Of a stretch of DNA of 64,000 nt, positions 1 through 64,000 are shown piece after piece. How positions within the stretch are numbered: position 1 is the stretch's first letter; each line of letters begins with the position of its first letter. The position numbers and the translations under genes were made by a program. The notes beneath the pieces are model-generated. The model was given only the letters and a program-made list of their open reading frames with translations, was not told where the DNA came from and did not search any database. The DNA comes from a virus. Location of the stretch: IMG/VR virus record IMGVR_UViG_3300012931_000018, positions 23,946 to 87,945 of that record. One strand, written 5' to 3'.

Positions 1-9
1 GAATAAAAA

Positions 10-1017
10 ATGGAAAAATCATTTCAAGATCAATTAATTCAAATAATTGAAAAAAGAATTTCTTTATTAAAAAAGAATAAAAATAACAACTTAGATGATA
101 GTGTAAGCAGGATGGCAGAATTACAAAAGATTTATATGCTATTACATGGTGAAATAACTATAAAAGAATATATAGGTGAAAGTGAAAAAATTAAAGAGCC
201 TGCTATTGAAGCTATTGAAGATAATTCAAAACCTATTAAGGTAAAGTTTGTTGTTGGTGTAGATAGTGATACTAAAAAAGAAAAGTTGTTTGCTGATAAT
301 TTTGATCGTGCATATTTAGATGGATTAGCTAAAGATACGGAGCAAGAAAATGTAATTGATGGTGTAAAGAAAGCACCAGTTGTACTTAAAGAATCTGACC
401 AAGCACATGCAGGTGAAGTGATTGATGAAGATGAATATTTTGCTGATTCGTTAAATACTATAGAAATGGGAACAAAAGTTAATAAAATACCTATTGTATC
501 TAAAGAACCTGATCAAGAACCTGCTGAACCTAAAAAGAAAAAAGAATATTATACGACTTTAGCAGATGTTATGAAAAACTGTGAGTTCATAGTAAATACT
601 AATAATGATAAGAAATGGTTTGAAGAAATAACGAAAATTTATAATAAAAAATTAGGGAAAAGAAGATTTAAGATCGTTAGCATACAACCGGATATGATTA
701 TAAGTAAAAGTAAAAAGTATTATATAGTAGAAAGTGAAGGTATAAGATCGTTATGGTTAAGGGTTGGAAATAATGGAAATAATAAGAAATGGGATTTACC
801 GCGTCGAATTTTTATGAATAAGGAAATGGAAGAACATTGTGAACTAATACAACGAGATAATGATAAGAAAGAATTGCTTAATGAAATTGAAAGGGTTGGT
901 GGACGTTGGATTGATTATTATCAAAACCATGCCATTAGTGTACGAAAATATAAAAGATATTATTGGATATATCGTAAATCATCGGATGCAACGGAACTTT
1001 GGAAAGTTAAAAAATAA
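10..1017 (+). CDS. Hypothetical protein with two C-terminal copies of a phage-private domain
   Basis: 335 residues; function not recognised. The first ~185 residues are acidic and low in complexity (many E/D/K). Two related segments follow, at about residues 187-256 and 270-335. They share the pattern C-x-[FL]-I near the start, a central helix, then K-x-YY and a closing L-W-[LK]. The same pattern returns in the proteins at 1031-1270 and 1504-1839, so this is a local paralogous family. Only nine bases lie upstream in the window, so the start cannot be tested by an SD; it may be truncated by the window edge. Confidence 0.7.
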   Translation: MEKSFQDQLIQIIEKRISLLKKNKNNNLDDSVSRMAELQKIYMLLHGEITIKEYIGESEKIKEPAIEAIEDNSKPIKVKFVVGVDSDTKKEKLFADNFDRAYLDGLAKDTEQENVIDGVKKAPVVLKESDQAHAGEVIDEDEYFADSLNTIEMGTKVNKIPIVSKEPDQEPAEPKKKKEYYTTLADVMKNCEFIVNTNNDKKWFEEITKIYNKKLGKRRFKIVSIQPDMIISKSKKYYIVESEGIRSLWLRVGNNGNNKKWDLPRRIFMNKEMEEHCELIQRDNDKKELLNEIERVGGRWIDYYQNHAISVRKYKRYYWIYRKSSDATELWKVKK

Positions 1018-1030
1018 AAGGAATAATTCT

Positions 1031-1270
1031 ATGGATAAGGTAAATCAAATCTACCAAACTGTTAAAGAAGTAAAAAACAATTGCCGATTAATAGCTAATA
1101 GTGCTAAAGATTATCAGGAATATAAATCTGCTTTAAATAAGATATCTACTGAAACGAAAGGAATGGATTGGCAGGAAATTAATATTGATGGTAATGTCCA
1201 TATTAAAAAGATAAAAGAGTATTACTTGTTGTATTCTTTATATGGTACAGCACAACTCTATAAAGCATAA
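1031..1270 (+). CDS. Small hypothetical protein, single copy of the private domain
   Basis: 79 residues from ATG 1031, preceded by an AAAGGA SD just after the previous stop. The open frame reaches back to 860, but that part lies inside the preceding gene and has no SD. The protein is almost entirely one copy of the domain in the neighbouring proteins (N-N-C-R-L-I, then K-E-YY, then QLYK). Function unknown; the tight spacing suggests one operon. Confidence 0.65.
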   Translation: MDKVNQIYQTVKEVKNNCRLIANSAKDYQEYKSALNKISTETKGMDWQEINIDGNVHIKKIKEYYLLYSLYGTAQLYKA

Positions 1271-1288
1271 AAGGGAGATTTATATATT

Positions 1289-1507
1289 ATGTCATATAAT
1301 ATTAATAAAACTATTAAAATAAGGAATAATAATAGCACATCATCTATAAGGACACATCGTAAACAAATAAGAAGTATAATCAATAGTTTACCTGTTGATA
1401 TAGAAAAAGCGTTTAAGAATAATAAATTGATAAATATTAATGAAAGTGTTAAGTATAGTGAGCAAGTTCCGGTATCTAAAACAATAACAATTGAGATCAC
1501 GTTATGA
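1289..1507 (+). CDS. Small hypothetical basic protein
   Basis: 72 residues, preceded by AAAGGGAG at a good SD distance. Its stop overlaps the next start (ATGA), as expected for translational coupling. Rich in N, K, S and I with no recognisable motif. An antisense frame over the same bases is judged a shadow. Confidence 0.55.
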   Translation: MSYNINKTIKIRNNNSTSSIRTHRKQIRSIINSLPVDIEKAFKNNKLININESVKYSEQVPVSKTITIEITL

Positions 1508-1839
1508 AAGAACTAATAACTGTAAAGGAAATAAAAGAACAGTGTATGCTAATTTTTGATGCTGAAGATGATATAGTGCTTTATGTACAGGTATTAAATA
1601 GAGTTAAGGCACTATATCCTAATGAAAAGTTTAACCAGGTTGCTACATATAATGATACAACAATAAGTAGAATGCGGGAATATTATATGGTAAACCATCT
1701 TGGTATGCTTAGTTTATGGAAATTAAAAGAAAAAGATAGTGTTCATACTGTTAATAACCCTATAGAGCACATTGAAGAACCACATAAAGTAGAACCTAAA
1801 TCTTGTAAGATGTATATAGGTGAAGGTCTCACGATTTAA
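1504..1839 (+). CDS. Hypothetical protein, fourth copy of the private domain
   Basis: 111 residues. Residues 1-75 match the domain of the two upstream genes (E-Q-C-M-L-I, R-E-YY, SLWKL); the rest is a short polar tail. It starts inside the stop of the preceding gene. Function unknown. The repeated domain could be a binding module, but nothing in the sequence shows a ligand. Confidence 0.65.
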   Translation: MKELITVKEIKEQCMLIFDAEDDIVLYVQVLNRVKALYPNEKFNQVATYNDTTISRMREYYMVNHLGMLSLWKLKEKDSVHTVNNPIEHIEEPHKVEPKSCKMYIGEGLTI

Positions 1840-2737
1840 TAGAAAAAGAAAAAGGATAATAATAGTAGTAAGGTAAAGGATAGTAAGAAAGAAAACAATT
1901 AACTGCATGTATATAGTAATAAGATAGAATAAGGAAAGAAACAATGAATATGTTGATGAATAGTAGTAAAGAATATATAATATTAGATGGTAATAGAGTA
2001 ATTGATTATAGTATATCGAGGAATAAAGTAATGAATAGTGTATTATGCTATTTAGATGATAAGTTAAGTGATAATATGTTGAGCAATAAAACAATTTATT
2101 TGTTGAGTAATAAAGTAACAGTATTAGATCAAGACCAAAGATTAATAATATCAAGTAATAAAGGAATAGGGCAAAGATTGTTTTATTTGTTGAGTAATAA
2201 GATAATAAATAAAAGATTAAGGCACCACATGCTTCTAAACACACATGGTTCAACGATGGCAATCCCCGATAACTCGATAGCTCGAATTGATATAGAAAGT
2301 AGTCTATTTACCCCTTACACTGCTGATACTGCCCATATTGTTAGAAGCTCCGTAATATTGTTTAGTAGTCCTATAATACTGTTCATACTGTTGCTACTGT
2401 TGTATATTATTGATATAGTAATAAAATATATTGTTAGTACTGTCGATGATGTTAGCAGTATGGCAGTATTAGTAATGTTGAACAGTATATTATTAAATCC
2501 CAAGCAGTTAGGGGCGGGGGTATCAACAGTATCAACATTTTCACATTTAAGTATGAGATGTCTCTTTCGCCCCTACATACAATTTTTTCAAAAATTCTCT
2601 ACTTTTCCCAACAGTATGAAAAAATTCTCTACTTTTCATAACAGTATTAAAAAATTATCAGCATATCACTACTCACACACTGCCCACAATAGCACAATAA
2701 ATATATAATTAACATAACAACACAGGGGATAAATAAA
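1840..2737. repeat. Repeat-rich stretch with AACAGTAT/ATACTGTT sites and a 30-bp tandem repeat
   Basis: AACAGTAT occurs at 2117, 2481, 2525, 2610 and 2640, and its reverse complement ATACTGTT at 2376 and 2385. One-mismatch versions lie at about 2328, 2394, 2436, 2455 and 2463. The sites at 2376, 2385 and 2394 are spaced exactly 9 bp. Sites left of ~2450 mostly point one way and those to the right the other. A 30-bp unit is tandemly repeated at 2591-2620 and 2621-2650, each copy carrying one site. The arms TAGGGGCG (2509-2516) and CGCCCCTA (2568-2575) form a GC-rich inverted repeat in an AT-rich setting. TTTATTTGTTGAGTAATAA occurs at 2095 and 2182. It could be an origin, a partition site or an operator array. 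Confidence 0.6.
1944..2708 (+). CDS. Doubtful open frame across the repeat region
   Basis: An open frame of 254 codons with a plausible SD (AAGGAAAG) before the start. The product is low in complexity: repeated LSNK segments first, then a hydrophobic stretch around residues 135-165, then repeats of the type KFSTFxNS that simply translate the 30-bp DNA repeat. Base composition in the second half is unlike the neighbouring genes. I think the DNA repeats explain the sequence better than protein selection does, but a real gene in the first third cannot be excluded. Confidence 0.25.
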   Translation: MNMLMNSSKEYIILDGNRVIDYSISRNKVMNSVLCYLDDKLSDNMLSNKTIYLLSNKVTVLDQDQRLIISSNKGIGQRLFYLLSNKIINKRLRHHMLLNTHGSTMAIPDNSIARIDIESSLFTPYTADTAHIVRSSVILFSSPIILFILLLLLYIIDIVIKYIVSTVDDVSSMAVLVMLNSILLNPKQLGAGVSTVSTFSHLSMRCLFRPYIQFFQKFSTFPNSMKKFSTFHNSIKKLSAYHYSHTAHNSTINI

Positions 2738-3316
2738 ATGAATGAAAATAAGATAACACATTTATCAATGAATGATAATAATTCTTTATTAACGAAAGAA
2801 GAATTAACCAGAGAATTATTAAAAGTACCGGACGTATTAAAGGAACAAATTAAAGAGGCAATAGAAAATAATCTCGATGTAAGTATATTGATGCATAATA
2901 CACATGCTATGGATGCTGATGGTAAAATCCAGGTACTTGGTTGCCACTATAGTATCTTTGTTCCTTTTAATGTTATGAATACTAAGGAAAAGAATCTTGA
3001 AGTAATTGTTAAAAATATTGTATATGTTCCTTTACATGATAATTATTCTGCTAATGTAGAAATTTATTACGCGGATAATAAAATATATTCCGAAGATATA
3101 ATAATTGATAGTGTTGATATGATTAATTATATAGAAACTAAATTTAATCATGATGTTGTGAATAGAAAATATGGAACAGTGATAAATATGGATGATAATG
3201 AAGTACTTGGTTTGGAATTGGCATTGAATCCTGATCCTAATCGGACTTTACAATGTGATATAGATTGGCAATCTTTATATGTTAATTTCTATTATAAAAT
3301 AGATGAGATAGAATAA
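2738..3316 (+). CDS. Hypothetical protein
   Basis: 192 residues. The start follows an AACACAGGGG leader of the type seen before several genes here. Soluble and acidic, with no membrane segment and no motif I recognise. It directly precedes the gene at 3319 (2-base gap), so the two are probably co-transcribed. Confidence 0.7.
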   Translation: MNENKITHLSMNDNNSLLTKEELTRELLKVPDVLKEQIKEAIENNLDVSILMHNTHAMDADGKIQVLGCHYSIFVPFNVMNTKEKNLEVIVKNIVYVPLHDNYSANVEIYYADNKIYSEDIIIDSVDMINYIETKFNHDVVNRKYGTVINMDDNEVLGLELALNPDPNRTLQCDIDWQSLYVNFYYKIDEIE

Positions 3317-3318
3317 AT

Positions 3319-3696
3319 ATGCGGACTATGGAAATAGAACTAATGGAAATACAAGATGATGGCAATGCTGTATTAAAATTATCTATAAGTGAATTTGTTA
3401 ATTATAAAATAGTATTGTCTAAGCATATTTCTTTTGAATTTGTTAATTATAAAATAGTATTGTCTAAGCATATTTCTCTTGAAAAGAAAGTATTTGCTGA
3501 ACTCAAGGAAACTAAAATAATGAATGGATTAGATAAGGTTGGAGATAAAAATAAAGTAGGCGTGTTAAATGTGATAGGTGGCAGTAATTTAAAAAATGGA
3601 TTGAATAAAAATTTAGATATGAGTTTTGAAGTATCTGAAGATTGTGAAACTATAAGTGAATTTAGAATATTTGAATTAATAAAGGGAGGAAAATAA
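3319..3696 (+). CDS. Hypothetical protein with a recent 15-residue internal duplication
   Basis: 125 residues, unknown function. The unit EFVNYKIVLSKHIS plus F or L is present twice in tandem (about residues 25-54), encoded by a 45-bp tandem duplication at 3391-3480 with a single base difference. The rest is polar. A strong AGGGAGG SD for the next gene lies at its 3' end. Confidence 0.65.
   Translation: MRTMEIELMEIQDDGNAVLKLSISEFVNYKIVLSKHISFEFVNYKIVLSKHISLEKKVFAELKETKIMNGLDKVGDKNKVGVLNVIGGSNLKNGLNKNLDMSFEVSEDCETISEFRIFELIKGGK
3391..3480 (+). repeat. 45-bp in-frame tandem duplication
   Basis: Two copies, 3391-3435 and 3436-3480, differ at one position (TTCTTTT versus TTCTCTT). Near identity indicates a recent event, and the length keeps the frame. 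Confidence 0.9.
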
Positions 3697-3697
3697 A

Positions 3698-4297
3698 ATG
3701 AAAAATAATTTATTACAAGACTTGGAAGCAATACTGTTTTTAATAGGCATGACGATAACACTGGTTATATTAACCAGGTGTACTTCGATTGGTAATAATA
3801 CTGAAAAACCTATTCCGTTAGCTAACGATACGGAGCGTTTTCGGTATCTTTCAATTCTAATAAAAGAGTGTAATGATAGTTTAATAGTTCATGGGAATAC
3901 GGGTGATACTATAAAAATGAAATCTGATTATGGGTTAGTACAATCCCTGGAACAAAATCGCTTATTATTATTAAGACGTGTATTAGATTATTATAAAAGT
4001 CCTATTGCTGATGAAATAGAAATAGATACCTTGAATAAAATGGTGAGATGGAAAGATGAAATCTTGTTTCATCAAGGTGATTGTATAAATCACAATAAAT
4101 TTTTAACAGGTGTGATATTAAATAATAAGTATCTTCAAGATGATGCTGGTGCCACGATGGTACTTGGATATTTTCGAGATGGTATGCATTTTGTAAAAAT
4201 TAGGGATATAAAAAAAATAAGGTGTGAAGATATTCAGAAAGATTTTAAAGCAGAAGCCCGTATTTATATAAATAAATTGAATCGTAAACGAAAATGA
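3698..4297 (+). CDS. Hypothetical membrane-anchored protein
   Basis: 199 residues. One hydrophobic segment at about residues 10-28 is followed by TRCTS; this resembles but does not fit a good lipobox, so I favour a membrane anchor over a lipoprotein. The remainder is soluble and charged. A strong AGGGAGG SD precedes it, and the last bases overlap the start of the GT-C gene, which suggests coupling with sugar metabolism. No family recognised. Confidence 0.65.
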   Translation: MKNNLLQDLEAILFLIGMTITLVILTRCTSIGNNTEKPIPLANDTERFRYLSILIKECNDSLIVHGNTGDTIKMKSDYGLVQSLEQNRLLLLRRVLDYYKSPIADEIEIDTLNKMVRWKDEILFHQGDCINHNKFLTGVILNNKYLQDDAGATMVLGYFRDGMHFVKIRDIKKIRCEDIQKDFKAEARIYINKLNRKRK

Positions 4298-5559
4298 AAC
4301 GTTTAATTTATTTACTGCCGTTTGTGTTATTGATAATATTTCAATTAATATTAATAGATAAAGGAATATTATCGATATCCGCTGATGAAAGCGGTCATAC
4401 CTTAAATGCTTATAATTATTATATAGGCAAAGGGAGTTTGTGGGGTATGTGGCTGCCAGGGCAACAGCTTATTTATACGGCGGGATTTATGGTATGGAAA
4501 GATTTAGTGTGGATGCCACGAATAGTGAGTATGATGTTTGGAATATTTACATTGATAAGTTTAATGCTGGTGACTAAAGAATTATTTAAGGATAAGAATA
4601 TAATTGTTATGACTGGAGTGTTTGGAAGTTTATTTGTTGGAATAAATTTATATAGCGTATTGCCCTTGACTGAAATATATTTCTTTGCTTTTATATTATT
4701 GGAAATATATTTAATGCTATATTATTTACGGACTGGTAAGAAAGAATGGCTGGTAATTATAGTTGGAATAATAGCAACAATGTTTCGTTATGATGGTTGG
4801 GTATTTATACTGGTTGTGGGCGGTATGATGATAAAGAAATTAAAATATAAAACTATACTGTTGTTTTTATTTCCGGTGGTATGGGTAATGTATGGATGGA
4901 TAATGACAGGGGATATGTTTGGGTTTATACATAGTGTTGCTGAAAGAAGAATAGCGTTGCGAAATGATGAAGGTATGATATATAACTATATTCTTCTAAC
5001 ATTGGAATCTACTTTATTGGCTGGATTATTTTTTATTAATAAAAATAAAAAATACTTAATGTTATATGTGATAACTTTTATTATTTGGGCAATAGCTTTA
5101 TCTCGAACCGGAGCAATGCCGACTCATAATGTATGGCGTGTACCGTTGATATGGAATATTATGATGATACCGTTTCTTGCTTATGTTGTGATGAAACCTA
5201 AACAAAAAATATTGAGCGTTGTAGTAATTATAATTATTTCACTTTTATTCATAAAGCAAACTGTTAAATATATTTCATTACCACAAAAATACATTTTAAC
5301 GTGGAATGAAATTGAACTGGGTAAGAAAATTCAACAGCTCGATGGGGGAATTATTATTCCTAAGATGGGTTGGGAATACTCGAATATTCTTGTGGTAAGT
5401 CAACGACCTGAAAGAATTTCTTTTAAAGATGGAATTAACTATATGGATTTAATATTGTACGATTATTTAATTGTACCGCGCCGGATTTATATTGATAAGG
5501 AAGAAATATGGAATAATAAAGATTGGTTTATTTATAAATTAAAAAACACAGGGGAATAA
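4294..5559 (+). CDS. Polytopic membrane glycosyltransferase, GT-C type
   Basis: 421 residues with about 9-11 hydrophobic helices. After the first helix comes the acidic motif D-E-S-G-H (residues ~29-33) in the first non-cytoplasmic loop, the position where GT-C enzymes (ArnT/PMT-like) hold the catalytic acid. Such enzymes use lipid-phosphate sugars and act on the periplasmic side of the inner membrane. It overlaps the preceding gene by 4 bases and lies 5' of GDP-fucose genes, so a role in adding a sugar to a surface glycan is a fair inference. The exact substrate cannot be read. GT-C enzymes are rare in phage genomes. Confidence 0.65.
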   Translation: MKRLIYLLPFVLLIIFQLILIDKGILSISADESGHTLNAYNYYIGKGSLWGMWLPGQQLIYTAGFMVWKDLVWMPRIVSMMFGIFTLISLMLVTKELFKDKNIIVMTGVFGSLFVGINLYSVLPLTEIYFFAFILLEIYLMLYYLRTGKKEWLVIIVGIIATMFRYDGWVFILVVGGMMIKKLKYKTILLFLFPVVWVMYGWIMTGDMFGFIHSVAERRIALRNDEGMIYNYILLTLESTLLAGLFFINKNKKYLMLYVITFIIWAIALSRTGAMPTHNVWRVPLIWNIMMIPFLAYVVMKPKQKILSVVVIIIISLLFIKQTVKYISLPQKYILTWNEIELGKKIQQLDGGIIIPKMGWEYSNILVVSQRPERISFKDGINYMDLILYDYLIVPRRIYIDKEEIWNNKDWFIYKLKNTGE

Positions 5560-5560
5560 A

Positions 5561-5947
5561 ATGAAGAACACATTATTGAAAATATTAATTGTGATTGGCA
5601 TAATAGTGCTAATAATATCAGCATCATTTACTACATTGAATGGTCAGACAATTTTGTGTACTAAACATTATCATCTAAGTACGGCAACTTGTACAGTTCC
5701 ATTTATGGATGATACTTTATATGTAACCGGAAAATATTTAACAGCTGAATTTGAATTTATATTAATAGAAATACAATTCCATGGTCTTGAATATTTGGAT
5801 GCTTTACAAAAAACCAAAATAGGTGTTTGGCATATATCAGAATATATTGATGAACAAATTAGATTTATTTATAATAGATGGATTGCTAAAAAAAGATTGC
5901 AAACAATCGATGATGATTTTTGGCAAGATGTAAATAAAAAAAGGTGA
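5561..5947 (+). CDS. Hypothetical protein with N-terminal membrane anchor
   Basis: 128 residues. One hydrophobic helix (residues ~7-25) is followed by a soluble domain with three cysteines near its start and a charged helical end. It follows the ACACAGGGGAATAAA leader and abuts the fucose synthase gene. Function unknown. Confidence 0.65.
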   Translation: MKNTLLKILIVIGIIVLIISASFTTLNGQTILCTKHYHLSTATCTVPFMDDTLYVTGKYLTAEFEFILIEIQFHGLEYLDALQKTKIGVWHISEYIDEQIRFIYNRWIAKKRLQTIDDDFWQDVNKKR

Positions 5948-5952
5948 ATAAA

Positions 5953-6945
5953 ATGGAAAAGAAAAATATTTTAATAACAGGGCATAATGGATTGGTGGGA
6001 TCTGCTTTAGTAAAAATGTTTAAGAACGATGATAGAGAATATAATGTCATTGTTGCACCCAGAAGCAGTTTAGACTTAAAAAGTGAACAAAGTACCAGAA
6101 AATGGTTTGATCAAAGAATTAAAGAAGGCGTTAAGATTGATATGGTAATTTGTTGTGCTGGAAAGGTTGGTGGTATAGTTGCAAATTCTAAATATCCAGC
6201 TGAATTTTTATATGATAATGCTTTGATTGGATTGAATACAATTTCTGCTGCTTATATTTATAACGTAGATAAATTAATTTACTTAGGGAGTAGTTGTGTT
6301 TATCCAAAAACTTTAAAAATTATTGATGAAAATAAATTATTATCCAGTAAACTTGAACCTTCGAATGAAGGATATGCTATTGCTAAAATAATGAACATAA
6401 AACTTGTTGAAAAATTTCATATTGAATATGGTAAAAATTATTATTCAGTAATGCCTTGTAATGTTTATGGATATGGTGATAATTATAATCTTGAAAGTTC
6501 TCATGTTATTCCAGCATTGATTAGAAAATTGCATGAAGCTAAAATGAATAACAATACTGAATTTAATGTTATGGGTAATCCTGAAACACGACGTGAATTT
6601 ACATTTTCAGATACATTGGCTGCTAAGATATATAATTTGATTGAATTTGTTAGTGCAGATTATTTAGATATAGTGTATGGTACTAATTTATTGAACCTTG
6701 GTAGTGGTGTGGAATATACGATGGATAAATTAGTGAAAACAATTTCTAAGGTTGTTGGCTATAAAGGAAAAATAAATTGGACTAATACTGGTGCTGGAGT
6801 TGAAAGAAAATTAATGGACTCGAAAAAACAAAAAGAAATTTTTTCATCATTTGGTTGTTATAATGATTTATATGAACCAGAATTAAGTGAAGGAATAAAA
6901 GTAACATATAATGATTTTTTAACTAATGAAGGATTAAGAAAATAA
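5953..6945 (+). CDS. fcl: GDP-L-fucose synthase (epimerase/reductase)
   Basis: About 330 residues from ATG 5953; an in-frame GTG at 5944 is less likely because AAGGTG is the SD. The N-terminal Rossmann motif is GHNGLVGSA. Family signatures follow in order: GKVGGIVAN, LGSSCVYP (Ser of the triad), LEPSNEGYAIAK (Tyr-x3-Lys), SVMPCNVYG and SHVIPALIRK. This matches extended SDR enzymes of the WcaG/Fcl type, which turn GDP-4-keto-6-deoxymannose into GDP-L-fucose with NADPH. Its substrate would come from the dehydratase at 8206-9258. Together they imply a phage-encoded supply of GDP-fucose. Confidence 0.9.
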   Translation: MEKKNILITGHNGLVGSALVKMFKNDDREYNVIVAPRSSLDLKSEQSTRKWFDQRIKEGVKIDMVICCAGKVGGIVANSKYPAEFLYDNALIGLNTISAAYIYNVDKLIYLGSSCVYPKTLKIIDENKLLSSKLEPSNEGYAIAKIMNIKLVEKFHIEYGKNYYSVMPCNVYGYGDNYNLESSHVIPALIRKLHEAKMNNNTEFNVMGNPETRREFTFSDTLAAKIYNLIEFVSADYLDIVYGTNLLNLGSGVEYTMDKLVKTISKVVGYKGKINWTNTGAGVERKLMDSKKQKEIFSSFGCYNDLYEPELSEGIKVTYNDFLTNEGLRK

Positions 6946-7056
6946 TTTGTTAATAATCGTCATATATTCATTAGACATGAAAAAATGGCACCAAGATAAG
7001 AAAACACAGGTGCAATAAATAATTAATTATACTACAATTTATTTCGGAGATTATTA

Positions 7057-7206
7057 ATGGAAAAAGAAAAAGAAAAAAATGAAACTGAAAGTAAATCAAA
7101 TGAAGTTAAGACGGAATTTGATAAACTTTCAAAAGTTCAGAAAGATGTTGTCATGTCTGAATTAAATAAAAATCAGAAAACATCTGAGGTAAAAAATGAA
7201 AATTAA
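7057..7206 (+). CDS. Small charged protein
   Basis: 49 residues, very rich in K, E and N, predicted helical. A CGGAGA SD lies 6 bases before ATG 7057. Its end overlaps the start of the next gene, whose SD (TGAGGT) lies inside it, as in coupled genes. Function unknown. Confidence 0.5.
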   Translation: MEKEKEKNETESKSNEVKTEFDKLSKVQKDVVMSELNKNQKTSEVKNEN

Positions 7207-8125
7207 TTGTCAATCAAAATCAGGTATGTCAGTATCTTCGGCATGGGGATGGACACCATTATTTGGTGGTGTATCGACTTGTACACTTACATTTAGTCCA
7301 GGCATAGCGGCACAAGGCATAGATATATTAAATGTCAATATTATTCATGCTTGGATGGTAAATGGGCAAATTATTGCTTCACAAAGTAATTTTGTTGATC
7401 AAATAAATAGTAATGGAATATTAAAGACAAGTCAATCTTTAATAATGGGTGGAATTCCAACAGCACAAGCGGAATTAGTTTTTGTAGTTGACATAGGTAT
7501 TCAGAATCCAGATGGTTCATATACTACTTGGAGAGGTACAACTCATACAGGTGTATATAATTTTTCTGCACCCGGTCAAGTTCAAGCTAATGTTCCTGAA
7601 GGTTCACCTATACAATCAGGTATTGCTTATAATGCATATTGTGGTATTGATTATAATGGAACAAATACTCATTATGAAGCAGAAGTCCAAAATGGATCAA
7701 TAGTGAATATTAGTGGAAATCATTTTGCTATAATTCCAAATGCACCTAATTGTTCTTGGAGAGCAAGAGCGGTTAATGATCAAGGTACTGGTGCATGGAG
7801 TAGTTGGTGTTCATTTTCTGTTGATACATATATTAATAATCCTGTTGTTAGTGCTTATGCTGTGCAGCACCCATCTAAACCAATTATTGCTTTATATATG
7901 AATGGAAGTATTTCTGTTCCATCTGGTGTTGTTATAACAAGTAGTAAATTTATTTATGGTGGTACTACAATTAATAATGGAACAACTTCAAGTCCATCTG
8001 CTTCAGTAAATAGTGTTAGTTTACCTATAACTGTGCAATTGCAAGTTATTTATTATGATTCTGTTTGTGCAAAATCGGTTAGTAAAGAAGTATCAGTTGT
8101 AGTTAATGATACTGGTTTAGAATAA
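7196..8125 (+). CDS. Probable virion/appendage protein with fibronectin-III-like part
   Basis: 309 residues with no signal peptide. Composition (S, T, N, G, V, I, few charges) is that of a beta-rich fibre or decoration protein. Residues ~120-215 resemble a fibronectin III strand pattern ending in WRARAVNDQGTGAWSSW. It sits between the two fucose genes, so a receptor-binding or decorated surface protein is possible. Not assignable to a family by eye. Confidence 0.55.
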   Translation: MKINCQSKSGMSVSSAWGWTPLFGGVSTCTLTFSPGIAAQGIDILNVNIIHAWMVNGQIIASQSNFVDQINSNGILKTSQSLIMGGIPTAQAELVFVVDIGIQNPDGSYTTWRGTTHTGVYNFSAPGQVQANVPEGSPIQSGIAYNAYCGIDYNGTNTHYEAEVQNGSIVNISGNHFAIIPNAPNCSWRARAVNDQGTGAWSSWCSFSVDTYINNPVVSAYAVQHPSKPIIALYMNGSISVPSGVVITSSKFIYGGTTINNGTTSSPSASVNSVSLPITVQLQVIYYDSVCAKSVSKEVSVVVNDTGLE

Positions 8126-8147
8126 TTATCACAAAATAATAATTCAA

Positions 8148-8179
8148 TAACAGTCTGGTTGAAATATATCAGACTGTTA
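8148..8179 (+). terminator. Hairpin before the GDP-mannose dehydratase gene
   Basis: Arms TAACAGTCTG (8148-8157) and CAGACTGTTA (8170-8179) pair perfectly over 10 bp with a 12-nt loop. There is no strong T run after it, so it may be a weak terminator, an RNA-stability element or an operator. Confidence 0.5.
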
Positions 8180-8205
8180 AAATTAATTTGATGAGGTTAT
8201 ATAAT

Positions 8206-9258
8206 ATGATAGATAAAAATAAACAAGTTGCATTGATAACTGGAATAACCGGGCAAGATGGAAGTTACCTTGCTGAACTTCTTTTAGAGAAAGAATATAT
8301 TGTTCATGGTGTGATTAGAAGGTCAAGCAGTTTTAATACTGAAAGGATTGATCATCTTTATAATGATCCAACATTGTTAGATAAAAAATTGTTTCTTCAT
8401 TATGGTGATTTATCGGACAATAGTGTTTGTGAATTAATAAAAGAAATTAGACCGGATGAAATTTATAATCTTGCTGCTCAAAGTCATGTTGCTGTAAGTT
8501 TTAAGATTCCTGAATATACTTCTGACATTAATTATATGGGTGTAGTTAGAATGTTGGAATGTATTAGGCATCTTGATTATCGTGTAAAGTTTTATCAGGC
8601 AAGCACAAGTGAAATGTTCGGCAAAAGTCTTCCACCACAAAATGAATCAACGTTATTTCAGCCACAAAGCCCATATGCTGTTAGTAAAGTTGCTGCCCAT
8701 AACATATGCACTAATTATAGAAATAGTTACAAGTTATTTATATGCTGTGGTATTTTATTTAATCATGAAAGCCCAAGACGTAATGAAACATTTGTAACAA
8801 GAAAAATTGTTAATGGTTTATGTAAGGTAAAACTTGGATTGCAAGACTGTGTAGTGTTAGGGAATATATTTGCTCAAAGAGATTGGGGTTGGGCACCTGA
8901 TTATGTAGAAGCAATGTGGCTGATGATGCAAAGAAGTTTGCCTGATGACTATGTTATTGCTACAGGGGCAAGTTATACTGTGAAAGAGTTTATAGAAGCG
9001 GTGTTGCTTTGTCTTAATATTGAATATGAATGGTTGGAACATACAGGTGGTTCATTTCATGTACTGGATAAAAAAGATAGTAAAATTATTCTTTCAACTG
9101 ATAGTATTAAATATATTAGACCATCTGATGTTGATTGGTTGTGTGGAGATTATACAGCAGCAAAAAGATTATTAGGGTGGAAACCAACTAAATATATGGA
9201 TCAAATAATAGATGAAATGGTCAAATCAGATTTTGAAAAATTAAATAGAGGACAATAA
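8206..9258 (+). CDS. gmd: GDP-mannose 4,6-dehydratase
   Basis: 350 residues from ATG 8206; upstream starts at 8188/8191 lie on the ATGAGGT SD. Family signatures: TGITGQDGSYLAELLLEK (NADP-binding Rossmann), RRSSSFNTERIDHLY, YNLAAQSHV, QASTSEMFG, PYAVSKVAAH (Tyr-x3-Lys) and FNHESPRRNETFVTRKI. It converts GDP-mannose to GDP-4-keto-6-deoxymannose in the cytoplasm, the first step to GDP-L-fucose. The usual GNLDAKRDWGHA segment reads GNIFAQRDWGWA here, an unusual change near the active site that could affect substrate handling. Pairs with the fucose synthase at 5953-6945. Confidence 0.93.
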   Translation: MIDKNKQVALITGITGQDGSYLAELLLEKEYIVHGVIRRSSSFNTERIDHLYNDPTLLDKKLFLHYGDLSDNSVCELIKEIRPDEIYNLAAQSHVAVSFKIPEYTSDINYMGVVRMLECIRHLDYRVKFYQASTSEMFGKSLPPQNESTLFQPQSPYAVSKVAAHNICTNYRNSYKLFICCGILFNHESPRRNETFVTRKIVNGLCKVKLGLQDCVVLGNIFAQRDWGWAPDYVEAMWLMMQRSLPDDYVIATGASYTVKEFIEAVLLCLNIEYEWLEHTGGSFHVLDKKDSKIILSTDSIKYIRPSDVDWLCGDYTAAKRLLGWKPTKYMDQIIDEMVKSDFEKLNRGQ

Positions 9259-9428
9259 TGACAAGACGTGAATTAAAAGATGAAATAAAAGAATCAATAA
9301 AGGATTCAAAAAGTTTTGATGACATTATTGAAAATGTATCTGAATATATTGTGAACAATTTCAAATTAAAAAGAAGGGTGATTGTTTATGGAAAAGACAA
9401 GAACAGCAAAAGCAAAAGCAAAAGATGA
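9258..9428 (+). CDS. Small hypothetical protein overlapping the next gene
   Basis: 56 residues. Its ATG overlaps the stop of the dehydratase gene (TAATG). Mostly charged and helical, ending in a KNSKSKSKR tail encoded by a short AGCAAA repeat that the next gene reads in another frame. No function recognised. Confidence 0.45.
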   Translation: MTRRELKDEIKESIKDSKSFDDIIENVSEYIVNNFKLKRRVIVYGKDKNSKSKSKR

Positions 9429-9705
9429 TAAAAATTCAATGGTGGTATTTGACAATATTATTTTTGAAACAAAATCTAATAACGAACTATTGATAATTAA
9501 AATAAATGATAAAAATTTAGATGAGCATCTTGATAATATTGCTAAAAATTTGAAAACGTTGATAGATGCAAGCGGTTGGAATGGTAAAATAATTATTTTA
9601 AGAAGTGATGATGAAATAGTTTATGGCTCGATTAGTTTATTTAGATATGCTATTTATTGCATAAAAAATAAAATTAAATTATTAAAAAAATGGAGTAAAA
9701 AATGA
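9388..9705 (+). CDS. Hypothetical protein
   Basis: 105 residues from ATG 9388, with AGAAGGG as SD; a TTG at 9382 is less likely. The basic N-terminus (TRTAKAKAK) leads into an alpha/beta-looking domain and a basic C-terminal helix. It overlaps the spanin candidate start by 4 bases. Function unknown. Confidence 0.6.
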   Translation: MEKTRTAKAKAKDDKNSMVVFDNIIFETKSNNELLIIKINDKNLDEHLDNIAKNLKTLIDASGWNGKIIILRSDDEIVYGSISLFRYAIYCIKNKIKLLKKWSKK

Positions 9706-10325
9706 AAACTATATTTTCTAAAATTATTTTATTGAGTTCAATTTTAATATTAGTATTATCCTTAAATGGATGTGGATTAATTACTGGAATGATATTCCAA
9801 GATGACCCTAATAAGTATTATAAACCAGATACCACATTAATCACACAAACTGATTCAGTGTATCCAGATTTAGATTATGATAATTTATATGGATATGATG
9901 AATCAGCGGAAATGAAAATTGATTCTTCTGAAATTAAAAAAATGAAAAATAATATCGATAGTCTTAAAACAATATTAAATAGTGTTATCGGAGAAAAGAA
10001 TAAAATTTTATTTGATTTTGATATAGAGAAAAATATAAAAGAAAATAATATCTTATCAATACAATCAAAAATGTATAAATTAAAAAATATAATAGATAGT
10101 CTGGAACAAAATACAACTGATTCTACTTTGCTTAAGCAATTAAATGATGCTAAATTATATATAGCTAAAAATGATTCTGCTATGGTAAATGCTATGAAGA
10201 AAAATAAAAATATGATAGGATCAATTGGTGATGAAAAGAATACATTAATAATGGGTATGTGTTTGATTGCAATATCGTTTATTATTTTATTTGTATATAG
10301 CATCTTTAATAAAAAGAAATCTTAA
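9702..10325 (+). CDS. Candidate unimolecular spanin (outer-membrane lipoprotein with C-terminal membrane helix)
   Basis: 207 residues. The N-terminal lipoprotein signal ends in SLNGC (Cys24). A long, charged, coiled-coil-like middle (residues ~65-165) follows, then a C-terminal hydrophobic helix (~180-200) with a KKKS end. That order, lipid anchor in the outer membrane plus inner-membrane helix in one chain, is the layout of unimolecular spanins, which fuse the two membranes at the last step of Gram-negative host lysis. It lies directly before the endolysin gene, which supports the reading. Alternative: an unrelated double-anchored envelope lipoprotein. Confidence 0.55.
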   Translation: MKTIFSKIILLSSILILVLSLNGCGLITGMIFQDDPNKYYKPDTTLITQTDSVYPDLDYDNLYGYDESAEMKIDSSEIKKMKNNIDSLKTILNSVIGEKNKILFDFDIEKNIKENNILSIQSKMYKLKNIIDSLEQNTTDSTLLKQLNDAKLYIAKNDSAMVNAMKKNKNMIGSIGDEKNTLIMGMCLIAISFIILFVYSIFNKKKS

Positions 10326-10401
10326 AGGGTATTATTGCCATATTTTTTTTCTTTTATTAATAGATGACAATTATTTTTATTACACAAGAATGGAATTAAT
10401 T

Positions 10402-11028
10402 ATGAGAACACTAAAACTTGTCAGGGATTATATAAAAAGTTTTGAATCGTTAAAATTAACAGCTTACCTATGCCCAAGTAGTGTTTGGACTATTGGATTT
10501 GGAACAACTATCTATCCTAATTATCAACGGGTAAAAGAAGGTGATAAATGCACTATTGAACAAGCTGAAGAATATTTTAATCACAATATTAATGAAATAG
10601 AAAAATTCTTAAATAATAAAATAAAATTAATTGTTGATGACTTAACTGATTATGAATATAGTGCATTAGTTAGTTTAATCTATAATATTGGAAGTGGAAA
10701 TTTTGAACATAGTAAGGTTTTTTATTACTTACAAAGAAAAGATCATTGGTATGCTGCTAATTCGTTTCTTGATCATATATATGCTTGGGATAAAAATAAA
10801 AAGTGTCGTGTAAAATTAAAAGGTCTTGAAATAAGAAGAAAAAAAGAAGTAGAAATTTTTAATTATAATAAATATGAAAAAGTTGTTAGTAAAACTGTTA
10901 AGCCGATTGAGAAAATAATTGATTTTAATTTTGCTAAAAAAATAATTGTAAAAGGACTTACAAAGATATATAATATAAAAGAAAATATTTTGGTAATGCC
11001 TAAATATTTGGATGAAAGAATTTTATAA
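10402..11028 (+). CDS. Endolysin, T4-lysozyme-like muramidase (GH24)
   Basis: 208 residues from ATG 10402 (SD GGAA); ATG 10390 is an alternative and the frame stays open further upstream. The catalytic pattern E-8 residues-C-5 residues-T is exact: Glu15, Cys24 and Thr30 in FESLKLTAYLCPSSVWTIG. Cys in place of Asp is a known variant of the family. Downstream, ALVSLIYNIGSGNF matches the conserved helix region. It cleaves the MurNAc-GlcNAc bond of peptidoglycan. There is no signal peptide, so it needs a holin. The C-terminal ~50 residues beyond the lysozyme domain are basic and unassigned. Confidence 0.88.
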   Translation: MRTLKLVRDYIKSFESLKLTAYLCPSSVWTIGFGTTIYPNYQRVKEGDKCTIEQAEEYFNHNINEIEKFLNNKIKLIVDDLTDYEYSALVSLIYNIGSGNFEHSKVFYYLQRKDHWYAANSFLDHIYAWDKNKKCRVKLKGLEIRRKKEVEIFNYNKYEKVVSKTVKPIEKIIDFNFAKKIIVKGLTKIYNIKENILVMPKYLDERIL

Positions 11029-11063
11029 TTTATTAATCTATTATTAATCTAAGAGGCAATAAG

Positions 11064-11399
11064 ATGAAAGAAATAATAATAACAACAGTTGTTACATTAT
11101 TGTTAACAACAGGAACAAGCTTCATAGTTTCATTAATTAAGAAAGGTCAATTTGAAACATGGGGAATTGCTTGTGGTAAGGCACTTAGTAAAATAGGTGA
11201 TTTAAAGTTAGGTAGAAGTAAATGGGAAAAAGTTGAAGATGCATTAATGATTGCTATTGTATCATTTGCTCAAGGTTTGAAAAAAGGTGCTGATTTAGAT
11301 GATAGTTTATCAGATGATGAAGTAAAAGCTCAAGTTGAAGCAGGTGCTCAAAGAATTGCCCGACGTTCTAATTCTGAAAAAAACAAGGCATCAAGTTAA
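11064..11399 (+). CDS. Candidate holin or single-span membrane protein
   Basis: 111 residues. One N-terminal hydrophobic helix (residues ~3-25) is followed by an amphipathic, then charged, region ending RIARRSNSEKNK. Position right after the endolysin and a basic C-terminus fit a class III type holin, which permeabilises the inner membrane. A second candidate is at 23920-24210. A small terminase subunit was considered because the terminase follows, but the membrane helix argues against it. Confidence 0.4.
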   Translation: MKEIIITTVVTLLLTTGTSFIVSLIKKGQFETWGIACGKALSKIGDLKLGRSKWEKVEDALMIAIVSFAQGLKKGADLDDSLSDDEVKAQVEAGAQRIARRSNSEKNKASS

Positions 11400-11437
11400 T
11401 GCTGTTAAAAATATAATACACAGGAAAGGTTTTTATT

Positions 11438-13216
11438 ATGGCACGTACATTAACAAAAAAGCAGCCAACAAGAAAAATATTTGTAAATGGACTGATGGAT
11501 ATTCTTTCAGCACCAAGTGATAATGAACAATTAATAGATAACAGTGATTGGATTGAAATTCCTGTACCAATAGATTATTTTTGTGAAAAATATTTAGGTG
11601 AACCTTTATTTGATAAGCAGAGTGAATTTTCCAGTGCAATGATTGATGGGACTAAAAGAAAACTTGCAGGGAAACCTATTATAACAACGCGATGGAATAG
11701 GCAATATGACGAAGGTCATGCCTTTTGGGGCAAGGGATCAGGCAAAGATAGAACGATTGCAAAAATTGTTGTTTATATAGGGTACAAATTAAAATGTCAT
11801 AAGAATCCTCAAAAATGGTTAAGAGAAAAATATGGTGCATCGATAGGTGATGATGATAATTTAGATATTGCTAATATTTCTATTAATGCACGTCAAGCAC
11901 AAAATGTATTTTTTAAGAAACTAAAATCATTTGTAAAGAAATGCAAGAATCCTAAAACTAAAAAGAATTGGTTTGAAGAACATGGCATGGATTTAAGGGA
12001 TGGTTATGATATCTTGCAAAATGAAATAAGATTTAGTGATTCAATAACAGCACATTCTTTAAATTCAGAAACATATACAGGTGAAGGACTTAATTTATTA
12101 ATAGTAGTAATAGATGAATATGGTGGATTCCCTGAAAAGAGAGCTTCTGATTTATATGATAGTTTAAGAACTTCTGTTGATTCACGTTTCCCTGGCGGTA
12201 TTGGGAAGTTAATGATTTTGTCATATAAATATCACAATAATGATCCAATGGATATTATATACAAGCAAGGTTCAAAAGAAGAAACAACATTTTCTTCTAA
12301 AGCATCAACATGGGATATAAATCCATTAAGAAAGAAAACTGATTTTGCTAAGCAATATAAAAAGAATCCTGAAAAGGCAAAGATGACATTCGAATGTGAA
12401 GGCGGTGATATTGAAGGTGGTTATGTTACTAAGAAATATTTATTGTCTAAAGGTTTTGACCCACATTATGTTAATCCTATTGTTGGAGATTTACTATCTA
12501 TAAAATCAAGCCATCTTACAAGTTTAAAATTTCATTCAGATTTTCAACCAGCAGTAGGAAAAATATATGCAGCACGTTTTGACTTAGCTACTGGAAAAAG
12601 AGATGGAAAAAGAGATATGGCAGGATTTGCTTTAGTACATCCTGAAAAAATGTTTCCGGTTTTTGATCCAAGATTAAAACGCGATTTAGCTAAAGAAGGT
12701 ATAGTGATTGAATTTGCAGAAGGAACCGAACAAAATCCTGTTGCGAGAAAAGGAATTCTAACAGACCTTGCTTTTCAAATAGTTGCTCCAACTGGTTCGG
12801 AAATTCAATTCAGTGATTTAAGGGAATTTGTATTGATGTTGAAAAAATTAGGGTGGAATATTGTTTATACAACTTATGATGGATGGGAAAGTAGAGATTC
12901 AATACAAATAATGAATCAAAATGGAATTGACGCATATCAAAGTTCGGTTGATAGAAATAATGATGCTTATGATTTGTGGAAAGAATTAATGTATCAGCAA
13001 TTATGGAAATGTTATCCACAATCAATAGCACAACGTGAAGCTAAAGAATTAATTTTAACTGATCAAGGTAAAGTTGATCATCCTGAAAAATCATGGCAAA
13101 GATTTTTAATGGAAGGGATTAATCTTGGCTCTAAGGATGTTATGGATAGTATTGTTGGAGCAGTTCAATGTGCATATGAAAAAATACCTATTGAAGCAGA
13201 TATATTTTTCGGATAA
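11438..13216 (+). CDS. terL: Terminase large subunit (DNA packaging motor)
   Basis: 592 residues. Walker A is GKGSGKD (residues 98-104) and Walker B is IVVIDE (Asp226/Glu227). A C-terminal nuclease-type region begins around ARFDLATGKRDGKRD with acidic residues further on. The protein cuts concatemeric DNA and drives it through the portal using ATP. The leader before it is ATACACAGGAAAGG. No small subunit was recognised upstream, so it may be divergent or outside the window. Followed by the ImmA-like fragment, a membrane protein and the portal. Confidence 0.9.
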   Translation: MARTLTKKQPTRKIFVNGLMDILSAPSDNEQLIDNSDWIEIPVPIDYFCEKYLGEPLFDKQSEFSSAMIDGTKRKLAGKPIITTRWNRQYDEGHAFWGKGSGKDRTIAKIVVYIGYKLKCHKNPQKWLREKYGASIGDDDNLDIANISINARQAQNVFFKKLKSFVKKCKNPKTKKNWFEEHGMDLRDGYDILQNEIRFSDSITAHSLNSETYTGEGLNLLIVVIDEYGGFPEKRASDLYDSLRTSVDSRFPGGIGKLMILSYKYHNNDPMDIIYKQGSKEETTFSSKASTWDINPLRKKTDFAKQYKKNPEKAKMTFECEGGDIEGGYVTKKYLLSKGFDPHYVNPIVGDLLSIKSSHLTSLKFHSDFQPAVGKIYAARFDLATGKRDGKRDMAGFALVHPEKMFPVFDPRLKRDLAKEGIVIEFAEGTEQNPVARKGILTDLAFQIVAPTGSEIQFSDLREFVLMLKKLGWNIVYTTYDGWESRDSIQIMNQNGIDAYQSSVDRNNDAYDLWKELMYQQLWKCYPQSIAQREAKELILTDQGKVDHPEKSWQRFLMEGINLGSKDVMDSIVGAVQCAYEKIPIEADIFFG

Positions 13217-13227
13217 AGGATAAGATT

Positions 13228-13428
13228 ATGAAAATAAATAAAGAAGAATTTAATAAAAAAGAATATGAAGCAAATTTATTTGCTTGCTATTTATTAATTC
13301 CTAAAGAAAAATTTGATAGTGAAATTAAAAACGGGAATAATACAGTAATAGGTCTTGCTGATTATTTTAATGTTCCAATACTTTCTATTTTGTTTTATGC
13401 AAGGCAGCTTAAATATCGAATAACTTAA
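13228..13428 (+). CDS. C-terminal fragment of an ImmA/IrrE-type metallopeptidase
   Basis: 66 residues. EYEANLFACYLLIPKEKF followed by LADYFNVPILSILFYARQL matches the end of ImmA/IrrE peptidases (E-x-x-A-N-x-F-A-x-x-LL-x-P, then a helix-turn-helix-like tail). The zinc-binding HExxH that should precede it is absent, so it cannot be an active protease of that type. An AAAGGA SD and a sensible start suggest it is still translated. It may be a remnant or a binding-only mini-protein. It is wedged between terminase and portal genes. Confidence 0.55.
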   Translation: MKINKEEFNKKEYEANLFACYLLIPKEKFDSEIKNGNNTVIGLADYFNVPILSILFYARQLKYRIT

Positions 13429-13444
13429 ACACAGGAAAAATAAA

Positions 13445-13999
13445 ATGAACAATCAAAATAATAATCAAGCACCATTACCACTTGATGGAAATGATGGTAC
13501 TAATAATGAATTAAATAAAGAGTTGGAAGATGGCACAATTGAACTTGAAGGAAATAGCAATAAACAAAGTTCTTTCATTAGTGACGAAAGAAGCAAAGAA
13601 TCTATTCAACAAATATCTGGTGAAGTCGAAATTGCAGCGCCAGACAGAAGATTCAAAAAATCTTCAAAAGGAATTGGACGAAATGAGTCAGGAAAAAATA
13701 AACAATTGGAAAATGAATTCAAGCGACAAAATAAAAAACAAAATAAAATAAAAAGAAATAGTCAAAGGATAAAAAATATTAAAATGCTATTTAGATTTGA
13801 TGGCAATAATATATTGTTTAGTTTAATTAAAAAATTATTTGGTTTGGTAGATGTTATTTTGAATATTGTAACTATTTCAGCTATGGTGATTGGATTATAT
13901 TGGGCAATTAAATATATAATTGATGGTAACTATTATATGGTTGCTGCTTGTTGCTTATTTATTTTTATAGTTGCATATGTAAATGAAAAAATACAATAA
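13445..13999 (+). CDS. Hypothetical protein with C-terminal membrane helices
   Basis: 184 residues. Residues 1-110 are polar (N/Q/K rich, then strongly basic around 65-105); two hydrophobic helices occupy about 125-180. The start follows the ACACAGGAAAAATAAA leader. Location between terminase and portal suggests a late gene. Function unknown. Confidence 0.65.
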   Translation: MNNQNNNQAPLPLDGNDGTNNELNKELEDGTIELEGNSNKQSSFISDERSKESIQQISGEVEIAAPDRRFKKSSKGIGRNESGKNKQLENEFKRQNKKQNKIKRNSQRIKNIKMLFRFDGNNILFSLIKKLFGLVDVILNIVTISAMVIGLYWAIKYIIDGNYYMVAACCLFIFIVAYVNEKIQ

Positions 14000-14018
14000 T
14001 ATAAAATGAGGTTAGGAA

Positions 14019-15578
14019 ATGATATCATTAAAAAAATCTTTACCAGCTGTTGATATATATAAATCTAATTCAAAAATTTCTGTATTAGATAGCGATGAAT
14101 TAGGATATGGCAGCAGAACAAACACTGGAGAAAAAGATTCATATGCGCAAAAATTAGCAGCCAGAGGACTTTCTTTTGAAGAAATGGAAATGATTTATGT
14201 GGCTAATGTATGGGTAAGATCAGCTGTGGATAGAATTGTTGAAAGAGTCTCCGGTGTACAACCATTAATTAAACCACTTGGATTAAAGATAGAAGATTAT
14301 CAGGATGGTAAAGTTCCCGATAGTGTAAAAAGAGATATGGATGCTATTGGTGAATTAATAATAAGACCAAATGATAATAATGAAACATTTACAGATATAA
14401 GAAAAAAATATTCAAGAGATTTATTGAAATTTGATGCCTCTGCTATTGAAATTGTAACCGATATGGATATAAATAGAAGTAAAAATAAGGCAAGACTTTA
14501 TAATGTGTCGGGTGATCAGGTAAAAGTAAATGTTGATAACAATGGAATGATAAAAAATTATAAACAAGTAAAAAGAAATATGCAAGTTGTTGCCACGTGG
14601 TCTAAATCTGAAATGATTTATGGAATGTTAAATCCACAATCAAATAAAGTATATGGTTTAAGTCCGGCGGAATCTCTAATCCAAACAGTAACTGCTGAAT
14701 TATATGCAAGTCAATATCAATTAGATTTTTATTATAACAACGCAACACCAAGATTTGCTGTAATGATGGAAGGACTTGGAATTGGACAAGGTTCAACTGC
14801 AATGAACAGATTTAGAAAATGGTGGGATGATGAATTAAGAGGCAATCCACATCGTCCTATTATTCTTGGAACTGAAAATGGGAAAATTTCATTTCAACAA
14901 GTTGGTCTTTCTAATCAAGATATGGAATTTCAACAATATAGTATTTGGTTATTGAATAAGATTTGTTCTGTATATAAAATAATGCCATCGTTAATTGTTT
15001 CATTACCATCTTTACAAAATAAAGGTGAATATAAAGATATGAATGATCAGTTTAATCTTGAAGCTATTAAACCACATCTATCTTTATTTGCAGAGCAAGT
15101 AAATCAGCAAATTATTTTTTCTGAAGATGTTATGGGAATAAAAAGTGCATATCTTGATTTTGATCTTGTTATTGGTGATAAAAAAGAACAAGCGGAAATT
15201 CATGAACGTTATGCGCGTATGGGTGTTTTAACAATTAATGATATTAGAACACGCGGATTAGGATTAGCTCCAGTACCTTGGGGTAATGTTCCTTATCTTC
15301 AAAATAATTTAGCACCATTTGGTGCAGGGAAAAATGGTCAAGTTTTGCCGGGCAATTTAGATGAAGCAAATCAACAACTTAATGATGGTATTTCTGTTGA
15401 TGATATATCTAATGTTCCAAATACATCAATAGCATCTAAAAAAATAATTGAGCAATACTTATCTAAAACTAATAAACCTATTGGGTGGGAAAATTTAGAA
15501 GTAAATGAAAGACTTTTTATTGTTGAAAAATTATTAAAAGAAAAAGAAGATTGGTTGTCTAAAGTATATATTTATTAA
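14019..15578 (+). CDS. Portal protein (HK97-type)
   Basis: 519 residues, typical length. The N-terminal half has the HK97-portal pattern VANVWVRSAVDRIVERVSG, then an alpha/beta wing and a helical region (YQLDFYYNNATPRFAVMMEG, then LNKICSVYKIMPSLI). It forms the dodecameric ring at the capsid vertex through which DNA passes and to which the tail attaches. An ATGAGGTTAGG SD precedes the start. Gene order (terminase, portal, MuF, protease, scaffold, capsid) supports the call. Confidence 0.85.
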   Translation: MISLKKSLPAVDIYKSNSKISVLDSDELGYGSRTNTGEKDSYAQKLAARGLSFEEMEMIYVANVWVRSAVDRIVERVSGVQPLIKPLGLKIEDYQDGKVPDSVKRDMDAIGELIIRPNDNNETFTDIRKKYSRDLLKFDASAIEIVTDMDINRSKNKARLYNVSGDQVKVNVDNNGMIKNYKQVKRNMQVVATWSKSEMIYGMLNPQSNKVYGLSPAESLIQTVTAELYASQYQLDFYYNNATPRFAVMMEGLGIGQGSTAMNRFRKWWDDELRGNPHRPIILGTENGKISFQQVGLSNQDMEFQQYSIWLLNKICSVYKIMPSLIVSLPSLQNKGEYKDMNDQFNLEAIKPHLSLFAEQVNQQIIFSEDVMGIKSAYLDFDLVIGDKKEQAEIHERYARMGVLTINDIRTRGLGLAPVPWGNVPYLQNNLAPFGAGKNGQVLPGNLDEANQQLNDGISVDDISNVPNTSIASKKIIEQYLSKTNKPIGWENLEVNERLFIVEKLLKEKEDWLSKVYIY

Positions 15579-15593
15579 TAATAGGTTTATATC

Positions 15594-17339
15594 ATGTGTG
15601 AACTATGTGAACAAAAATCATTACCTATAAGAACATATAATATTGCTAATAAATTAGCAGATATTATATTTAGAAAAAAATATGAAGATAATCCTGTATT
15701 CTTTTTTATGGATTGGATAATACTTCAAGAAGAAAAATTGCAATTATTGATAGAACAATGGTTGGATGATCAAAAGAATGAAACAATAAAAAAGTTTGAT
15801 GAATTGGCTGAAAAATTTACTGAAAAAAGAGCAGAGTATGATTCGGAATATTTATCTTTAACAGATAAGTTAAATAAATTTTCATTTGATCCAAAAATAA
15901 TTTATGCACAATTTTGGAATTTTAGATTTGAACGATACACTTTCCCAATTGAATTAAAAGATATTATTAAATCCGGAAATAAGATTTCAGATAATATTGA
16001 AATAATAAGTGCTATAAATACAAATCCATTTTTAGAAGCTATTGATCAGGCAAGTCTTGATGCTTTATCACAAGGTGGTCAATCAGCATTCACTTCAATT
16101 AATATTAATATACAATTTAATATGAGAGATAAATTGATTGAGAATGCTATAAAAAATTCACATATAGTATTATCTGATCAGGTTAAACAAAATTTACAAT
16201 CTAAAATTAAATTTGAATTATATACTGGTGTTAAAAATGGAGAGAGTTTAAAACAATTGCGTGATAGAGTTTTGTCTGTGTATGATAAACCTATTACTGT
16301 AAATGTTCCACCTAAGATTAAAGATAATGAAATTATTAGATCAGGTTACTCTTATCAAATGTCGCCTAAAGATTGGGCTGCTGCTGTTGCTGGAACAGAA
16401 GTTGCAAAAGGCTTTATGGAAGGCAAACTTGAAGGATATAGACAGATGGGAGTTGTTGAGCAAGTTCAATTCATAACAACACCAGATGAACGTATGTGTG
16501 AACAATGTGGTGAATATACGGATAAAGTTTTTAGATTAGATGAAGCTGGTGGATTAATCCCATTACATCCACGTTGTCGTTGTACTCTTATTCCTTATTT
16601 CCCTAAAGAAAATATTGAAAGTGTTAGAAACAAAGCTACTGAAAATATTAATAATTATTATGCACCTGATTTAACAAGTAATTTAGTTAAGTATGAAGAT
16701 GAAATTGCTGATTTGAAAAAAGGAAAATTATATATAGTTGATAAAAATGGGAACATGCTTTATACTAAAACAGGTTCTTCAAGTAAAATAAAAATAAATA
16801 AAGATGTTTTATCAAAAATAAAAGATAATATAATAACTCATAATCATACTATGGGTAATCCGGCATTTTCATCATCTGATATAAGTCTTGCTATTAAATT
16901 TAATGCTAAACAAATGCGTGCCGTTTCTGGAAAAACTAATCAAATAGGAATTATGACAAGACCTAAAAATGGATGGGGTAATATTGACTATAATAATATT
17001 GCTAAATTATATGAACAAGTAGATCAGCAAATAGCATTGGAAAATTCATCAAAAATTTTATCTGAAAAACTTGATTCAGCTAAAGCGGAATTAGAACATT
17101 ATATAAATGTTAATAAAAGAATATCAGAACAACTTGGATATAAGTTTAATGTTGTTGATTTGAAAAGAATTAAAAAATCTATGAAGTTTTATAAATCAGC
17201 TGTAAATGATATAATGGATGAACCAATTATTATAGATGATTCAATTCTTAAAACAAAACATTATACTAAAGAAAAATTAAAAGAGTTATTTGATTATTAT
17301 GAATATTTCAAGGGCATGTTTGACTTGATTAGTAAGTGA
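15594..17339 (+). CDS. Minor head protein, MuF/SPP1 gp7-like, with C-terminal JAMM-like domain
   Basis: 581 residues. The MuF signature (residues ~290-345) is TTPDERMCEQCGEYTDKVF followed by PLHPRCRCTLIPYF, with Cys and His that could bind metal. These proteins enter the prohead with the portal and may be injected. After it comes an extra ~230 residues. Here His416-x-His418, seven residues, Ser426, two residues, Asp429 (HNHTMGNPAFSSSD) fits the JAMM metal-binding motif H-x-H-x7-S-x2-D of JAB/MPN and RadC-like proteins. Upstream acidic residues could supply the catalytic Glu. C-terminal enzyme or toxin domains on MuF proteins are known; this one is not identified. Confidence 0.75.
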   Translation: MCELCEQKSLPIRTYNIANKLADIIFRKKYEDNPVFFFMDWIILQEEKLQLLIEQWLDDQKNETIKKFDELAEKFTEKRAEYDSEYLSLTDKLNKFSFDPKIIYAQFWNFRFERYTFPIELKDIIKSGNKISDNIEIISAINTNPFLEAIDQASLDALSQGGQSAFTSININIQFNMRDKLIENAIKNSHIVLSDQVKQNLQSKIKFELYTGVKNGESLKQLRDRVLSVYDKPITVNVPPKIKDNEIIRSGYSYQMSPKDWAAAVAGTEVAKGFMEGKLEGYRQMGVVEQVQFITTPDERMCEQCGEYTDKVFRLDEAGGLIPLHPRCRCTLIPYFPKENIESVRNKATENINNYYAPDLTSNLVKYEDEIADLKKGKLYIVDKNGNMLYTKTGSSSKIKINKDVLSKIKDNIITHNHTMGNPAFSSSDISLAIKFNAKQMRAVSGKTNQIGIMTRPKNGWGNIDYNNIAKLYEQVDQQIALENSSKILSEKLDSAKAELEHYINVNKRISEQLGYKFNVVDLKRIKKSMKFYKSAVNDIMDEPIIIDDSILKTKHYTKEKLKELFDYYEYFKGMFDLISK

Positions 17340-17350
17340 TTAAATATAGT

Positions 17351-17365
17351 TATCCTTTTAGGATA
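17351..17365 (+). terminator. Weak hairpin with T-rich tail
   Basis: TATCCT / AGGATA pair over 6 bp with a 3-base loop, followed within ~10 bases by a T-rich run. It may weaken read-through between the MuF and protease genes; the 100-base gap holds nothing else obvious. Confidence 0.35.
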
Positions 17366-17439
17366 TTGACTGTTATTATTTTTCTATTTCATTACACTAC
17401 CATTTATATTAATAGCGGGAATAAAAATAGGTTTTCAAA

Positions 17440-18903
17440 ATGCCATATACATCAACTAATTATCCAGCACAATTAAAAAATTTACCTGCTGGTGCAAGGG
17501 AATTATGGATAAGAACATTTAATGCTGTATTGGAATCTACTCATAATGAAAACTCAGCGCGTCAAGCTGCTTGGAGTAATGTAAAAAATAAATATAAAAA
17601 AGTTGGGAATAAATGGGTGAAGAAAAGTATTAATTTTATTATAGATTTATTTAAAAAAGAAACTATGGTTTTACAAACTTTAATATTTGATAAAAATAAA
17701 TTTTCTTCTAAAGATGATGCAATTAATTGGGCAACGAATCATGGATTTAAACATGACTCAATTAGAGAAACTGGATCAAGTTATCGATTGCGTCAAGTAT
17801 CTAAAAATGATTTTATACCTAATACATATAGAACAAAGAATATGTCTGATGGTGTTACTGCTGTCTATGGAAAATTAAAAGTGAATAATAAAAAATCATT
17901 TAATTATGAGGATGAAATGAAAATAAAAACTGATAATATTATTATCAAAAAGAATGGTGTAACTGAAATTACCAACAATTCGGAAGATCAAGGAATATTT
18001 AAGGCATTTATTCCATTGGTAAAAAAGAATGGTAGTTATATCATAAAGAAAAGTGAAGGTGAAGGAATGCCGGAAAATTATTTTTTAGTTGGTGAGGCAT
18101 CTAACACTAAAGTTGATAAAGCTGATGATCGAATGTCAAAGAATTTTGTAAGATCGATGAAAGCACAAATACAAGGTTTGAATGTATTTGCTGAGCATGA
18201 ATATGATATTGAAAAAACATTAGGATATGTTTCAGCAACTGATGGAAATGATGATATGGTTATTGTAGAAACTGCTTTAGAAAATCCTGCTGAAAATTCA
18301 CTTGTTGATAAGATAATAAAGAAGATAGCACATGGAACTAAAATATATTATTCTGTTGCTGGTAAAATAACTAAAGCATGTAAAAAAATTGATGAGTCTT
18401 TAAATAAAACTGTTAGAGAAATTGAAGATGGAATAATTTATGAAGTTTCCTTAACCGCTCTACCAGAAGGTGATGTAGGGTTTGTATCACCAATAATGAA
18501 ATCATTTAAGACATTTATGAAAGCAATAGATTCGAAAGATGATGATAATGATTTAGATGAAGATGAAGAAAATGAAGATGAAGATGAAGATGAAGAATTA
18601 GAAGATGAAGAAACTGATATCAATAAAAATGCATCAAATCTTGAAAACTTTTCTAAAGCATTACAAGAAATGATGCAAAGTCATGATATTAGTGATAAAA
18701 TATATACTTTATTTTATACTTTCCGTGAGGCGATGTATCAAGTTACAAATGATGAAAATCTTAAACCAGCAGAAAAGAAAGAAAAAATAATGAATCTGGC
18801 TTCTGAATATGGAACAGAAGTTGAAAATTTATCTAATCAATTAGCTGAATTGACTGAAACGATTAATCAGCAGTTGTCATCTGAAAGTAGTTCAACTGAA
18901 TAA
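17440..18903 (+). CDS. Prohead protease, XkdF-type, with N-terminal ChaB-like domain
   Basis: 487 residues. Residues 1-60 match a ChaB-type domain (YPAQLKNLPAGARELWIRTF, then ARQAAWSNVKNKY). Residues ~85-145 show the KFSSKDDAINWATNHGF and SSYRLRQ region common in phage head proteases. The protease core follows, with His in AEHEYD and Ser in YYSVAGK, then SLTALPEGD. The acidic stretch (~365-390, D/E runs) and helical end may act as a scaffold. It likely cleaves scaffold and capsid proteins during head maturation. M at residue ~74 could be an alternative start. Confidence 0.75.
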   Translation: MPYTSTNYPAQLKNLPAGARELWIRTFNAVLESTHNENSARQAAWSNVKNKYKKVGNKWVKKSINFIIDLFKKETMVLQTLIFDKNKFSSKDDAINWATNHGFKHDSIRETGSSYRLRQVSKNDFIPNTYRTKNMSDGVTAVYGKLKVNNKKSFNYEDEMKIKTDNIIIKKNGVTEITNNSEDQGIFKAFIPLVKKNGSYIIKKSEGEGMPENYFLVGEASNTKVDKADDRMSKNFVRSMKAQIQGLNVFAEHEYDIEKTLGYVSATDGNDDMVIVETALENPAENSLVDKIIKKIAHGTKIYYSVAGKITKACKKIDESLNKTVREIEDGIIYEVSLTALPEGDVGFVSPIMKSFKTFMKAIDSKDDDNDLDEDEENEDEDEDEELEDEETDINKNASNLENFSKALQEMMQSHDISDKIYTLFYTFREAMYQVTNDENLKPAEKKEKIMNLASEYGTEVENLSNQLAELTETINQQLSSESSSTE

Positions 18904-18974
18904 ACTTTTGTTAAACTTAATTCAAAAAGACATATTAATTAAAAATAACTAAACAAAAAAGTATGGAGTTAAAA

Positions 18975-19532
18975 ATGAAAAAGAAAATTGATGCAAAATT
19001 AATTGCTAAGGCATTGACTGATACACTTACTAATATGGCTAAATCTGCTGCTGATGCAATAAAAGATGATCAAGATAAAAAAGATGGGAACGCTGGAGAT
19101 AATAAAAATAATCCACCCGTAACAAATGTTTCTAAAAACATAGAAATAAAAATTGATGAAGCAAAGTTAGCAGAAGAAATTGCAAAACGACTTAATTTAT
19201 CTGACGATAATTCAGATGATGCTAATGATGATTCTGTTGATGATTCAAAAGTACCTTCTGAAGAACAAATAAGCAGTGCTGTAAAAGATGTTGCTAAAAA
19301 ATTAGGCATTAAACCTTCTGATATTCAAATCACAGCTAAAGGTGTAAAAAAATCTAAAACTAATGCTGATGATGAAAATGATGAAGAAAGCGATGAAGAA
19401 TTTGCTAAAAAACTTATTGGTGAAGATAATGATTATGAATCAGATGAATATAAAAAGAAATTTAGCAAAATGTCTTCAGAGGAAAAAGATGCTGAACTTG
19501 ATGATTATTTCGGGAATATATTAGCAAGATAA
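18975..19532 (+). CDS. Scaffold-like acidic protein
   Basis: 185 residues from ATG 18975, with GGAGTT as SD, the same leader as the capsid gene; ATG 18963 is less likely. Helical, with long D/N/S/E-rich stretches and no membrane segment. Composition and position just before the capsid gene fit a head scaffolding protein, which fills the prohead and is removed by the protease. No sequence motif proves it. Confidence 0.6.
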   Translation: MKKKIDAKLIAKALTDTLTNMAKSAADAIKDDQDKKDGNAGDNKNNPPVTNVSKNIEIKIDEAKLAEEIAKRLNLSDDNSDDANDDSVDDSKVPSEEQISSAVKDVAKKLGIKPSDIQITAKGVKKSKTNADDENDEESDEEFAKKLIGEDNDYESDEYKKKFSKMSSEEKDAELDDYFGNILAR

Positions 19533-19610
19533 ATCATTATTAACATTAGTAAAAGTAAAAATAAAAATAAAAATAAAAATATTTATTGATAATTTAAATC
19601 GGAGTTAAAA

Positions 19611-20606
19611 ATGAAAAAGAATCTTAGAGATGCACTCAGAAAAGCATTATCCACAACCGCTGGTTCAGGTGGCGATTTTCTTCCAGCACCTTTAGCTGAT
19701 CAATTTATTCAACATGTTCGGGATAAAAACTTTTTGCGTCAAGCATTTACTACAACAACAATGACGTCAAAAACTAAAGATTATCCGAAAGTTCTTGGTG
19801 GTACAAAAGTTTATTATCAATCCACAGAAGGCGGAACTGCTAATAAGACTACGATGAACACAGGAACAATTCGCTTAACAGCTAAAAAGTTTATGGCTCA
19901 GATTGATATGTCAACAGAAGTTATTGAAGATGCACAAGGCGATATTAAATCGGTTGTTCGTCAACATTTTTCAGATCAATTTGCTGCTGCTGAAGAAGAA
20001 GCAATGTTACAAGGTAATCCAGATCATACACCAACAACTGCAACTGAAGCATCTGCTGATGATACAACATGGTTTAACAAAGATCATCGTTTATCGTTTT
20101 ATGGATTGTTAACCTTATCCGCCGATATAGCTGGAGATATTGCAGATGATACAAGAGCAGCAAACAGAGTTGATGCTGCTGGTAACGATATGTCAACTGC
20201 AATTGCGCGCCAAGCAATGTTCAATATGGGTAAGTATGGACGTGTAATGAGTGATATATTAATGATCTTGAATCCATGGTCAGCTAATCAATTACTTGAT
20301 GATCCAAAATTAGTAACTGCTGAAAAATATGGCCCAAATGCTACAATATTAACAGGTGAATTCGGAAAGTTGTATGGGAAAATTTCTGTAATTAATTCAG
20401 CTTATTGTACAGATACTTATGGAGTTGTAACCCATAGAATGAATCCTTTAATTGGTGATAGACGGTTAATAAAAATTAAAGAGCAAGAATGGATATCGGA
20501 TGATGTTGTTTATTATGTTCTCACAGCACGTTTAGATTTTACAGTTAATTATAAAGGTGCTCTTTGTCAAATTCATACTCTTGATACTGCTTCCACGGAA
20601 TCTTAA
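19611..20606 (+). CDS. Major capsid protein (HK97 fold)
   Basis: 331 residues. The layout fits an HK97-fold coat protein: short N-terminal arm, then GGDFLPAPLADQFIQHVRD, an E-loop-like region (TKVYYQSTEGGTANKTT), a spine helix (DIKSVVRQHFSDQFAAAEEE) and an A-domain toward the end. Position after portal, protease and scaffold, and the terminator right after it, agree. A short AAAAATA repeat tract lies before the gene and the SD is CGGAG. Confidence 0.85.
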   Translation: MKKNLRDALRKALSTTAGSGGDFLPAPLADQFIQHVRDKNFLRQAFTTTTMTSKTKDYPKVLGGTKVYYQSTEGGTANKTTMNTGTIRLTAKKFMAQIDMSTEVIEDAQGDIKSVVRQHFSDQFAAAEEEAMLQGNPDHTPTTATEASADDTTWFNKDHRLSFYGLLTLSADIAGDIADDTRAANRVDAAGNDMSTAIARQAMFNMGKYGRVMSDILMILNPWSANQLLDDPKLVTAEKYGPNATILTGEFGKLYGKISVINSAYCTDTYGVVTHRMNPLIGDRRLIKIKEQEWISDDVVYYVLTARLDFTVNYKGALCQIHTLDTASTES

Positions 20607-20633
20607 TCTCTTATTAATTTGATTAATTTATTT

Positions 20634-20662
20634 ATAAGCCGGTAAATAATTTACCGGCTTAT
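20634..20662 (+). terminator. Strong terminator after the capsid gene
   Basis: Arms ATAAGCCGGTAAA (20634-20646) and TTTACCGGCTTAT (20650-20662) pair over 13 bp with a 3-base loop, then ATTTTAA. This is one of the most stable hairpins in the window and probably sets capsid mRNA level apart from downstream genes. Confidence 0.85.
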
Positions 20663-20684
20663 ATTTTAACTAATGAGGATGATG

Positions 20685-21200
20685 ATGAAAAAATATTTTT
20701 ATTTTTTAATTATTTTACTCATCATGGTAATAAAAACCAATGCTCAAAGTCATATGTGCAGACCTATTAGAGCATTTGCATCTATATATACTGTAGAAAA
20801 TTCTATTGTTCAATCAGTGCCAACAGGTTCTACTTATATAAAGGTAACTTGCTATTCTAAAAATGGTAGAAATTTTAATTGTATTGCTGATGTAACTAAT
20901 GATCAAATAATAATATCTGTATCAGGCACATATGATCTTACAAGTAATTTTAGTACAATAGCTTCAACTGCTGGTGTGACATTTACAACTGCTTTATTTG
21001 TAGATGAAACTGAAATTGAAAATATCTATACCAAAAGAAGGTGGGTGAATGCAAATGATAATAGTTCAGCATCAATGAGCTGTCAAATTTATTTAATTGC
21101 AGGTCAAAAAATTACAGCAAGATGTAAACATGATAGTGGTAATTCAGTAGATATCACTGTTATATATGCAAATTTAAGTGTAAATTATATTGGAGAATAA
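20685..21200 (+). CDS. Secreted protein with signal peptide
   Basis: About 171 residues from ATG 20685 (SD TGAGG; three more in-frame ATGs upstream). The signal peptide runs MKKYFYFLIILLIMVIKTNA, with cleavage likely after TNA before Q. The mature part is beta-rich with several Cys and is not recognised. It is the first of three consecutive genes of this kind between the capsid gene and the sugar cassette. Export through Sec is predicted, odd for a virion protein. Confidence 0.7.
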   Translation: MKKYFYFLIILLIMVIKTNAQSHMCRPIRAFASIYTVENSIVQSVPTGSTYIKVTCYSKNGRNFNCIADVTNDQIIISVSGTYDLTSNFSTIASTAGVTFTTALFVDETEIENIYTKRRWVNANDNSSASMSCQIYLIAGQKITARCKHDSGNSVDITVIYANLSVNYIGE

Positions 21201-21201
21201 A

Positions 21202-21762
21202 ATGAAAATATTTAATAAAATTTTTTTAATAATATTGCTTTTATCGGGTATTATTTATTCACAAACTGTTATACCTAAAGATAAAATACATTATAAAATA
21301 CCTGGTGATGGTAGTAATGGAAAATTTTCTATTATGGCATATTATAATCCATCAACAAGTCAATATTATTATTATGAACCTACAGCTATTGGAACTATTA
21401 GTTTACCGGATTCAACAGCCTTACAAATTAGTGATCTTGAATCTTCAATAAATATTTTAAGAAGTTATTTTCATCCATCTGAAAGATATGGTGGTGATGA
21501 TAGTGTTACGGTAACTACTGAGACAGATACAATTCGTGCACCAACAAATACAACAACTTGGTGGAAAATAGATATAACCAACATTTCAAGTTCTATAAAT
21601 TTAGAATGGAGTTTTGATGCAGGGTGGAGTTGGCAAAGGGAAATTTTACCAACTATGTCATTTTATACAGAAGTTGCTTTATCTGTAACTTCTGTTGTTG
21701 TTGTACGTAGGCGTTCAGCATCAGGAACTGGATTGTACGATTATATTACTTTTGGTTATTAA
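21202..21762 (+). CDS. Secreted beta-rich protein with signal peptide
   Basis: 186 residues from ATG 21202 (SD TGGAG); a TTG at 21190 is less likely. The signal peptide ends IIYSQ. The mature part is rich in S, T, Y and W, probably beta-sandwich. It overlaps nothing and follows the previous gene directly. Function unknown; perhaps a surface or appendage protein with its neighbours. Confidence 0.7.
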   Translation: MKIFNKIFLIILLLSGIIYSQTVIPKDKIHYKIPGDGSNGKFSIMAYYNPSTSQYYYYEPTAIGTISLPDSTALQISDLESSINILRSYFHPSERYGGDDSVTVTTETDTIRAPTNTTTWWKIDITNISSSINLEWSFDAGWSWQREILPTMSFYTEVALSVTSVVVVRRRSASGTGLYDYITFGY

Positions 21763-21777
21763 AAAATGGAGTGTGAT

Positions 21778-23844
21778 ATGAAAAAAATAATTTTATTCTT
21801 CTTAATTATAAACTGTGTTTTGATTGCACAATCAAGATGGTCTAATACAAATATCAGTTCGTTATCTCAAGCTACAAATGTTTTATATGTTGATAATAAG
21901 AGAACCGACGTTTATACAGAGGTTGGCACTTATAATTTACCATATAAGACTATCATGGGTGCTATGAATGCTATTACAGGAAATAGTGCAAGCAACAGAT
22001 TTTGCATTAAGATTGCTACTGGAGCTTATTATACTGAAAACATAACAATTAATAAAGATTTTGTAACATTAGAAGGATATGGAGAAACCCTTCTAAGTGG
22101 AACAATAACACTTACAGCTCCACATTTTAGATTAAAGAATCTTAAAACAACAGGTGTAGTTACAGGTACATATACTTCAGCATTTCTTGCTGAAATTTCT
22201 GATTGTTCAGTATCAACTGGAAAGTGGACGGTATCTTGTAGTGTTACTGGCGCTTATGTGCAGATAAGTGGAGGTACTACATTATGGACATCTGATATAG
22301 ATTTATCAGGAGTAACTGGTGTAGTGTCTTGTCAGAGTGGATACTTTGAAGGAACACATACTTTCACAAATTGTTATATGGAAATAATAGGTTTTGAAAA
22401 TTATAATGGGGTTATAAATCTTGAAACTGGTACCGAAATTCATATTGGAGCTTCACTTTGTATAGGAACGACAGTTAACCTTAAAACTGGAGCTACAGCT
22501 TATATAGATGCGACATCAGCCAGTGGAATAACACTTAACAATACAGGTGGTACTTTAGTACTAACTACAGAATCAAACAATATAAACTATGATAATACAA
22601 CAAGTGGCATGACCGCTTCCAATGTAAAAACAGCAATAGATGAATTAAAAACTGAGCTAATAGGAGCTGGAGGAAATTTTGAGCTAATAACAATGACGGG
22701 AAGAAGTATCCTATATGGAGTAGAAGGCACTACCTATAGACCCTTTGCTTCTTATGGTACAACTATTTTTTACGTTGATGGAATTAATGGAACTGATGAT
22801 TTAGAGCATGGTTACGGAACAGGAACATCAGCTTTTGCTACCGTGCAATATGCGGTAGATCAAATACCTGCTTTATGCTATGGAAATGTATATATATACC
22901 TTGCATCAGGTCAAGCATTTGCTGAAAATGTAGTTATACAAGGTAAACAGGTAATAGGGGATTATAATATATATATATCAGGTACTACAACTACTTTGAC
23001 TACAGGTACAACTACTTCTGGTAGTGTTGCTGGTACAGGAAGTACGTTGGGAACTTTAGTAAATAATGCAAGTACTTGGACAGCAAGTGCCTATACATAC
23101 CAATATGTCAAAATAACCAGTGGTGCTTTAAGTGGTCAAATAAGAATGATTAAAGATAACACAGCAAGCACTTTAAGTATACTTGGAGGTTGGGCTACCG
23201 CTCCTGTAAGTGATGTAACTTTTGATATATTGTCAGGCTCTTCAACTAATAATCCACGGTTAAATTCTCTTACTATGAAAGGACAACAGAATGTAATAGT
23301 GGAATTTGTTGCCTTTATTTCAGACACTTCTGGTGTATCAATATGGGGAGAAGCAAACTCACAATCAACAATTAGATATTGCTTTCTTCCTGGCTGTGTA
23401 CTAACTACAGCATGTAAAATGGCTATAATTTCTTGTAATAGTATTGCCTGCACTACAGGTAATGGAGGCATGACAGTAGATTGTTATTCCGGATTAAACA
23501 CTTGGTTTAGGACTTCACGTATTGATATAAAATCTTGTTGGTTTAGAACACTTTTTACAACACAAGTAGGAATAATAAATTTTGACCATTGTTCTGCAGG
23601 TTTTATCTTTGGCAATACTGAAATTACAGGAAATACTTCTGGAGCGTATGCTCCAAGGGGTGTATGGATTGGTAATAATTCATTAGTAGATTTTGAAGGT
23701 ACTAATTATAATATCATAGAGTATCTTACAGTAGGCGTATATGCTACACATGGTGGGGTGGGTTCACCTATAGCTTACAATACATATACAAGTTGCACTA
23801 CAAATAACTCAGCCAATACTACATCTTATGGTTACATAGATTAA
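21778..23844 (+). CDS. Secreted right-handed beta-helix protein (tailspike-like)
   Basis: About 688 residues from ATG 21778 (SD GGAGTG). The signal peptide ends VLIAQ. Two regions begin with a pectate-lyase-fold signature: YVDNK...PYKTIMGAMNAI (residues ~40-65) and YVDGINGTDD...FATVQYAVDQI (~330-365). Each is followed by V/I/T-rich beta-helix coils. This fold is common in tailspikes that bind or cut surface polysaccharide and in secreted bacterial proteins. The signal peptide is the anomaly for a spike. No catalytic residues were identified. Confidence 0.7.
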   Translation: MKKIILFFLIINCVLIAQSRWSNTNISSLSQATNVLYVDNKRTDVYTEVGTYNLPYKTIMGAMNAITGNSASNRFCIKIATGAYYTENITINKDFVTLEGYGETLLSGTITLTAPHFRLKNLKTTGVVTGTYTSAFLAEISDCSVSTGKWTVSCSVTGAYVQISGGTTLWTSDIDLSGVTGVVSCQSGYFEGTHTFTNCYMEIIGFENYNGVINLETGTEIHIGASLCIGTTVNLKTGATAYIDATSASGITLNNTGGTLVLTTESNNINYDNTTSGMTASNVKTAIDELKTELIGAGGNFELITMTGRSILYGVEGTTYRPFASYGTTIFYVDGINGTDDLEHGYGTGTSAFATVQYAVDQIPALCYGNVYIYLASGQAFAENVVIQGKQVIGDYNIYISGTTTTLTTGTTTSGSVAGTGSTLGTLVNNASTWTASAYTYQYVKITSGALSGQIRMIKDNTASTLSILGGWATAPVSDVTFDILSGSSTNNPRLNSLTMKGQQNVIVEFVAFISDTSGVSIWGEANSQSTIRYCFLPGCVLTTACKMAIISCNSIACTTGNGGMTVDCYSGLNTWFRTSRIDIKSCWFRTLFTTQVGIINFDHCSAGFIFGNTEITGNTSGAYAPRGVWIGNNSLVDFEGTNYNIIEYLTVGVYATHGGVGSPIAYNTYTSCTTNNSANTTSYGYID

Positions 23845-23885
23845 TAATACACTACTCAATAATATTCTAATATGGGAAATTAATT

Positions 23886-23916
23886 AACCCAATAAACAAT
23901 TTTTATTAATGGGGTT
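23886..23916 (+). promoter_or_regulatory. Hairpin that can mask the ribosome binding site of the next gene
   Basis: AACCC+AATAAA (23886-23896) can pair with TTTATT (23902-23907) and GGGTT (23912-23916), with AATG bulged. The right arm contains the GGGG SD of the gene at 23920. Such masking could hold back translation. Confidence 0.4.
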
Positions 23917-23919
23917 TAT

Positions 23920-24210
23920 ATGGATATGGAAAAAGAAGTCAAAGATTTAAAAGACAGTGTTCAAACTCTTAGAGATAATGTTCATATTTTACTTGGACGT
24001 AATAATGATTTTATAATTAAAGTAATTAATGGTAAAACAGATGAACGTCTTGCATCAGAACTTATTGGTGAAATGTATCTTGCTATTAAAGAACTGAAGA
24101 AAGAAACACCAAAAAAAATATGGTCTAATTTTGGAGCTTCTTTAATGCCGTTGGTTCAATTATTAACATTAATTGGTTTATTAATAACAATGTTCAAAGT
24201 TTTTTCTTAA
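23920..24210 (+). CDS. Small coiled-coil protein with C-terminal membrane helix (holin-like)
   Basis: 96 residues. The N-terminal heptad-like helix (EKEVKDLKDSVQTLRDNV) leads to a C-terminal hydrophobic helix (residues ~72-94). This order resembles XhlA-type accessory lysis proteins. ATG 23920 has the better SD spacing; ATG 23926 is an alternative. It lies far from the endolysin, so the lysis role is uncertain. Confidence 0.5.
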   Translation: MDMEKEVKDLKDSVQTLRDNVHILLGRNNDFIIKVINGKTDERLASELIGEMYLAIKELKKETPKKIWSNFGASLMPLVQLLTLIGLLITMFKVFS

Positions 24211-24225
24211 AAAAGGAGGAATCTT

Positions 24226-24537
24226 ATGTCTATTTCAAATGCAAGATTAAGAGCTATTGCTGATTATGAAAGTTCAGGTAATGGCAGTTGGTACATTCTT
24301 TTTAAAGATGGTGCAGAATTAGAATATTACCTGGCAGGTAGTGCAATGAATCCTAATGGTGTAGCAGGTTAGTGGTTCACAGCAGCAAATGAATATGATT
24401 CAGTTTTCTATCCAGATAATGGAAGCCAAACAACTATGTGGTCAAATGATTCATATCCTTATAGTTGTGTTTCTGTTAATGGTGGTGTTAGTGGGTATCC
24501 AATTAATTCTAAATACCATTTCCCAACAACTCCGTAA
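24226..24537 (+). CDS. Small protein gene interrupted by an in-frame TAG
   Basis: AAAGGAGGA, among the strongest SDs in the window, lies 6 bases before ATG 24226. The frame runs 48 codons (to ...NPNGVAG), hits TAG at 24370-24372, then continues with equally protein-like sequence (WFTAANEYDSVFYPDNGSQ...) for 54 codons to TAA 24537 and a strong terminator. It may be a single nonsense mutation, a read-through protein or a sequencing error. The whole product (~103 residues) is rich in Y, S, N and G with no signal peptide, and is not recognised. Confidence 0.55.
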
Positions 24538-24552
24538 ATAATATTTTTAAAT

Positions 24553-24572
24553 GGTGATAAAATTTTATCACC
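24553..24572 (+). terminator. Strong terminator before the glycan cassette
   Basis: GGTGATAAAA / TTTTATCACC form a perfect inverted repeat, followed by GTTTTTATTT. It closes the secreted-protein segment. Confidence 0.8.
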
Positions 24573-24606
24573 GTTTTTATTTATATAAATAACACAGGAA
24601 AATAAA

Positions 24607-26730
24607 ATGGACACAGGAAAAAAAATTCTTAATGAAAAAAAAGAACATCAAACTAAAACTATATCCATAAGAAGTGATGAAAAATATATTCATCTAACTA
24701 TTAATAAAGAATTTTTAACCACAAAAAATAATTTTGAAATTTATCAAAGCATAATGCTTGCAACATCTCCAATATTTACTAATGAAAATAAAGTCTTATT
24801 TAATAATAGAATAACTGCGGTTCCAAATAAATCTATTACCAAAAAATTATTCCCTCATATAGCATTTTTTATAGAAAATAAATCTCATTATACAGGTGGT
24901 AGATATTCAATGTGGCAACAAGCTGTATTGCTTTCTAATGTTGCTGATGTCACTATTGTAACAAATGCAATTCCAAAATTTAGAGATGATTTTAAACCAT
25001 ATGAAACTGATTTTTTAAAAATCATTGTTAACAATAATTATTTGATTGATAATGAAAATAATGAATTTGATTTGATAATAGGCGTTCCGATAATAGCTGG
25101 TGAATTTGCAACTCAATATGCAAAGAAATTTAATTTACCATTATATCTTCAATTATTTGAAAGTCCAAATTGGGTCAAACAATTTAGAGATTCATCACCT
25201 GATGCTACTGAAGAATTTTGGTCAGGATATAAAGAATGTTTAAAACAAGCTGATAAAATTTTAGTTCCAAGTATTGAAAGTTCAAATTGGTTAAGAAAAT
25301 GGGATGAAAAATTTAATGATATTCCTATATCTGTTATTTATCCTTGCATAAATCAATTTGCTGCTGATTATGTTAAACTTAATTATGGAAGTAAAAGATG
25401 TAAAAATGAAAAAGTTAATCTTGTGATGTCATCAAGAATGACTGATTTCAAATCACCTATGGCAATAATAAAAAAACTCAACAAAGATAAATATGCTTTT
25501 CATTTTATAGGAAAAGTTTGGGATATAACTAATAAAGGTTTGGAAGAACTGAAAAATAAAGGATATGATATAACAGTACATGGAATGATTAATGATGTGG
25601 AAAAATTCAAAATATTAGCAGATTGTGATATCCTTATCCACCCGTCTATTTTTGAAGGTTATGGTATGCCACCGCTTGAGGGTTTTTACGCTAATAGAAG
25701 CGTTATAGCGTATGATTTACCCGTTTTGAGGGAAATATACGGGGATAATATAATTTACGCTAAATTAGGTGATGCTAATGATTTTGCAAATAAAATAGAA
25801 AAAGAAAGTGAAAAAATAAAAAATAATGGATGTTATTATGCTGATAGCAATGTAATTAAATATGCAACAGTCAAATATAATTTAAGTTGTTTAATGACTG
25901 AACTTGATATTCCTAAAATAACTGCCGGTATGATTGTTTATAATGGAATGGATTATATAAAGCAATCAATAGGTTCTATTTATAAAAATTTATTTGAATT
26001 GATTATTGTTGAAGGTGCTGTTAAAGGTTATACTGATGAAAATAATTATACAAGTGCTGATGGAACTATTAAATATTTAGAAGAATCTTTATTAAATGAT
26101 CATATTCATAAAATAAATCTTATCAAGAAAGATAAATTTTGGGAAAATAAAATTGAAATGCAAAATCATATTGCTGAAAATGTAAATGGTGATTTTTATC
26201 TTAAACTTGATCATGATGAAATTTGGAAACCGGAAACTTTAATTGAAGCTATTAATGAATTTTATAAAGATAAAAATTTAATAATGCTTAAAATGCCATT
26301 TTATCATTTTTGGCTTAACTTCAAAACAATAGCTAAAGATGCTGGTGGTAAATGGTCAACTTGCCACCCAAGACTTTGGAGATGGAAAAAAAGTTATAAG
26401 CATACAATTAGTTTTAATCATTTCATAGATACTGAAAATGGTTTACCAGTTATATCTCCATCAAAAGATTTTATTGGAGATCGAATTTATCATTTTGGTT
26501 ATGTAAGAAAATTAAAAATATTGCAAAATAAAATTCATTATTATTCAAATCGTGGAATTGAAAAATTTGTTCAAGATACAGTTACAGATTATTCTGATGG
26601 TAAACCTACTCAACCAACACAAAAAGTAGAATCATGGGCAATTGATTTTGAAGGAACACTTCCAAAAATATTAGATAATCACCCATATAAATCTTTATTA
26701 GACATTAGAAAATATCAAGATGAGGAATAG
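24607..26730 (+). CDS. Bifunctional glycosyltransferase: GT4-like N-half, GT2-like C-half
   Basis: 707 residues. Residues ~90-420 look like a GT-B, family-4 retaining transferase: HPSIFEGYGMPPLEG gives the E-x7-E signature. Residues ~435-690 look like a GT-A, family-2 type enzyme: AGMIVYNGMDYIKQSIGSI, then LKLDHDEIW with an acidic DHD motif. Such enzymes build surface polysaccharide from nucleotide sugars in the cytoplasm. The leader is ACACAGGAAAATAAA. The gene ends in TAG directly followed by the next ATG. Sugar specificity cannot be read. Confidence 0.75.
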   Translation: MDTGKKILNEKKEHQTKTISIRSDEKYIHLTINKEFLTTKNNFEIYQSIMLATSPIFTNENKVLFNNRITAVPNKSITKKLFPHIAFFIENKSHYTGGRYSMWQQAVLLSNVADVTIVTNAIPKFRDDFKPYETDFLKIIVNNNYLIDNENNEFDLIIGVPIIAGEFATQYAKKFNLPLYLQLFESPNWVKQFRDSSPDATEEFWSGYKECLKQADKILVPSIESSNWLRKWDEKFNDIPISVIYPCINQFAADYVKLNYGSKRCKNEKVNLVMSSRMTDFKSPMAIIKKLNKDKYAFHFIGKVWDITNKGLEELKNKGYDITVHGMINDVEKFKILADCDILIHPSIFEGYGMPPLEGFYANRSVIAYDLPVLREIYGDNIIYAKLGDANDFANKIEKESEKIKNNGCYYADSNVIKYATVKYNLSCLMTELDIPKITAGMIVYNGMDYIKQSIGSIYKNLFELIIVEGAVKGYTDENNYTSADGTIKYLEESLLNDHIHKINLIKKDKFWENKIEMQNHIAENVNGDFYLKLDHDEIWKPETLIEAINEFYKDKNLIMLKMPFYHFWLNFKTIAKDAGGKWSTCHPRLWRWKKSYKHTISFNHFIDTENGLPVISPSKDFIGDRIYHFGYVRKLKILQNKIHYYSNRGIEKFVQDTVTDYSDGKPTQPTQKVESWAIDFEGTLPKILDNHPYKSLLDIRKYQDEE

Positions 26731-28419
26731 ATGGATAACTTAAATTCAAAAAATATTCTTAATGGAAGACCTAAATATATTGAAAATATTGAAAATGATA
26801 TTGAATCGTTTACAGGCAATATAAATTTATTCATTTCATGGTATAATGAAAAAGATGAAAATAGAAAAAAAGAATTTATTAATTGTTTGTTAAAAAATAT
26901 TTCAAATCGATATATAAACAAAATATATTTATTTGTTGAAAATAATTGTGAATGTGATTTTATAGAAGATAAAATTGAAAAAATATTTATCGATAAAAGA
27001 ATAACATATTTAGATGCCTTTACATTTATAAATTCAATAACAAATAAAAATGATATTAATATTTTATCTAATACTGATATTTATTTCGATGAAACTATAA
27101 AATTTGTATTTAACAAAATTGATTCTAATAAAGTTTTTTGTTTAACAAGATGGGATATATTATCTAATGGTAAAATTGAATTTCACAATAGGCGTGATAG
27201 TCAAGATGCTTGGATATTTTATGGGAGTATAAAAAATAATATTCAATGCAATTTTAATTTAGGAATTCCTGGATGTGATAATAAGATAGCATATGAATTA
27301 GAAAAATCTGGATATTCTATTTTTAATCCAAGTTTATCTATTAAAATATTGCATATCCATACAAGTAATATAAGAAATTATTCAAATAACACTCCAAAAC
27401 TTTCAAGACCTTATCAGTTTATTTCACCTTGTACAATTGATTCTATAAAAAGTAATAGAAAAAAGATATTGCATATAGGTCTGAATTTTGAAGGTCAACA
27501 AACTTTGACTAAAGCACTTAAAATGATGGGTGAATATATTTATATAAATTGGAGAAAAAAAGTTGATGAAATAGGTATTATAAATTTTAATAAATTTTTA
27601 ATTCAAGCTATTAGAAATATAGAACCTGATTTTGTTTTTATGCAAATACAAACGCCGGATATAATATTACCAGCATCAATAATCAAAATAAATGAATTTA
27701 ATAAAGTTCCAATATTAAATTGGAATGGAGATATCAGAAAACAAACTCCATTATGGATGTTAGAATTGGCAAAAGTAAGTGATAATATTCATACAGCTTT
27801 TACAAATGGTAGGGATATTAAAACATTCAAAATGAATGGCATTAATAATGTTCATTATATACAAATTGGTTTCGAAGAAAATATTTATAATGCTGATGTT
27901 AAGCCAATGCAAAATGTACCAAAAATAATTTTTACTGGTTCATATTATGGTGATCATTTTCCTTTATCTGAATTAAGATTAGAAATGTTTAATAAATTGA
28001 AAAGTTCATTTGGTTCTAATTTTATGGCATATGGTGGAAATTGGAAAAAAATGGGTGGTAACGATTCTTTGACTCCAAAAGATACTGCATCATTATATAA
28101 AGGTGCAGAAATAATAATATCCGTTAATAATATAAATGCTTTCAGATATACATCGGATAGATTGCTTAATATACTTGGAACAAATTCATTTTGTTTGGCT
28201 AATTATGTGGATGGTTTGAATTTGGATTTTCAAAATAATAAGCATTTAGTTTATTGGAATAATATTGATGAACTTATTGATTTGATAAAAGAATATTCTA
28301 AAAGTGAAAATAAAAATAAAAGACAAGAAATTGCATACAATGGTATGACTGAAGTTTGGTCAAATCATAGATGGCTTAATCGTATTGAACAAATGAAAAC
28401 TGAAATATTGAAATGGTAA
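26731..28419 (+). CDS. Two-domain glycosyltransferase (GT-A-like plus CgeB-like)
   Basis: 562 residues. Residues ~25-230 resemble a GT-A fold with an SNTDIYFDE motif. Residues ~245-560 resemble CgeB/GT-B-type transferases (KKILHIGLNFEGQQTL, then GSYYGDHFPLSELRLEMF and a C-terminal SDRLLNILGTNSF). It starts right after the previous stop, so the two are translated together. Likely adds one or more sugars to a glycan; donor and acceptor unknown. Confidence 0.65.
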   Translation: MDNLNSKNILNGRPKYIENIENDIESFTGNINLFISWYNEKDENRKKEFINCLLKNISNRYINKIYLFVENNCECDFIEDKIEKIFIDKRITYLDAFTFINSITNKNDINILSNTDIYFDETIKFVFNKIDSNKVFCLTRWDILSNGKIEFHNRRDSQDAWIFYGSIKNNIQCNFNLGIPGCDNKIAYELEKSGYSIFNPSLSIKILHIHTSNIRNYSNNTPKLSRPYQFISPCTIDSIKSNRKKILHIGLNFEGQQTLTKALKMMGEYIYINWRKKVDEIGIINFNKFLIQAIRNIEPDFVFMQIQTPDIILPASIIKINEFNKVPILNWNGDIRKQTPLWMLELAKVSDNIHTAFTNGRDIKTFKMNGINNVHYIQIGFEENIYNADVKPMQNVPKIIFTGSYYGDHFPLSELRLEMFNKLKSSFGSNFMAYGGNWKKMGGNDSLTPKDTASLYKGAEIIISVNNINAFRYTSDRLLNILGTNSFCLANYVDGLNLDFQNNKHLVYWNNIDELIDLIKEYSKSENKNKRQEIAYNGMTEVWSNHRWLNRIEQMKTEILKW

Positions 28420-28436
28420 ATTATAGGAAAATTGTT

Positions 28437-29225
28437 ATGAATGAAAATAGAATAAATGTGTTTCATCATCAATCACCTAACTTTGGTGATTATATTGCTT
28501 TGGAAATAGTTAAAAGATTAAGTGGCAAGAATGTGAAAAGTATAAATCAAAATGATTCTGAATTTATGCAAGAACACTATGTAACAACAGGAAGTATATT
28601 AACTCAAATAAATGAACATTCGATAGTATGGGGCACTGGATTAGCATTTTATTCAGATAAATTTATCAAAGCAAAAGAATTTCGTGCAGTCAGAGGTAAA
28701 CTATCATTAATAAAAGTAAATGAATTAGGAATTGCTTGTCAAGTATGTGGTGACCCTGTTTTATTAACGCCGGAACTTTATAAAATATCTAAAATAGAAA
28801 CAAGATATAAACTTGGTATAATACCACATTGGATAGATTATTATTCAGCAATGCTTGCATATAGAGATTGTGATGATGTATTAATAATTGATATTCTTAA
28901 AAAGCCGGAATTGATAATTGAAGATTTATTAACTTGTGAAAAAACAATATCAAGTTCATTACATGGTATTATTTTATCTCATTCATATGGCATACCTTGT
29001 CTTTGGGTAAAATTTTCAGATAAAATAATAGGTGATGATTTTAAATATCATGATTATTTTACATCTGTTAATATTCCTATTTATAATGCTTTAGATTTGA
29101 CACTTAAACAACCAATTGAAAATATAATATCTAAAATAATTAATTATGATATAGTTTTCAATAAAAAAGAATTTTTAATGTCATGTCCATTTTTATCTGA
29201 TGAATGGAAAAACAAAATAAAATAA
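28437..29225 (+). CDS. Polysaccharide pyruvyltransferase family protein
   Basis: About 262 residues from ATG 28437 (SD AGGAAA); ATG 28413 inside the upstream gene is an alternative. Family features are the N-terminal SPNFGDYIALEIVKRLSG, then WGTGLAF, RAVRGKLS, CGDPVLL and SSSLHGIILSHSYGIPCLW. These enzymes transfer pyruvate from PEP to a sugar as a ketal, giving a negative charge to exopolysaccharides or wall polymers. It is surrounded by transferases, so it probably modifies the glycan they build. Rare in phages. Confidence 0.78.
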   Translation: MNENRINVFHHQSPNFGDYIALEIVKRLSGKNVKSINQNDSEFMQEHYVTTGSILTQINEHSIVWGTGLAFYSDKFIKAKEFRAVRGKLSLIKVNELGIACQVCGDPVLLTPELYKISKIETRYKLGIIPHWIDYYSAMLAYRDCDDVLIIDILKKPELIIEDLLTCEKTISSSLHGIILSHSYGIPCLWVKFSDKIIGDDFKYHDYFTSVNIPIYNALDLTLKQPIENIISKIINYDIVFNKKEFLMSCPFLSDEWKNKIK

Positions 29226-29238
29226 CTTGGAGAATATT

Positions 29239-29817
29239 ATGGATGCTTTTAACAGAGATTCATTTATTAAAAAAGAATTAGGAACATTGATTGGAAAATT
29301 TGGAATAAAAACTATAATAGAAACCGGAACATATCTTGGTCAAACTACTGAGGAATTTTCAAAAATTGTTGATAATGTTTTAACAATAGAAATTAATGAA
29401 AGTTATTATGCATCATCTAAAAGCAAATTAAAAAAATATCCTAATGTTAAATGTTTGCTTGGCAGTTCACCAAATAAAATGTCAGAAATATTAAGTGCAT
29501 CTGAATTAAACAAACCTGTTTTATTTTATCTTGATGCACATTGGGGAAACTATAATCCATTAATTGATGAATTAAAAAGAATTTCATTGCATAAAATGAA
29601 GTGTTCAGTAATAGCAATTCATGATTTTAAAGTTCCTAATAAAGATTTTGGTTATGATAATTTCCCAAATGGTGAACCATATTCTTTTGAAATTATTAAA
29701 AGTGAGATTGAAAATATCTATGGTAAAGATGGATATGAATATAAATATAATGATGTAGCAGAAGGTGCTTGTAGAGGAATAATTTATATTTATCCAAAAA
29801 AAATAAGGATATATTGA
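29239..29817 (+). CDS. SAM-dependent methyltransferase
   Basis: 192 residues from ATG 29239 (SD TTGGAG). A class-I Rossmann pattern begins at IIETGTYLGQTTEEF, then LTIEINESYY (acid at the end of strand 2) and LFYLDAHWG, as in FkbM/CmcI-like small-molecule methyltransferases. In this cassette it likely O-methylates a sugar. It ends 1 base before the next gene. Confidence 0.7.
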   Translation: MDAFNRDSFIKKELGTLIGKFGIKTIIETGTYLGQTTEEFSKIVDNVLTIEINESYYASSKSKLKKYPNVKCLLGSSPNKMSEILSASELNKPVLFYLDAHWGNYNPLIDELKRISLHKMKCSVIAIHDFKVPNKDFGYDNFPNGEPYSFEIIKSEIENIYGKDGYEYKYNDVAEGACRGIIYIYPKKIRIY

Positions 29818-29818
29818 A

Positions 29819-30367
29819 ATGAAAAATAATAACACAGGATTGAGATTTAAATTTTTCTTTAAAGGTGAAAACCAAAAAGATTATAATTGGATGGATTCTG
29901 AATTCATTCGACAATTAAGAAGTAATATAAATGTAAATAAATTTTTATTTCAAACTAAAAATATTACAAAAATAGAACAAGAATATTGGTGGGAGCATGA
30001 ATATAGTAAAAATGAAAATTGGAAAATATGGATTATATATGATGAAAAAATTGAATGCCCTATCGGCTATATAAATATGCATATCGATAGTATTGCTCAT
30101 CGGAGATGTCAAGTTGATTATATTATATCGCCTGATTTTGATGAAATGAAATATGAAACTAAAATAATTAAATGGATGATAAATTCTGCTAAAAAAATTG
30201 AAATAGATATTCATAAAATATGGTTATATGTTTTCCCTGAAAATGAAAGAAAGATAGAATTGTTAAATAAAAAATTTGGATTTGAAATTGATGGCATTAT
30301 TAGAGATCATGTTTATAAAGATGGGAAATTTAGAAGTGTATATTTAATGAGTCTTTTAGTTTCTTAA
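29819..30367 (+). CDS. GNAT-family acetyltransferase (sugar N-acetyltransferase-like)
   Basis: 182 residues. The RimJ/RimL-like layout is WWEHEYSKNENWKIWIIYD, then IGYINMHID, VDYIISPDF and IWLYVFPENERKIELLNKKFGFE, the last being the usual acetyl-CoA-binding end. The style resembles PseH-type enzymes that acetylate amino sugars. Placement closes the glycan cassette. Substrate not certain. Confidence 0.7.
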   Translation: MKNNNTGLRFKFFFKGENQKDYNWMDSEFIRQLRSNINVNKFLFQTKNITKIEQEYWWEHEYSKNENWKIWIIYDEKIECPIGYINMHIDSIAHRRCQVDYIISPDFDEMKYETKIIKWMINSAKKIEIDIHKIWLYVFPENERKIELLNKKFGFEIDGIIRDHVYKDGKFRSVYLMSLLVS

Positions 30368-30448
30368 AAGGTATTAAATGTGAAAGTAATTTCTGAAAAT
30401 ATAAACCTATAATTATATTTTAATCAGTTAATAAAAGGAAAATATAAG

Positions 30449-31048
30449 ATGGCGGTAACATTTTATGGAAGCGCTGAAAAAGCAGCAGACCTTGCTGGCG
30501 TTGATGAAACTGAAATAACAGATGAAATGATAGAGGCAATAAATTCTGTTATAGATTCTGAAATCAGAACAGAAGGATTTACAAAAAAAGAAGTAACAGA
30601 ATATTATGATATCAATGATAATAATAAAAAACAATTGATGTTAAAAAAATATCCTGTTATTATTAATACACTTGAAATAACTGATAATTGTGATGATGAA
30701 AGTTCAGGTATTGTTGATTCAGATAATTATAAAATAGATTTAGAAACTGGTATTGTTCAATTCAAATCTACTGTTGCTGCATTAACAAAAGGTTTTAAAA
30801 CAGTTAAAGCGAAATATAGTCATGGTTTTGATACAGTACCTGCAATAATTATAGAATTGGCAACATTATTGATGGCTAAATATGCAAAAGTAAAAGATCA
30901 AAATGGAGATGCTGATGGATTGGCAAGTTTCAGTGCTGGTAATTATAATGAAAGAAGGGATTTGCAATTTTTAAATGTAAATTCTGAATTCGATTCTATG
31001 ATAAAAAAATTAACTGATAAAGCAAAAATACTTTATTATTTAGAATAA
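30449..31048 (+). CDS. Head-tail adaptor (connector) protein
   Basis: 199 residues. The helical N- and C-terminal parts with a beta insertion fit gp6/gp15-like adaptors that dock under the portal. Position at the start of the connector/tail block supports it. An AAAGGAAA SD precedes it. Sequence-level evidence is modest. Confidence 0.6.
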   Translation: MAVTFYGSAEKAADLAGVDETEITDEMIEAINSVIDSEIRTEGFTKKEVTEYYDINDNNKKQLMLKKYPVIINTLEITDNCDDESSGIVDSDNYKIDLETGIVQFKSTVAALTKGFKTVKAKYSHGFDTVPAIIIELATLLMAKYAKVKDQNGDADGLASFSAGNYNERRDLQFLNVNSEFDSMIKKLTDKAKILYYLE

Positions 31049-31050
31049 TA

Positions 31051-31416
31051 ATGAAACCTATTAGATTAAAAATATTGAATAAAAGAGTTACAATAGTATC
31101 TATTGGGAATACTATTGGATCAACAGGTTCTGTTAGTGGTGGAGATACTACTGTATATAGCAATTTACCAATTAGAATAACAAAAGCTAAAGGTGATAAC
31201 AATGTAAAAGATTTAGGCATTTCGGCTTCGAGTAATTATCTTGGTTTTATTCAATGTGAATTAACTATAAATAATGTTGTGACTACAATTGTTATTAAAA
31301 CAGGTTATATAGTTATTGATGGTTCTGTTAGATATAAAGTTGATTATGTAGATAGTGCCCCAGGTGGTCTTGAAGGACACCATCAAGAATTATATATGTC
31401 AACATTAGGAAAATAA
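31051..31416 (+). CDS. Probable head-closure (stopper) protein
   Basis: 121 residues, beta-rich, ending VDYVDSAPGGLEGHHQELYM, typical of small head-tail joining proteins. It lies between adaptor and gp10-like genes, where stoppers normally sit. Confidence 0.55.
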   Translation: MKPIRLKILNKRVTIVSIGNTIGSTGSVSGGDTTVYSNLPIRITKAKGDNNVKDLGISASSNYLGFIQCELTINNVVTTIVIKTGYIVIDGSVRYKVDYVDSAPGGLEGHHQELYMSTLGK

Positions 31417-31417
31417 A

Positions 31418-31846
31418 ATGGCAACTTTTACTGGAAAAGCTAATGCAAGATTTGGTTTTTATGTAGTTAATCCTAATTCTGCATTTAATAAATTATTATC
31501 ATATTCAAAAAAAGTAATTGAACCAGCATTATTTATAGGATTCAAAAAAGCATTATATGTTATAGAACGTGAAGCAGTTAGATTAATAAATCAAGGTTAT
31601 TATAAACCAGCAGTTGATACAGGTCATATGAGACGTTCTGTAACATCGAAAATTCTTTATTCAACTCATAGAGAAATAGCTGGTGCTGTTGGTGTAATTG
31701 ATACAAGTTATACTATTTATGTTCATGAAGGGACTTATAAAATGGAAAAGCGTCCTTTCTTGACTGATGCAGTTGAAAATAAAAAAGAAGAAATAATTGA
31801 TTTATTTAGAGGAATTATAAAGACTGCTATCAAGGTGAAAAAATGA
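31418..31846 (+). CDS. HK97 gp10-like tail/connector component
   Basis: 142 residues. VDTGHMRRSVTS followed by YTIYVHEGTYKMEKRPFLTDAV is the classic HK97-gp10 pattern (D-T-G-x-L-x-x-S, then Y-x-x-x-x-E-x-G, then R-P-F-L). It joins head and tail. Overlaps the next gene by 4 bases. Confidence 0.78.
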   Translation: MATFTGKANARFGFYVVNPNSAFNKLLSYSKKVIEPALFIGFKKALYVIEREAVRLINQGYYKPAVDTGHMRRSVTSKILYSTHREIAGAVGVIDTSYTIYVHEGTYKMEKRPFLTDAVENKKEEIIDLFRGIIKTAIKVKK

Positions 31847-32325
31847 ATCAAAATTATGCAAAAGAAAATGTTATTTTAGAAGCTATAAGGACAATATTGG
31901 TTGGTGATAATGCTATATTAACAACTCAGGTGAAATCAATACACCAATATTGTGAAGATAGAATAATAAAGAAGACAGCATTTACTGAACCACCAGGCAA
32001 TACATTAATAATGATGGAAATTATTCGTAGAGGTGGTCAAGATGGAATTCCATCAAGTAATTGGTTCTTAACTATAACAGCAGTTATACCAATGGATTCA
32101 TTAAATGCTCAAGACATTGTAGTTGAGATGGCATCGAGAATAGAATTCTTATTAAATAGAAAACCTGCTAATCTAAATTCTGTTGTTAGCTCAACAAAAT
32201 ATTTAAGATGCCGATATATAAATCATATTGGGACAATACCTGTTGATGATGATGTAAAAAAACTTTATAAAAGAGATGTTACATTTGATATTATTGTAGA
32301 TGATGAAATAATGAAACTTAATTAA
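31843..32325 (+). CDS. Probable tail terminator protein
   Basis: 160 residues, alpha/beta, placed between the gp10-like and major tail genes as tail terminators usually are. No decisive motif. Confidence 0.5.
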   Translation: MNQNYAKENVILEAIRTILVGDNAILTTQVKSIHQYCEDRIIKKTAFTEPPGNTLIMMEIIRRGGQDGIPSSNWFLTITAVIPMDSLNAQDIVVEMASRIEFLLNRKPANLNSVVSSTKYLRCRYINHIGTIPVDDDVKKLYKRDVTFDIIVDDEIMKLN

Positions 32326-32362
32326 TTTATTAAAACAAACATTAAATAATGTGAGGTAGAAA

Positions 32363-32815
32363 ATGGCAGTTCAATTTGGTATGGCAACAATGGTTATGGG
32401 TGGAGTTGAAATAGGGTGCTTACAAAACGTAAGTATTGATTTTAGCTTCGATACAGCGGAATTATTTTGTGGTTCTGCATTATATCCAAAAGATGTAAGA
32501 ACTCATACAGCACATATTACAGGTAATGCAGAATATGCTGAAATAACCGCCGTTGGATTGGAAAAAATTCTTGGAGCAACAAGAACTGGTAGTTCATTGG
32601 CATTAGATAATACTAATGCACCACAAAAATTTCAATTGGTTACTTCTTTAATAACCGATGGAATTACTTTTTCAATAACATTTAAGAAAGTTCAATCAAC
32701 TAAATTATCATTAGCATTTGCAAGAGATGGACACTTAATTCCTAATTTTGATTTTCAAGTTCAATCTGATACAGATGGTAGTGTTGCTACAATTGAAGTT
32801 GGTGATGTATCTTAA
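32363..32815 (+). CDS. Probable major tail (tube) protein
   Basis: 150 residues, beta-rich, moderate charge, strong GTGAGGT SD. Position just before the tail chaperones and tape measure gene is that of the tube protein, which polymerises into the non-contractile tail. Sequence ends TIEVGDVS, typical of these small beta-barrel proteins. Confidence 0.65.
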   Translation: MAVQFGMATMVMGGVEIGCLQNVSIDFSFDTAELFCGSALYPKDVRTHTAHITGNAEYAEITAVGLEKILGATRTGSSLALDNTNAPQKFQLVTSLITDGITFSITFKKVQSTKLSLAFARDGHLIPNFDFQVQSDTDGSVATIEVGDVS

Positions 32816-32840
32816 TAATAATTTAGCTATATGCTGATCT

Positions 32841-32900
32841 ATGCACTGGCTTAAATGAAATCAGTTTCCTGTGTCTGAGAGTAGTTTAAGTCAGTTGCAT
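32841..32900 (+). other. Imperfect long-arm inverted repeat in the tail gene gap
   Basis: ATGCACTGGCTTAAA (from 32841) and TTTAAGTCAGTTGCAT (32885-32900) pair with one bulge and one mismatch, around a ~30-base loop. The 133-base gap has no gene. It could be a terminator or processing site that lowers chaperone expression after the tube protein. Confidence 0.4.
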
Positions 32901-32948
32901 TAATTTATATTAACACAGGAATCACAGGAAAATATTATTGAGGTTAAT

Positions 32949-33386
32949 ATGTCTAACAGTGAAAAAACTCCAGCAGCATTTATCGAAGATCAAGAACAAA
33001 AGGTTAAAAATATTCTTGGCTATGGTCAAAAATTAAAAGTATTTATAGGGAAAAATGAAAAAAATGAAGATGAATTCAAAGAATATCATTTTTGTCCAGT
33101 TTCATTATCGGATATTCCTGACTTAACTAAATCATTAAATGAATTTGGTAAGACTGCTAAAAATAAAAATTGGACAAAAGAATCATTAGAAACTGTTGCT
33201 AAAATTATTCAACTTAGTCTTAAAAGAGCACATGGTGAAATCCAAATTGATACATTATTAAATGAATTTGATTTTGGATCATTAGCTAAAGCAGTTAGAA
33301 TAGCAATAAATGTAAATGATTTTTTATCAGAGATGCAAACAATTCAGCAGACATTCGAAACCATGGACAAAATGGACAAGAAGTAG
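32949..33386 (+). CDS. Tail assembly chaperone (short form)
   Basis: 145 residues, acidic and helical, ending in TAG. It sits between the tube protein and tape measure genes. Short chaperones in this position usually have a longer form made by -1 frameshifting; the signal here is T TTT TTA at 33320. It helps keep the tape measure protein unfolded during tail assembly. Confidence 0.7.
   Translation: MSNSEKTPAAFIEDQEQKVKNILGYGQKLKVFIGKNEKNEDEFKEYHFCPVSLSDIPDLTKSLNEFGKTAKNKNWTKESLETVAKIIQLSLKRAHGEIQIDTLLNEFDFGSLAKAVRIAINVNDFLSEMQTIQQTFETMDKMDKK
33320..33326 (+). other. Putative -1 frameshift slippery site T TTT TTA
   Basis: In the reading frame of the short chaperone the codons are GAT TTT TTA TCA, so 33320-33326 is a perfect X XXY YYZ heptamer. 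The -1 frame has a TGA at 33317-33319 immediately before it and then stays open to 33715, giving a fusion of about 255 residues. No clear downstream pseudoknot was seen. Confidence 0.6.
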
Positions 33387-33454
33387 GGGAACAATTAGAT
33401 ATATATGGAATTGTTGCACTACTTTCTGAAAAAGGATGGACTATTGAATATATA

Positions 33455-33715
33455 ATGAACTTAACTTGGGTTCAATTGAATTGTTTGCTTAAAGGAATAG
33501 GACAAGTGAATGATATTAGAAGTAAGGAAATTGAAAAGAATAAAAATAAGAATAAAATAAAAAGTGGTAAAAAAAATAATTCAACACCAGAAATTAATGA
33601 TGCTATGAGCTTGCTTACATTGCCAGGTTTTAATCTATCTAAACAAGCTAAAGAAAAGTTGATACAGATAATGAAAGATAGAAAGCAGAAAAAAGAGGAA
33701 CAGAAAAATGGTTGA
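33455..33715 (+). CDS. Tail assembly chaperone frameshift extension
   Basis: 86 residues from the first ATG, but the frame is open from 33320 and the upstream part (VGEQLDIYGIVALLSEKGW...) looks like coding sequence. There is no good SD before 33455. It is most likely made only as the C-terminal part of the frameshift fusion. Lysine-rich, ends 8 bases inside the tape measure gene. Confidence 0.6.
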   Translation: MNLTWVQLNCLLKGIGQVNDIRSKEIEKNKNKNKIKSGKKNNSTPEINDAMSLLTLPGFNLSKQAKEKLIQIMKDRKQKKEEQKNG

Positions 33716-36700
33716 TGATAAAAATTTCATAGAAGAATTGTGGATAAAACTTCGAGCGGATATATTAGAGTTTCATAATGGAATGATTAAAGCATCTGCT
33801 GATCTAAAAGCATTTACTGCAAAAGTTGGAGCATCACATGCTGAAATGCAAAAATTTGGTAAAGGTGTTGGAGTTGTATCTACTGCATTAGCAGTTATGG
33901 GTGGATATGCTGCAAAAACATTTGCTGATTTTGAACAAGCAATGGCTAATACATTTTCAGTTCTCGGTGCAACTAAATCGGAAATGGAAAAGATGACGAC
34001 GGTTGCCAGAGAATTTGGAACAACTTCTGTTTTTCAAGCTAAAGAAGTTGGAAATGCTATGTATTTTTTAGCAAGTGCTGGTTATAATGCTAAGCAAACT
34101 GTTGATGCTTTGAAAGGAACATTAATGTTGGCAGCATCTACTCAAGCAGATTTATCTGATGCTACAAAGATTGTTGTTAATACATTAAATGCTTTTGGTA
34201 TGCAAGCAAATGAAGCAGAAAGAGTTTCTAACGCTTTTGCTGCTTCTATTGCTTATTCACAAGCAGAAATAGATAAGATTGGTGAATCTATGAAATTTGT
34301 TGCACCAATTGCTTCACAATTAGGAATAAGTCTTGAGCAAACAACGGCAGCACTTGGTGAATTATATGATGCTGGTTTAGATGCAAGTCAAACTGGAACA
34401 AATTTAAGACAAGCATTTCTTAAATTATTGAATCCAACTAAAGAAGCTAAAGAAGCATTATCGAAATTAGGTTTGAAAGTTAGTGATGTAAGTCCACAAG
34501 CAAAAGATTTAGTTGGAATAATTCAATCATTTGAAAAAGTTGGTGCTGGAGCTAAAGATAAACTTGATGAACTTGCAGCAATATTTGATGCCAGAGCAGT
34601 AACAGCTATGGCTGTTCTTATTAATAAAGGTTCTGAAGCATTATTGGATATGGAAAAAAGAATTACCGGAACATCTAAAGCATCTGAAATGGCAAATATA
34701 CAAATGAATACATTAACTGGATCAACAAAATTATTTATGGGCAATCTTAATAATCTATTAATAACAATAGGTGAGGTATTAGCTCCAACAATTAGAAAGA
34801 TAGCCGATGTATTTATAAATTTGATAAAATATTTTCAAAGTCTCAATCCAGCATTCAAAACTTTATTAATAACAATACCGGCATTGGCAACTGTATTTGG
34901 TTTATTAATATCTCCAATAGCTTTATTGATAGGATATTTACCAAAAATAATTGCTGGTATTGGTGTATTAAAAGTAGTTATGACTGGTGCTGGTGGAGCG
35001 GTACTTGGTTGGGTTTCGGTTATTGGTTTATTAATTGCTGCTGTTGGATATCTTGTATCAGCAAATGAAACAACATCACGGAGTACTGATGAATTAATAG
35101 GTAAAATGAATGAATATACTACATCAGCAATACAACAAAAGGAAACTCAAAAACAGTTACTTGATAGTTATTTAAACTTAGCATCTAAAACTAAAAAAAA
35201 TAGCGAGGAAACTGAAAAGCAGAAATTAATATTTGAAAAAATAAAAAGATTATATCCTGATTTAATATCTGCAACGGATGATTATAGGTCAGCACAAAGT
35301 AAATTAAAAACTGTTTCTGAAAATGTAAATGCTGAATTAGCTAATTTATATGCTCAGCAAAAAAGATTAAGAGAACTTGAACTAACAATTAATACTTCTA
35401 AGTTACAACAGCAAATGAAAGAATTAAAAACAGATATGGAAGATACTTCATTGGGACTGTGGCAATCTTTAAAATCTGGTTTTAAAGATATTTCAGGAAC
35501 TAATTTATTTGGCAATGCTTTTAATACAAATTTAGAAATAACAAAAGAAAAATTTGATAAATTAGCAGCAAGTACAGAAGGATTAAAAAAATTAGAAAGT
35601 GGTTTAGAACTATTATCACAAGGTTCACGTGCATTATCAATAGATTTAGCTGAAGTTGAAACAAAGATACAAAATATAGGTAATAGAAGTGATTTAACTA
35701 AAATTGGTAAAAAGGCAGAAACTGATATACTTGAAAAACAAAAAACATTATTAGAATCAAGATTAGACACAACTGATAAATTTGTTGATGCATATATTTC
35801 CGCTATTGAAAAAGGAAAGCAATTATTATCAATTGATACAAATATAAAAGAAAATCAAATCGAATTAAATAATTTAAAAATGGGTCTTAAAACTGAAACA
35901 CCTGTTACTGCTGAAACTGTTGATATAAATGCATTGAATGAAGTGGAAAAGGAAACTCAGAAAAAATTAAATGAGCAATTATTTGAAATTGTAAAAAATA
36001 GATTAGAATCTGAATTGGCAATTTTGAAATTAAATAAAGATAAGAAATTATCCATTGCTTTAGAATATGCTGATAAAGAATCTAAACTTGAAAAAGCTCA
36101 AAATGATAAAGATAAAGCTGATGCTTTAATTGATGCTAAGGAAACCGGTGCTAATGTTATTGAAATAAAAAAATCTTTTGATGCTAAAGAAAAAAGTCGT
36201 GTAGAAGTATTAGCATTCAATATTAATGAAATAAGACAACAATTTAGAGATAAAGATGTAAAAGAAGAGTGGAATAAATTGAGTGTTCAAAATGTAATTA
36301 ATGAAGATGAACTTAATAATTATAAAAAACATCTTCAAGATAAATTATCATTTTTAGAATCTATGGATGAAAAATGGACTGATGAATATACACAAACGGT
36401 AAATGAAATTAAAAAAATAAATGAAATGATTGCAGCACCACAAGAACAAAAACTAAAATTTAATGTTGACATGAGTCAATACTCTATTGACGAAGATCAA
36501 AAAGAACTTGCTTTAGAAAATTATAAAGCATATTTAGATGAGAAATTAATATATGAAGAAGAATTTAGTGAACAATGGTATGAGATTGCATCTGAAAGAG
36601 CAAGAATTGAAAAAGAATTAATTGATATGCAAATGAGTGATATGCAAATATATTTTGATAGTTTTGCTGAAGTAATAAATGCTGGTATAGGTCAAATGTC

Positions 36701-37205
36701 AGAAGAATGGTTGGTTGTTTCAAGGAAAGCTAAAAGTCAATTAGATGCTATTTGGTTGGCAGTTGAAAATGCAGCAATTAGAGCTATGACAAATATTATA
36801 CAATCTCAAATTACAGAAATGTTTACTAAATTATTATTTAAGATAGCTTCATTTTTAGGTAGTGGTGGAACAAGTAGTTTTAGTGAAGCAGTAATGGGGA
36901 ATTTTGATTTATCTACTGTTAGTAGTATTGCAGATACTGGTGGAATAGTTAAAAGAGGTGGATGGATAAATGTAAAACCACAAGAGGTTGTTGTATCCGG
37001 TGAAGTTGTAAGAGGAACTAAAGATAAGTATCAATCAGCATTAGGTGCTGATTCTAAATCAATGAATCAAACAGTTGAAAATAATAATACATTTTTGCTT
37101 GTTAATCCTATGGTTGATGATCAAAAATATTGGGAATCTGTTATGGAAAATCAACTTAATCCAATACAAGAAAAACTTGATAAAAGATTTGGACGGAAAA
37201 CATAA
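33708..37205 (+). CDS. Tape measure protein
   Basis: 1165 residues. Residues ~50-350 carry the TP901-type tape measure pattern (FADFEQAMANTFSVLGATKS, then AREFGTTSVFQAKEVGNAMY, then SLEQTTAALGELYDAGLDAS). Hydrophobic helices lie at ~380-450, long coiled coils at 470-1000. It fixes tail length (roughly 0.15 nm per residue in known phages) and may help DNA passage. It overlaps the chaperone gene by 8 bases and the next start by 1. Confidence 0.9.
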   Translation: MVDDKNFIEELWIKLRADILEFHNGMIKASADLKAFTAKVGASHAEMQKFGKGVGVVSTALAVMGGYAAKTFADFEQAMANTFSVLGATKSEMEKMTTVAREFGTTSVFQAKEVGNAMYFLASAGYNAKQTVDALKGTLMLAASTQADLSDATKIVVNTLNAFGMQANEAERVSNAFAASIAYSQAEIDKIGESMKFVAPIASQLGISLEQTTAALGELYDAGLDASQTGTNLRQAFLKLLNPTKEAKEALSKLGLKVSDVSPQAKDLVGIIQSFEKVGAGAKDKLDELAAIFDARAVTAMAVLINKGSEALLDMEKRITGTSKASEMANIQMNTLTGSTKLFMGNLNNLLITIGEVLAPTIRKIADVFINLIKYFQSLNPAFKTLLITIPALATVFGLLISPIALLIGYLPKIIAGIGVLKVVMTGAGGAVLGWVSVIGLLIAAVGYLVSANETTSRSTDELIGKMNEYTTSAIQQKETQKQLLDSYLNLASKTKKNSEETEKQKLIFEKIKRLYPDLISATDDYRSAQSKLKTVSENVNAELANLYAQQKRLRELELTINTSKLQQQMKELKTDMEDTSLGLWQSLKSGFKDISGTNLFGNAFNTNLEITKEKFDKLAASTEGLKKLESGLELLSQGSRALSIDLAEVETKIQNIGNRSDLTKIGKKAETDILEKQKTLLESRLDTTDKFVDAYISAIEKGKQLLSIDTNIKENQIELNNLKMGLKTETPVTAETVDINALNEVEKETQKKLNEQLFEIVKNRLESELAILKLNKDKKLSIALEYADKESKLEKAQNDKDKADALIDAKETGANVIEIKKSFDAKEKSRVEVLAFNINEIRQQFRDKDVKEEWNKLSVQNVINEDELNNYKKHLQDKLSFLESMDEKWTDEYTQTVNEIKKINEMIAAPQEQKLKFNVDMSQYSIDEDQKELALENYKAYLDEKLIYEEEFSEQWYEIASERARIEKELIDMQMSDMQIYFDSFAEVINAGIGQMSEEWLVVSRKAKSQLDAIWLAVENAAIRAMTNIIQSQITEMFTKLLFKIASFLGSGGTSSFSEAVMGNFDLSTVSSIADTGGIVKRGGWINVKPQEVVVSGEVVRGTKDKYQSALGADSKSMNQTVENNNTFLLVNPMVDDQKYWESVMENQLNPIQEKLDKRFGRKT

Positions 37206-40200
37206 TGAAAACTGTATCAACTACATTATTAAATAATTTTAATAAAAGTGAAGTTAGGATTATCGATAAAGTTTATATTTATCAGCAATTTAATAATCCT
37301 ATATTAACAGCATCTACTAATATTATAACATTAAATGGAGATGCTTCATTTTTATTATCTGATGATTCAATAGTTTTTCCGTTAAAATCATTAACTGATG
37401 AATATATTATTGAGTCGGTAATATATGATGAAGAAACAGATATAACTGAAATAGTTATTACTGACATTACATTAGATAGTACATATATTGGCAATTATTT
37501 AGCTAAGGTTGTAAATATAACAGAGAAATTGACAAAAAAATCAGTTGATAGTGTTAAGCAAACTATTGAAGGAAAATATTTTAATGAATTTGATTCAGGA
37601 AGTATGACTGCTGTTGTTAGTAATGATGCTGGATATTTTAGAAATAAAAATAAAACAGGTTTATTAGATGGTGATTATACTTTTTGGATAAAATATATTA
37701 TGAAGTTTCAAGGGTATGATGATGAATTTATATATTTTGCAGGGATAATTGAAATATCTGATTGTGAACCGGATTTATATAATAAAACTGTTTCTATTAT
37801 TGCTTATGGTCATAGTTATGAATTAGAAAGATATCCGGCTTTTTATTTAAGTGATGACGAAAATACAATATTGCCTAAGATAAATGGAATAAAAATTATT
37901 GGTTATACTCCATCTGATGATTCTGAAGAAGGTATTAAAGAGATATCATTCAAACCTTTTGGAACTTCTGATTTTGGTAATATCACTGTTGATTCAATTA
38001 ATGCTAATGGAACTAAAACTATTAGAATTCTTGAATTCAAATATCCAAATTTATTTAAATGGGATAATGGCAGTTGGGTTGCAATAACTACATTACCAAC
38101 TGATGGTATTCAAAAATTAACAGGTAAAGATGGTTCAAGTGCACAAGTTATTGTAGGTGATGGAGATGAACTATATGATTTTCCTTTGAAAGATACTGAA
38201 ATGTGGGTGATTGATAATAATATTCCTAATTGGGTATTAGATAATATTTATAAATCTGAAAGTGAGGATAATACACTTTCACAGGGCAAACCTACTATAA
38301 CATTTGATAATGGTACTGAAGAAATGTTGAGAATATATTTTCAATATATATTAAGAAAAGTTTCCAGTACTTATACTGATATTACACAAGATATAAATGA
38401 TCAAATAGAAAATGAAACAATTTTCAGTAGTGCTGCTGATGAATTGATAATAGTTTCCCCTAATAGATTTTGGGGAATAGATTTTAAATTTAATACCTTA
38501 TTATCTACTGTTGCTGAATTTACTATTCATTATAGTATAGGTGGACAATTATGGAGTGCTGATTTTAGTTCATTAATAACTGATGAGACTTTAGGATTTA
38601 CTAATCACGGTAAAATAAAATGGAATGAAGCTGGCAATTGGTCATCTAATAATATAACTATTGACACCAGTACAAATTATTCTGGATATATGATTAAAAT
38701 AGTAATTACAAGTATAACTGGAACATCAATCGCAAATTCTATAAAAAGAATATTAAGAGCACAAGGTGAAAATGGTGACTTCATAGATTTTGAAGCTGAT
38801 ATAAATCAAATGAATATTTCAGATACTACTGATGATGTAATTATTAAAAAAGATGATAATGGTGATTGGAAATATGCTGTTTGGTATTATTCAGCAACAC
38901 CAAATAAAATGCTTACAAAATTTAAAGAGATTGCTAAGTATGATGATGAAGATGTTATAAATGATAGTATGGAATATAATTTATCAGAACCTACTTTTAA
39001 TATATACGGAAGACAACCAAGATATTCTTTGTATGAATATCCAACAGCATTTTATATAGATTTTATTAATGGATATATTTATATTGCAAATAAATTAGAA
39101 ATTTATAGAAATAAAATGGATGGTACTGATTCATGGGTAAAATTATTTGATCTAAATGGAACAGGTCTTCAAGATACAATAACACAATATATGCATATTT
39201 TTAGTATAGATATATATGGTGATAATGTTCATGTATTAGTTAGTAATGGTTTATTCAGAAATGGGATGACTATATATAAATTTACATATAATATAGTCAC
39301 AAGTATTATAACTGATGATGGATATAATACGAAGCAATATAATGGAGAAGTAACATCGAGATATGGTCAATCTATTTTAGAAGGCATAAATAAAAATAGA
39401 TATATTGGGTGGTTTTCTACAAGAACTCCGGCTGGTGAAAATCTTTGTATTGCTTATCCTCAATTAAATGAATGTGATGAATGGACAAGAACAGTGGCAA
39501 TGTATCCAACGAGTGATGAGAAAACAAATACTGTTGGATATCCAGAATATTATTTTGATAATACAGCAGATCCACAAACTTTATTATTTAATTCTAAAAT
39601 GGGTTTTTACGCTGTTCAAAATAATACATCACAAACTGGAGTATATCCTGATATTTATAATTTGACAATTAGATTTGGTCAAAAAGGAATAATTGCCAAA
39701 AGAACAATATCTGATGTTATATATAATTATATGTTTACTAAAACAGAATTTGCTGGTGAAGAAGTGTATTGGCAATTTTTATGTTTAGAAGATGTTTTAA
39801 AATTTATGAATTCTAATGTATTTACTTTTATAAGGCACATAGCTGGTCATATACCAATATCAATGGCAGGAAGTTTAGAAACAATTTCATATTGGTCGTG
39901 GACAGAATGGAAAGATTTTGATGGTGATGTAAAGTCATATTCTTATATAAGTAAAATAGATGGTTTGATGGATTGGAAATATATAGCATCATTAGATAGC
40001 AGTCAAGTTCAAGTTGGGTTTAATATGGCTGATTCTATTAATGAAGGAACACAAGTTATTGATTTTATTACAACTAATAATTATTATACAGTATTTGGTC
40101 ATAATAAAAAATTAAAAAATGTTCTTATTAATTTATCAATTGAAGATGATACAAAATTATTTGAAATATATTATTGGGATGGAGCACAATGGAAAAGGAA

Positions 40201-41461
40201 TGATAATTTTTTAAGAACAAGAGGAATTTATATGAATAGAAGTTATTATTGTATAGATATTCCTCATGATTGGGTTTGGCATTCTGAATATGGATATGCT
40301 TTTGCAATAAAATTAGTAAGTGGAAATGCATATATTAATTTATTAGCTAATGGATGTATGCCGATTGAAAAAGTTATTTGGGAAAGCCAAAACGAAATTG
40401 GTAATGAAATGCAAATGGTTACAAATATGGAACTTGATTCCACTAATAATGTGCTAATAGGTTCTATATTTAATCGTCAATCAGATCATGCTTATCCATT
40501 TCAATGGTCTTTATTTACATTAAAATTATCAGATACCGAAATATTGCCAGATGACCTGCTTTATAGTCCTGATGGAATGATGAAGATAATAAGAACGGGA
40601 GAAAATTTTACATTTGAAGGAACATTTTCATATAAAAATTTCATATTTAATATAGATGATTCAAAAATGTATGCTGCTGCTGAAAATTTAAGATACAAAG
40701 ATGTACCAGGCTTTATTTTAGAAATAATATATTCAGAAGCAGGAACCATTGTTAATAAATGTGGTGCTCCATCGGATATTGATTATGGTTTCTTGAATAA
40801 TTTATTTTATTATGATAGCAAACTATTTGGAATAACAAAAGGTTCCGATTATTTACTTTGGGAATATGCTAAAGATTTTGAACCAAGAATTGAATTAGTA
40901 AAATATAATGAAAATGATACATTGAGAACGGTATTAGGTGATTTTGCCTCTATCATGAATATGCATTATATTATTCATTCAGAAAGAATAATTAGATTTA
41001 TAAAAAGAAATACTTATAATACATCTACAAATTTAGAATTCGATAAACATATTTCTAAAGGGCAAATTATTAAAATGAAGTATTGGAGTAATAAATATGA
41101 TTCTGTTATAGTTAATTGGTCAAATGAATTAAATGATAAAAGCGGAAATAAAAAATTTGGTTATACGGGTTGGAACAGAAAAAAGTTTACATTATCAAAT
41201 GATTTAGTTCAAAATAAATATACAGCAAAAGCCATTGCTGAAGTATTATATAATTATTTGAATACAAATAAATTGAATGGTGAAGGAATTAAAATATTGT
41301 GTATGCCTTGGTTAGAAATAATGGATGCAGTTTATTTAATTATTCCAACAGGTATATTAGAAACAGATATTGAGATATTATATGAAATAATATCTATTGA
41401 ATTAAAAAGCGATAAAAGTATAGTGCTGGAACTTTTAGAAATTGAAACTGAAATTGAATAA
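37205..41461 (+). CDS. Large tail-tip/baseplate hub protein
   Basis: 1418 residues, beta-rich. The first ~230 residues resemble the start of phage tail-tip proteins (MTAVVSNDAGYFRNKNKTG, then YFAGIIEISDCEPDLYNKTVSI), as in hub or distal tail modules. The C-terminal region (~1330-1418) again looks like a tail-hub segment (YTAKAIAEVLYNYLNTNK). The middle is not assigned and may include carbohydrate-binding beta domains. Position right after the tape measure supports tail-tip identity. Confidence 0.7.
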   Translation: MKTVSTTLLNNFNKSEVRIIDKVYIYQQFNNPILTASTNIITLNGDASFLLSDDSIVFPLKSLTDEYIIESVIYDEETDITEIVITDITLDSTYIGNYLAKVVNITEKLTKKSVDSVKQTIEGKYFNEFDSGSMTAVVSNDAGYFRNKNKTGLLDGDYTFWIKYIMKFQGYDDEFIYFAGIIEISDCEPDLYNKTVSIIAYGHSYELERYPAFYLSDDENTILPKINGIKIIGYTPSDDSEEGIKEISFKPFGTSDFGNITVDSINANGTKTIRILEFKYPNLFKWDNGSWVAITTLPTDGIQKLTGKDGSSAQVIVGDGDELYDFPLKDTEMWVIDNNIPNWVLDNIYKSESEDNTLSQGKPTITFDNGTEEMLRIYFQYILRKVSSTYTDITQDINDQIENETIFSSAADELIIVSPNRFWGIDFKFNTLLSTVAEFTIHYSIGGQLWSADFSSLITDETLGFTNHGKIKWNEAGNWSSNNITIDTSTNYSGYMIKIVITSITGTSIANSIKRILRAQGENGDFIDFEADINQMNISDTTDDVIIKKDDNGDWKYAVWYYSATPNKMLTKFKEIAKYDDEDVINDSMEYNLSEPTFNIYGRQPRYSLYEYPTAFYIDFINGYIYIANKLEIYRNKMDGTDSWVKLFDLNGTGLQDTITQYMHIFSIDIYGDNVHVLVSNGLFRNGMTIYKFTYNIVTSIITDDGYNTKQYNGEVTSRYGQSILEGINKNRYIGWFSTRTPAGENLCIAYPQLNECDEWTRTVAMYPTSDEKTNTVGYPEYYFDNTADPQTLLFNSKMGFYAVQNNTSQTGVYPDIYNLTIRFGQKGIIAKRTISDVIYNYMFTKTEFAGEEVYWQFLCLEDVLKFMNSNVFTFIRHIAGHIPISMAGSLETISYWSWTEWKDFDGDVKSYSYISKIDGLMDWKYIASLDSSQVQVGFNMADSINEGTQVIDFITTNNYYTVFGHNKKLKNVLINLSIEDDTKLFEIYYWDGAQWKRNDNFLRTRGIYMNRSYYCIDIPHDWVWHSEYGYAFAIKLVSGNAYINLLANGCMPIEKVIWESQNEIGNEMQMVTNMELDSTNNVLIGSIFNRQSDHAYPFQWSLFTLKLSDTEILPDDLLYSPDGMMKIIRTGENFTFEGTFSYKNFIFNIDDSKMYAAAENLRYKDVPGFILEIIYSEAGTIVNKCGAPSDIDYGFLNNLFYYDSKLFGITKGSDYLLWEYAKDFEPRIELVKYNENDTLRTVLGDFASIMNMHYIIHSERIIRFIKRNTYNTSTNLEFDKHISKGQIIKMKYWSNKYDSVIVNWSNELNDKSGNKKFGYTGWNRKKFTLSNDLVQNKYTAKAIAEVLYNYLNTNKLNGEGIKILCMPWLEIMDAVYLIIPTGILETDIEILYEIISIELKSDKSIVLELLEIETEIE

Positions 41462-41478
41462 AAAGATAGGTAAATAAA

Positions 41479-42750
41479 ATGTCACACCCATGGTCAAATT
41501 TAGTTGTCGGTGGTATAGGCAGTCCAAGATTTTTAGTATTAAACGATAATCTTTGTACAAATTCAAGATTTATTAGCAATACTACTGGATGGTTGTCATC
41601 TGATGCATCATTAATATTCAGTAGAGTTGCTGATGTTGATTCTTATTCCGATTATTGTGGAAGAATGTTTTGGACTCATTCTATAAAAGAATATGTTTAC
41701 TTTAATGTTGGTGATGTAGGCAGTTTTAATAATAAAACAAAAGTTCTTGTTAATTTAAGAATAAAAGAAAAATTTTATGAAGCAACAAATAGTTCAAGAC
41801 CTATTAAAATAGGATTATTTTATGGTGGTATAGAATTATCATCAAGAGAAATTTTAATAGATGGAAGAATGAAAAATATTTCCATATTATTTGAAGGATT
41901 TACTTATGATGATAATTTAATATCTGATACAGATTTACATCTTAGAATATTTACTGGAATAGATTTTGTTACTGTTGGTGATATAAGATTTGATAATGTT
42001 ACTATTGCATTAGTAAAAGAAGATTATCAATTCGATTTGCCGCAAGATATATATATAGATAATGAAAAAGAAGTAACAGGAAGTCATGAATTATATGATG
42101 GAAAAAATGTAGAATATAATAAAGAATGGAGACCTACATTTTATGCTGTATGGGATTTATTTACAAAAGCAAAGGAAACAAATCGTCAAAGAATAGCAGA
42201 AGCGAGTAGAGTATTTGTAATACCACATATAGATTTTTTATGGGGATTTTTTGCAAAGTGGAATGATACGTTTTCAGTTAGATATTTTAATAAAAGATTC
42301 CTTGGTCATTATTCAGAAATAACTCTTATTGGTGATGAACTATTAAAAAGCACAATACACCCGATTGTTTCTGAATATGTACCAGCACCAACTACATATA
42401 CAATTACAATAAGTTCTAATTATGATAGTAAAAAAGGTTCACTGGTTTATATGTCACCAGAAGATTATGAAGGATTTAGTGATGGTTTGACATCATTTTC
42501 AAGAACATATGAAACCGGAACTGATATTACTGTTCTTGCACAAAATTCAATTATTATAGATGGAGTATCTGTTGCATTTCAAGATTGGTATGATGTTGAT
42601 ACAGCAACCGTATTAACAACTGAACTTATGTATGAATTAGAAATTTCCGCTGATAGAAATATTCAAGTTCGTTATGCTGCTACCAGCAGTGAGACTTCTG
42701 ATGGATATGGAACTGATTATGGCGGAACTGGTTATGGTGATATATTATAA
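41479..42750 (+). CDS. Probable tail-tip or fibre protein
   Basis: 423 residues, beta-rich, no signal peptide. N-terminal part (~20-190) looks like a carbohydrate-binding jelly-roll. The C-terminal end is Gly/Tyr-rich (DGYGTDYGGTGYGD), a common virion protein end. Likely a minor tail protein. Function inferred from position only. Confidence 0.55.
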   Translation: MSHPWSNLVVGGIGSPRFLVLNDNLCTNSRFISNTTGWLSSDASLIFSRVADVDSYSDYCGRMFWTHSIKEYVYFNVGDVGSFNNKTKVLVNLRIKEKFYEATNSSRPIKIGLFYGGIELSSREILIDGRMKNISILFEGFTYDDNLISDTDLHLRIFTGIDFVTVGDIRFDNVTIALVKEDYQFDLPQDIYIDNEKEVTGSHELYDGKNVEYNKEWRPTFYAVWDLFTKAKETNRQRIAEASRVFVIPHIDFLWGFFAKWNDTFSVRYFNKRFLGHYSEITLIGDELLKSTIHPIVSEYVPAPTTYTITISSNYDSKKGSLVYMSPEDYEGFSDGLTSFSRTYETGTDITVLAQNSIIIDGVSVAFQDWYDVDTATVLTTELMYELEISADRNIQVRYAATSSETSDGYGTDYGGTGYGDIL

Positions 42751-42784
42751 AAACTAATTAATAAAAAATAATTTGAGGCATAGT

Positions 42785-43771
42785 ATGAAAAAATTAATTG
42801 TATTATTCTTATTTATAATTATGATGTTTGGAGAATTGTTTGCTCAAACAACAACTCCACCATCAGCATATACTACATATTATAGATTAAGAATGTGGTC
42901 ACAAGGTGCAAGAGCAAGTGCAGATAGTCTTAATCAAAATTGGAGAGACCTTGATAATATTATTTATAATGGGCAAGTCTGGCTTGACCCAAGATATTTT
43001 GATTGGAAAGATACTAATCATGATACGGTAACAATTGCTAATACTACATTTGGAACAATAGGATTTGCGGCAGGTGAAAATTTCTATCTACCTTATCACA
43101 ATTCTCCATATAGTGAACTTGGTGGTGGTGCTATTGGATATTCAACTGGTGGTTGGATGGTTATGAATAATACTTCTGGTGTTCGAATAGATACATTTAT
43201 GACTCTTTATCAATATCGAGTATATAAGGCAGCATCTGAAGTATATAGTGGTGCTAAAACATATAATGGAATAGTAACTTTTAATAACACAGTTACAGTA
43301 ACTGGAACATCTACATTAGGTAATACTACTGTTAATGGATTATTTTCCACATATGATGTGGCGGCATTTTTATATGGAACTGGTTTATCATATGCACCTG
43401 ATTTAACACAAAATGTATATTATAAATTAAATCCTGTTGCAACGGCTCAATATTATTTTGGTTCAACAGTCACAGCAGATACTATAACTGTTACAATTGC
43501 TGGAAATTATTATATCTCTGCAAGTTTTAGTTTATCTGGAACAAGCGGTGATGCTTGTACAATATCCGTATTTGTTAATGGAGTTGAAAAGCACAATTCT
43601 ATTAAAACTATGACTGGAAATATAGATATTATTTCCGTAAACAGTTATGTTGGCTTAGCTATTGATGATGATGTTTCATTTAGGGTCAAAAATACTACAA
43701 ATGGAAATGATTTTACATTTTCAAATGTTAATATTTATTTAAGAAGAAATGGAATGAGAAGTGGATTATAA
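42785..43771 (+). CDS. Signal-peptide protein with fibre-like domains
   Basis: 328 residues from ATG 42785 (TTGAGG is the SD). Signal peptide MKKLIVLFLFIIMMFGELFA, cut before Q. Middle: collagen-less beta repeats (NGIVTFNNTVTVTGTSTLGN) as in phage fibre shafts. End (residues ~215-328): a C1q/TNF-like jelly-roll pattern (YYFGSTVTADTITVTIAGNY, then FRVKNTTNGNDFTFSNVNIYL). It looks like a tail fibre that is predicted to be exported, hence unusual. Confidence 0.65.
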   Translation: MKKLIVLFLFIIMMFGELFAQTTTPPSAYTTYYRLRMWSQGARASADSLNQNWRDLDNIIYNGQVWLDPRYFDWKDTNHDTVTIANTTFGTIGFAAGENFYLPYHNSPYSELGGGAIGYSTGGWMVMNNTSGVRIDTFMTLYQYRVYKAASEVYSGAKTYNGIVTFNNTVTVTGTSTLGNTTVNGLFSTYDVAAFLYGTGLSYAPDLTQNVYYKLNPVATAQYYFGSTVTADTITVTIAGNYYISASFSLSGTSGDACTISVFVNGVEKHNSIKTMTGNIDIISVNSYVGLAIDDDVSFRVKNTTNGNDFTFSNVNIYLRRNGMRSGL

Positions 43772-43787
43772 TTAAAATGAGGTTATT

Positions 43788-46700
43788 ATGAAAAAAATAT
43801 TAATTCAAATATTATTATTTGTATTATTAATACAAACAAATTTATTTTCACAATTTGCTGGTGGAGCAGGAACATCAGTTAGTCCATATCAAATTTCAAC
43901 AGTTACTCATCTTAATAATGTTCGCAATTATTTATCAAGTTATTTTATATTGGTAAATAATATAGATGTAAGTAGTGCTGAATTTACTCCAATCGGAACT
44001 GAAGCTGCTCCATTTACTGGTTCATTAAATGGTAATAGTTTCACAATAAAAAATGCAATATTTATAAATTATTATAATCTTAATAATGCATATTATGGTT
44101 TATTTTCATTAACAAGTGGAGCAACAATAACTAATCTTTGCCTTGAAAGTTGTACTATATATCCAATAAGTGGTTATGATCCAATTAATCCAAATAAATC
44201 TCATTATAATAATGTATATGCTGGAATGCTTGCAGGGAAATCTACAAATACTACAATAACTAATATAAATATTAAAAATCAGTATTCATTAGTTGCCGAT
44301 GAAGTTGGTAGTGGTGTAGAATATAATTATCATGGTGGATTAATAGGTCAACTTAATAGTGGAACTGTTACATCCTGCAGTGTTTGGGGTGGATTGATAA
44401 AAAATAATTCTTATACAAATTCATCTTGTGCTTTAGTTATATATACAGGTGGATTAATAGGATATTCATTAGGTACTCATACAAAATGTAATGCTGTTGT
44501 AGGGATGTATGTTTCTTATTGGGCTAATTCAGGTTCATCAGGGATATATAATCAATTTTTTGGTGGTTGTTTTGGTTTATTAAATGGTAGTGCTACAAAT
44601 TGTTATGCTATAACAAATATAACATATTGGTATCCAAATGGTACTGTTGGTGCATATAAAGGTTATCCGGCTGGATTTGTAGGAACAGGAACAGGAACTG
44701 TTTCAAAATGTTATTCAAGAATGAGATTTGGAACTGTTTATAATAAAACATATACAATAGCATGTTATTTTAATAGTTCATTATTTACAGGAAGTACATC
44801 TAATTGTATTGCCACGGATGATTATTATTCTACATTTACAATTAAAGGAATGTATGATTCTTATACTGAAAATGCAGATACGATAAGCATGAAAGATCAA
44901 ATATTATATACATCAAAAGGATTTGATTTTATAAATACATGGTCTATAAATGGTGCAAAAAATTATGGTTATCCTTATTTAATTAGTACATATACTGAAT
45001 CAACAACACCATTACCGCCAGTACCAACAATTTATTATCCAACTAATGGTCAAACTAATGTTAGTGTTTCAAGTACACAATTAATTTGGTCTGTTTCATC
45101 ACTTGCTACAAGTTATTATTATGAAATAATAGATGCTTTAGATAATATAGTTACATCAGGATATACTACAACAGCATCAAAGACATTAAATAATGTTCTT
45201 GATTATTCTACTACATACCAATTTAGAGTTGCAAATGTAAATGCAGCAGGTTCTACATTTTCTGGTTATAATTCATTTACAACAGAGCAATTTACAGGAA
45301 CATTAGTAGCACCAATTCTTACATATCCAACCGCAGATACAACAGGTTTTGTTTTACCATATTCATTTAGATGGAATAGTGTTTCTGGTGCAGCAAAGTA
45401 TGATTATGAACTTTGGAAATCAGATGGTGCACTTATGATTGATTCTACTCAAGGCATAATTAATACTTATTTATCTCAATCAGGAACTCTTGAAAATGGA
45501 AATAGATATAGATGGCGTGTTAGAGCAACGAATGGTTCTAATTCAAGTCTTTGGTCTGAAAGATATTTTACAGCATCATTAACATTGCCGAGTGCTGTTA
45601 CTCTTGTATATCCTACTGCTAATGATACAGGTATTACAATAAATAGTGAATATCTTATGTGGAATAAAGTTCCTGGTGCAAGTAAATATTATATTGATGC
45701 ATTAGATTCACTAACTGGTTCAAGTATATATCAAGCATGGGTAAATTCACCGGATACTACATTTATAATTTCAAGCGATAGTGGATTTATTGCACATAAT
45801 TGGTATAGATGGCGGGTAAAAGCAAATAATAGTTTAGGTGATGGAACTTATAGTAATTATAGAAAATTTAAAACTGGTGTAATATATAATGGTGAAGGAA
45901 CCAATCCAAATTTACCTTCGTTATTAACCGCTAATTGTTTAGGTGGATATGGTGGAATATTAACTGAAGAAAAAAGAGACACATTGACATGGAATTGGTG
46001 TAGATTTATGACAAATGGTGAGTATGTAAAAGAATTTGGTTTTAATAGAAGCTCTACTAATAATTCACAAGACACAATATATATACCTATTAATGTTACA
46101 TCGTCACCAAAAGATGTTTCCAAACTTCCAAGTTGGCGGTCTCAATTTATATATGACAACAGTAATTCAACTTTTATGACAGATAGTACACAATGGTTTA
46201 ATGATGGTGGAATGTGGATTTATAATGATATAGGAAATGATAATACACTCGGTGCTCAAATAAATAATCAAGTAAGTGGTAATACACTTCAAATAGATTC
46301 TGTAAATTTCATTAGCACCTGGTTAGCTCAATATCCAAGTTATTATTATAGACCCCATGTTATTTGGGTTAGCAATGGTGTAGCAACATTATATACAGCA
46401 CCATTTGCACAATATTTAACATATTACGGTGATAATTTTAGTAAGCCAATGAAAATTAATGATTCTTTATTCATACCACAAGTGTGCTATCAAACAAGCG
46501 GAGCACAAAATGGAAGTACATATACATATACATTTACTGATTATATAATTTGCTGGAATAAAAACACAAATGTTTGGAAGAGATTCAATACAATTAATAC
46601 AGATTCTACTCAATTATCATCTTGGCCAAATGTCAAAATGGATAAAATAGGTGGATTATTTCAATTAGATACCATTATATATTTCTATACAATGTATCAA

Positions 46701-47408
46701 GATCAAACTCCCACATATCCTTTAGATAGAATAAAAATTTGGGCAATGACTACTACTGGTGTTAATAAGTTATTTTCATCAGCAGATTTGACTGCACTTG
46801 ATACAATTACTGATTATAATATGGTATGGAATTCCGACATAGAATTTGCAGGTACAGCAGATACTAATTTATCAGTTGTAGTAAATTATTGGACTAATAC
46901 GGTAGATTGTGAATGGTATTTTCAAGTTTATAATCGAGTTAATAATTATTGTAATGTATATAAATTTGATGGAACTGGTGTTACCAAAATAACTCATCCA
47001 AATCTTACATTAAAATTAAGCAGTGCATATTTAACTCCAGATGGCACAGATTTATTTATGATTTATCAAGATTGGACTAATAAAGGTGGTGGTAGTAATG
47101 CAATAGGATATAAGATTCATACATTAACAAATGTGGTTGATACATTTAATATACCAACATCAACAGTTGATTCTGATACAACAGGATTATTAAATTATTG
47201 TAAATGGTATAATGGGAAATTATATCTTACATCGCTAAGATCATCAGTTGGATTTATTGGCCCATCAATTATGTCAGATACATATATGAAAAAAATATTT
47301 ATATCTGATTATGAAAAAGCCGAAAGAGATTATCCTAAAGATCGTTCTATTGAAATAAAAATTAAAGGCATTAAACCAAAGTCATTAAGAAAGACAAGAC
47401 TTGAATAA
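43788..47408 (+). CDS. Very large secreted protein: GLUG repeats plus three fibronectin III domains
   Basis: 1206 residues. The signal peptide ends LFSQ. Residues ~30-390 carry GLUG-like repeats (GGLIGQLNSGTVTSC, GGLIGYSLGTHTKC, AGFVGTGTGTVSKC). Three fibronectin III-like modules follow at ~415-500, 505-605 and 607-705, each with a W-R-x-R-V or F-R-V strand. The rest (~710-1170) is an unassigned beta-rich region, perhaps a propeller. The architecture is that of a bacterial adhesin or cell-surface protein. Encoded at the end of the tail block. Confidence 0.7.
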   Translation: MKKILIQILLFVLLIQTNLFSQFAGGAGTSVSPYQISTVTHLNNVRNYLSSYFILVNNIDVSSAEFTPIGTEAAPFTGSLNGNSFTIKNAIFINYYNLNNAYYGLFSLTSGATITNLCLESCTIYPISGYDPINPNKSHYNNVYAGMLAGKSTNTTITNINIKNQYSLVADEVGSGVEYNYHGGLIGQLNSGTVTSCSVWGGLIKNNSYTNSSCALVIYTGGLIGYSLGTHTKCNAVVGMYVSYWANSGSSGIYNQFFGGCFGLLNGSATNCYAITNITYWYPNGTVGAYKGYPAGFVGTGTGTVSKCYSRMRFGTVYNKTYTIACYFNSSLFTGSTSNCIATDDYYSTFTIKGMYDSYTENADTISMKDQILYTSKGFDFINTWSINGAKNYGYPYLISTYTESTTPLPPVPTIYYPTNGQTNVSVSSTQLIWSVSSLATSYYYEIIDALDNIVTSGYTTTASKTLNNVLDYSTTYQFRVANVNAAGSTFSGYNSFTTEQFTGTLVAPILTYPTADTTGFVLPYSFRWNSVSGAAKYDYELWKSDGALMIDSTQGIINTYLSQSGTLENGNRYRWRVRATNGSNSSLWSERYFTASLTLPSAVTLVYPTANDTGITINSEYLMWNKVPGASKYYIDALDSLTGSSIYQAWVNSPDTTFIISSDSGFIAHNWYRWRVKANNSLGDGTYSNYRKFKTGVIYNGEGTNPNLPSLLTANCLGGYGGILTEEKRDTLTWNWCRFMTNGEYVKEFGFNRSSTNNSQDTIYIPINVTSSPKDVSKLPSWRSQFIYDNSNSTFMTDSTQWFNDGGMWIYNDIGNDNTLGAQINNQVSGNTLQIDSVNFISTWLAQYPSYYYRPHVIWVSNGVATLYTAPFAQYLTYYGDNFSKPMKINDSLFIPQVCYQTSGAQNGSTYTYTFTDYIICWNKNTNVWKRFNTINTDSTQLSSWPNVKMDKIGGLFQLDTIIYFYTMYQDQTPTYPLDRIKIWAMTTTGVNKLFSSADLTALDTITDYNMVWNSDIEFAGTADTNLSVVVNYWTNTVDCEWYFQVYNRVNNYCNVYKFDGTGVTKITHPNLTLKLSSAYLTPDGTDLFMIYQDWTNKGGGSNAIGYKIHTLTNVVDTFNIPTSTVDSDTTGLLNYCKWYNGKLYLTSLRSSVGFIGPSIMSDTYMKKIFISDYEKAERDYPKDRSIEIKIKGIKPKSLRKTRLE

Positions 47409-47410
47409 TA

Positions 47411-47455
47411 AAAAATATTTTCAAGTTTTGTATATTAAAAAAGGAATATAAAAAA
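47411..47455 (+). repeat. 45-bp direct repeat, copy 1
   Basis: Identical to 47922-47966 over 45 bp. The pair flanks the gene 47492-47923. Each copy holds TTTTGTATATT followed by an A run and GGAATAT, so it may be a duplicated promoter-leader or the scar of a cassette insertion. Confidence 0.8.
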
Positions 47456-47491
47456 ATATTCTTATTCATTAAAACTAAAAAGAGGTATGAT

Positions 47492-47923
47492 ATGACATCA
47501 TCGGAAGTTGTAGCAAAAGTAAAAGAAATATTGCTTGAAAATGAAGAAATAAAAACAAAATGGAATGCTATTGGTAATATACATTCTATTTCCGATTTAG
47601 TTTCTTCTGCCAAGAATTTATTTTTTATTATTTCACGAGCAGCATATTTGCTTGAATATGTCCAAAAAGAACTTGCGGTAATTTCTAAAGAAGAACGTAT
47701 TGAAATAGCTGCACAATTGCTTGATGATTTAATTGTCTTTAAAGGTTGGGCGGTAGTATTTGAACCATTTGACAAAATGGTATTTAAATTAGTTGTTGGT
47801 CAAGTTGTTACTGCATTAGATAATAAATTCGGTAATGATTGGTTAGTTAATACTGCTGCTCAGGAAGAACTTGATAAATATAAAACTTTAATAGACACAG
47901 CATATTCATTATTGAACGGTTAA
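47492..47923 (+). CDS. Hypothetical helical protein flanked by direct repeats
   Basis: 143 residues, all helical, no membrane segment or known motif. An AGAGGT SD precedes it. It lies alone between the end of the tail block and a strong terminator, flanked by 45-bp direct repeats, which suggests a mobile or duplicated cassette. Confidence 0.65.
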   Translation: MTSSEVVAKVKEILLENEEIKTKWNAIGNIHSISDLVSSAKNLFFIISRAAYLLEYVQKELAVISKEERIEIAAQLLDDLIVFKGWAVVFEPFDKMVFKLVVGQVVTALDNKFGNDWLVNTAAQEELDKYKTLIDTAYSLLNG

Positions 47924-47966
47924 AAATATTTTCAAGTTTTGTATATTAAAAAAGGAATATAAAAAA
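47922..47966 (+). repeat. 45-bp direct repeat, copy 2
   Basis: Second identical copy, 511 bp downstream of the first, overlapping the final base pair of the gene stop. Followed at once by a gene-free stretch and the terminator at 48011. Confidence 0.8.
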
Positions 47967-48010
47967 TATTAAAAAGCAATCATGTGTATGCACCTCATCA
48001 ATCAAATGAG

Positions 48011-48043
48011 AATAATACCGCGCCTTTGAAGTGCGGTATTATT
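48011..48043 (+). terminator. Terminator between structural and replication blocks
   Basis: AATAATACCGC (48011-48021) and GCGGTATTATT (48033-48043) form an 11-bp stem that can extend by two or more pairs. The tail is T-rich (CATTTAT) but without a long T run. Confidence 0.75.
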
Positions 48044-48070
48044 CATTTATAAAATACAGGAATAATAGGA

Positions 48071-49837
48071 ATGAAAATATTTTCTTATACTGATAGTAAT
48101 AAATATTGTTTAGCAAAATTTTCATACAATAGCGCCAATTTTGCATCATATCTTATTGCTATAAAAAAATTACCCGTTAAGAAATATAATAAAGAAAATC
48201 GTTCTTGGATTATACCTATTTTAGACCTTCCAAAAATTATTAAGCATTGTAAAAATGAAAATATATTCTTTTCTATAAAAGAACGGAATATAATCAATAA
48301 TTATAATTCTATTAAAAATTGGAAAAGACTTCAACTCAAAATAAAAAATACTGATTGTGAAAGTTCTTATAGTAAAAAAGTTTTTAAATTTATGAATGAA
48401 TGTTTAAATGATGACATTGAACTTTATAAATTTCAATCATTAGGTTCATATTTTATATATAAAGGTAGATCAACATTATTATGTGATATGGTTGGATTAG
48501 GTAAGACTGTTCAGACAATAGCAGCTATGGAACGTTGGTTCATCGATAAAATAATTAATTTTGGAATAATAATTTGTCCATCTACATTGAAAAGAAATTG
48601 GATTAAGGAATTTGAAAAGTTCACTCGAAATAAAAAAGTTCTATTAATAACAGGTACTAAATCTCATAGACGTATGCTATATAAAAGATCATATAGATAT
48701 GATTATATGATTATAAATTATGATATTTTGAAAAATGATATGGAATTAATGAATGAATTTATATTTGGCAGGAATTATAAAATTGGTTTAGCAATAGATG
48801 AAATTCAATATATAAAAAATCGCCAGGCACAAAGAACTAAAGCTACAAGAATAATAGCAAAGAAATGTGAATGTAGAACCGGATTAAGTGCAACAATAAT
48901 AGAAACAACGGTAATAGATTTATTTAGTAGTTTTCAAGTAATTGATGATACAGTATTTGGAGATGATGGTAATTATTTTTCTTTTATAAAAAGATATTGT
49001 GAATTAGATTTTTTTGGAGTACCGAAAGGTTATAAAAATGCTGATGAAATTAGAAAACGTATAGCACCATATTATATTCGACGTTTTAAAGAAGATGTTC
49101 TTGAACAATTACCAGATAGAATAGAAAATAATTATTGGATTGAATTATCATCACAACAACGTGAATTCTATGATAAAATAAAAAATCAAATTACTGATGA
49201 ATTAAATGATAAAGATAAAGCACAAAAAATAAAAAATGCTAATGTACTTACAATGTTAAATTATTTACGTCAATCAACATTATCAGCAAAATTAGTTGGG
49301 CACAAAGATAATATTTCTACTAAAACAATCGAGCTTTTTAATCTCTTAGAATCAATTGATAAAAATAGCAAGGTAATTGTTTTTTGCCACTTTGTAGAGA
49401 TGATTGAAATCCTACACCAGGAATTAGACCATAAAGGGATTAAACATATGGCTATGCATGGTTTCCGCAAGAAAAAATGCTATCTGCATAAAGATGATAG
49501 AATAGATAAAGTGGCTGAATGGGATGAAGATGATAGTTACAAAGTATTATTAACAAGTGATATACTTCGTGAAGGTGTTAATATATTATCTGCAAATTAT
49601 CTTGTTAATTTCGATTTATTATTTAACCCTGCAAAAATGGAACAACGTATTGGTAGATTTGATCGTATTGGTAGCAAACATAAAGTAATAAATGTAATAA
49701 ATTTTATAGCCGAAAATACAGTTGAAGAAAAAGTTTATAATTATCTTTTTGAAAGAAAAGAAATGTCAACTGACATAATTGATAGTGGAAAAATAGAATC
49801 AAGAGTTACACTAAAAGATATAACTAAATTGATATAA
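48071..49837 (+). CDS. SNF2-family DNA helicase/translocase
   Basis: 588 residues. N-terminal ~70 residues resemble a HARP-like domain (YLIAIKKLPVKKYNKENRSW), as in SMARCAL1-type annealing helicases. Motif I is DMVGLGKT (139-146), motif II DEIQ (243-246), and motifs V-VI are SDILREGVNI and MEQRIGRFDRIG. It is an SF2 ATPase that likely remodels or reanneals DNA at forks or during recombination. It opens the replication block. Confidence 0.85.
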   Translation: MKIFSYTDSNKYCLAKFSYNSANFASYLIAIKKLPVKKYNKENRSWIIPILDLPKIIKHCKNENIFFSIKERNIINNYNSIKNWKRLQLKIKNTDCESSYSKKVFKFMNECLNDDIELYKFQSLGSYFIYKGRSTLLCDMVGLGKTVQTIAAMERWFIDKIINFGIIICPSTLKRNWIKEFEKFTRNKKVLLITGTKSHRRMLYKRSYRYDYMIINYDILKNDMELMNEFIFGRNYKIGLAIDEIQYIKNRQAQRTKATRIIAKKCECRTGLSATIIETTVIDLFSSFQVIDDTVFGDDGNYFSFIKRYCELDFFGVPKGYKNADEIRKRIAPYYIRRFKEDVLEQLPDRIENNYWIELSSQQREFYDKIKNQITDELNDKDKAQKIKNANVLTMLNYLRQSTLSAKLVGHKDNISTKTIELFNLLESIDKNSKVIVFCHFVEMIEILHQELDHKGIKHMAMHGFRKKKCYLHKDDRIDKVAEWDEDDSYKVLLTSDILREGVNILSANYLVNFDLLFNPAKMEQRIGRFDRIGSKHKVINVINFIAENTVEEKVYNYLFERKEMSTDIIDSGKIESRVTLKDITKLI

Positions 49838-49848
49838 GGTGATTAACT

Positions 49849-50691
49849 ATGGAACATAAAATTAATGTAGAATTTAGCAGTAATAAAACTAACAATAATT
49901 CATTAAATATTGCTATAAAAATTAAAGCAGCAGATATTATTAAATCTATGTTGAAAGATTGTGATAAAGAAGTGATTGAAGATATTGAAAATATTGAACT
50001 TACGGTTTTAATAGAACAACCAGTAAACAACAGTTCAATTGAAACAAAAACTACAAAAATAACAAAGACTGAATATGTTGATGCTTTGCTTAATGATGTG
50101 TGTGATTGGAGTGGATATGGCTCGCCATATAACTTAGTAATACTACGTAGTAGTATTACTAAGTTTTTTAAATATATTAAATACTATTACTATCATAATA
50201 ACAAATTACAATTATTAAATAAAAACTTATTAAATAAAAAACAGCAGTACAACAGTACAACAAAGCAATTGCCAAATGAATTGATTGTAAGTGATGAAAG
50301 TGAATTGTTTGGAGAGAGTCCATTGAAAACTGCTAACTTGAAAAAATACATTTCAGGATTTAAGCAAAAAGAAATTTCTAAATGGAGCAGTAAGGAATTT
50401 GTTGATTATGTACAAAATAAATTTTCAAGTGTTTATGGAACTAACTTGATAAATAATTTTAATGGTAACAGTAGGAATAAAAGTGCTGGTCAAGTTTACA
50501 TAGGAATCAATATTTTGAAAAATCGTTTTAGAACACTTGAAAAATCTAACGAAGAAATTAAAAAATACATTGATTGGTTATTTGATGTTAAAGCTATCAA
50601 GTTAGATTTTCCTATCAGTATTGGTTTTATAACAAGCAATAAAGTAATAGATGAATGGATTTGGGTAACTAAAAAACAACAAAATCAATAA
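49849..50691 (+). CDS. Hypothetical protein containing a perfect 35-base palindrome
   Basis: 280 residues, no recognised domain; N-terminal acidic beta-rich part and C-terminal helical part. The DNA at 50131-50165 is a perfect 16-bp inverted repeat (three-base loop) followed by six T residues. That looks like an internal terminator or binding site in the middle of the gene. Located between the SNF2 helicase and the DnaC-like gene, so a replication role is possible. Confidence 0.6.
   Translation: MEHKINVEFSSNKTNNNSLNIAIKIKAADIIKSMLKDCDKEVIEDIENIELTVLIEQPVNNSSIETKTTKITKTEYVDALLNDVCDWSGYGSPYNLVILRSSITKFFKYIKYYYYHNNKLQLLNKNLLNKKQQYNSTTKQLPNELIVSDESELFGESPLKTANLKKYISGFKQKEISKWSSKEFVDYVQNKFSSVYGTNLINNFNGNSRNKSAGQVYIGINILKNRFRTLEKSNEEIKKYIDWLFDVKAIKLDFPISIGFITSNKVIDEWIWVTKKQQNQ
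50131..50165 (+). repeat. Perfect inverted repeat with T run, inside a gene
   Basis: AACTTAGTAATACTAC, loop GTA, then GTAGTATTACTAAGTT, running into TTTTAAAT. It could attenuate transcription or bind a dimeric protein. Confidence 0.85.
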
Positions 50692-50711
50692 CAGTAAAAT
50701 TGAGGTGCAAA

Positions 50712-51299
50712 ATGTTAACAGTAATTACTCCAGAAATTATGGAACACTTGAAGATTAAATATGGTTCAGGTAAATTAAGAACCGTAACAAACTTGTATGG
50801 TTCTAATATACCTGAAAAATATTGGTTTGAAAAATTTGATGACAAAGATTTACTTGATACAACAATTAATGACTTGAAGAAAGGAAAAGATTTTTTTATT
50901 TGCTGTAATGATTTATACAAAGCTAATTTTTTTATTGCTGATTTGTTAAAAGAATTAATTTCGAGTGGAAAGGATGTTTACCGTTTCAATTTCAGTGAAT
51001 TAATATCAAAGTATATGGATAAAGGTTTTTCATTTAATATGGAAAAATATATTTCTGATAATTTGTTGACTGATGTTATAGCTATTTCGGATATTATTCC
51101 TGGAAAATATTATCAACAATATTCACATATATTGGAAAATATAATCACTAACACTATCAATTCAAGAATGCAAAAGAATATTATAATTCATATCAAAAAA
51201 TATGATGATATGAATCAGCAATCTTATATTTCTAATTATGGCGAGTTTATGAAGGAATTATTATTTTCGGAAAGATTTGCTGCTGTTACTGAATTATAA
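50712..51299 (+). CDS. DnaC-like protein with degenerate Walker A (possible helicase loader)
   Basis: 195 residues from ATG 50712 (SD TGAGGT). The layout is like DnaC/IstB: IPEKYWFEKFDD, then a strand and a P-loop-position segment (FFICCNDLYKANFFIADLL), then GKDVYRFNFSELI. The P-loop glycines and GKT are missing, so ATP binding of the usual sort is doubtful. It sits directly before the replicative helicase, the normal place for a loader. A structural but non-ATPase loader is the leading idea. Confidence 0.5.
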   Translation: MLTVITPEIMEHLKIKYGSGKLRTVTNLYGSNIPEKYWFEKFDDKDLLDTTINDLKKGKDFFICCNDLYKANFFIADLLKELISSGKDVYRFNFSELISKYMDKGFSFNMEKYISDNLLTDVIAISDIIPGKYYQQYSHILENIITNTINSRMQKNIIIHIKKYDDMNQQSYISNYGEFMKELLFSERFAAVTEL

Positions 51300-51337
51300 T
51301 TGACAAAAATTCTAATTATTCTTGAGGTTAAAATAAA

Positions 51338-52819
51338 ATGTCTGAAAATATTCAAACATATGATATTGATAGTGAACGTATTGCCTTAAAGGCATTAATA
51401 CAAAAACCTAATTTTGCAAAGCAAGTAATTCTATACAATTTACTTTTTGATGATCATTTTGTAGATTTATTCCACAAAGATATTCTCAATGTGTTTTATA
51501 AATTTTATCGGAAATTTGGTCAATCACCTACATCTAAACAACTCAAACATTATCTTCCAAAGTATATGACATATGTGGATAAGTTCAAAACAAAACAGCA
51601 TCAAATGAAAATTTGGTTAGGTGCTGTAGAACGGCTTTATAATGATATGTCGGAAAATGAAATAAAAAATATTGATGCTTCGGTTAGTATATTGGATGAA
51701 TTGAGAAAAGCAAGAGTTATTCAAAGAGTAATAATAAAAAGTACAAAGAGTTTTGAAACAGGGAATTATGATCGTGTGATAGAAAACTTTTCCGAAGCAA
51801 TTATTGATTCTCGAAAAGTGGAGAATATGATAACTGAAGGAAATATAGTTGATGATTTAGATTATCATATTCAACTTGATAAAAGAATTAAAAGTGGTGA
51901 AGATCGCCCTATATCAACTCATATATTTGGAATATTCGAAGATCAAAAAACTAAAAAAATTAAAAAAGCAGATTTAGATTCTTTATTAACGGGTGGATTT
52001 TATCCTGGTGAAGTTGTATTGTTTGTAGGTGAAGTAAATATAGGAAAGAGTTTTACATTAATGGAAACAGCATATTGTACAAGTCGTTTCGAAAAGAAAA
52101 ATTCAATTCTTTATACCATTGAAATGAATAAGACTAAATGTCAAAGACGTATATATTCACGGGCAACTGGAATACCATATCGAAAATTTAAGATGGGTGA
52201 ATTGACTAAGGATGATAAAGAAAAACTTTATCGTTGGAAAGAAGATTGGAAAAAGAATTGTGGAATATTGGAAGTTGTTAGTTTTGATAAAGGGGCAACT
52301 GTTGGTGATATTGAAAATAAAACGAAAGATATTGAGAATAAGTATGGTGAAGAATTTGAATTAACAGCAATAGATTATTTGAATGACTTAAAACCTATGG
52401 GTAGGTTTCAAAATTCAAAAAGTTGGGATGCTATTGGTGAGATAAGTTGGGACTTGGCAAACTTTTCAAAATTTCATCACAATCATAAAGGCATATCTAC
52501 TATAACAGCGGTACAAAAGAAAACAATTATGTATGGGAAATCTGAAACTAAAGCAGGGAGCGGAGCAATGTCTGCTTTACCGGAGCATCATGCTACAGTT
52601 GCTATTGGATTAGGTCAAAACGATGAAGATAAATTCTATGGGTTAAATGGCAGAATCCGTTATGATATTTTTAAGAGTAGAGATGATAAAAAAGATATTT
52701 CGTTTTATACATTCCCTAATTTCAAGGTTAGCCGGATACATTCAGAGAAAAGTATGCGTTATCATTATCAAGATCAACTTGAAGAATTAAAAAATGAAGA
52801 ATCGCGGGGAAATGAATAA
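51338..52819 (+). CDS. dnaB: Replicative DNA helicase (DnaB-type)
   Basis: 493 residues. N-terminal helical domain starts IDSERIALKALIQKP. RecA-like core: Walker A GEVNIGKS (231-238), Walker B ELTAIDYLNDLKP, and STITAVQKK with GAGSMSALPEHHA-type sensor loop (reads AGSGAMSALPEH). It unwinds DNA at the phage fork and works with the primase two genes down. SD TTGAGGT. Confidence 0.88.
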   Translation: MSENIQTYDIDSERIALKALIQKPNFAKQVILYNLLFDDHFVDLFHKDILNVFYKFYRKFGQSPTSKQLKHYLPKYMTYVDKFKTKQHQMKIWLGAVERLYNDMSENEIKNIDASVSILDELRKARVIQRVIIKSTKSFETGNYDRVIENFSEAIIDSRKVENMITEGNIVDDLDYHIQLDKRIKSGEDRPISTHIFGIFEDQKTKKIKKADLDSLLTGGFYPGEVVLFVGEVNIGKSFTLMETAYCTSRFEKKNSILYTIEMNKTKCQRRIYSRATGIPYRKFKMGELTKDDKEKLYRWKEDWKKNCGILEVVSFDKGATVGDIENKTKDIENKYGEEFELTAIDYLNDLKPMGRFQNSKSWDAIGEISWDLANFSKFHHNHKGISTITAVQKKTIMYGKSETKAGSGAMSALPEHHATVAIGLGQNDEDKFYGLNGRIRYDIFKSRDDKKDISFYTFPNFKVSRIHSEKSMRYHYQDQLEELKNEESRGNE

Positions 52820-52838
52820 ATAAAAACTTTGTTTTTAT
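52820..52838 (+). terminator. Hairpin after the helicase gene
   Basis: ATAAAAAC / GTTTTTAT pair over 8 bp with loop TTT, followed by TGTGTTTT. A plausible weak terminator or attenuator before the primase leader. Confidence 0.55.
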
Positions 52839-52902
52839 TGTGTTTTCAAATACTGATATTAAAAATTTGTTAAAAAACAACTATTTGAAGGGGTATAAAG
52901 TA

Positions 52903-52953
52903 ATGGGCAGTGTTATGAAATGGTCTTATAACACTTCTAATAGAGAAATTTAA
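52903..52953 (+). CDS. Possible 16-residue leader peptide with internal hairpin
   Basis: AAGGGG lies before ATG 52903, which opens a 16-codon frame (MGSVMKWSYNTSNREI). The hairpin AGTGTTAT (52909-52916) / ATAACACT (52928-52935) lies inside it. The primase starts 10 bases after its stop. The arrangement suits translation-linked control but could be accidental. Confidence 0.3.
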   Translation: MGSVMKWSYNTSNREI

Positions 52954-52963
52954 TAGGATTATT

Positions 52964-53986
52964 ATGAGAAATCTAAATGATATTGTAATAAATGAAGATA
53001 TAGATAATGATGTATTGGAAATAAAAAATAAATTACCAGATGATTTTGATGTTAAAGATTATTTATTAAAAAAAGGAATCGAGTTCAAAGAGCATGAATC
53101 AAGTTCTACTGGAACTTGGTTACAAATGTGTTGTCCATTTCCAGAACATGACGATAAACGTCCAAGTTTTAGTATTAATGTAGAATCTAAATCTTGGAAT
53201 TGTTATGTGTGTGGAAGTGGAAATTGGTTTCAACTTGCTGAAAAAATGGGATGGGAAGATTGGAAAAGTGATCAAGTTTTAATTAATACTATTAGTAATG
53301 AAGATTGGAAAAAGACTAAAAGAAATTTTTCAAAAAGATTAGAAGGTGGTTGCTATGTAGCAATAAAACCTAAAATGAAAAATATAAAACAAGATGATAA
53401 ATATTTTGAATATTTGAAGAATAGAAAAATCGAAAGTAGTATAGATATTTTTGAAATAAAAAGAGGCTCTATATGTTATGATGAAGATTATAATTATAAT
53501 TATAGAAATCGTATTTTAATTCCGGTTCATAATTTAGATGAAACTAAAATATTGTGGTATGAAGGTCGGCACATTGAAGACAAATTCAGTCCGAAATATT
53601 ATAGACCTAATGGTGTTGAAAAAACTAAAGTTATTTTTAATTATCACCGAGTGAAACAATCTGGTTCAAAGAAAGTAATAGTTGTTGAAGGGATAATAGA
53701 TGCAATTACTTTATGGATGTGGGGATATCCGGCGGTATGTATATTTGGATCATCAATAAGTCCTGATCAAATGGAATTGTTAATGTGTTTTGATGAAATT
53801 TATATTTGTTTAGATATTGATAGAGCGGGGATAAAAGGTTTTTTGAAATTCAAAGAATTATGTACAGGATGTGGTGCTTTATTAAAAAGAATAATTATTC
53901 CAAGAGGTAAGGATGCTAACAAATTAAAGAAATTGCAATTTGATGAATTTTATAATCGTTCTAAAAGTATTGATAAAAATAAATAA
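52964..53986 (+). CDS. dnaG: DNA primase (DnaG-type)
   Basis: 340 residues. Zinc-binding domain: CCPFPEHDDKRPSFSINV, then WNCYVCGSGNWFQLAEKMG (Cys/His/Cys/Cys). TOPRIM fold: VIVVEGIIDAITLWMWGYPA with the catalytic Glu, then ICLDIDRAG with the acidic DxD. Lacks an obvious C-terminal helicase-binding domain. It makes RNA primers for the DnaB-type helicase encoded upstream. A terminator follows. Confidence 0.9.
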   Translation: MRNLNDIVINEDIDNDVLEIKNKLPDDFDVKDYLLKKGIEFKEHESSSTGTWLQMCCPFPEHDDKRPSFSINVESKSWNCYVCGSGNWFQLAEKMGWEDWKSDQVLINTISNEDWKKTKRNFSKRLEGGCYVAIKPKMKNIKQDDKYFEYLKNRKIESSIDIFEIKRGSICYDEDYNYNYRNRILIPVHNLDETKILWYEGRHIEDKFSPKYYRPNGVEKTKVIFNYHRVKQSGSKKVIVVEGIIDAITLWMWGYPAVCIFGSSISPDQMELLMCFDEIYICLDIDRAGIKGFLKFKELCTGCGALLKRIIIPRGKDANKLKKLQFDEFYNRSKSIDKNK

Positions 53987-54003
53987 ATTGAGCAGTATAA
54001 TAT

Positions 54004-54026
54004 AAATCAGATATAATATCTGATTT
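54004..54026 (+). terminator. Terminator after primase
   Basis: AAATCAGATAT / ATATCTGATTT form an 11-bp palindromic pair around one central base, followed by a long T-rich run (54034-54049). Marks the end of the replication operon. Confidence 0.8.
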
Positions 54027-54088
54027 AATGAAATTTTTTTTATTTTTTATTAGGAATCTTAATAATTTTTTTATAAGTTAGTAGTAGA

Positions 54089-54648
54089 AATTATTGACAG
54101 ACTGGCTGATTGAATCCTAACTTAAACCGGATTGTTGCTGTTAAAGAAAGAAATAACTGAGCATTAAACTTTCTTAACAGTGTATAAACAAGACTTTAAT
54201 ATTGAGCCAAAAAAATACAGAAAAAGTCTTTTAGAAAAGTTAGGTTCTCTGATGGAGACAAAAACACTACTTTCCAAATCAAAGTAAAACTCATTCTTTT
54301 AATAGTACAAACCTTTCGAAAAAATAACCAAAAAATATCTAACCAAATTCAAAATAACAAAATGCTAACGAAGCAGTTATCTTTGAACCACTTCTTAAAA
54401 TACTGAATGAGAAACTAAGTTAATGTGATACCAATGAGGTGATTGACTTAGAAAAATTTTAAGAGTAATATCGGGATGGAGATGCCTAACTGATACTTAA
54501 AAACTTTGATGGTAGAAATGAAAAAGTGAAAGATCAAGAAACTATGATCACTTCAGGTTCTGAAATAAGAACGGATTTTTGGACAGCGATTTTTTAATTA
54601 AAAGGTCGAAACAAGGAAAGATAAGATTGTGATCTTATCTTTCCTTGT
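54089..54648 (+). ncRNA. Candidate large structured noncoding RNA
   Basis: No convincing gene lies in 53987-54717. By eye, stems appear throughout. Closing helix: AATTA 54089/TAATT 54595, GCTG 54105/CAGC 54584, GAATCC 54112/GGATTT 54573. Inner helices: CCTAACTT 54116/AAGTTAGG 54237 (sharing two bases with the previous); CTGTTAAAGAAAG 54138/CTTTCTTAACAG 54169; AAGACTTT 54190/AAAGTCTT 54223; CTCATTC+TTTTAA 54290/TTAAAA 54395+GAATGAG 54405; CAAA-ATAAC/GTTAT-c-TTTG around TGCT-AACGA-AGCA (54350-54387); CTAAGTTAAT 54415/ATTGACTTAG 54442; TTTTAAG 54457/CTTAAAA 54496. A 17-bp hairpin (54611-54648) ends it. Size and style recall large ornate phage RNAs such as ROOL and GOLLD; identity not shown. Confidence 0.6.
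54611..54648 (+). terminator. 17-bp perfect hairpin ending the RNA region
   Basis: ACAAGGAAAGATAAGAT (54611-54627), loop TGTG, ATCTTATCTTTCCTTGT (54632-54648). The longest perfect hairpin in the window. Weak U tail (CTTATAATT), so it may also protect an RNA 3' end. Confidence 0.8.
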
Positions 54649-54717
54649 CTTATAATTAAGTTATAACCGATGAGACCAAAAAACAAATTAAACAATCAAT
54701 CAAATGAGGAAAACAAA

Positions 54718-55194
54718 ATGAGACAAGCATTAAATAAATATTATTTTGATAAGAATCTTGAATTTGGTTCTGCTATCTATGATAGAAATTTAATTAATGA
54801 ATTAAAAAATGAAATTATAATATTTGAAAAGAATAAAGAAACTGCAAGAACAAAAATGCTTAATTTCATCGATGCTATTGAAAAAGGTATGAAAGTTATT
54901 AATTGTTCCATAAAATTTTTAAATGAAGTTGATACGGGAATTGATGGACTTTATAAAAATTCAGCTGGTCAAATAAATTTTAGACAATGTAGAGATGATG
55001 TTGTGATAACAGGTAATTTGAAATATTTAGGTAAGCAATTAAAACCAATTGATAATTATCATAAGGCAATAGAAAGATTAAGTAGACTTGAAAAGAAATT
55101 TAACGAAACAGCTGTTGGTGCACGTTTATCTTTGAATCCGTTTTCTATAAAGGATGATATTGAAAATATTTCATTCACTATTTATATCAAATGA
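54718..55194 (+). CDS. Hypothetical protein
   Basis: 158 residues from ATG 54718 (SD ATGAGGA); ATG 54670 is an alternative but has no SD. Helical N-half, mixed C-half, no known motif. First gene after the structured RNA region. Confidence 0.6.
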   Translation: MRQALNKYYFDKNLEFGSAIYDRNLINELKNEIIIFEKNKETARTKMLNFIDAIEKGMKVINCSIKFLNEVDTGIDGLYKNSAGQINFRQCRDDVVITGNLKYLGKQLKPIDNYHKAIERLSRLEKKFNETAVGARLSLNPFSIKDDIENISFTIYIK

Positions 55195-55203
55195 GGTGTT
55201 ACT

Positions 55204-55626
55204 GTGGGGAATGATAATAAAAATATTGATAATAATCATAAAAGAAATATCATTATTTTATCTATCCAAAGAATACAGGAACTTTGGAATATGCCGGTGA
55301 AAGATTTATGCTTTATACATGATCAGGTTTTAGGTTTACCTAAAAATTATTCATTGGCAAATCATTCTATTAATAAGTTAATATTTGATTTGATAGAATA
55401 TGAATTCGAATGTTCTTGGAAAGATATATTTCTTGTTAAATATGATATGGTTATTGAATCTAAGTATTTTGTTAAAGATAAAGTTTATCAATGTTGTTTA
55501 AGATTAGCTGATGATAATAGTGCATTAAAGAGTGGTGTTGTTGAAGATTATAATCTTTTTGAAAAAGCGTGCAAGGATTTATTTCCCGAAGCTAATTTTT
55601 CATATTTTCTTGATGAAGCTGAATAA
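55204..55626 (+). CDS. Hypothetical protein
   Basis: 140 residues; GTG start with ATGAGGTGTT SD overlapping the upstream stop. Helical, with several Trp and Cys, no motif recognised. Confidence 0.6.
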   Translation: MGNDNKNIDNNHKRNIIILSIQRIQELWNMPVKDLCFIHDQVLGLPKNYSLANHSINKLIFDLIEYEFECSWKDIFLVKYDMVIESKYFVKDKVYQCCLRLADDNSALKSGVVEDYNLFEKACKDLFPEANFSYFLDEAE

Positions 55627-55744
55627 AACTATTTCTTAAATATCCTTCTAAACACCCATTTTAACAAACATAGATGTGCTTTTAAGCCCATTTAACCCCT
55701 AAATAGAGTAAAAGCTAATAACTAATTAAATGAGGTATATAATT

Positions 55745-55996
55745 ATGGCAAATAATAAGAACAAATCAAAATATTCAAACGGTGTTACTGCTACTGAATT
55801 TAAAGGCAATATGATATTAAGCTTGCCAACTAATTCTAAATATCCATTTTCATTCGGAGTATCTAAAGCTAAAATGATACTTGATCATATAAAGGATATT
55901 GAATTATTTGTTGATGAATATGGTAGTGGTGTAAAACGGTCTAATGGCAAAAGTAAAAGAGTTGATCTGGAACTTGATTCGGATGATGAAGAATAA
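55745..55996 (+). CDS. Small hypothetical protein
   Basis: 83 residues from ATG 55745 (SD ATGAGGT); ATG 55730 belongs to the SD itself. A basic N-terminus and a very acidic tail (ELDSDDEE). The segment KGNMILSLPTN...FSFGVSKAKMILDHIKDI looks like a small compact domain conserved in phages. Function unknown. Confidence 0.65.
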   Translation: MANNKNKSKYSNGVTATEFKGNMILSLPTNSKYPFSFGVSKAKMILDHIKDIELFVDEYGSGVKRSNGKSKRVDLELDSDDEE

Positions 55997-56028
55997 TTAA
56001 ATTAACTAATAATTAGATGAGGTGTAAA

Positions 56029-56697
56029 ATGAAATTAGCTGAAATAATAAAATTAAAAGAATGCCCATCTTGGCTTAAAAGTAAATCAATAAAAGTTGAA
56101 AATGAAAATATTGAAATTATTGATGGCATAGTAACATGGGAAGATGGTATATGGAAAGGTGGTATATGGGAATATGGTATATGGGAATATGGTATATGGG
56201 AATATGGTACATGGAAAGGTGGTATATGGAAAGGTGGTATATGGGAATATGGTATATGGGAATATGGTACATGGAAAGGTGGTATATGGAAAGGTGGTAT
56301 ATGGGAATATGGTATATGGAAAGATGGTATATGGGAATATGGTACATGGAAAGGTGGTATATGGAAAGGTGGTACATGGAAAGGTGGTACATGGAAAGAT
56401 GGTACATGGAAAGATGGTACATGGAAAGGTGGTATATGGAAAGGTGGTACATGGAAAGATGGTACATGGAAAGATGGTTTTATTCAAATTGGCAAATGCA
56501 AATGGTTAGTTTTTTATAATTATAAAAAACAAATTGTTAAAATAGGTTGCAAAGAAAACTCAATTGCAAATTGGGTTGACTGGTTTAATTCAGATGATGA
56601 ATTTGAAACCAAAAGGAATACAAAAGAATTTTCTGAAATTTATAATAGTTTTCTGCTTGCAAAATTAGCAATTGAACTTGAATTAACAATTAGATGA
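56029..56697 (+). CDS. Protein with 23 tandem W-x-x-G-[I/T] pentapeptide repeats
   Basis: 222 residues from ATG 56029 (SD ATGAGGTG). Residues ~36-150 are 23 units of W-K/E-G/D/Y-G-I/T, then a ~72-residue unique end (FIQIGKCKWLVFYN...). The fixed Trp and Gly suggest a regular beta-solenoid or stacked-sheet structure. Variation among units is limited to three positions. Function unknown. Confidence 0.75.
   Translation: MKLAEIIKLKECPSWLKSKSIKVENENIEIIDGIVTWEDGIWKGGIWEYGIWEYGIWEYGTWKGGIWKGGIWEYGIWEYGTWKGGIWKGGIWEYGIWKDGIWEYGTWKGGIWKGGTWKGGTWKDGTWKDGTWKGGIWKGGTWKDGTWKDGFIQIGKCKWLVFYNYKKQIVKIGCKENSIANWVDWFNSDDEFETKRNTKEFSEIYNSFLLAKLAIELELTIR
56134..56478 (+). repeat. 15-bp coding minisatellite, 23 units
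   Basis: Units of the type GGTATATGGGAATAT, GGTATATGGAAAGGT or GGTACATGGAAAGAT repeat exactly every 15 bp for 345 bp. Because 15 is a multiple of 3, other frames on both strands also stay open. Confidence 0.95.
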
Positions 56698-56710
56698 TGA
56701 GGAAAATAAA

Positions 56711-57091
56711 ATGTTAGAAATAAAATTCATGAATAAAGTATTTACCAATAAGTACACTGAATTAATTTATAAATTGACTGAAATAATACCAATCAATAAT
56801 AATTTTCTTATAACAGAAAAACTTCCAAAATTTCTATATAAGTATGGCAATGATGGTATTGATGGTTTAATTGGTTTTATAAAAAGTTGTGAAATTGAAA
56901 ATTTTTCTGCTGAAGTGATATGTGAAATAATATCCGGTGATTTAATGGATTATCAAGATGAGCCGTTCCCTAAAAATAATCAACCATATACTTTCAAGTA
57001 CAAAAATTTTTCAGCACTTCCACCAATAGAATTGTTAGTAAATACTTCTAATAACTATCATTTGAATTATTACAATTCTGAAAAGGATTGA
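56711..57091 (+). CDS. Hypothetical protein
   Basis: 126 residues, ATGAGGAAAATAAA leader. Alpha/beta composition, no recognised motif. Adjacent to the next gene with a 1-base gap. Confidence 0.6.
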   Translation: MLEIKFMNKVFTNKYTELIYKLTEIIPINNNFLITEKLPKFLYKYGNDGIDGLIGFIKSCEIENFSAEVICEIISGDLMDYQDEPFPKNNQPYTFKYKNFSALPPIELLVNTSNNYHLNYYNSEKD

Positions 57092-57092
57092 C

Positions 57093-57599
57093 ATGAAAAT
57101 AAATAAAGGTTTTGATGTAGAAAGAAATAAATTTGATACAGCTGTTGTAAGAAAAAGAGCTATACAAATTTATAATAAGCCATGTACAAAATGTCCTTTT
57201 GCATTGCCACCAGATAATAAAGTTGGTTTTTATGCATGCTGTAATCCGTATTTAATCTATAAATCAATAGTTAAGAATTATGGAAAAATAATAAACTGTT
57301 CAGATGAAAGCGATTATAGTAAATGTGAGTTTGCTAATAAAACTGAAAGTAAATTATTGAATGATTTTATACGGATAAAAAAATTGATAAAAGCTAAAAA
57401 GATGAAAGGAATTTATTTGCATATTGATAGTGATGAAGTTGATAAACTTATTGATCATCTTAGAGTTCATAATAAAGTGTATTTGGAAGCATTGATGGTT
57501 TATTTTGGTTATATATATATAAATGATGATAAAGTTGATGGTTTATTATTCACTAATAATTATGAATATATAAAGGAAAATTTTTTTATCATGAGGTGA
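57093..57599 (+). CDS. Cysteine-rich hypothetical protein
   Basis: 168 residues. Cys cluster at ~31-80: CTKCPF, ACC, NCSDESDYSKC, which could bind zinc or a metal cluster; CxxCPF occurs in small phage proteins of unknown role. C-terminal half helical. Function unknown. Confidence 0.6.
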   Translation: MKINKGFDVERNKFDTAVVRKRAIQIYNKPCTKCPFALPPDNKVGFYACCNPYLIYKSIVKNYGKIINCSDESDYSKCEFANKTESKLLNDFIRIKKLIKAKKMKGIYLHIDSDEVDKLIDHLRVHNKVYLEALMVYFGYIYINDDKVDGLLFTNNYEYIKENFFIMR

Positions 57600-57603
57600 T
57601 AAG

Positions 57604-57795
57604 ATGAAAATTAAACAAGGGTTAAAAATTAGATATAATTACCCGAAACCTTTTGATAGTAATCATGCATATGATGATGGTATTATTACAAATTTATCAG
57701 AGAATACAATTAGAATAAAATTAACATCAATAGATGGTATTTTATTAATTCCAAGAACAAAACAAAACATTAAACAAATGAAGGTGCTAAAATGA
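57604..57795 (+). CDS. Small hypothetical protein
   Basis: 63 residues, ATGAGGTGATAAG leader, basic, beta-barrel-like pattern (small SH3-type possible). Overlaps the next start by 4 bases. Confidence 0.55.
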   Translation: MKIKQGLKIRYNYPKPFDSNHAYDDGIITNLSENTIRIKLTSIDGILLIPRTKQNIKQMKVLK

Positions 57796-58379
57796 AAAAT
57801 AGTAACATTCCATTCTTTCAAACTAAAGACTCTTATGAGCACAATAATCAATTAAATCGGAAAAAGCTAAAAACATTTCATCCAAATAGAAATAATCATA
57901 GTTCAAATTTTACAACTATGCCATTGAATCAAAAAAAACAGAAACCAAAACTTGTTGTTAAGATAATTTGGGGAACGGATAAAGTCGGGTCAAGATTTGT
58001 TTTCTTGAAAATAAAAAATGTAATCACTTGTGAATATTACGATAAATTTTTTATTTTACTTTATCAAAGTGATAGAATTGATAAAGCAGGGGTTGAAAAA
58101 AGAATTGAAGGCATTATCAATTATTTTAAAGATCATTTCCAAATTTCTAATGTTCCGGTCAGTGTTCCTATTAATAAGAATGATGAAAAATCTTCAAATA
58201 AAAACTTCTTTTTTATTAAAGGGAAAACATTTGATGATTATATTAATGTTAGAAGTTTTTATTTTGATTCTATAAAAGACTATATTGTTCAAAACGGAAT
58301 AAAAAATATTGATCAGAACATATTTTATGGTGATGATAACTATATGATGCGTTCTGGAATACTTAATTATATGAAATGA
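57792..58379 (+). CDS. Hypothetical protein
   Basis: 195 residues. The N-terminal 50 are disordered-looking and basic, then a mixed alpha/beta domain (KLVVKIIWGTDKVGSRFVFL). No family recognised. Confidence 0.6.
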   Translation: MKNSNIPFFQTKDSYEHNNQLNRKKLKTFHPNRNNHSSNFTTMPLNQKKQKPKLVVKIIWGTDKVGSRFVFLKIKNVITCEYYDKFFILLYQSDRIDKAGVEKRIEGIINYFKDHFQISNVPVSVPINKNDEKSSNKNFFFIKGKTFDDYINVRSFYFDSIKDYIVQNGIKNIDQNIFYGDDNYMMRSGILNYMK

Positions 58380-58388
58380 GGCAATTAA

Positions 58389-58646
58389 ATGAAAACTAAA
58401 AAGATTAAAGCAGCATTATCAGTTTTGAATTTAGGATTGAAAACAAATTGTTATATTTTATCTGAAAACATTTCTAAAAAAAATAAAAAACAAAAATACA
58501 GTTTAGTATATTATGCTGAATTTATTAAAGACAATAAAGTCATTTCACAAGTTGTTAAAAAATTTCCATTAAGTAGAGGTGAAGAAATGTTATCTAAACA
58601 ATTAGACATATTGGAGAATAGGAATCATATTGAATCCAGAGGTTGA
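58389..58646 (+). CDS. Small basic hypothetical protein
   Basis: 85 residues, ATGAGGCA SD, Lys-rich, one cysteine. No motif recognised. Confidence 0.55.
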   Translation: MKTKKIKAALSVLNLGLKTNCYILSENISKKNKKQKYSLVYYAEFIKDNKVISQVVKKFPLSRGEEMLSKQLDILENRNHIESRG

Positions 58647-58649
58647 TAA

Positions 58650-59234
58650 ATGATAACTATTCAAGATATCAACAAGGCAAAGACTAATAGAAAGTATTTG
58701 CTTGAAATTTATCATAAAATATTTTTCGATGGTAAAAAGCCAAAATTAAAAATGTGGTTAATAAATAATGGTATTAGAAATAATGATATTGAAGATATGG
58801 AACAATTGATGGCAATTACTTTTGTTGTAAATCTTTATAAATATAATTACAGTAAGATACCATTTGAGAAATGGATTTGGGTAAAGTTTAAGCAGTGCCT
58901 TGAAAATTATCGTTTTCAAAAAAAGTATATTAAAAAGAATTCAAATATCATTTCATTGACTGATATAATTGAAGATAATAATGATGAGTTTTTAAGGAAA
59001 TTAGATATAGGATATATTAATGAAGATGATATGGTTGATTATGATTTTAATAAAATTATATCGGCTATGAATAATATTCAAAGTTTCATTTCTAAATGTA
59101 AATTTTATAATGGTTGGTCAAATAAAGAAATAAGAAATTATTTGAATGGTAAAGGAATTTCGGATAAGCAATTTGATGAAGAATTAAAAAATGTAATTAA
59201 TGTTTTCAATTCTTATTTGAATGGGAAAATTTAA
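58650..59234 (+). CDS. Possible sigma-factor-like protein
   Basis: 194 residues. Residues ~45-100 read like sigma region 2 (DIEDMEQLMAITFVVNLYKY, then IPFEKWIWVKFKQCLENYRF and a basic linker), followed by IISLTDIIED as in region-2/3 linkers. A helical end (~135-190, GWSNKEIRNYLNGKGISDKQ) could be a region-4-like helix-turn-helix. If right, it would redirect host RNA polymerase to late promoters. Similarity by eye only. Confidence 0.45.
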   Translation: MITIQDINKAKTNRKYLLEIYHKIFFDGKKPKLKMWLINNGIRNNDIEDMEQLMAITFVVNLYKYNYSKIPFEKWIWVKFKQCLENYRFQKKYIKKNSNIISLTDIIEDNNDEFLRKLDIGYINEDDMVDYDFNKIISAMNNIQSFISKCKFYNGWSNKEIRNYLNGKGISDKQFDEELKNVINVFNSYLNGKI

Positions 59235-59318
59235 TAATAAAAACATTGAGGTGCAAAGTGAAAAATTAAAATATATTTATATTATGTATATTAACAATAG
59301 AAGTAATGGAGATTAAAA

Positions 59319-60485
59319 ATGTTTACAGGCATACAAATAGGTTATTACTTTTTAGATAAAGAAAGCAAAGATTTTAGCATTGTGTGTATTTCCGATAAGA
59401 ATATTGATAACGATGAATTGCTAAAAGATAAATTTGCAAAAATGTTATCCAACTTTTATATGTTTATAAAATCTGAATTCAGGGATATATTTTTAATTAG
59501 CACTAATGTTGTTGGATGGAATGCTAATACCAATCAATATATTGTTGAATATAATTTAAGGTGCATAAATACTGATTTTAAAAATATTCTTTACGAATTT
59601 AATAATGAATTTTATAATGAACAAACAATTAGTAAATTTAAAATGGAGTTAAAAATGAAATCACCGTATGAATTTTGGTCAATTACATCATTACAAGATG
59701 AATTAAAACGCCGTGGAATTTCAAATTACACCGATTATTCCGATAAAGAAAAAGCAATAAATTTTCTTAATGGGTTAGATCGAAAGAAAGGAAAAAATTC
59801 TAATACTCAATCTGAAAAACAAATAACAAAAAACAATGAACAAAAACAAATTAAAGGTAAAAACATGGGAACAAAAGATCAATTCAGCAAAATGAATGTA
59901 AAAGATTTAGTTGCATTCAAAAACGAAAACGGACTTGATTGCCGTTTACTTAAATCAATGTCAATTGAAGAATTACAGGATTCAGTTCGTCAAGCATATT
60001 CTAAAAAAACGAAAACTGAAAAAACATCTAAAAAAATCGAAAAGAAAGATGCTGTTAATTCAAATAAGAAATCATCAATTAAAGAAATTAAATCAGAAAA
60101 GAAATCGGAAAAATCATTAGCAAAGAAAACGGGAAAGAAAAAAGTCAATAGAGAATTGCTTGATGAATATGTAGAAAAGAGAAAAGCTGATAGAAAGAAA
60201 AGAGAAGCAGCAAGAAGAAAAAGTATGACGCCTGAATTGAAAGAAGAATTAAAAGCATTCAGAAATAAATTTAAAGATAAAAAGATCAACTGGAATAATA
60301 AGCTAAAGAAAGAAGGTTTATGGATTAATGGAATGAACTTCTTATCCAGTTATGAAAAATATAAAATATTAATTGCAAAAGGCAAAGATCAGAAAAAGTT
60401 ACTTGCTGCTGCTGAAGAAAAAGTAAAAGTTGTTGGAGAAACATTGAAAGGAATCTTTAAAAAGAAAAATAATATGTTATCTTAA
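59319..60485 (+). CDS. Basic protein with SAP/HeH-like helix-extended motifs
   Basis: 388 residues. N-terminal ~110 residues are a soluble domain. Two short HeH/SAP-like segments follow: SITSLQDELKRRGISNYTDY (~125-155) and MNVKDLVAFKNENGLDCRLL. Then comes a long Lys/Ser-rich basic region (~225-300). Such motifs bind DNA in phage Rho-like or nucleoid-type proteins. Its 3' end is part of a 28-bp tandem duplication. SD ATGGAGAT. Confidence 0.55.
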   Translation: MFTGIQIGYYFLDKESKDFSIVCISDKNIDNDELLKDKFAKMLSNFYMFIKSEFRDIFLISTNVVGWNANTNQYIVEYNLRCINTDFKNILYEFNNEFYNEQTISKFKMELKMKSPYEFWSITSLQDELKRRGISNYTDYSDKEKAINFLNGLDRKKGKNSNTQSEKQITKNNEQKQIKGKNMGTKDQFSKMNVKDLVAFKNENGLDCRLLKSMSIEELQDSVRQAYSKKTKTEKTSKKIEKKDAVNSNKKSSIKEIKSEKKSEKSLAKKTGKKKVNRELLDEYVEKRKADRKKREAARRKSMTPELKEELKAFRNKFKDKKINWNNKLKKEGLWINGMNFLSSYEKYKILIAKGKDQKKLLAAAEEKVKVVGETLKGIFKKKNNMLS

Positions 60486-60516
60486 ATTAAAGAAAAATAA
60501 TATGTTATCTTAAATT
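60461..60516 (+). repeat. 28-bp exact tandem duplication at a gene end
   Basis: Copies 60461-60488 and 60489-60516 are identical, so the end of the gene and its stop are repeated in the untranslated tail. Confidence 0.9.
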
Positions 60517-60527
60517 AACTACTGCTT

Positions 60528-60552
60528 AAAGGGCTGAATTTTTCAGCCCTTT
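60528..60552 (+). terminator. Strong terminator
   Basis: AAAGGGCTGAA / TTCAGCCCTTT, 11 bp with a 3-base T loop, followed by ATTTTATT. Confidence 0.85.
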
Positions 60553-60575
60553 ATTTTATTATACAGGAGATTTAT

Positions 60576-61061
60576 ATGAAAAGTAAATTTGAACTTGCTA
60601 AAAAAGGTAATATAAAAAAAATATATTCATTGTGGACAAAAACAGGGAAAAGAATATTTGGTCTTGGTGATTCTATAAATAATAAGAATGTATGGATATT
60701 TAGATGTGGTAGTGAAATCATTGGTTTTTGCCGGTATAATACTGATGAAGGAATAAAACTTGATTATTTGAAATTTTATGAAATTAAAATAGAACATAAT
60801 GATAAAAATACTATTAAAGTATTTTTTGATCATATAGATGATATTATATTGAAATTAGGTTATTATAAAGCAGAAGTTTTTGCCACTGATAAAGATATGA
60901 TATCAAAATTAATTGATGCTAATTGGTCTATAAAACAAAATAAATTTTCATTTGCTAATGAAAAGATATATTCTAATTTTATTTTTGAAAAAGATTTATC
61001 TAATAAAATAAATGATTGCAAAATAATAGATAAAAAATTTGGAAAATTAATTAATAATTAA
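60576..61061 (+). CDS. Possible GNAT-like protein
   Basis: 161 residues. The order helix, VWIFRCGSEIIGFCRY (two strands), then KVFFDHIDDIILKLGYYKAE, then a late strand, resembles an acetyltransferase fold, but the acetyl-CoA motif is weak. TACAGGAGAT SD. Function uncertain. Confidence 0.45.
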   Translation: MKSKFELAKKGNIKKIYSLWTKTGKRIFGLGDSINNKNVWIFRCGSEIIGFCRYNTDEGIKLDYLKFYEIKIEHNDKNTIKVFFDHIDDIILKLGYYKAEVFATDKDMISKLIDANWSIKQNKFSFANEKIYSNFIFEKDLSNKINDCKIIDKKFGKLINN

Positions 61062-61081
61062 ATTATAAAGAAAGGGAATTT

Positions 61082-62062
61082 ATGGAAGATACATTTGTAA
61101 TAATAGGTAAGGGGATAAGCGGGATAATGATGGCTGCTCAATTATCAATTAATTATCCTGAATCTAAAATTATAATTATTGATAAAGATAGTAAATTAAC
61201 TGAGCATGTTTTTCATTTGCATAGACCTATTGAAGATATTCCATCATTGAGTTCAAGAAATGGTCTTGTTATGAAAAAGTTTTCATCATCAACTTATGAT
61301 GGAAAGACAATTCATAATAATCCAACTATTGAAGATATAAATAGATATTCATTAAAAGTATTTGGTCACTTAAAAATAAATAATTCAGGTAACTCTAATG
61401 ATTTTACAATATTTCCTGTTGGAAAAGGAAAAATTGTACAAGCACTTAATGGAATGATAAATTCAGAATTTGTATTGGGTGAAGTTTCAAAGATAGATGT
61501 TAAGCAAAAAATAATAAGTATAAGTATGCCTGATAAGACAGTTAAGCAAATAAAATATAATTATCTTATAAATACAATATCTTTGCCAATATTTTTGAAA
61601 TTATGCAGAATAAAGCATTCAATAAATTTTGAAACATTTCCGTTTTACGGAGCAACTTTAAGAATTAATGAAACTGGATGTTATCAACAATTTATAAATT
61701 CATCTATTGATAATAGTAAATTAACAAGAGTTACGTTAATGAATGATGTTATATTTATTGAATCAATAGATAAATTTATTACTGATAATGATTTGGTTAT
61801 ATTAGAAAAAGTTTTTCAAAATAAATTTTCTAATTTAGATTTTTATAAAATAGTCCCTGGAAGAATAACTCCAATATCTAAAGAAATAAGAAAGCCATTG
61901 ATATATTGGTTGACTGAAAAATATGATATAATGCTGCTTGGTAGATATGGTTCATGGGCTTATAAAGTTGCTAATGATATTTGGGATGATGCTAAATTTT
62001 TAGTAGAATTAATAAACGTTAAACGACAATCAAAATTATTTGAAAAAGGATTTTTATTATGA
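61082..62062 (+). CDS. FAD-dependent oxidoreductase-like protein
   Basis: 326 residues. N-terminal dinucleotide-binding motif FVIIGKGISGIMMAAQL (G-x-G-x-x-G) with an acidic end of strand 2 (IIIIDKD). The C-terminal GRYGSWAYKVANDIWDDA resembles the last FAD-contact segment of amine-oxidase/UDP-galactopyranose-mutase-like flavoproteins. It overlaps ThyX by 4 bases, so the two are translated together; they may share a nucleotide or flavin pathway. Substrate unknown. Confidence 0.6.
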   Translation: MEDTFVIIGKGISGIMMAAQLSINYPESKIIIIDKDSKLTEHVFHLHRPIEDIPSLSSRNGLVMKKFSSSTYDGKTIHNNPTIEDINRYSLKVFGHLKINNSGNSNDFTIFPVGKGKIVQALNGMINSEFVLGEVSKIDVKQKIISISMPDKTVKQIKYNYLINTISLPIFLKLCRIKHSINFETFPFYGATLRINETGCYQQFINSSIDNSKLTRVTLMNDVIFIESIDKFITDNDLVILEKVFQNKFSNLDFYKIVPGRITPISKEIRKPLIYWLTEKYDIMLLGRYGSWAYKVANDIWDDAKFLVELINVKRQSKLFEKGFLL

Positions 62063-62778
62063 TATCTGAAAGAAAAAAACCTATTGTAAAATTGATAAGT
62101 ATAACAAAAGACCCTATAAAGGTTATTGCTTTTGCAAGAGATATTTCTGATCAAAAGGTAATACCACTTGTAACTAATGATATAAGTAATGAATATGCTT
62201 TATATACATTTAGAAAAGTATTATCTGAATATCACCAAACACCATTAGAATATATTAATACTGTTTGGTATTTAGATAATGTTAGTAGAGCATTTCAACA
62301 GCAACTAACAAGGCATAGAATAGGATTTAGTTTTAATATTCAAAGTATGCGATATATGGATGCCGGTAACTTTGCTAAAGAAATGAATTATCATATGCCC
62401 GGTACAGTTAAGGATGTTGAAAAATATCATCAAGGTATGCTTGTTGCTGAAAAAATTTATCGTGATGAAATTGAATCAGGTGAAACTGTTGAAGATGCAC
62501 GTGGTCATTTACCTATGAATGTTTTTTCGCCTATATCTATGGCTTGTAGTTACAGGGCATTAATTGGTTTGGTAAAACAAAGAATGTGCTGTGCTACTCA
62601 AGGTGAATGGAAAGATGTAGTCATTGGTATAAGATTTGAACTCGAAAAAATAAATCCAGTATTAATAGAACCGTTTGATTGTTTATGTGGAAGAGTTAAG
62701 AATGGCAAAGGATTTTGTAAAGTTCTTAAAATACCTGTTGATAAATATGGTAATAAAATAGGTAATAAAAATGAATAA
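62059..62778 (+). CDS. thyX: Flavin-dependent thymidylate synthase with altered motif spacing
   Basis: 239 residues. The ThyX signature begins RHR (85-87) but has eight residues before the next conserved Ser (Ser96, then Met, Arg), where the usual pattern is RHRx7S. The context QQQLTRHRIGFSFNIQSMRY still fits the fold, with HMPGT and SYRALIGLVKQRMC later. ThyX makes dTMP from dUMP with FAD and methylene-THF. The one-residue insertion could reflect a modified substrate or just drift. Neighbours are a flavoprotein and a nucleotide-modification-type protein. Confidence 0.82.
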   Translation: MISERKKPIVKLISITKDPIKVIAFARDISDQKVIPLVTNDISNEYALYTFRKVLSEYHQTPLEYINTVWYLDNVSRAFQQQLTRHRIGFSFNIQSMRYMDAGNFAKEMNYHMPGTVKDVEKYHQGMLVAEKIYRDEIESGETVEDARGHLPMNVFSPISMACSYRALIGLVKQRMCCATQGEWKDVVIGIRFELEKINPVLIEPFDCLCGRVKNGKGFCKVLKIPVDKYGNKIGNKNE

Positions 62779-63118
62779 AGGAATTAGAACTAAAGTTAAT
62801 CGAGGAAAGATTAAGAATATTGATGCTGGGATAATTTTAAAAAAAGCATTGAAGACATATAATGAAAGAAGTAAAGACTATGGTAAACCGTATAAGCAGC
62901 ATGGTAAAATAATGTCTTTATTTTTTCCAAATGGTTTGATTCTAAAAACAGAAGATGACTTTAAAAGATTTGGAATGATAAATATAATTATTGCTAAAAT
63001 GCATAGATATATTAAAAATTTCAATGAAGGGAAAACACATATTGATTCATTACATGATATGGGTATTTATGCATTTTTACTTGAAGAAGTGGATAGGGAA
63101 ATATTTCACATAAAATAA
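62771..63118 (+). CDS. Small protein of the DUF1599/nucleotide-modification-associated type
   Basis: 115 residues. TYNERSKDYGKPYKQHGKI, then RFGMINIIIAKMHRYIKNF and HIDSLHDMGIYAFLLEEVD, resemble a small phage family linked with nucleotide modification (DUF1599-like). It overlaps thyX by 8 bases. Biochemical role not known. Confidence 0.55.
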   Translation: MNKGIRTKVNRGKIKNIDAGIILKKALKTYNERSKDYGKPYKQHGKIMSLFFPNGLILKTEDDFKRFGMINIIIAKMHRYIKNFNEGKTHIDSLHDMGIYAFLLEEVDREIFHIK

Positions 63119-63131
63119 ATGAGGAATAAAA

Positions 63132-63563
63132 ATGAAAATTATTAGAATTGTCTTAAGCTATTTAATTATAATTATTGGTTTTTATATCGCTATTAAAATA
63201 ATTTATGATGGTAACTGTACAATGTCTGATGATTTTGAAAACAATAAAACTATTGCTGCTAATATAAGTATTGTAGGAATATTTATATTGAAAATATTAG
63301 TTGGAATAGATTTGAGTTTATCAATAATATTTTTAGGATTGTGTATTTTCCCGTATCCATATAAAAATTACATAGATGATTCTTATTTGAAAAATACTGA
63401 TAATGATAAAATTCATGTATATGGTCAAGAAGCAGATATTTGGGCACAAGGTCATAAAAATATTATTTGCCCATATTTTGTAATTTTCTTATTATCTTTT
63501 CTTAAAATATGGTCTATTATATTTATTGAAAAAATAATTTTCTTTTTAGGTAATGAAAAATGA
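63132..63563 (+). CDS. Membrane protein
   Basis: 143 residues with about three hydrophobic segments (~5-22, 44-72, 113-135). ATGAGGAA SD. No known family. Confidence 0.6.
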   Translation: MKIIRIVLSYLIIIIGFYIAIKIIYDGNCTMSDDFENNKTIAANISIVGIFILKILVGIDLSLSIIFLGLCIFPYPYKNYIDDSYLKNTDNDKIHVYGQEADIWAQGHKNIICPYFVIFLLSFLKIWSIIFIEKIIFFLGNEK

Positions 63564-63573
63564 GGTGTATAAA

Positions 63574-64000
63574 ATGAAATATATATTAATAATGATTTGT
63601 TTTTTAGTTATAACTGTTGGAGTATTAATAGCCAGAAAGTTTAATTTATTTTTTATTGATAAAAAGAATAAAGTAAAAAAATTGATTATAAAAGTTAAAC
63701 CGTATGCTCAGGGGTCAAATTCAGATTTTTGGGAAATAAAATATAAAATTGATAATGGTGGCTGGAATATAATTTATAATCCATTTTTAAATGATTTATC
63801 AATATCAAACAGATATCACCCTATGTTATTTGCAAAATATGATAGTGCTGTTATATATGCAAAAGGTTTAACAATTGAAAAAATCAAAGAAAAAATAGAA
63901 GATGATGATAAATTATATTTTAATCATATTGAACAACTTCAAAAAAAGCATAAAGATTTTATTTCAAAAGAATGTATAATTGAAAAGGTAAGTAATGCTG
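63574..64000 (+). CDS. Membrane-anchored hypothetical protein, cut by the window end
   Basis: ATGAGGTGTATAAA leader before ATG 63574. One N-terminal hydrophobic helix (~3-20) then a soluble charged domain; the frame is still open at 64000 (142 codons visible). Function unknown. Confidence 0.6.
   Translation, partial: MKYILIMICFLVITVGVLIARKFNLFFIDKKNKVKKLIIKVKPYAQGSNSDFWEIKYKIDNGGWNIIYNPFLNDLSISNRYHPMLFAKYDSAVIYAKGLTIEKIKEKIEDDDKLYFNHIEQLQKKHKDFISKECIIEKVSNA

Follow-up and report, generated by a model that had tools for sequence, protein, structure and literature searches.

What does an uncultured phage encode in the stretch that follows its primase gene, where no protein can be read? The window analysed here, 64,000 nucleotides long, corresponds to positions 23946-87945 of a virus record of 87,945 bases, in which all genes called with a simple gene caller lie on the + strand. 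A preliminary description of this DNA had placed at 54089-54648 a candidate large, multi-stem noncoding RNA, located in the biggest gene-free gap. As discussed below, the segment probably gives rise to an untranslated transcript some 520 bases long, while most of the elaborate structure ascribed to it was not sustained.

The gap downstream of the primase gene

The gene-free gap spans 53987-54717, between the stop of the primase gene at 53986 and the next likely start at 54718, and inspection of its open reading frames revealed no usable frame. Its gene-free character was thus confirmed; in size, however, it ranks second within the record, since the gap at 1840-2737 of the window is larger. That largest gap (898 nt) contains near-repeats such as TTGTTGAGTAATAA and AAAAATTCTCTACTTTT.

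Upstream of the gap lie a DnaB-like helicase gene (51338-52819) and, as immediate neighbour, a DnaG-like primase gene (52964-53986, + strand), which was recognized by the Pfam families Zn_ribbon_DnaG and Toprim_2 and by the PHROG category DNA primase. The primase operon is followed by a putative terminator at 54003-54041 (+ strand), formed by the 12-bp palindrome TAAATCAGATAT/ATATCTGATTTA with a T-run after it, within a left block (53987-54088) that has a G+C content of only about 16%. On the other side, the downstream gene (54718-55194, + strand) has no family match, and the GAGG located at 54706 led us to set its start at 54718 instead of 54670. No homologue of this gene was found in the three relatives searched. 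No tRNA genes were detected in the window or in the remainder of the record, and the window gave no hit to an Rfam family either.

Other features of the window are a protein at 56017-56697 that consists mostly of tandem WKGGIWEYG-like repeats, in a region open in several frames, and sugar-nucleotide and glycosyltransferase-like phage genes at 5944-6945, 8188-9258 and 24607-28419, among which, judged by eye, there are presumably a GDP-fucose synthase-like and a GDP-mannose dehydratase-like gene.

Folding of the segment

The complete 560-nt segment folded better than shuffled sequences (z -3.5). This result depends on a single element: when the perfect 17-bp hairpin at 54611-54648 was left out, z was only -1.7 to -1.8, and the minus strand gave about the same value. 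Coding controls of equal length gave z values from -1.3 to +1.5. Beyond its end hairpin, the gap folds only weakly better than chance. The hairpin itself (+ strand, loop TGTG) is present exactly as had been described and is the likely 3' end or a processing site of the RNA. It has no clean T-run.

Two further local hairpins were observed on the + strand, one near the 5' side (GCTGTTAAAGAAAG / CTTTCTTAACAGT, 54137-54181, z -1.9) and another that is individually strong (CTAAGTTAAT / ATTGACTTAG, 54415-54451, z -4.1), around which local windows favour the + strand. The long-range helix that would join both ends of the segment (54089-54117 with 54573-54599) was rejected: its pairing probability never rose above 0.17, and it would use promoter DNA lying upstream of the likely start of the RNA. 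Similarly, GATGGAGA does occur at 54251 and 54475, with a third copy at 38159, but its interpretation as a conserved loop motif was discarded, because repeated 8-mers in the gap are no commoner than expected by chance (9 against 12.1 +/- 4.1 in shuffles).

A promoter-like site and the predicted transcript

The left end of the segment carries a promoter-like site on the + strand, TTGACA-N18-TAACTT (54094-54123), followed by AAACCGG, which would place a start near 54130. On the + strand of the 88-kb record, TTGACA-N16..19-TANNNT has this single occurrence. The same pattern appears in 3.9% of shuffled gaps and a stricter form in 1.6%, figures to be read considering that the tests on the promoter and on boxA were made after inspection of the gap and that the site was chosen post hoc. 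If this promoter is used, the RNA would begin near 54130 and the 5' arm of the proposed outer helix would be promoter DNA, which is the better interpretation of that arm.

The rRNA genes gathered to test the boxA resemblance treated below came from genomes of the class to which a primase relative, located in a contig of a Chloroherpeton MAG, had pointed. A similar promoter form is present in 16 of the 19 rRNA leaders of this candidate host class, which was guessed through one distant relative, and the leader L091 has the same -10, TAACTT, as the window site. The TTGACA promoter is absent from the gaps of both phage relatives described below (G001 and G006).

From the promoter-like site and the terminal hairpin, and considering that the region has no usable frame, we infer an untranslated transcript of about 520 nt (54130-54648, + strand).

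Gaps in related phages and boxA elements

The relatives were found by a terminase search followed by alignments of two or three proteins; single-protein searches had confirmed none. A primase profile was also run on 396 genomes from the candidate phylum and discarded, as the matches listed lay in frames of 555-722 residues and look like host DnaG. Relative G001 (73 kb) has a primase about 38% identical to that of the window, and relative G006 (58 kb) one about 43% identical. In both of them the primase gene is followed by a stretch without a convincing gene, of 627 nt in G006, where it is the largest gap, and of up to 760 nt in G001, where it is broken by two short, doubtful frames from the simple gene caller. 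In the more distant relatives (L037 and L045) the space after the primase gene is only about 110-170 nt.

The sequences of the three gaps are highly diverged, and their number is too low for covariation analysis. A MAFFT alignment of the DNA of two gaps was uninformative, and local alignment against shuffles was used instead; the similarity was weak and collinear (p 0.03 for window and G006, 0.02 for G001 and G006, and 0.17 for window and G001). The longest common words, 14 bases between the window and G006 and 17 bases between G001 and G006, both exceed those of 60 shuffles. The 14-mer (54442-54455) begins with the 3' arm of the hairpin at 54415-54451, and it pairs with other segments in G006 than in the window, so that it does not point to a helix conserved between these two phages. 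The gaps of G001 and G006 fold no better than shuffles. An exact 21-mer search of viral contigs gave no matches, and when the gap was compared with phage records by blastn, only short AT-rich hits were returned. The gap of G001 also includes a tRNA-like piece (L008, 3133-3198), similar in its 3' half to tRNA-Met genes of phages; it is shorter than a tRNA and was not called by ARAGORN.

The gaps of G001 and G006 have in common the word AAAGTTCTTTGA, and each contains exactly one copy of GTTCTTTGA (shuffle frequency 0.004 in each case), which resembles the boxA antitermination element. Such elements have been described upstream of long noncoding RNAs, for example 16S rRNA and CRISPR arrays (PMC7862264). 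In the host class examined, the boxA core TTCTTTGA was present in 15 of the 19 rRNA leaders, mostly 77-137 nt upstream of the 16S gene, and had no copies in 16 kb of control sequence. One leader (L066, 1100-1500) has two boxA copies, GTTCTTTGAAA, located 280 and 112 nt before the 16S gene. An exact boxA was not found in the gap of the window, where the nearest copy, GTTCTCTGA at 54244-54252 (+ strand), is one mismatch off and is matched in 19% of shuffles, which is not significant; a second partial match, TCTTTGAA, lies at 54380-54387 (+ strand).

Taken together, the promoter-like site, the terminal hairpin and the same-place gaps with boxA in two relatives make a noncoding transcript plausible.

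Comparison with known RNA families

The likeness to the large ornate RNAs of phages, ROOL and GOLLD, was not supported by the comparison, given the lack of an Rfam match, the weak folding and the shuffle-like folding of the relatives' gaps. When the gap was scanned with cmscan against all 4227 Rfam families, nothing reached the gathering threshold and no credible match appeared at E 10, ROOL, GOLLD and OLE not being listed either. A search with the ROOL model at E 10 found nothing in the record of the window (G000) or in G001 and G006; since 14 control genomes were silent too, the cmscan of the gap at E 10 is the firmer test. Rfam scans of the relatives produced no match at the gathering threshold, and those that appeared at E 5 were weak and at chance level. 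Because no model matched, we do not file the gap under ROOL, GOLLD or OLE.

ROOL (RF03087) resembles the predicted RNA in being phage-encoded and intergenic and in size (a model of 574 positions against about 520-560 nt). However, the record of the window is unmatched by the model and has no nearby tRNA genes, and the gap, with a core that folds at z of about -1.8, shows little sign of an extensive stable fold, whereas the structure of ROOL is elaborate, covarying and pseudoknotted, and this RNA is often found near tRNA islands (PMC12286853), a proximity that is a tendency and not a strict criterion. GOLLD, often near tRNA islands as well (PMC12286853), is likewise a large noncoding RNA encoded by phages, and the tRNA-like piece in the gap of G001 recalls it; nevertheless, the gap RNA would be shorter than a typical GOLLD of 800 nt, with a weak fold and no Rfam match. 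A further comparison is with the boxA-controlled untranslated RNAs (rRNA leaders and CRISPR arrays), with which the gap shares a promoter of the rRNA-leader type and, in two relatives, an exact boxA, although it is not rRNA, no CRISPR-like repeats were found in it and the boxA of the window is imperfect. Antitermination sites of the lambda nut type combine boxA with hairpins in an untranslated leader. The gaps recall this combination, but that of the window exceeds 500 nt and neither a boxB nor an N-like protein was identified.

Alternative explanations and proposed transcription unit

The antitermination sites lead to the question of whether the gap is instead a long leader that regulates the operon downstream, comprising a promoter, an RNA of the antitermination type and the 17-bp hairpin, which would serve for attenuation or processing. 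Such a leader would be on the same strand as the operon, with the hairpin about 60 nt ahead of the ribosome-binding site of the gene that follows, and the boxA of the relatives could belong to a nut-like site. No boxB-like element was identified, however, and no homologue of the downstream gene of the window turned up in the searched relatives, so that the gap travels with the primase and not with the gene that it would regulate; we consider this explanation unlikely. The association with the primase and helicase genes, directly downstream of which the gap is located, would fit a replication origin, in which the AT-rich left block would unwind and a promoter-made untranslated RNA would act as R-loop primer. 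The low G+C content of 53987-54088 agrees with such a role, as does a position that is kept in the relatives while the sequence mostly is not. On the contrary, boxA is not expected at an origin, no iterons or direct-repeat array were found in the gap, and the GC skew has one sign throughout the window, this last being weak evidence where all genes are on one strand. Phage origins without iterons exist. On balance, an origin also seems rather improbable.

That part of the gap is the remnant of a decayed gene appears very unlikely. The region 54340-54600 has a weak three-base periodicity, with G in the first position, in a frame that is shared with the downstream gene and interrupted only by TAA. 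But its chi of 16.5-16.8 falls short of 19.5, the 10th percentile for real genes, its p of 0.003-0.01 refers to a segment picked after looking, and the read-through frames matched nothing in Pfam, PHROG or phage proteins, nor in the relatives. A coding reading with TAA/TAG as glutamine was rejected: a weak periodicity was seen, but no homologue.

The explanation that we tentatively favour, at slightly short of an even chance, is that the gap constitutes a small transcription unit, a host-promoter-driven untranslated RNA of one phage lineage. The promoter-like site sits just after the primase terminator, which supports this explanation; against it weigh the 2-4% of shuffled gaps that would hold such a promoter match, the imperfect boxA of the window, the weak folding beyond the end hairpin, similar on both strands, and the absence of the TTGACA promoter from the gaps of the relatives. 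According to this model, the primase operon would stop at its own terminator (54003-54041), and a host sigma-70-type promoter (54094-54123), similar to those of the host rRNA operons, would start an RNA near 54130. This RNA would open with a hairpin, and its remainder would consist of a few local hairpins and of long single-stranded parts rich in A; it would terminate at the 17-bp hairpin (54611-54648) or be processed close to it. In the relatives, the exact rRNA-type boxA would let host Nus factors keep the polymerase going on untranslated RNA. The RNA itself may be the product, for example by regulating the machinery for transcription or replication of either host or phage. We infer transcription, start, end and function alike from sequence features.

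A broader proposal, which we put forward as a long shot, is that these gaps represent a new class of long noncoding phage RNA beside the primase gene, with a host rRNA-type promoter, boxA/Nus protection, and position and short motifs conserved across diverged phages of one lineage. If the gap is transcribed, it would be a case of a phage untranslated RNA borrowing elements that control ribosomal RNA in the host, namely the promoter form and boxA. In that case these elements would provide a simple signature with which to search for long phage RNAs whose homologues are too diverged to be detected by covariance models.
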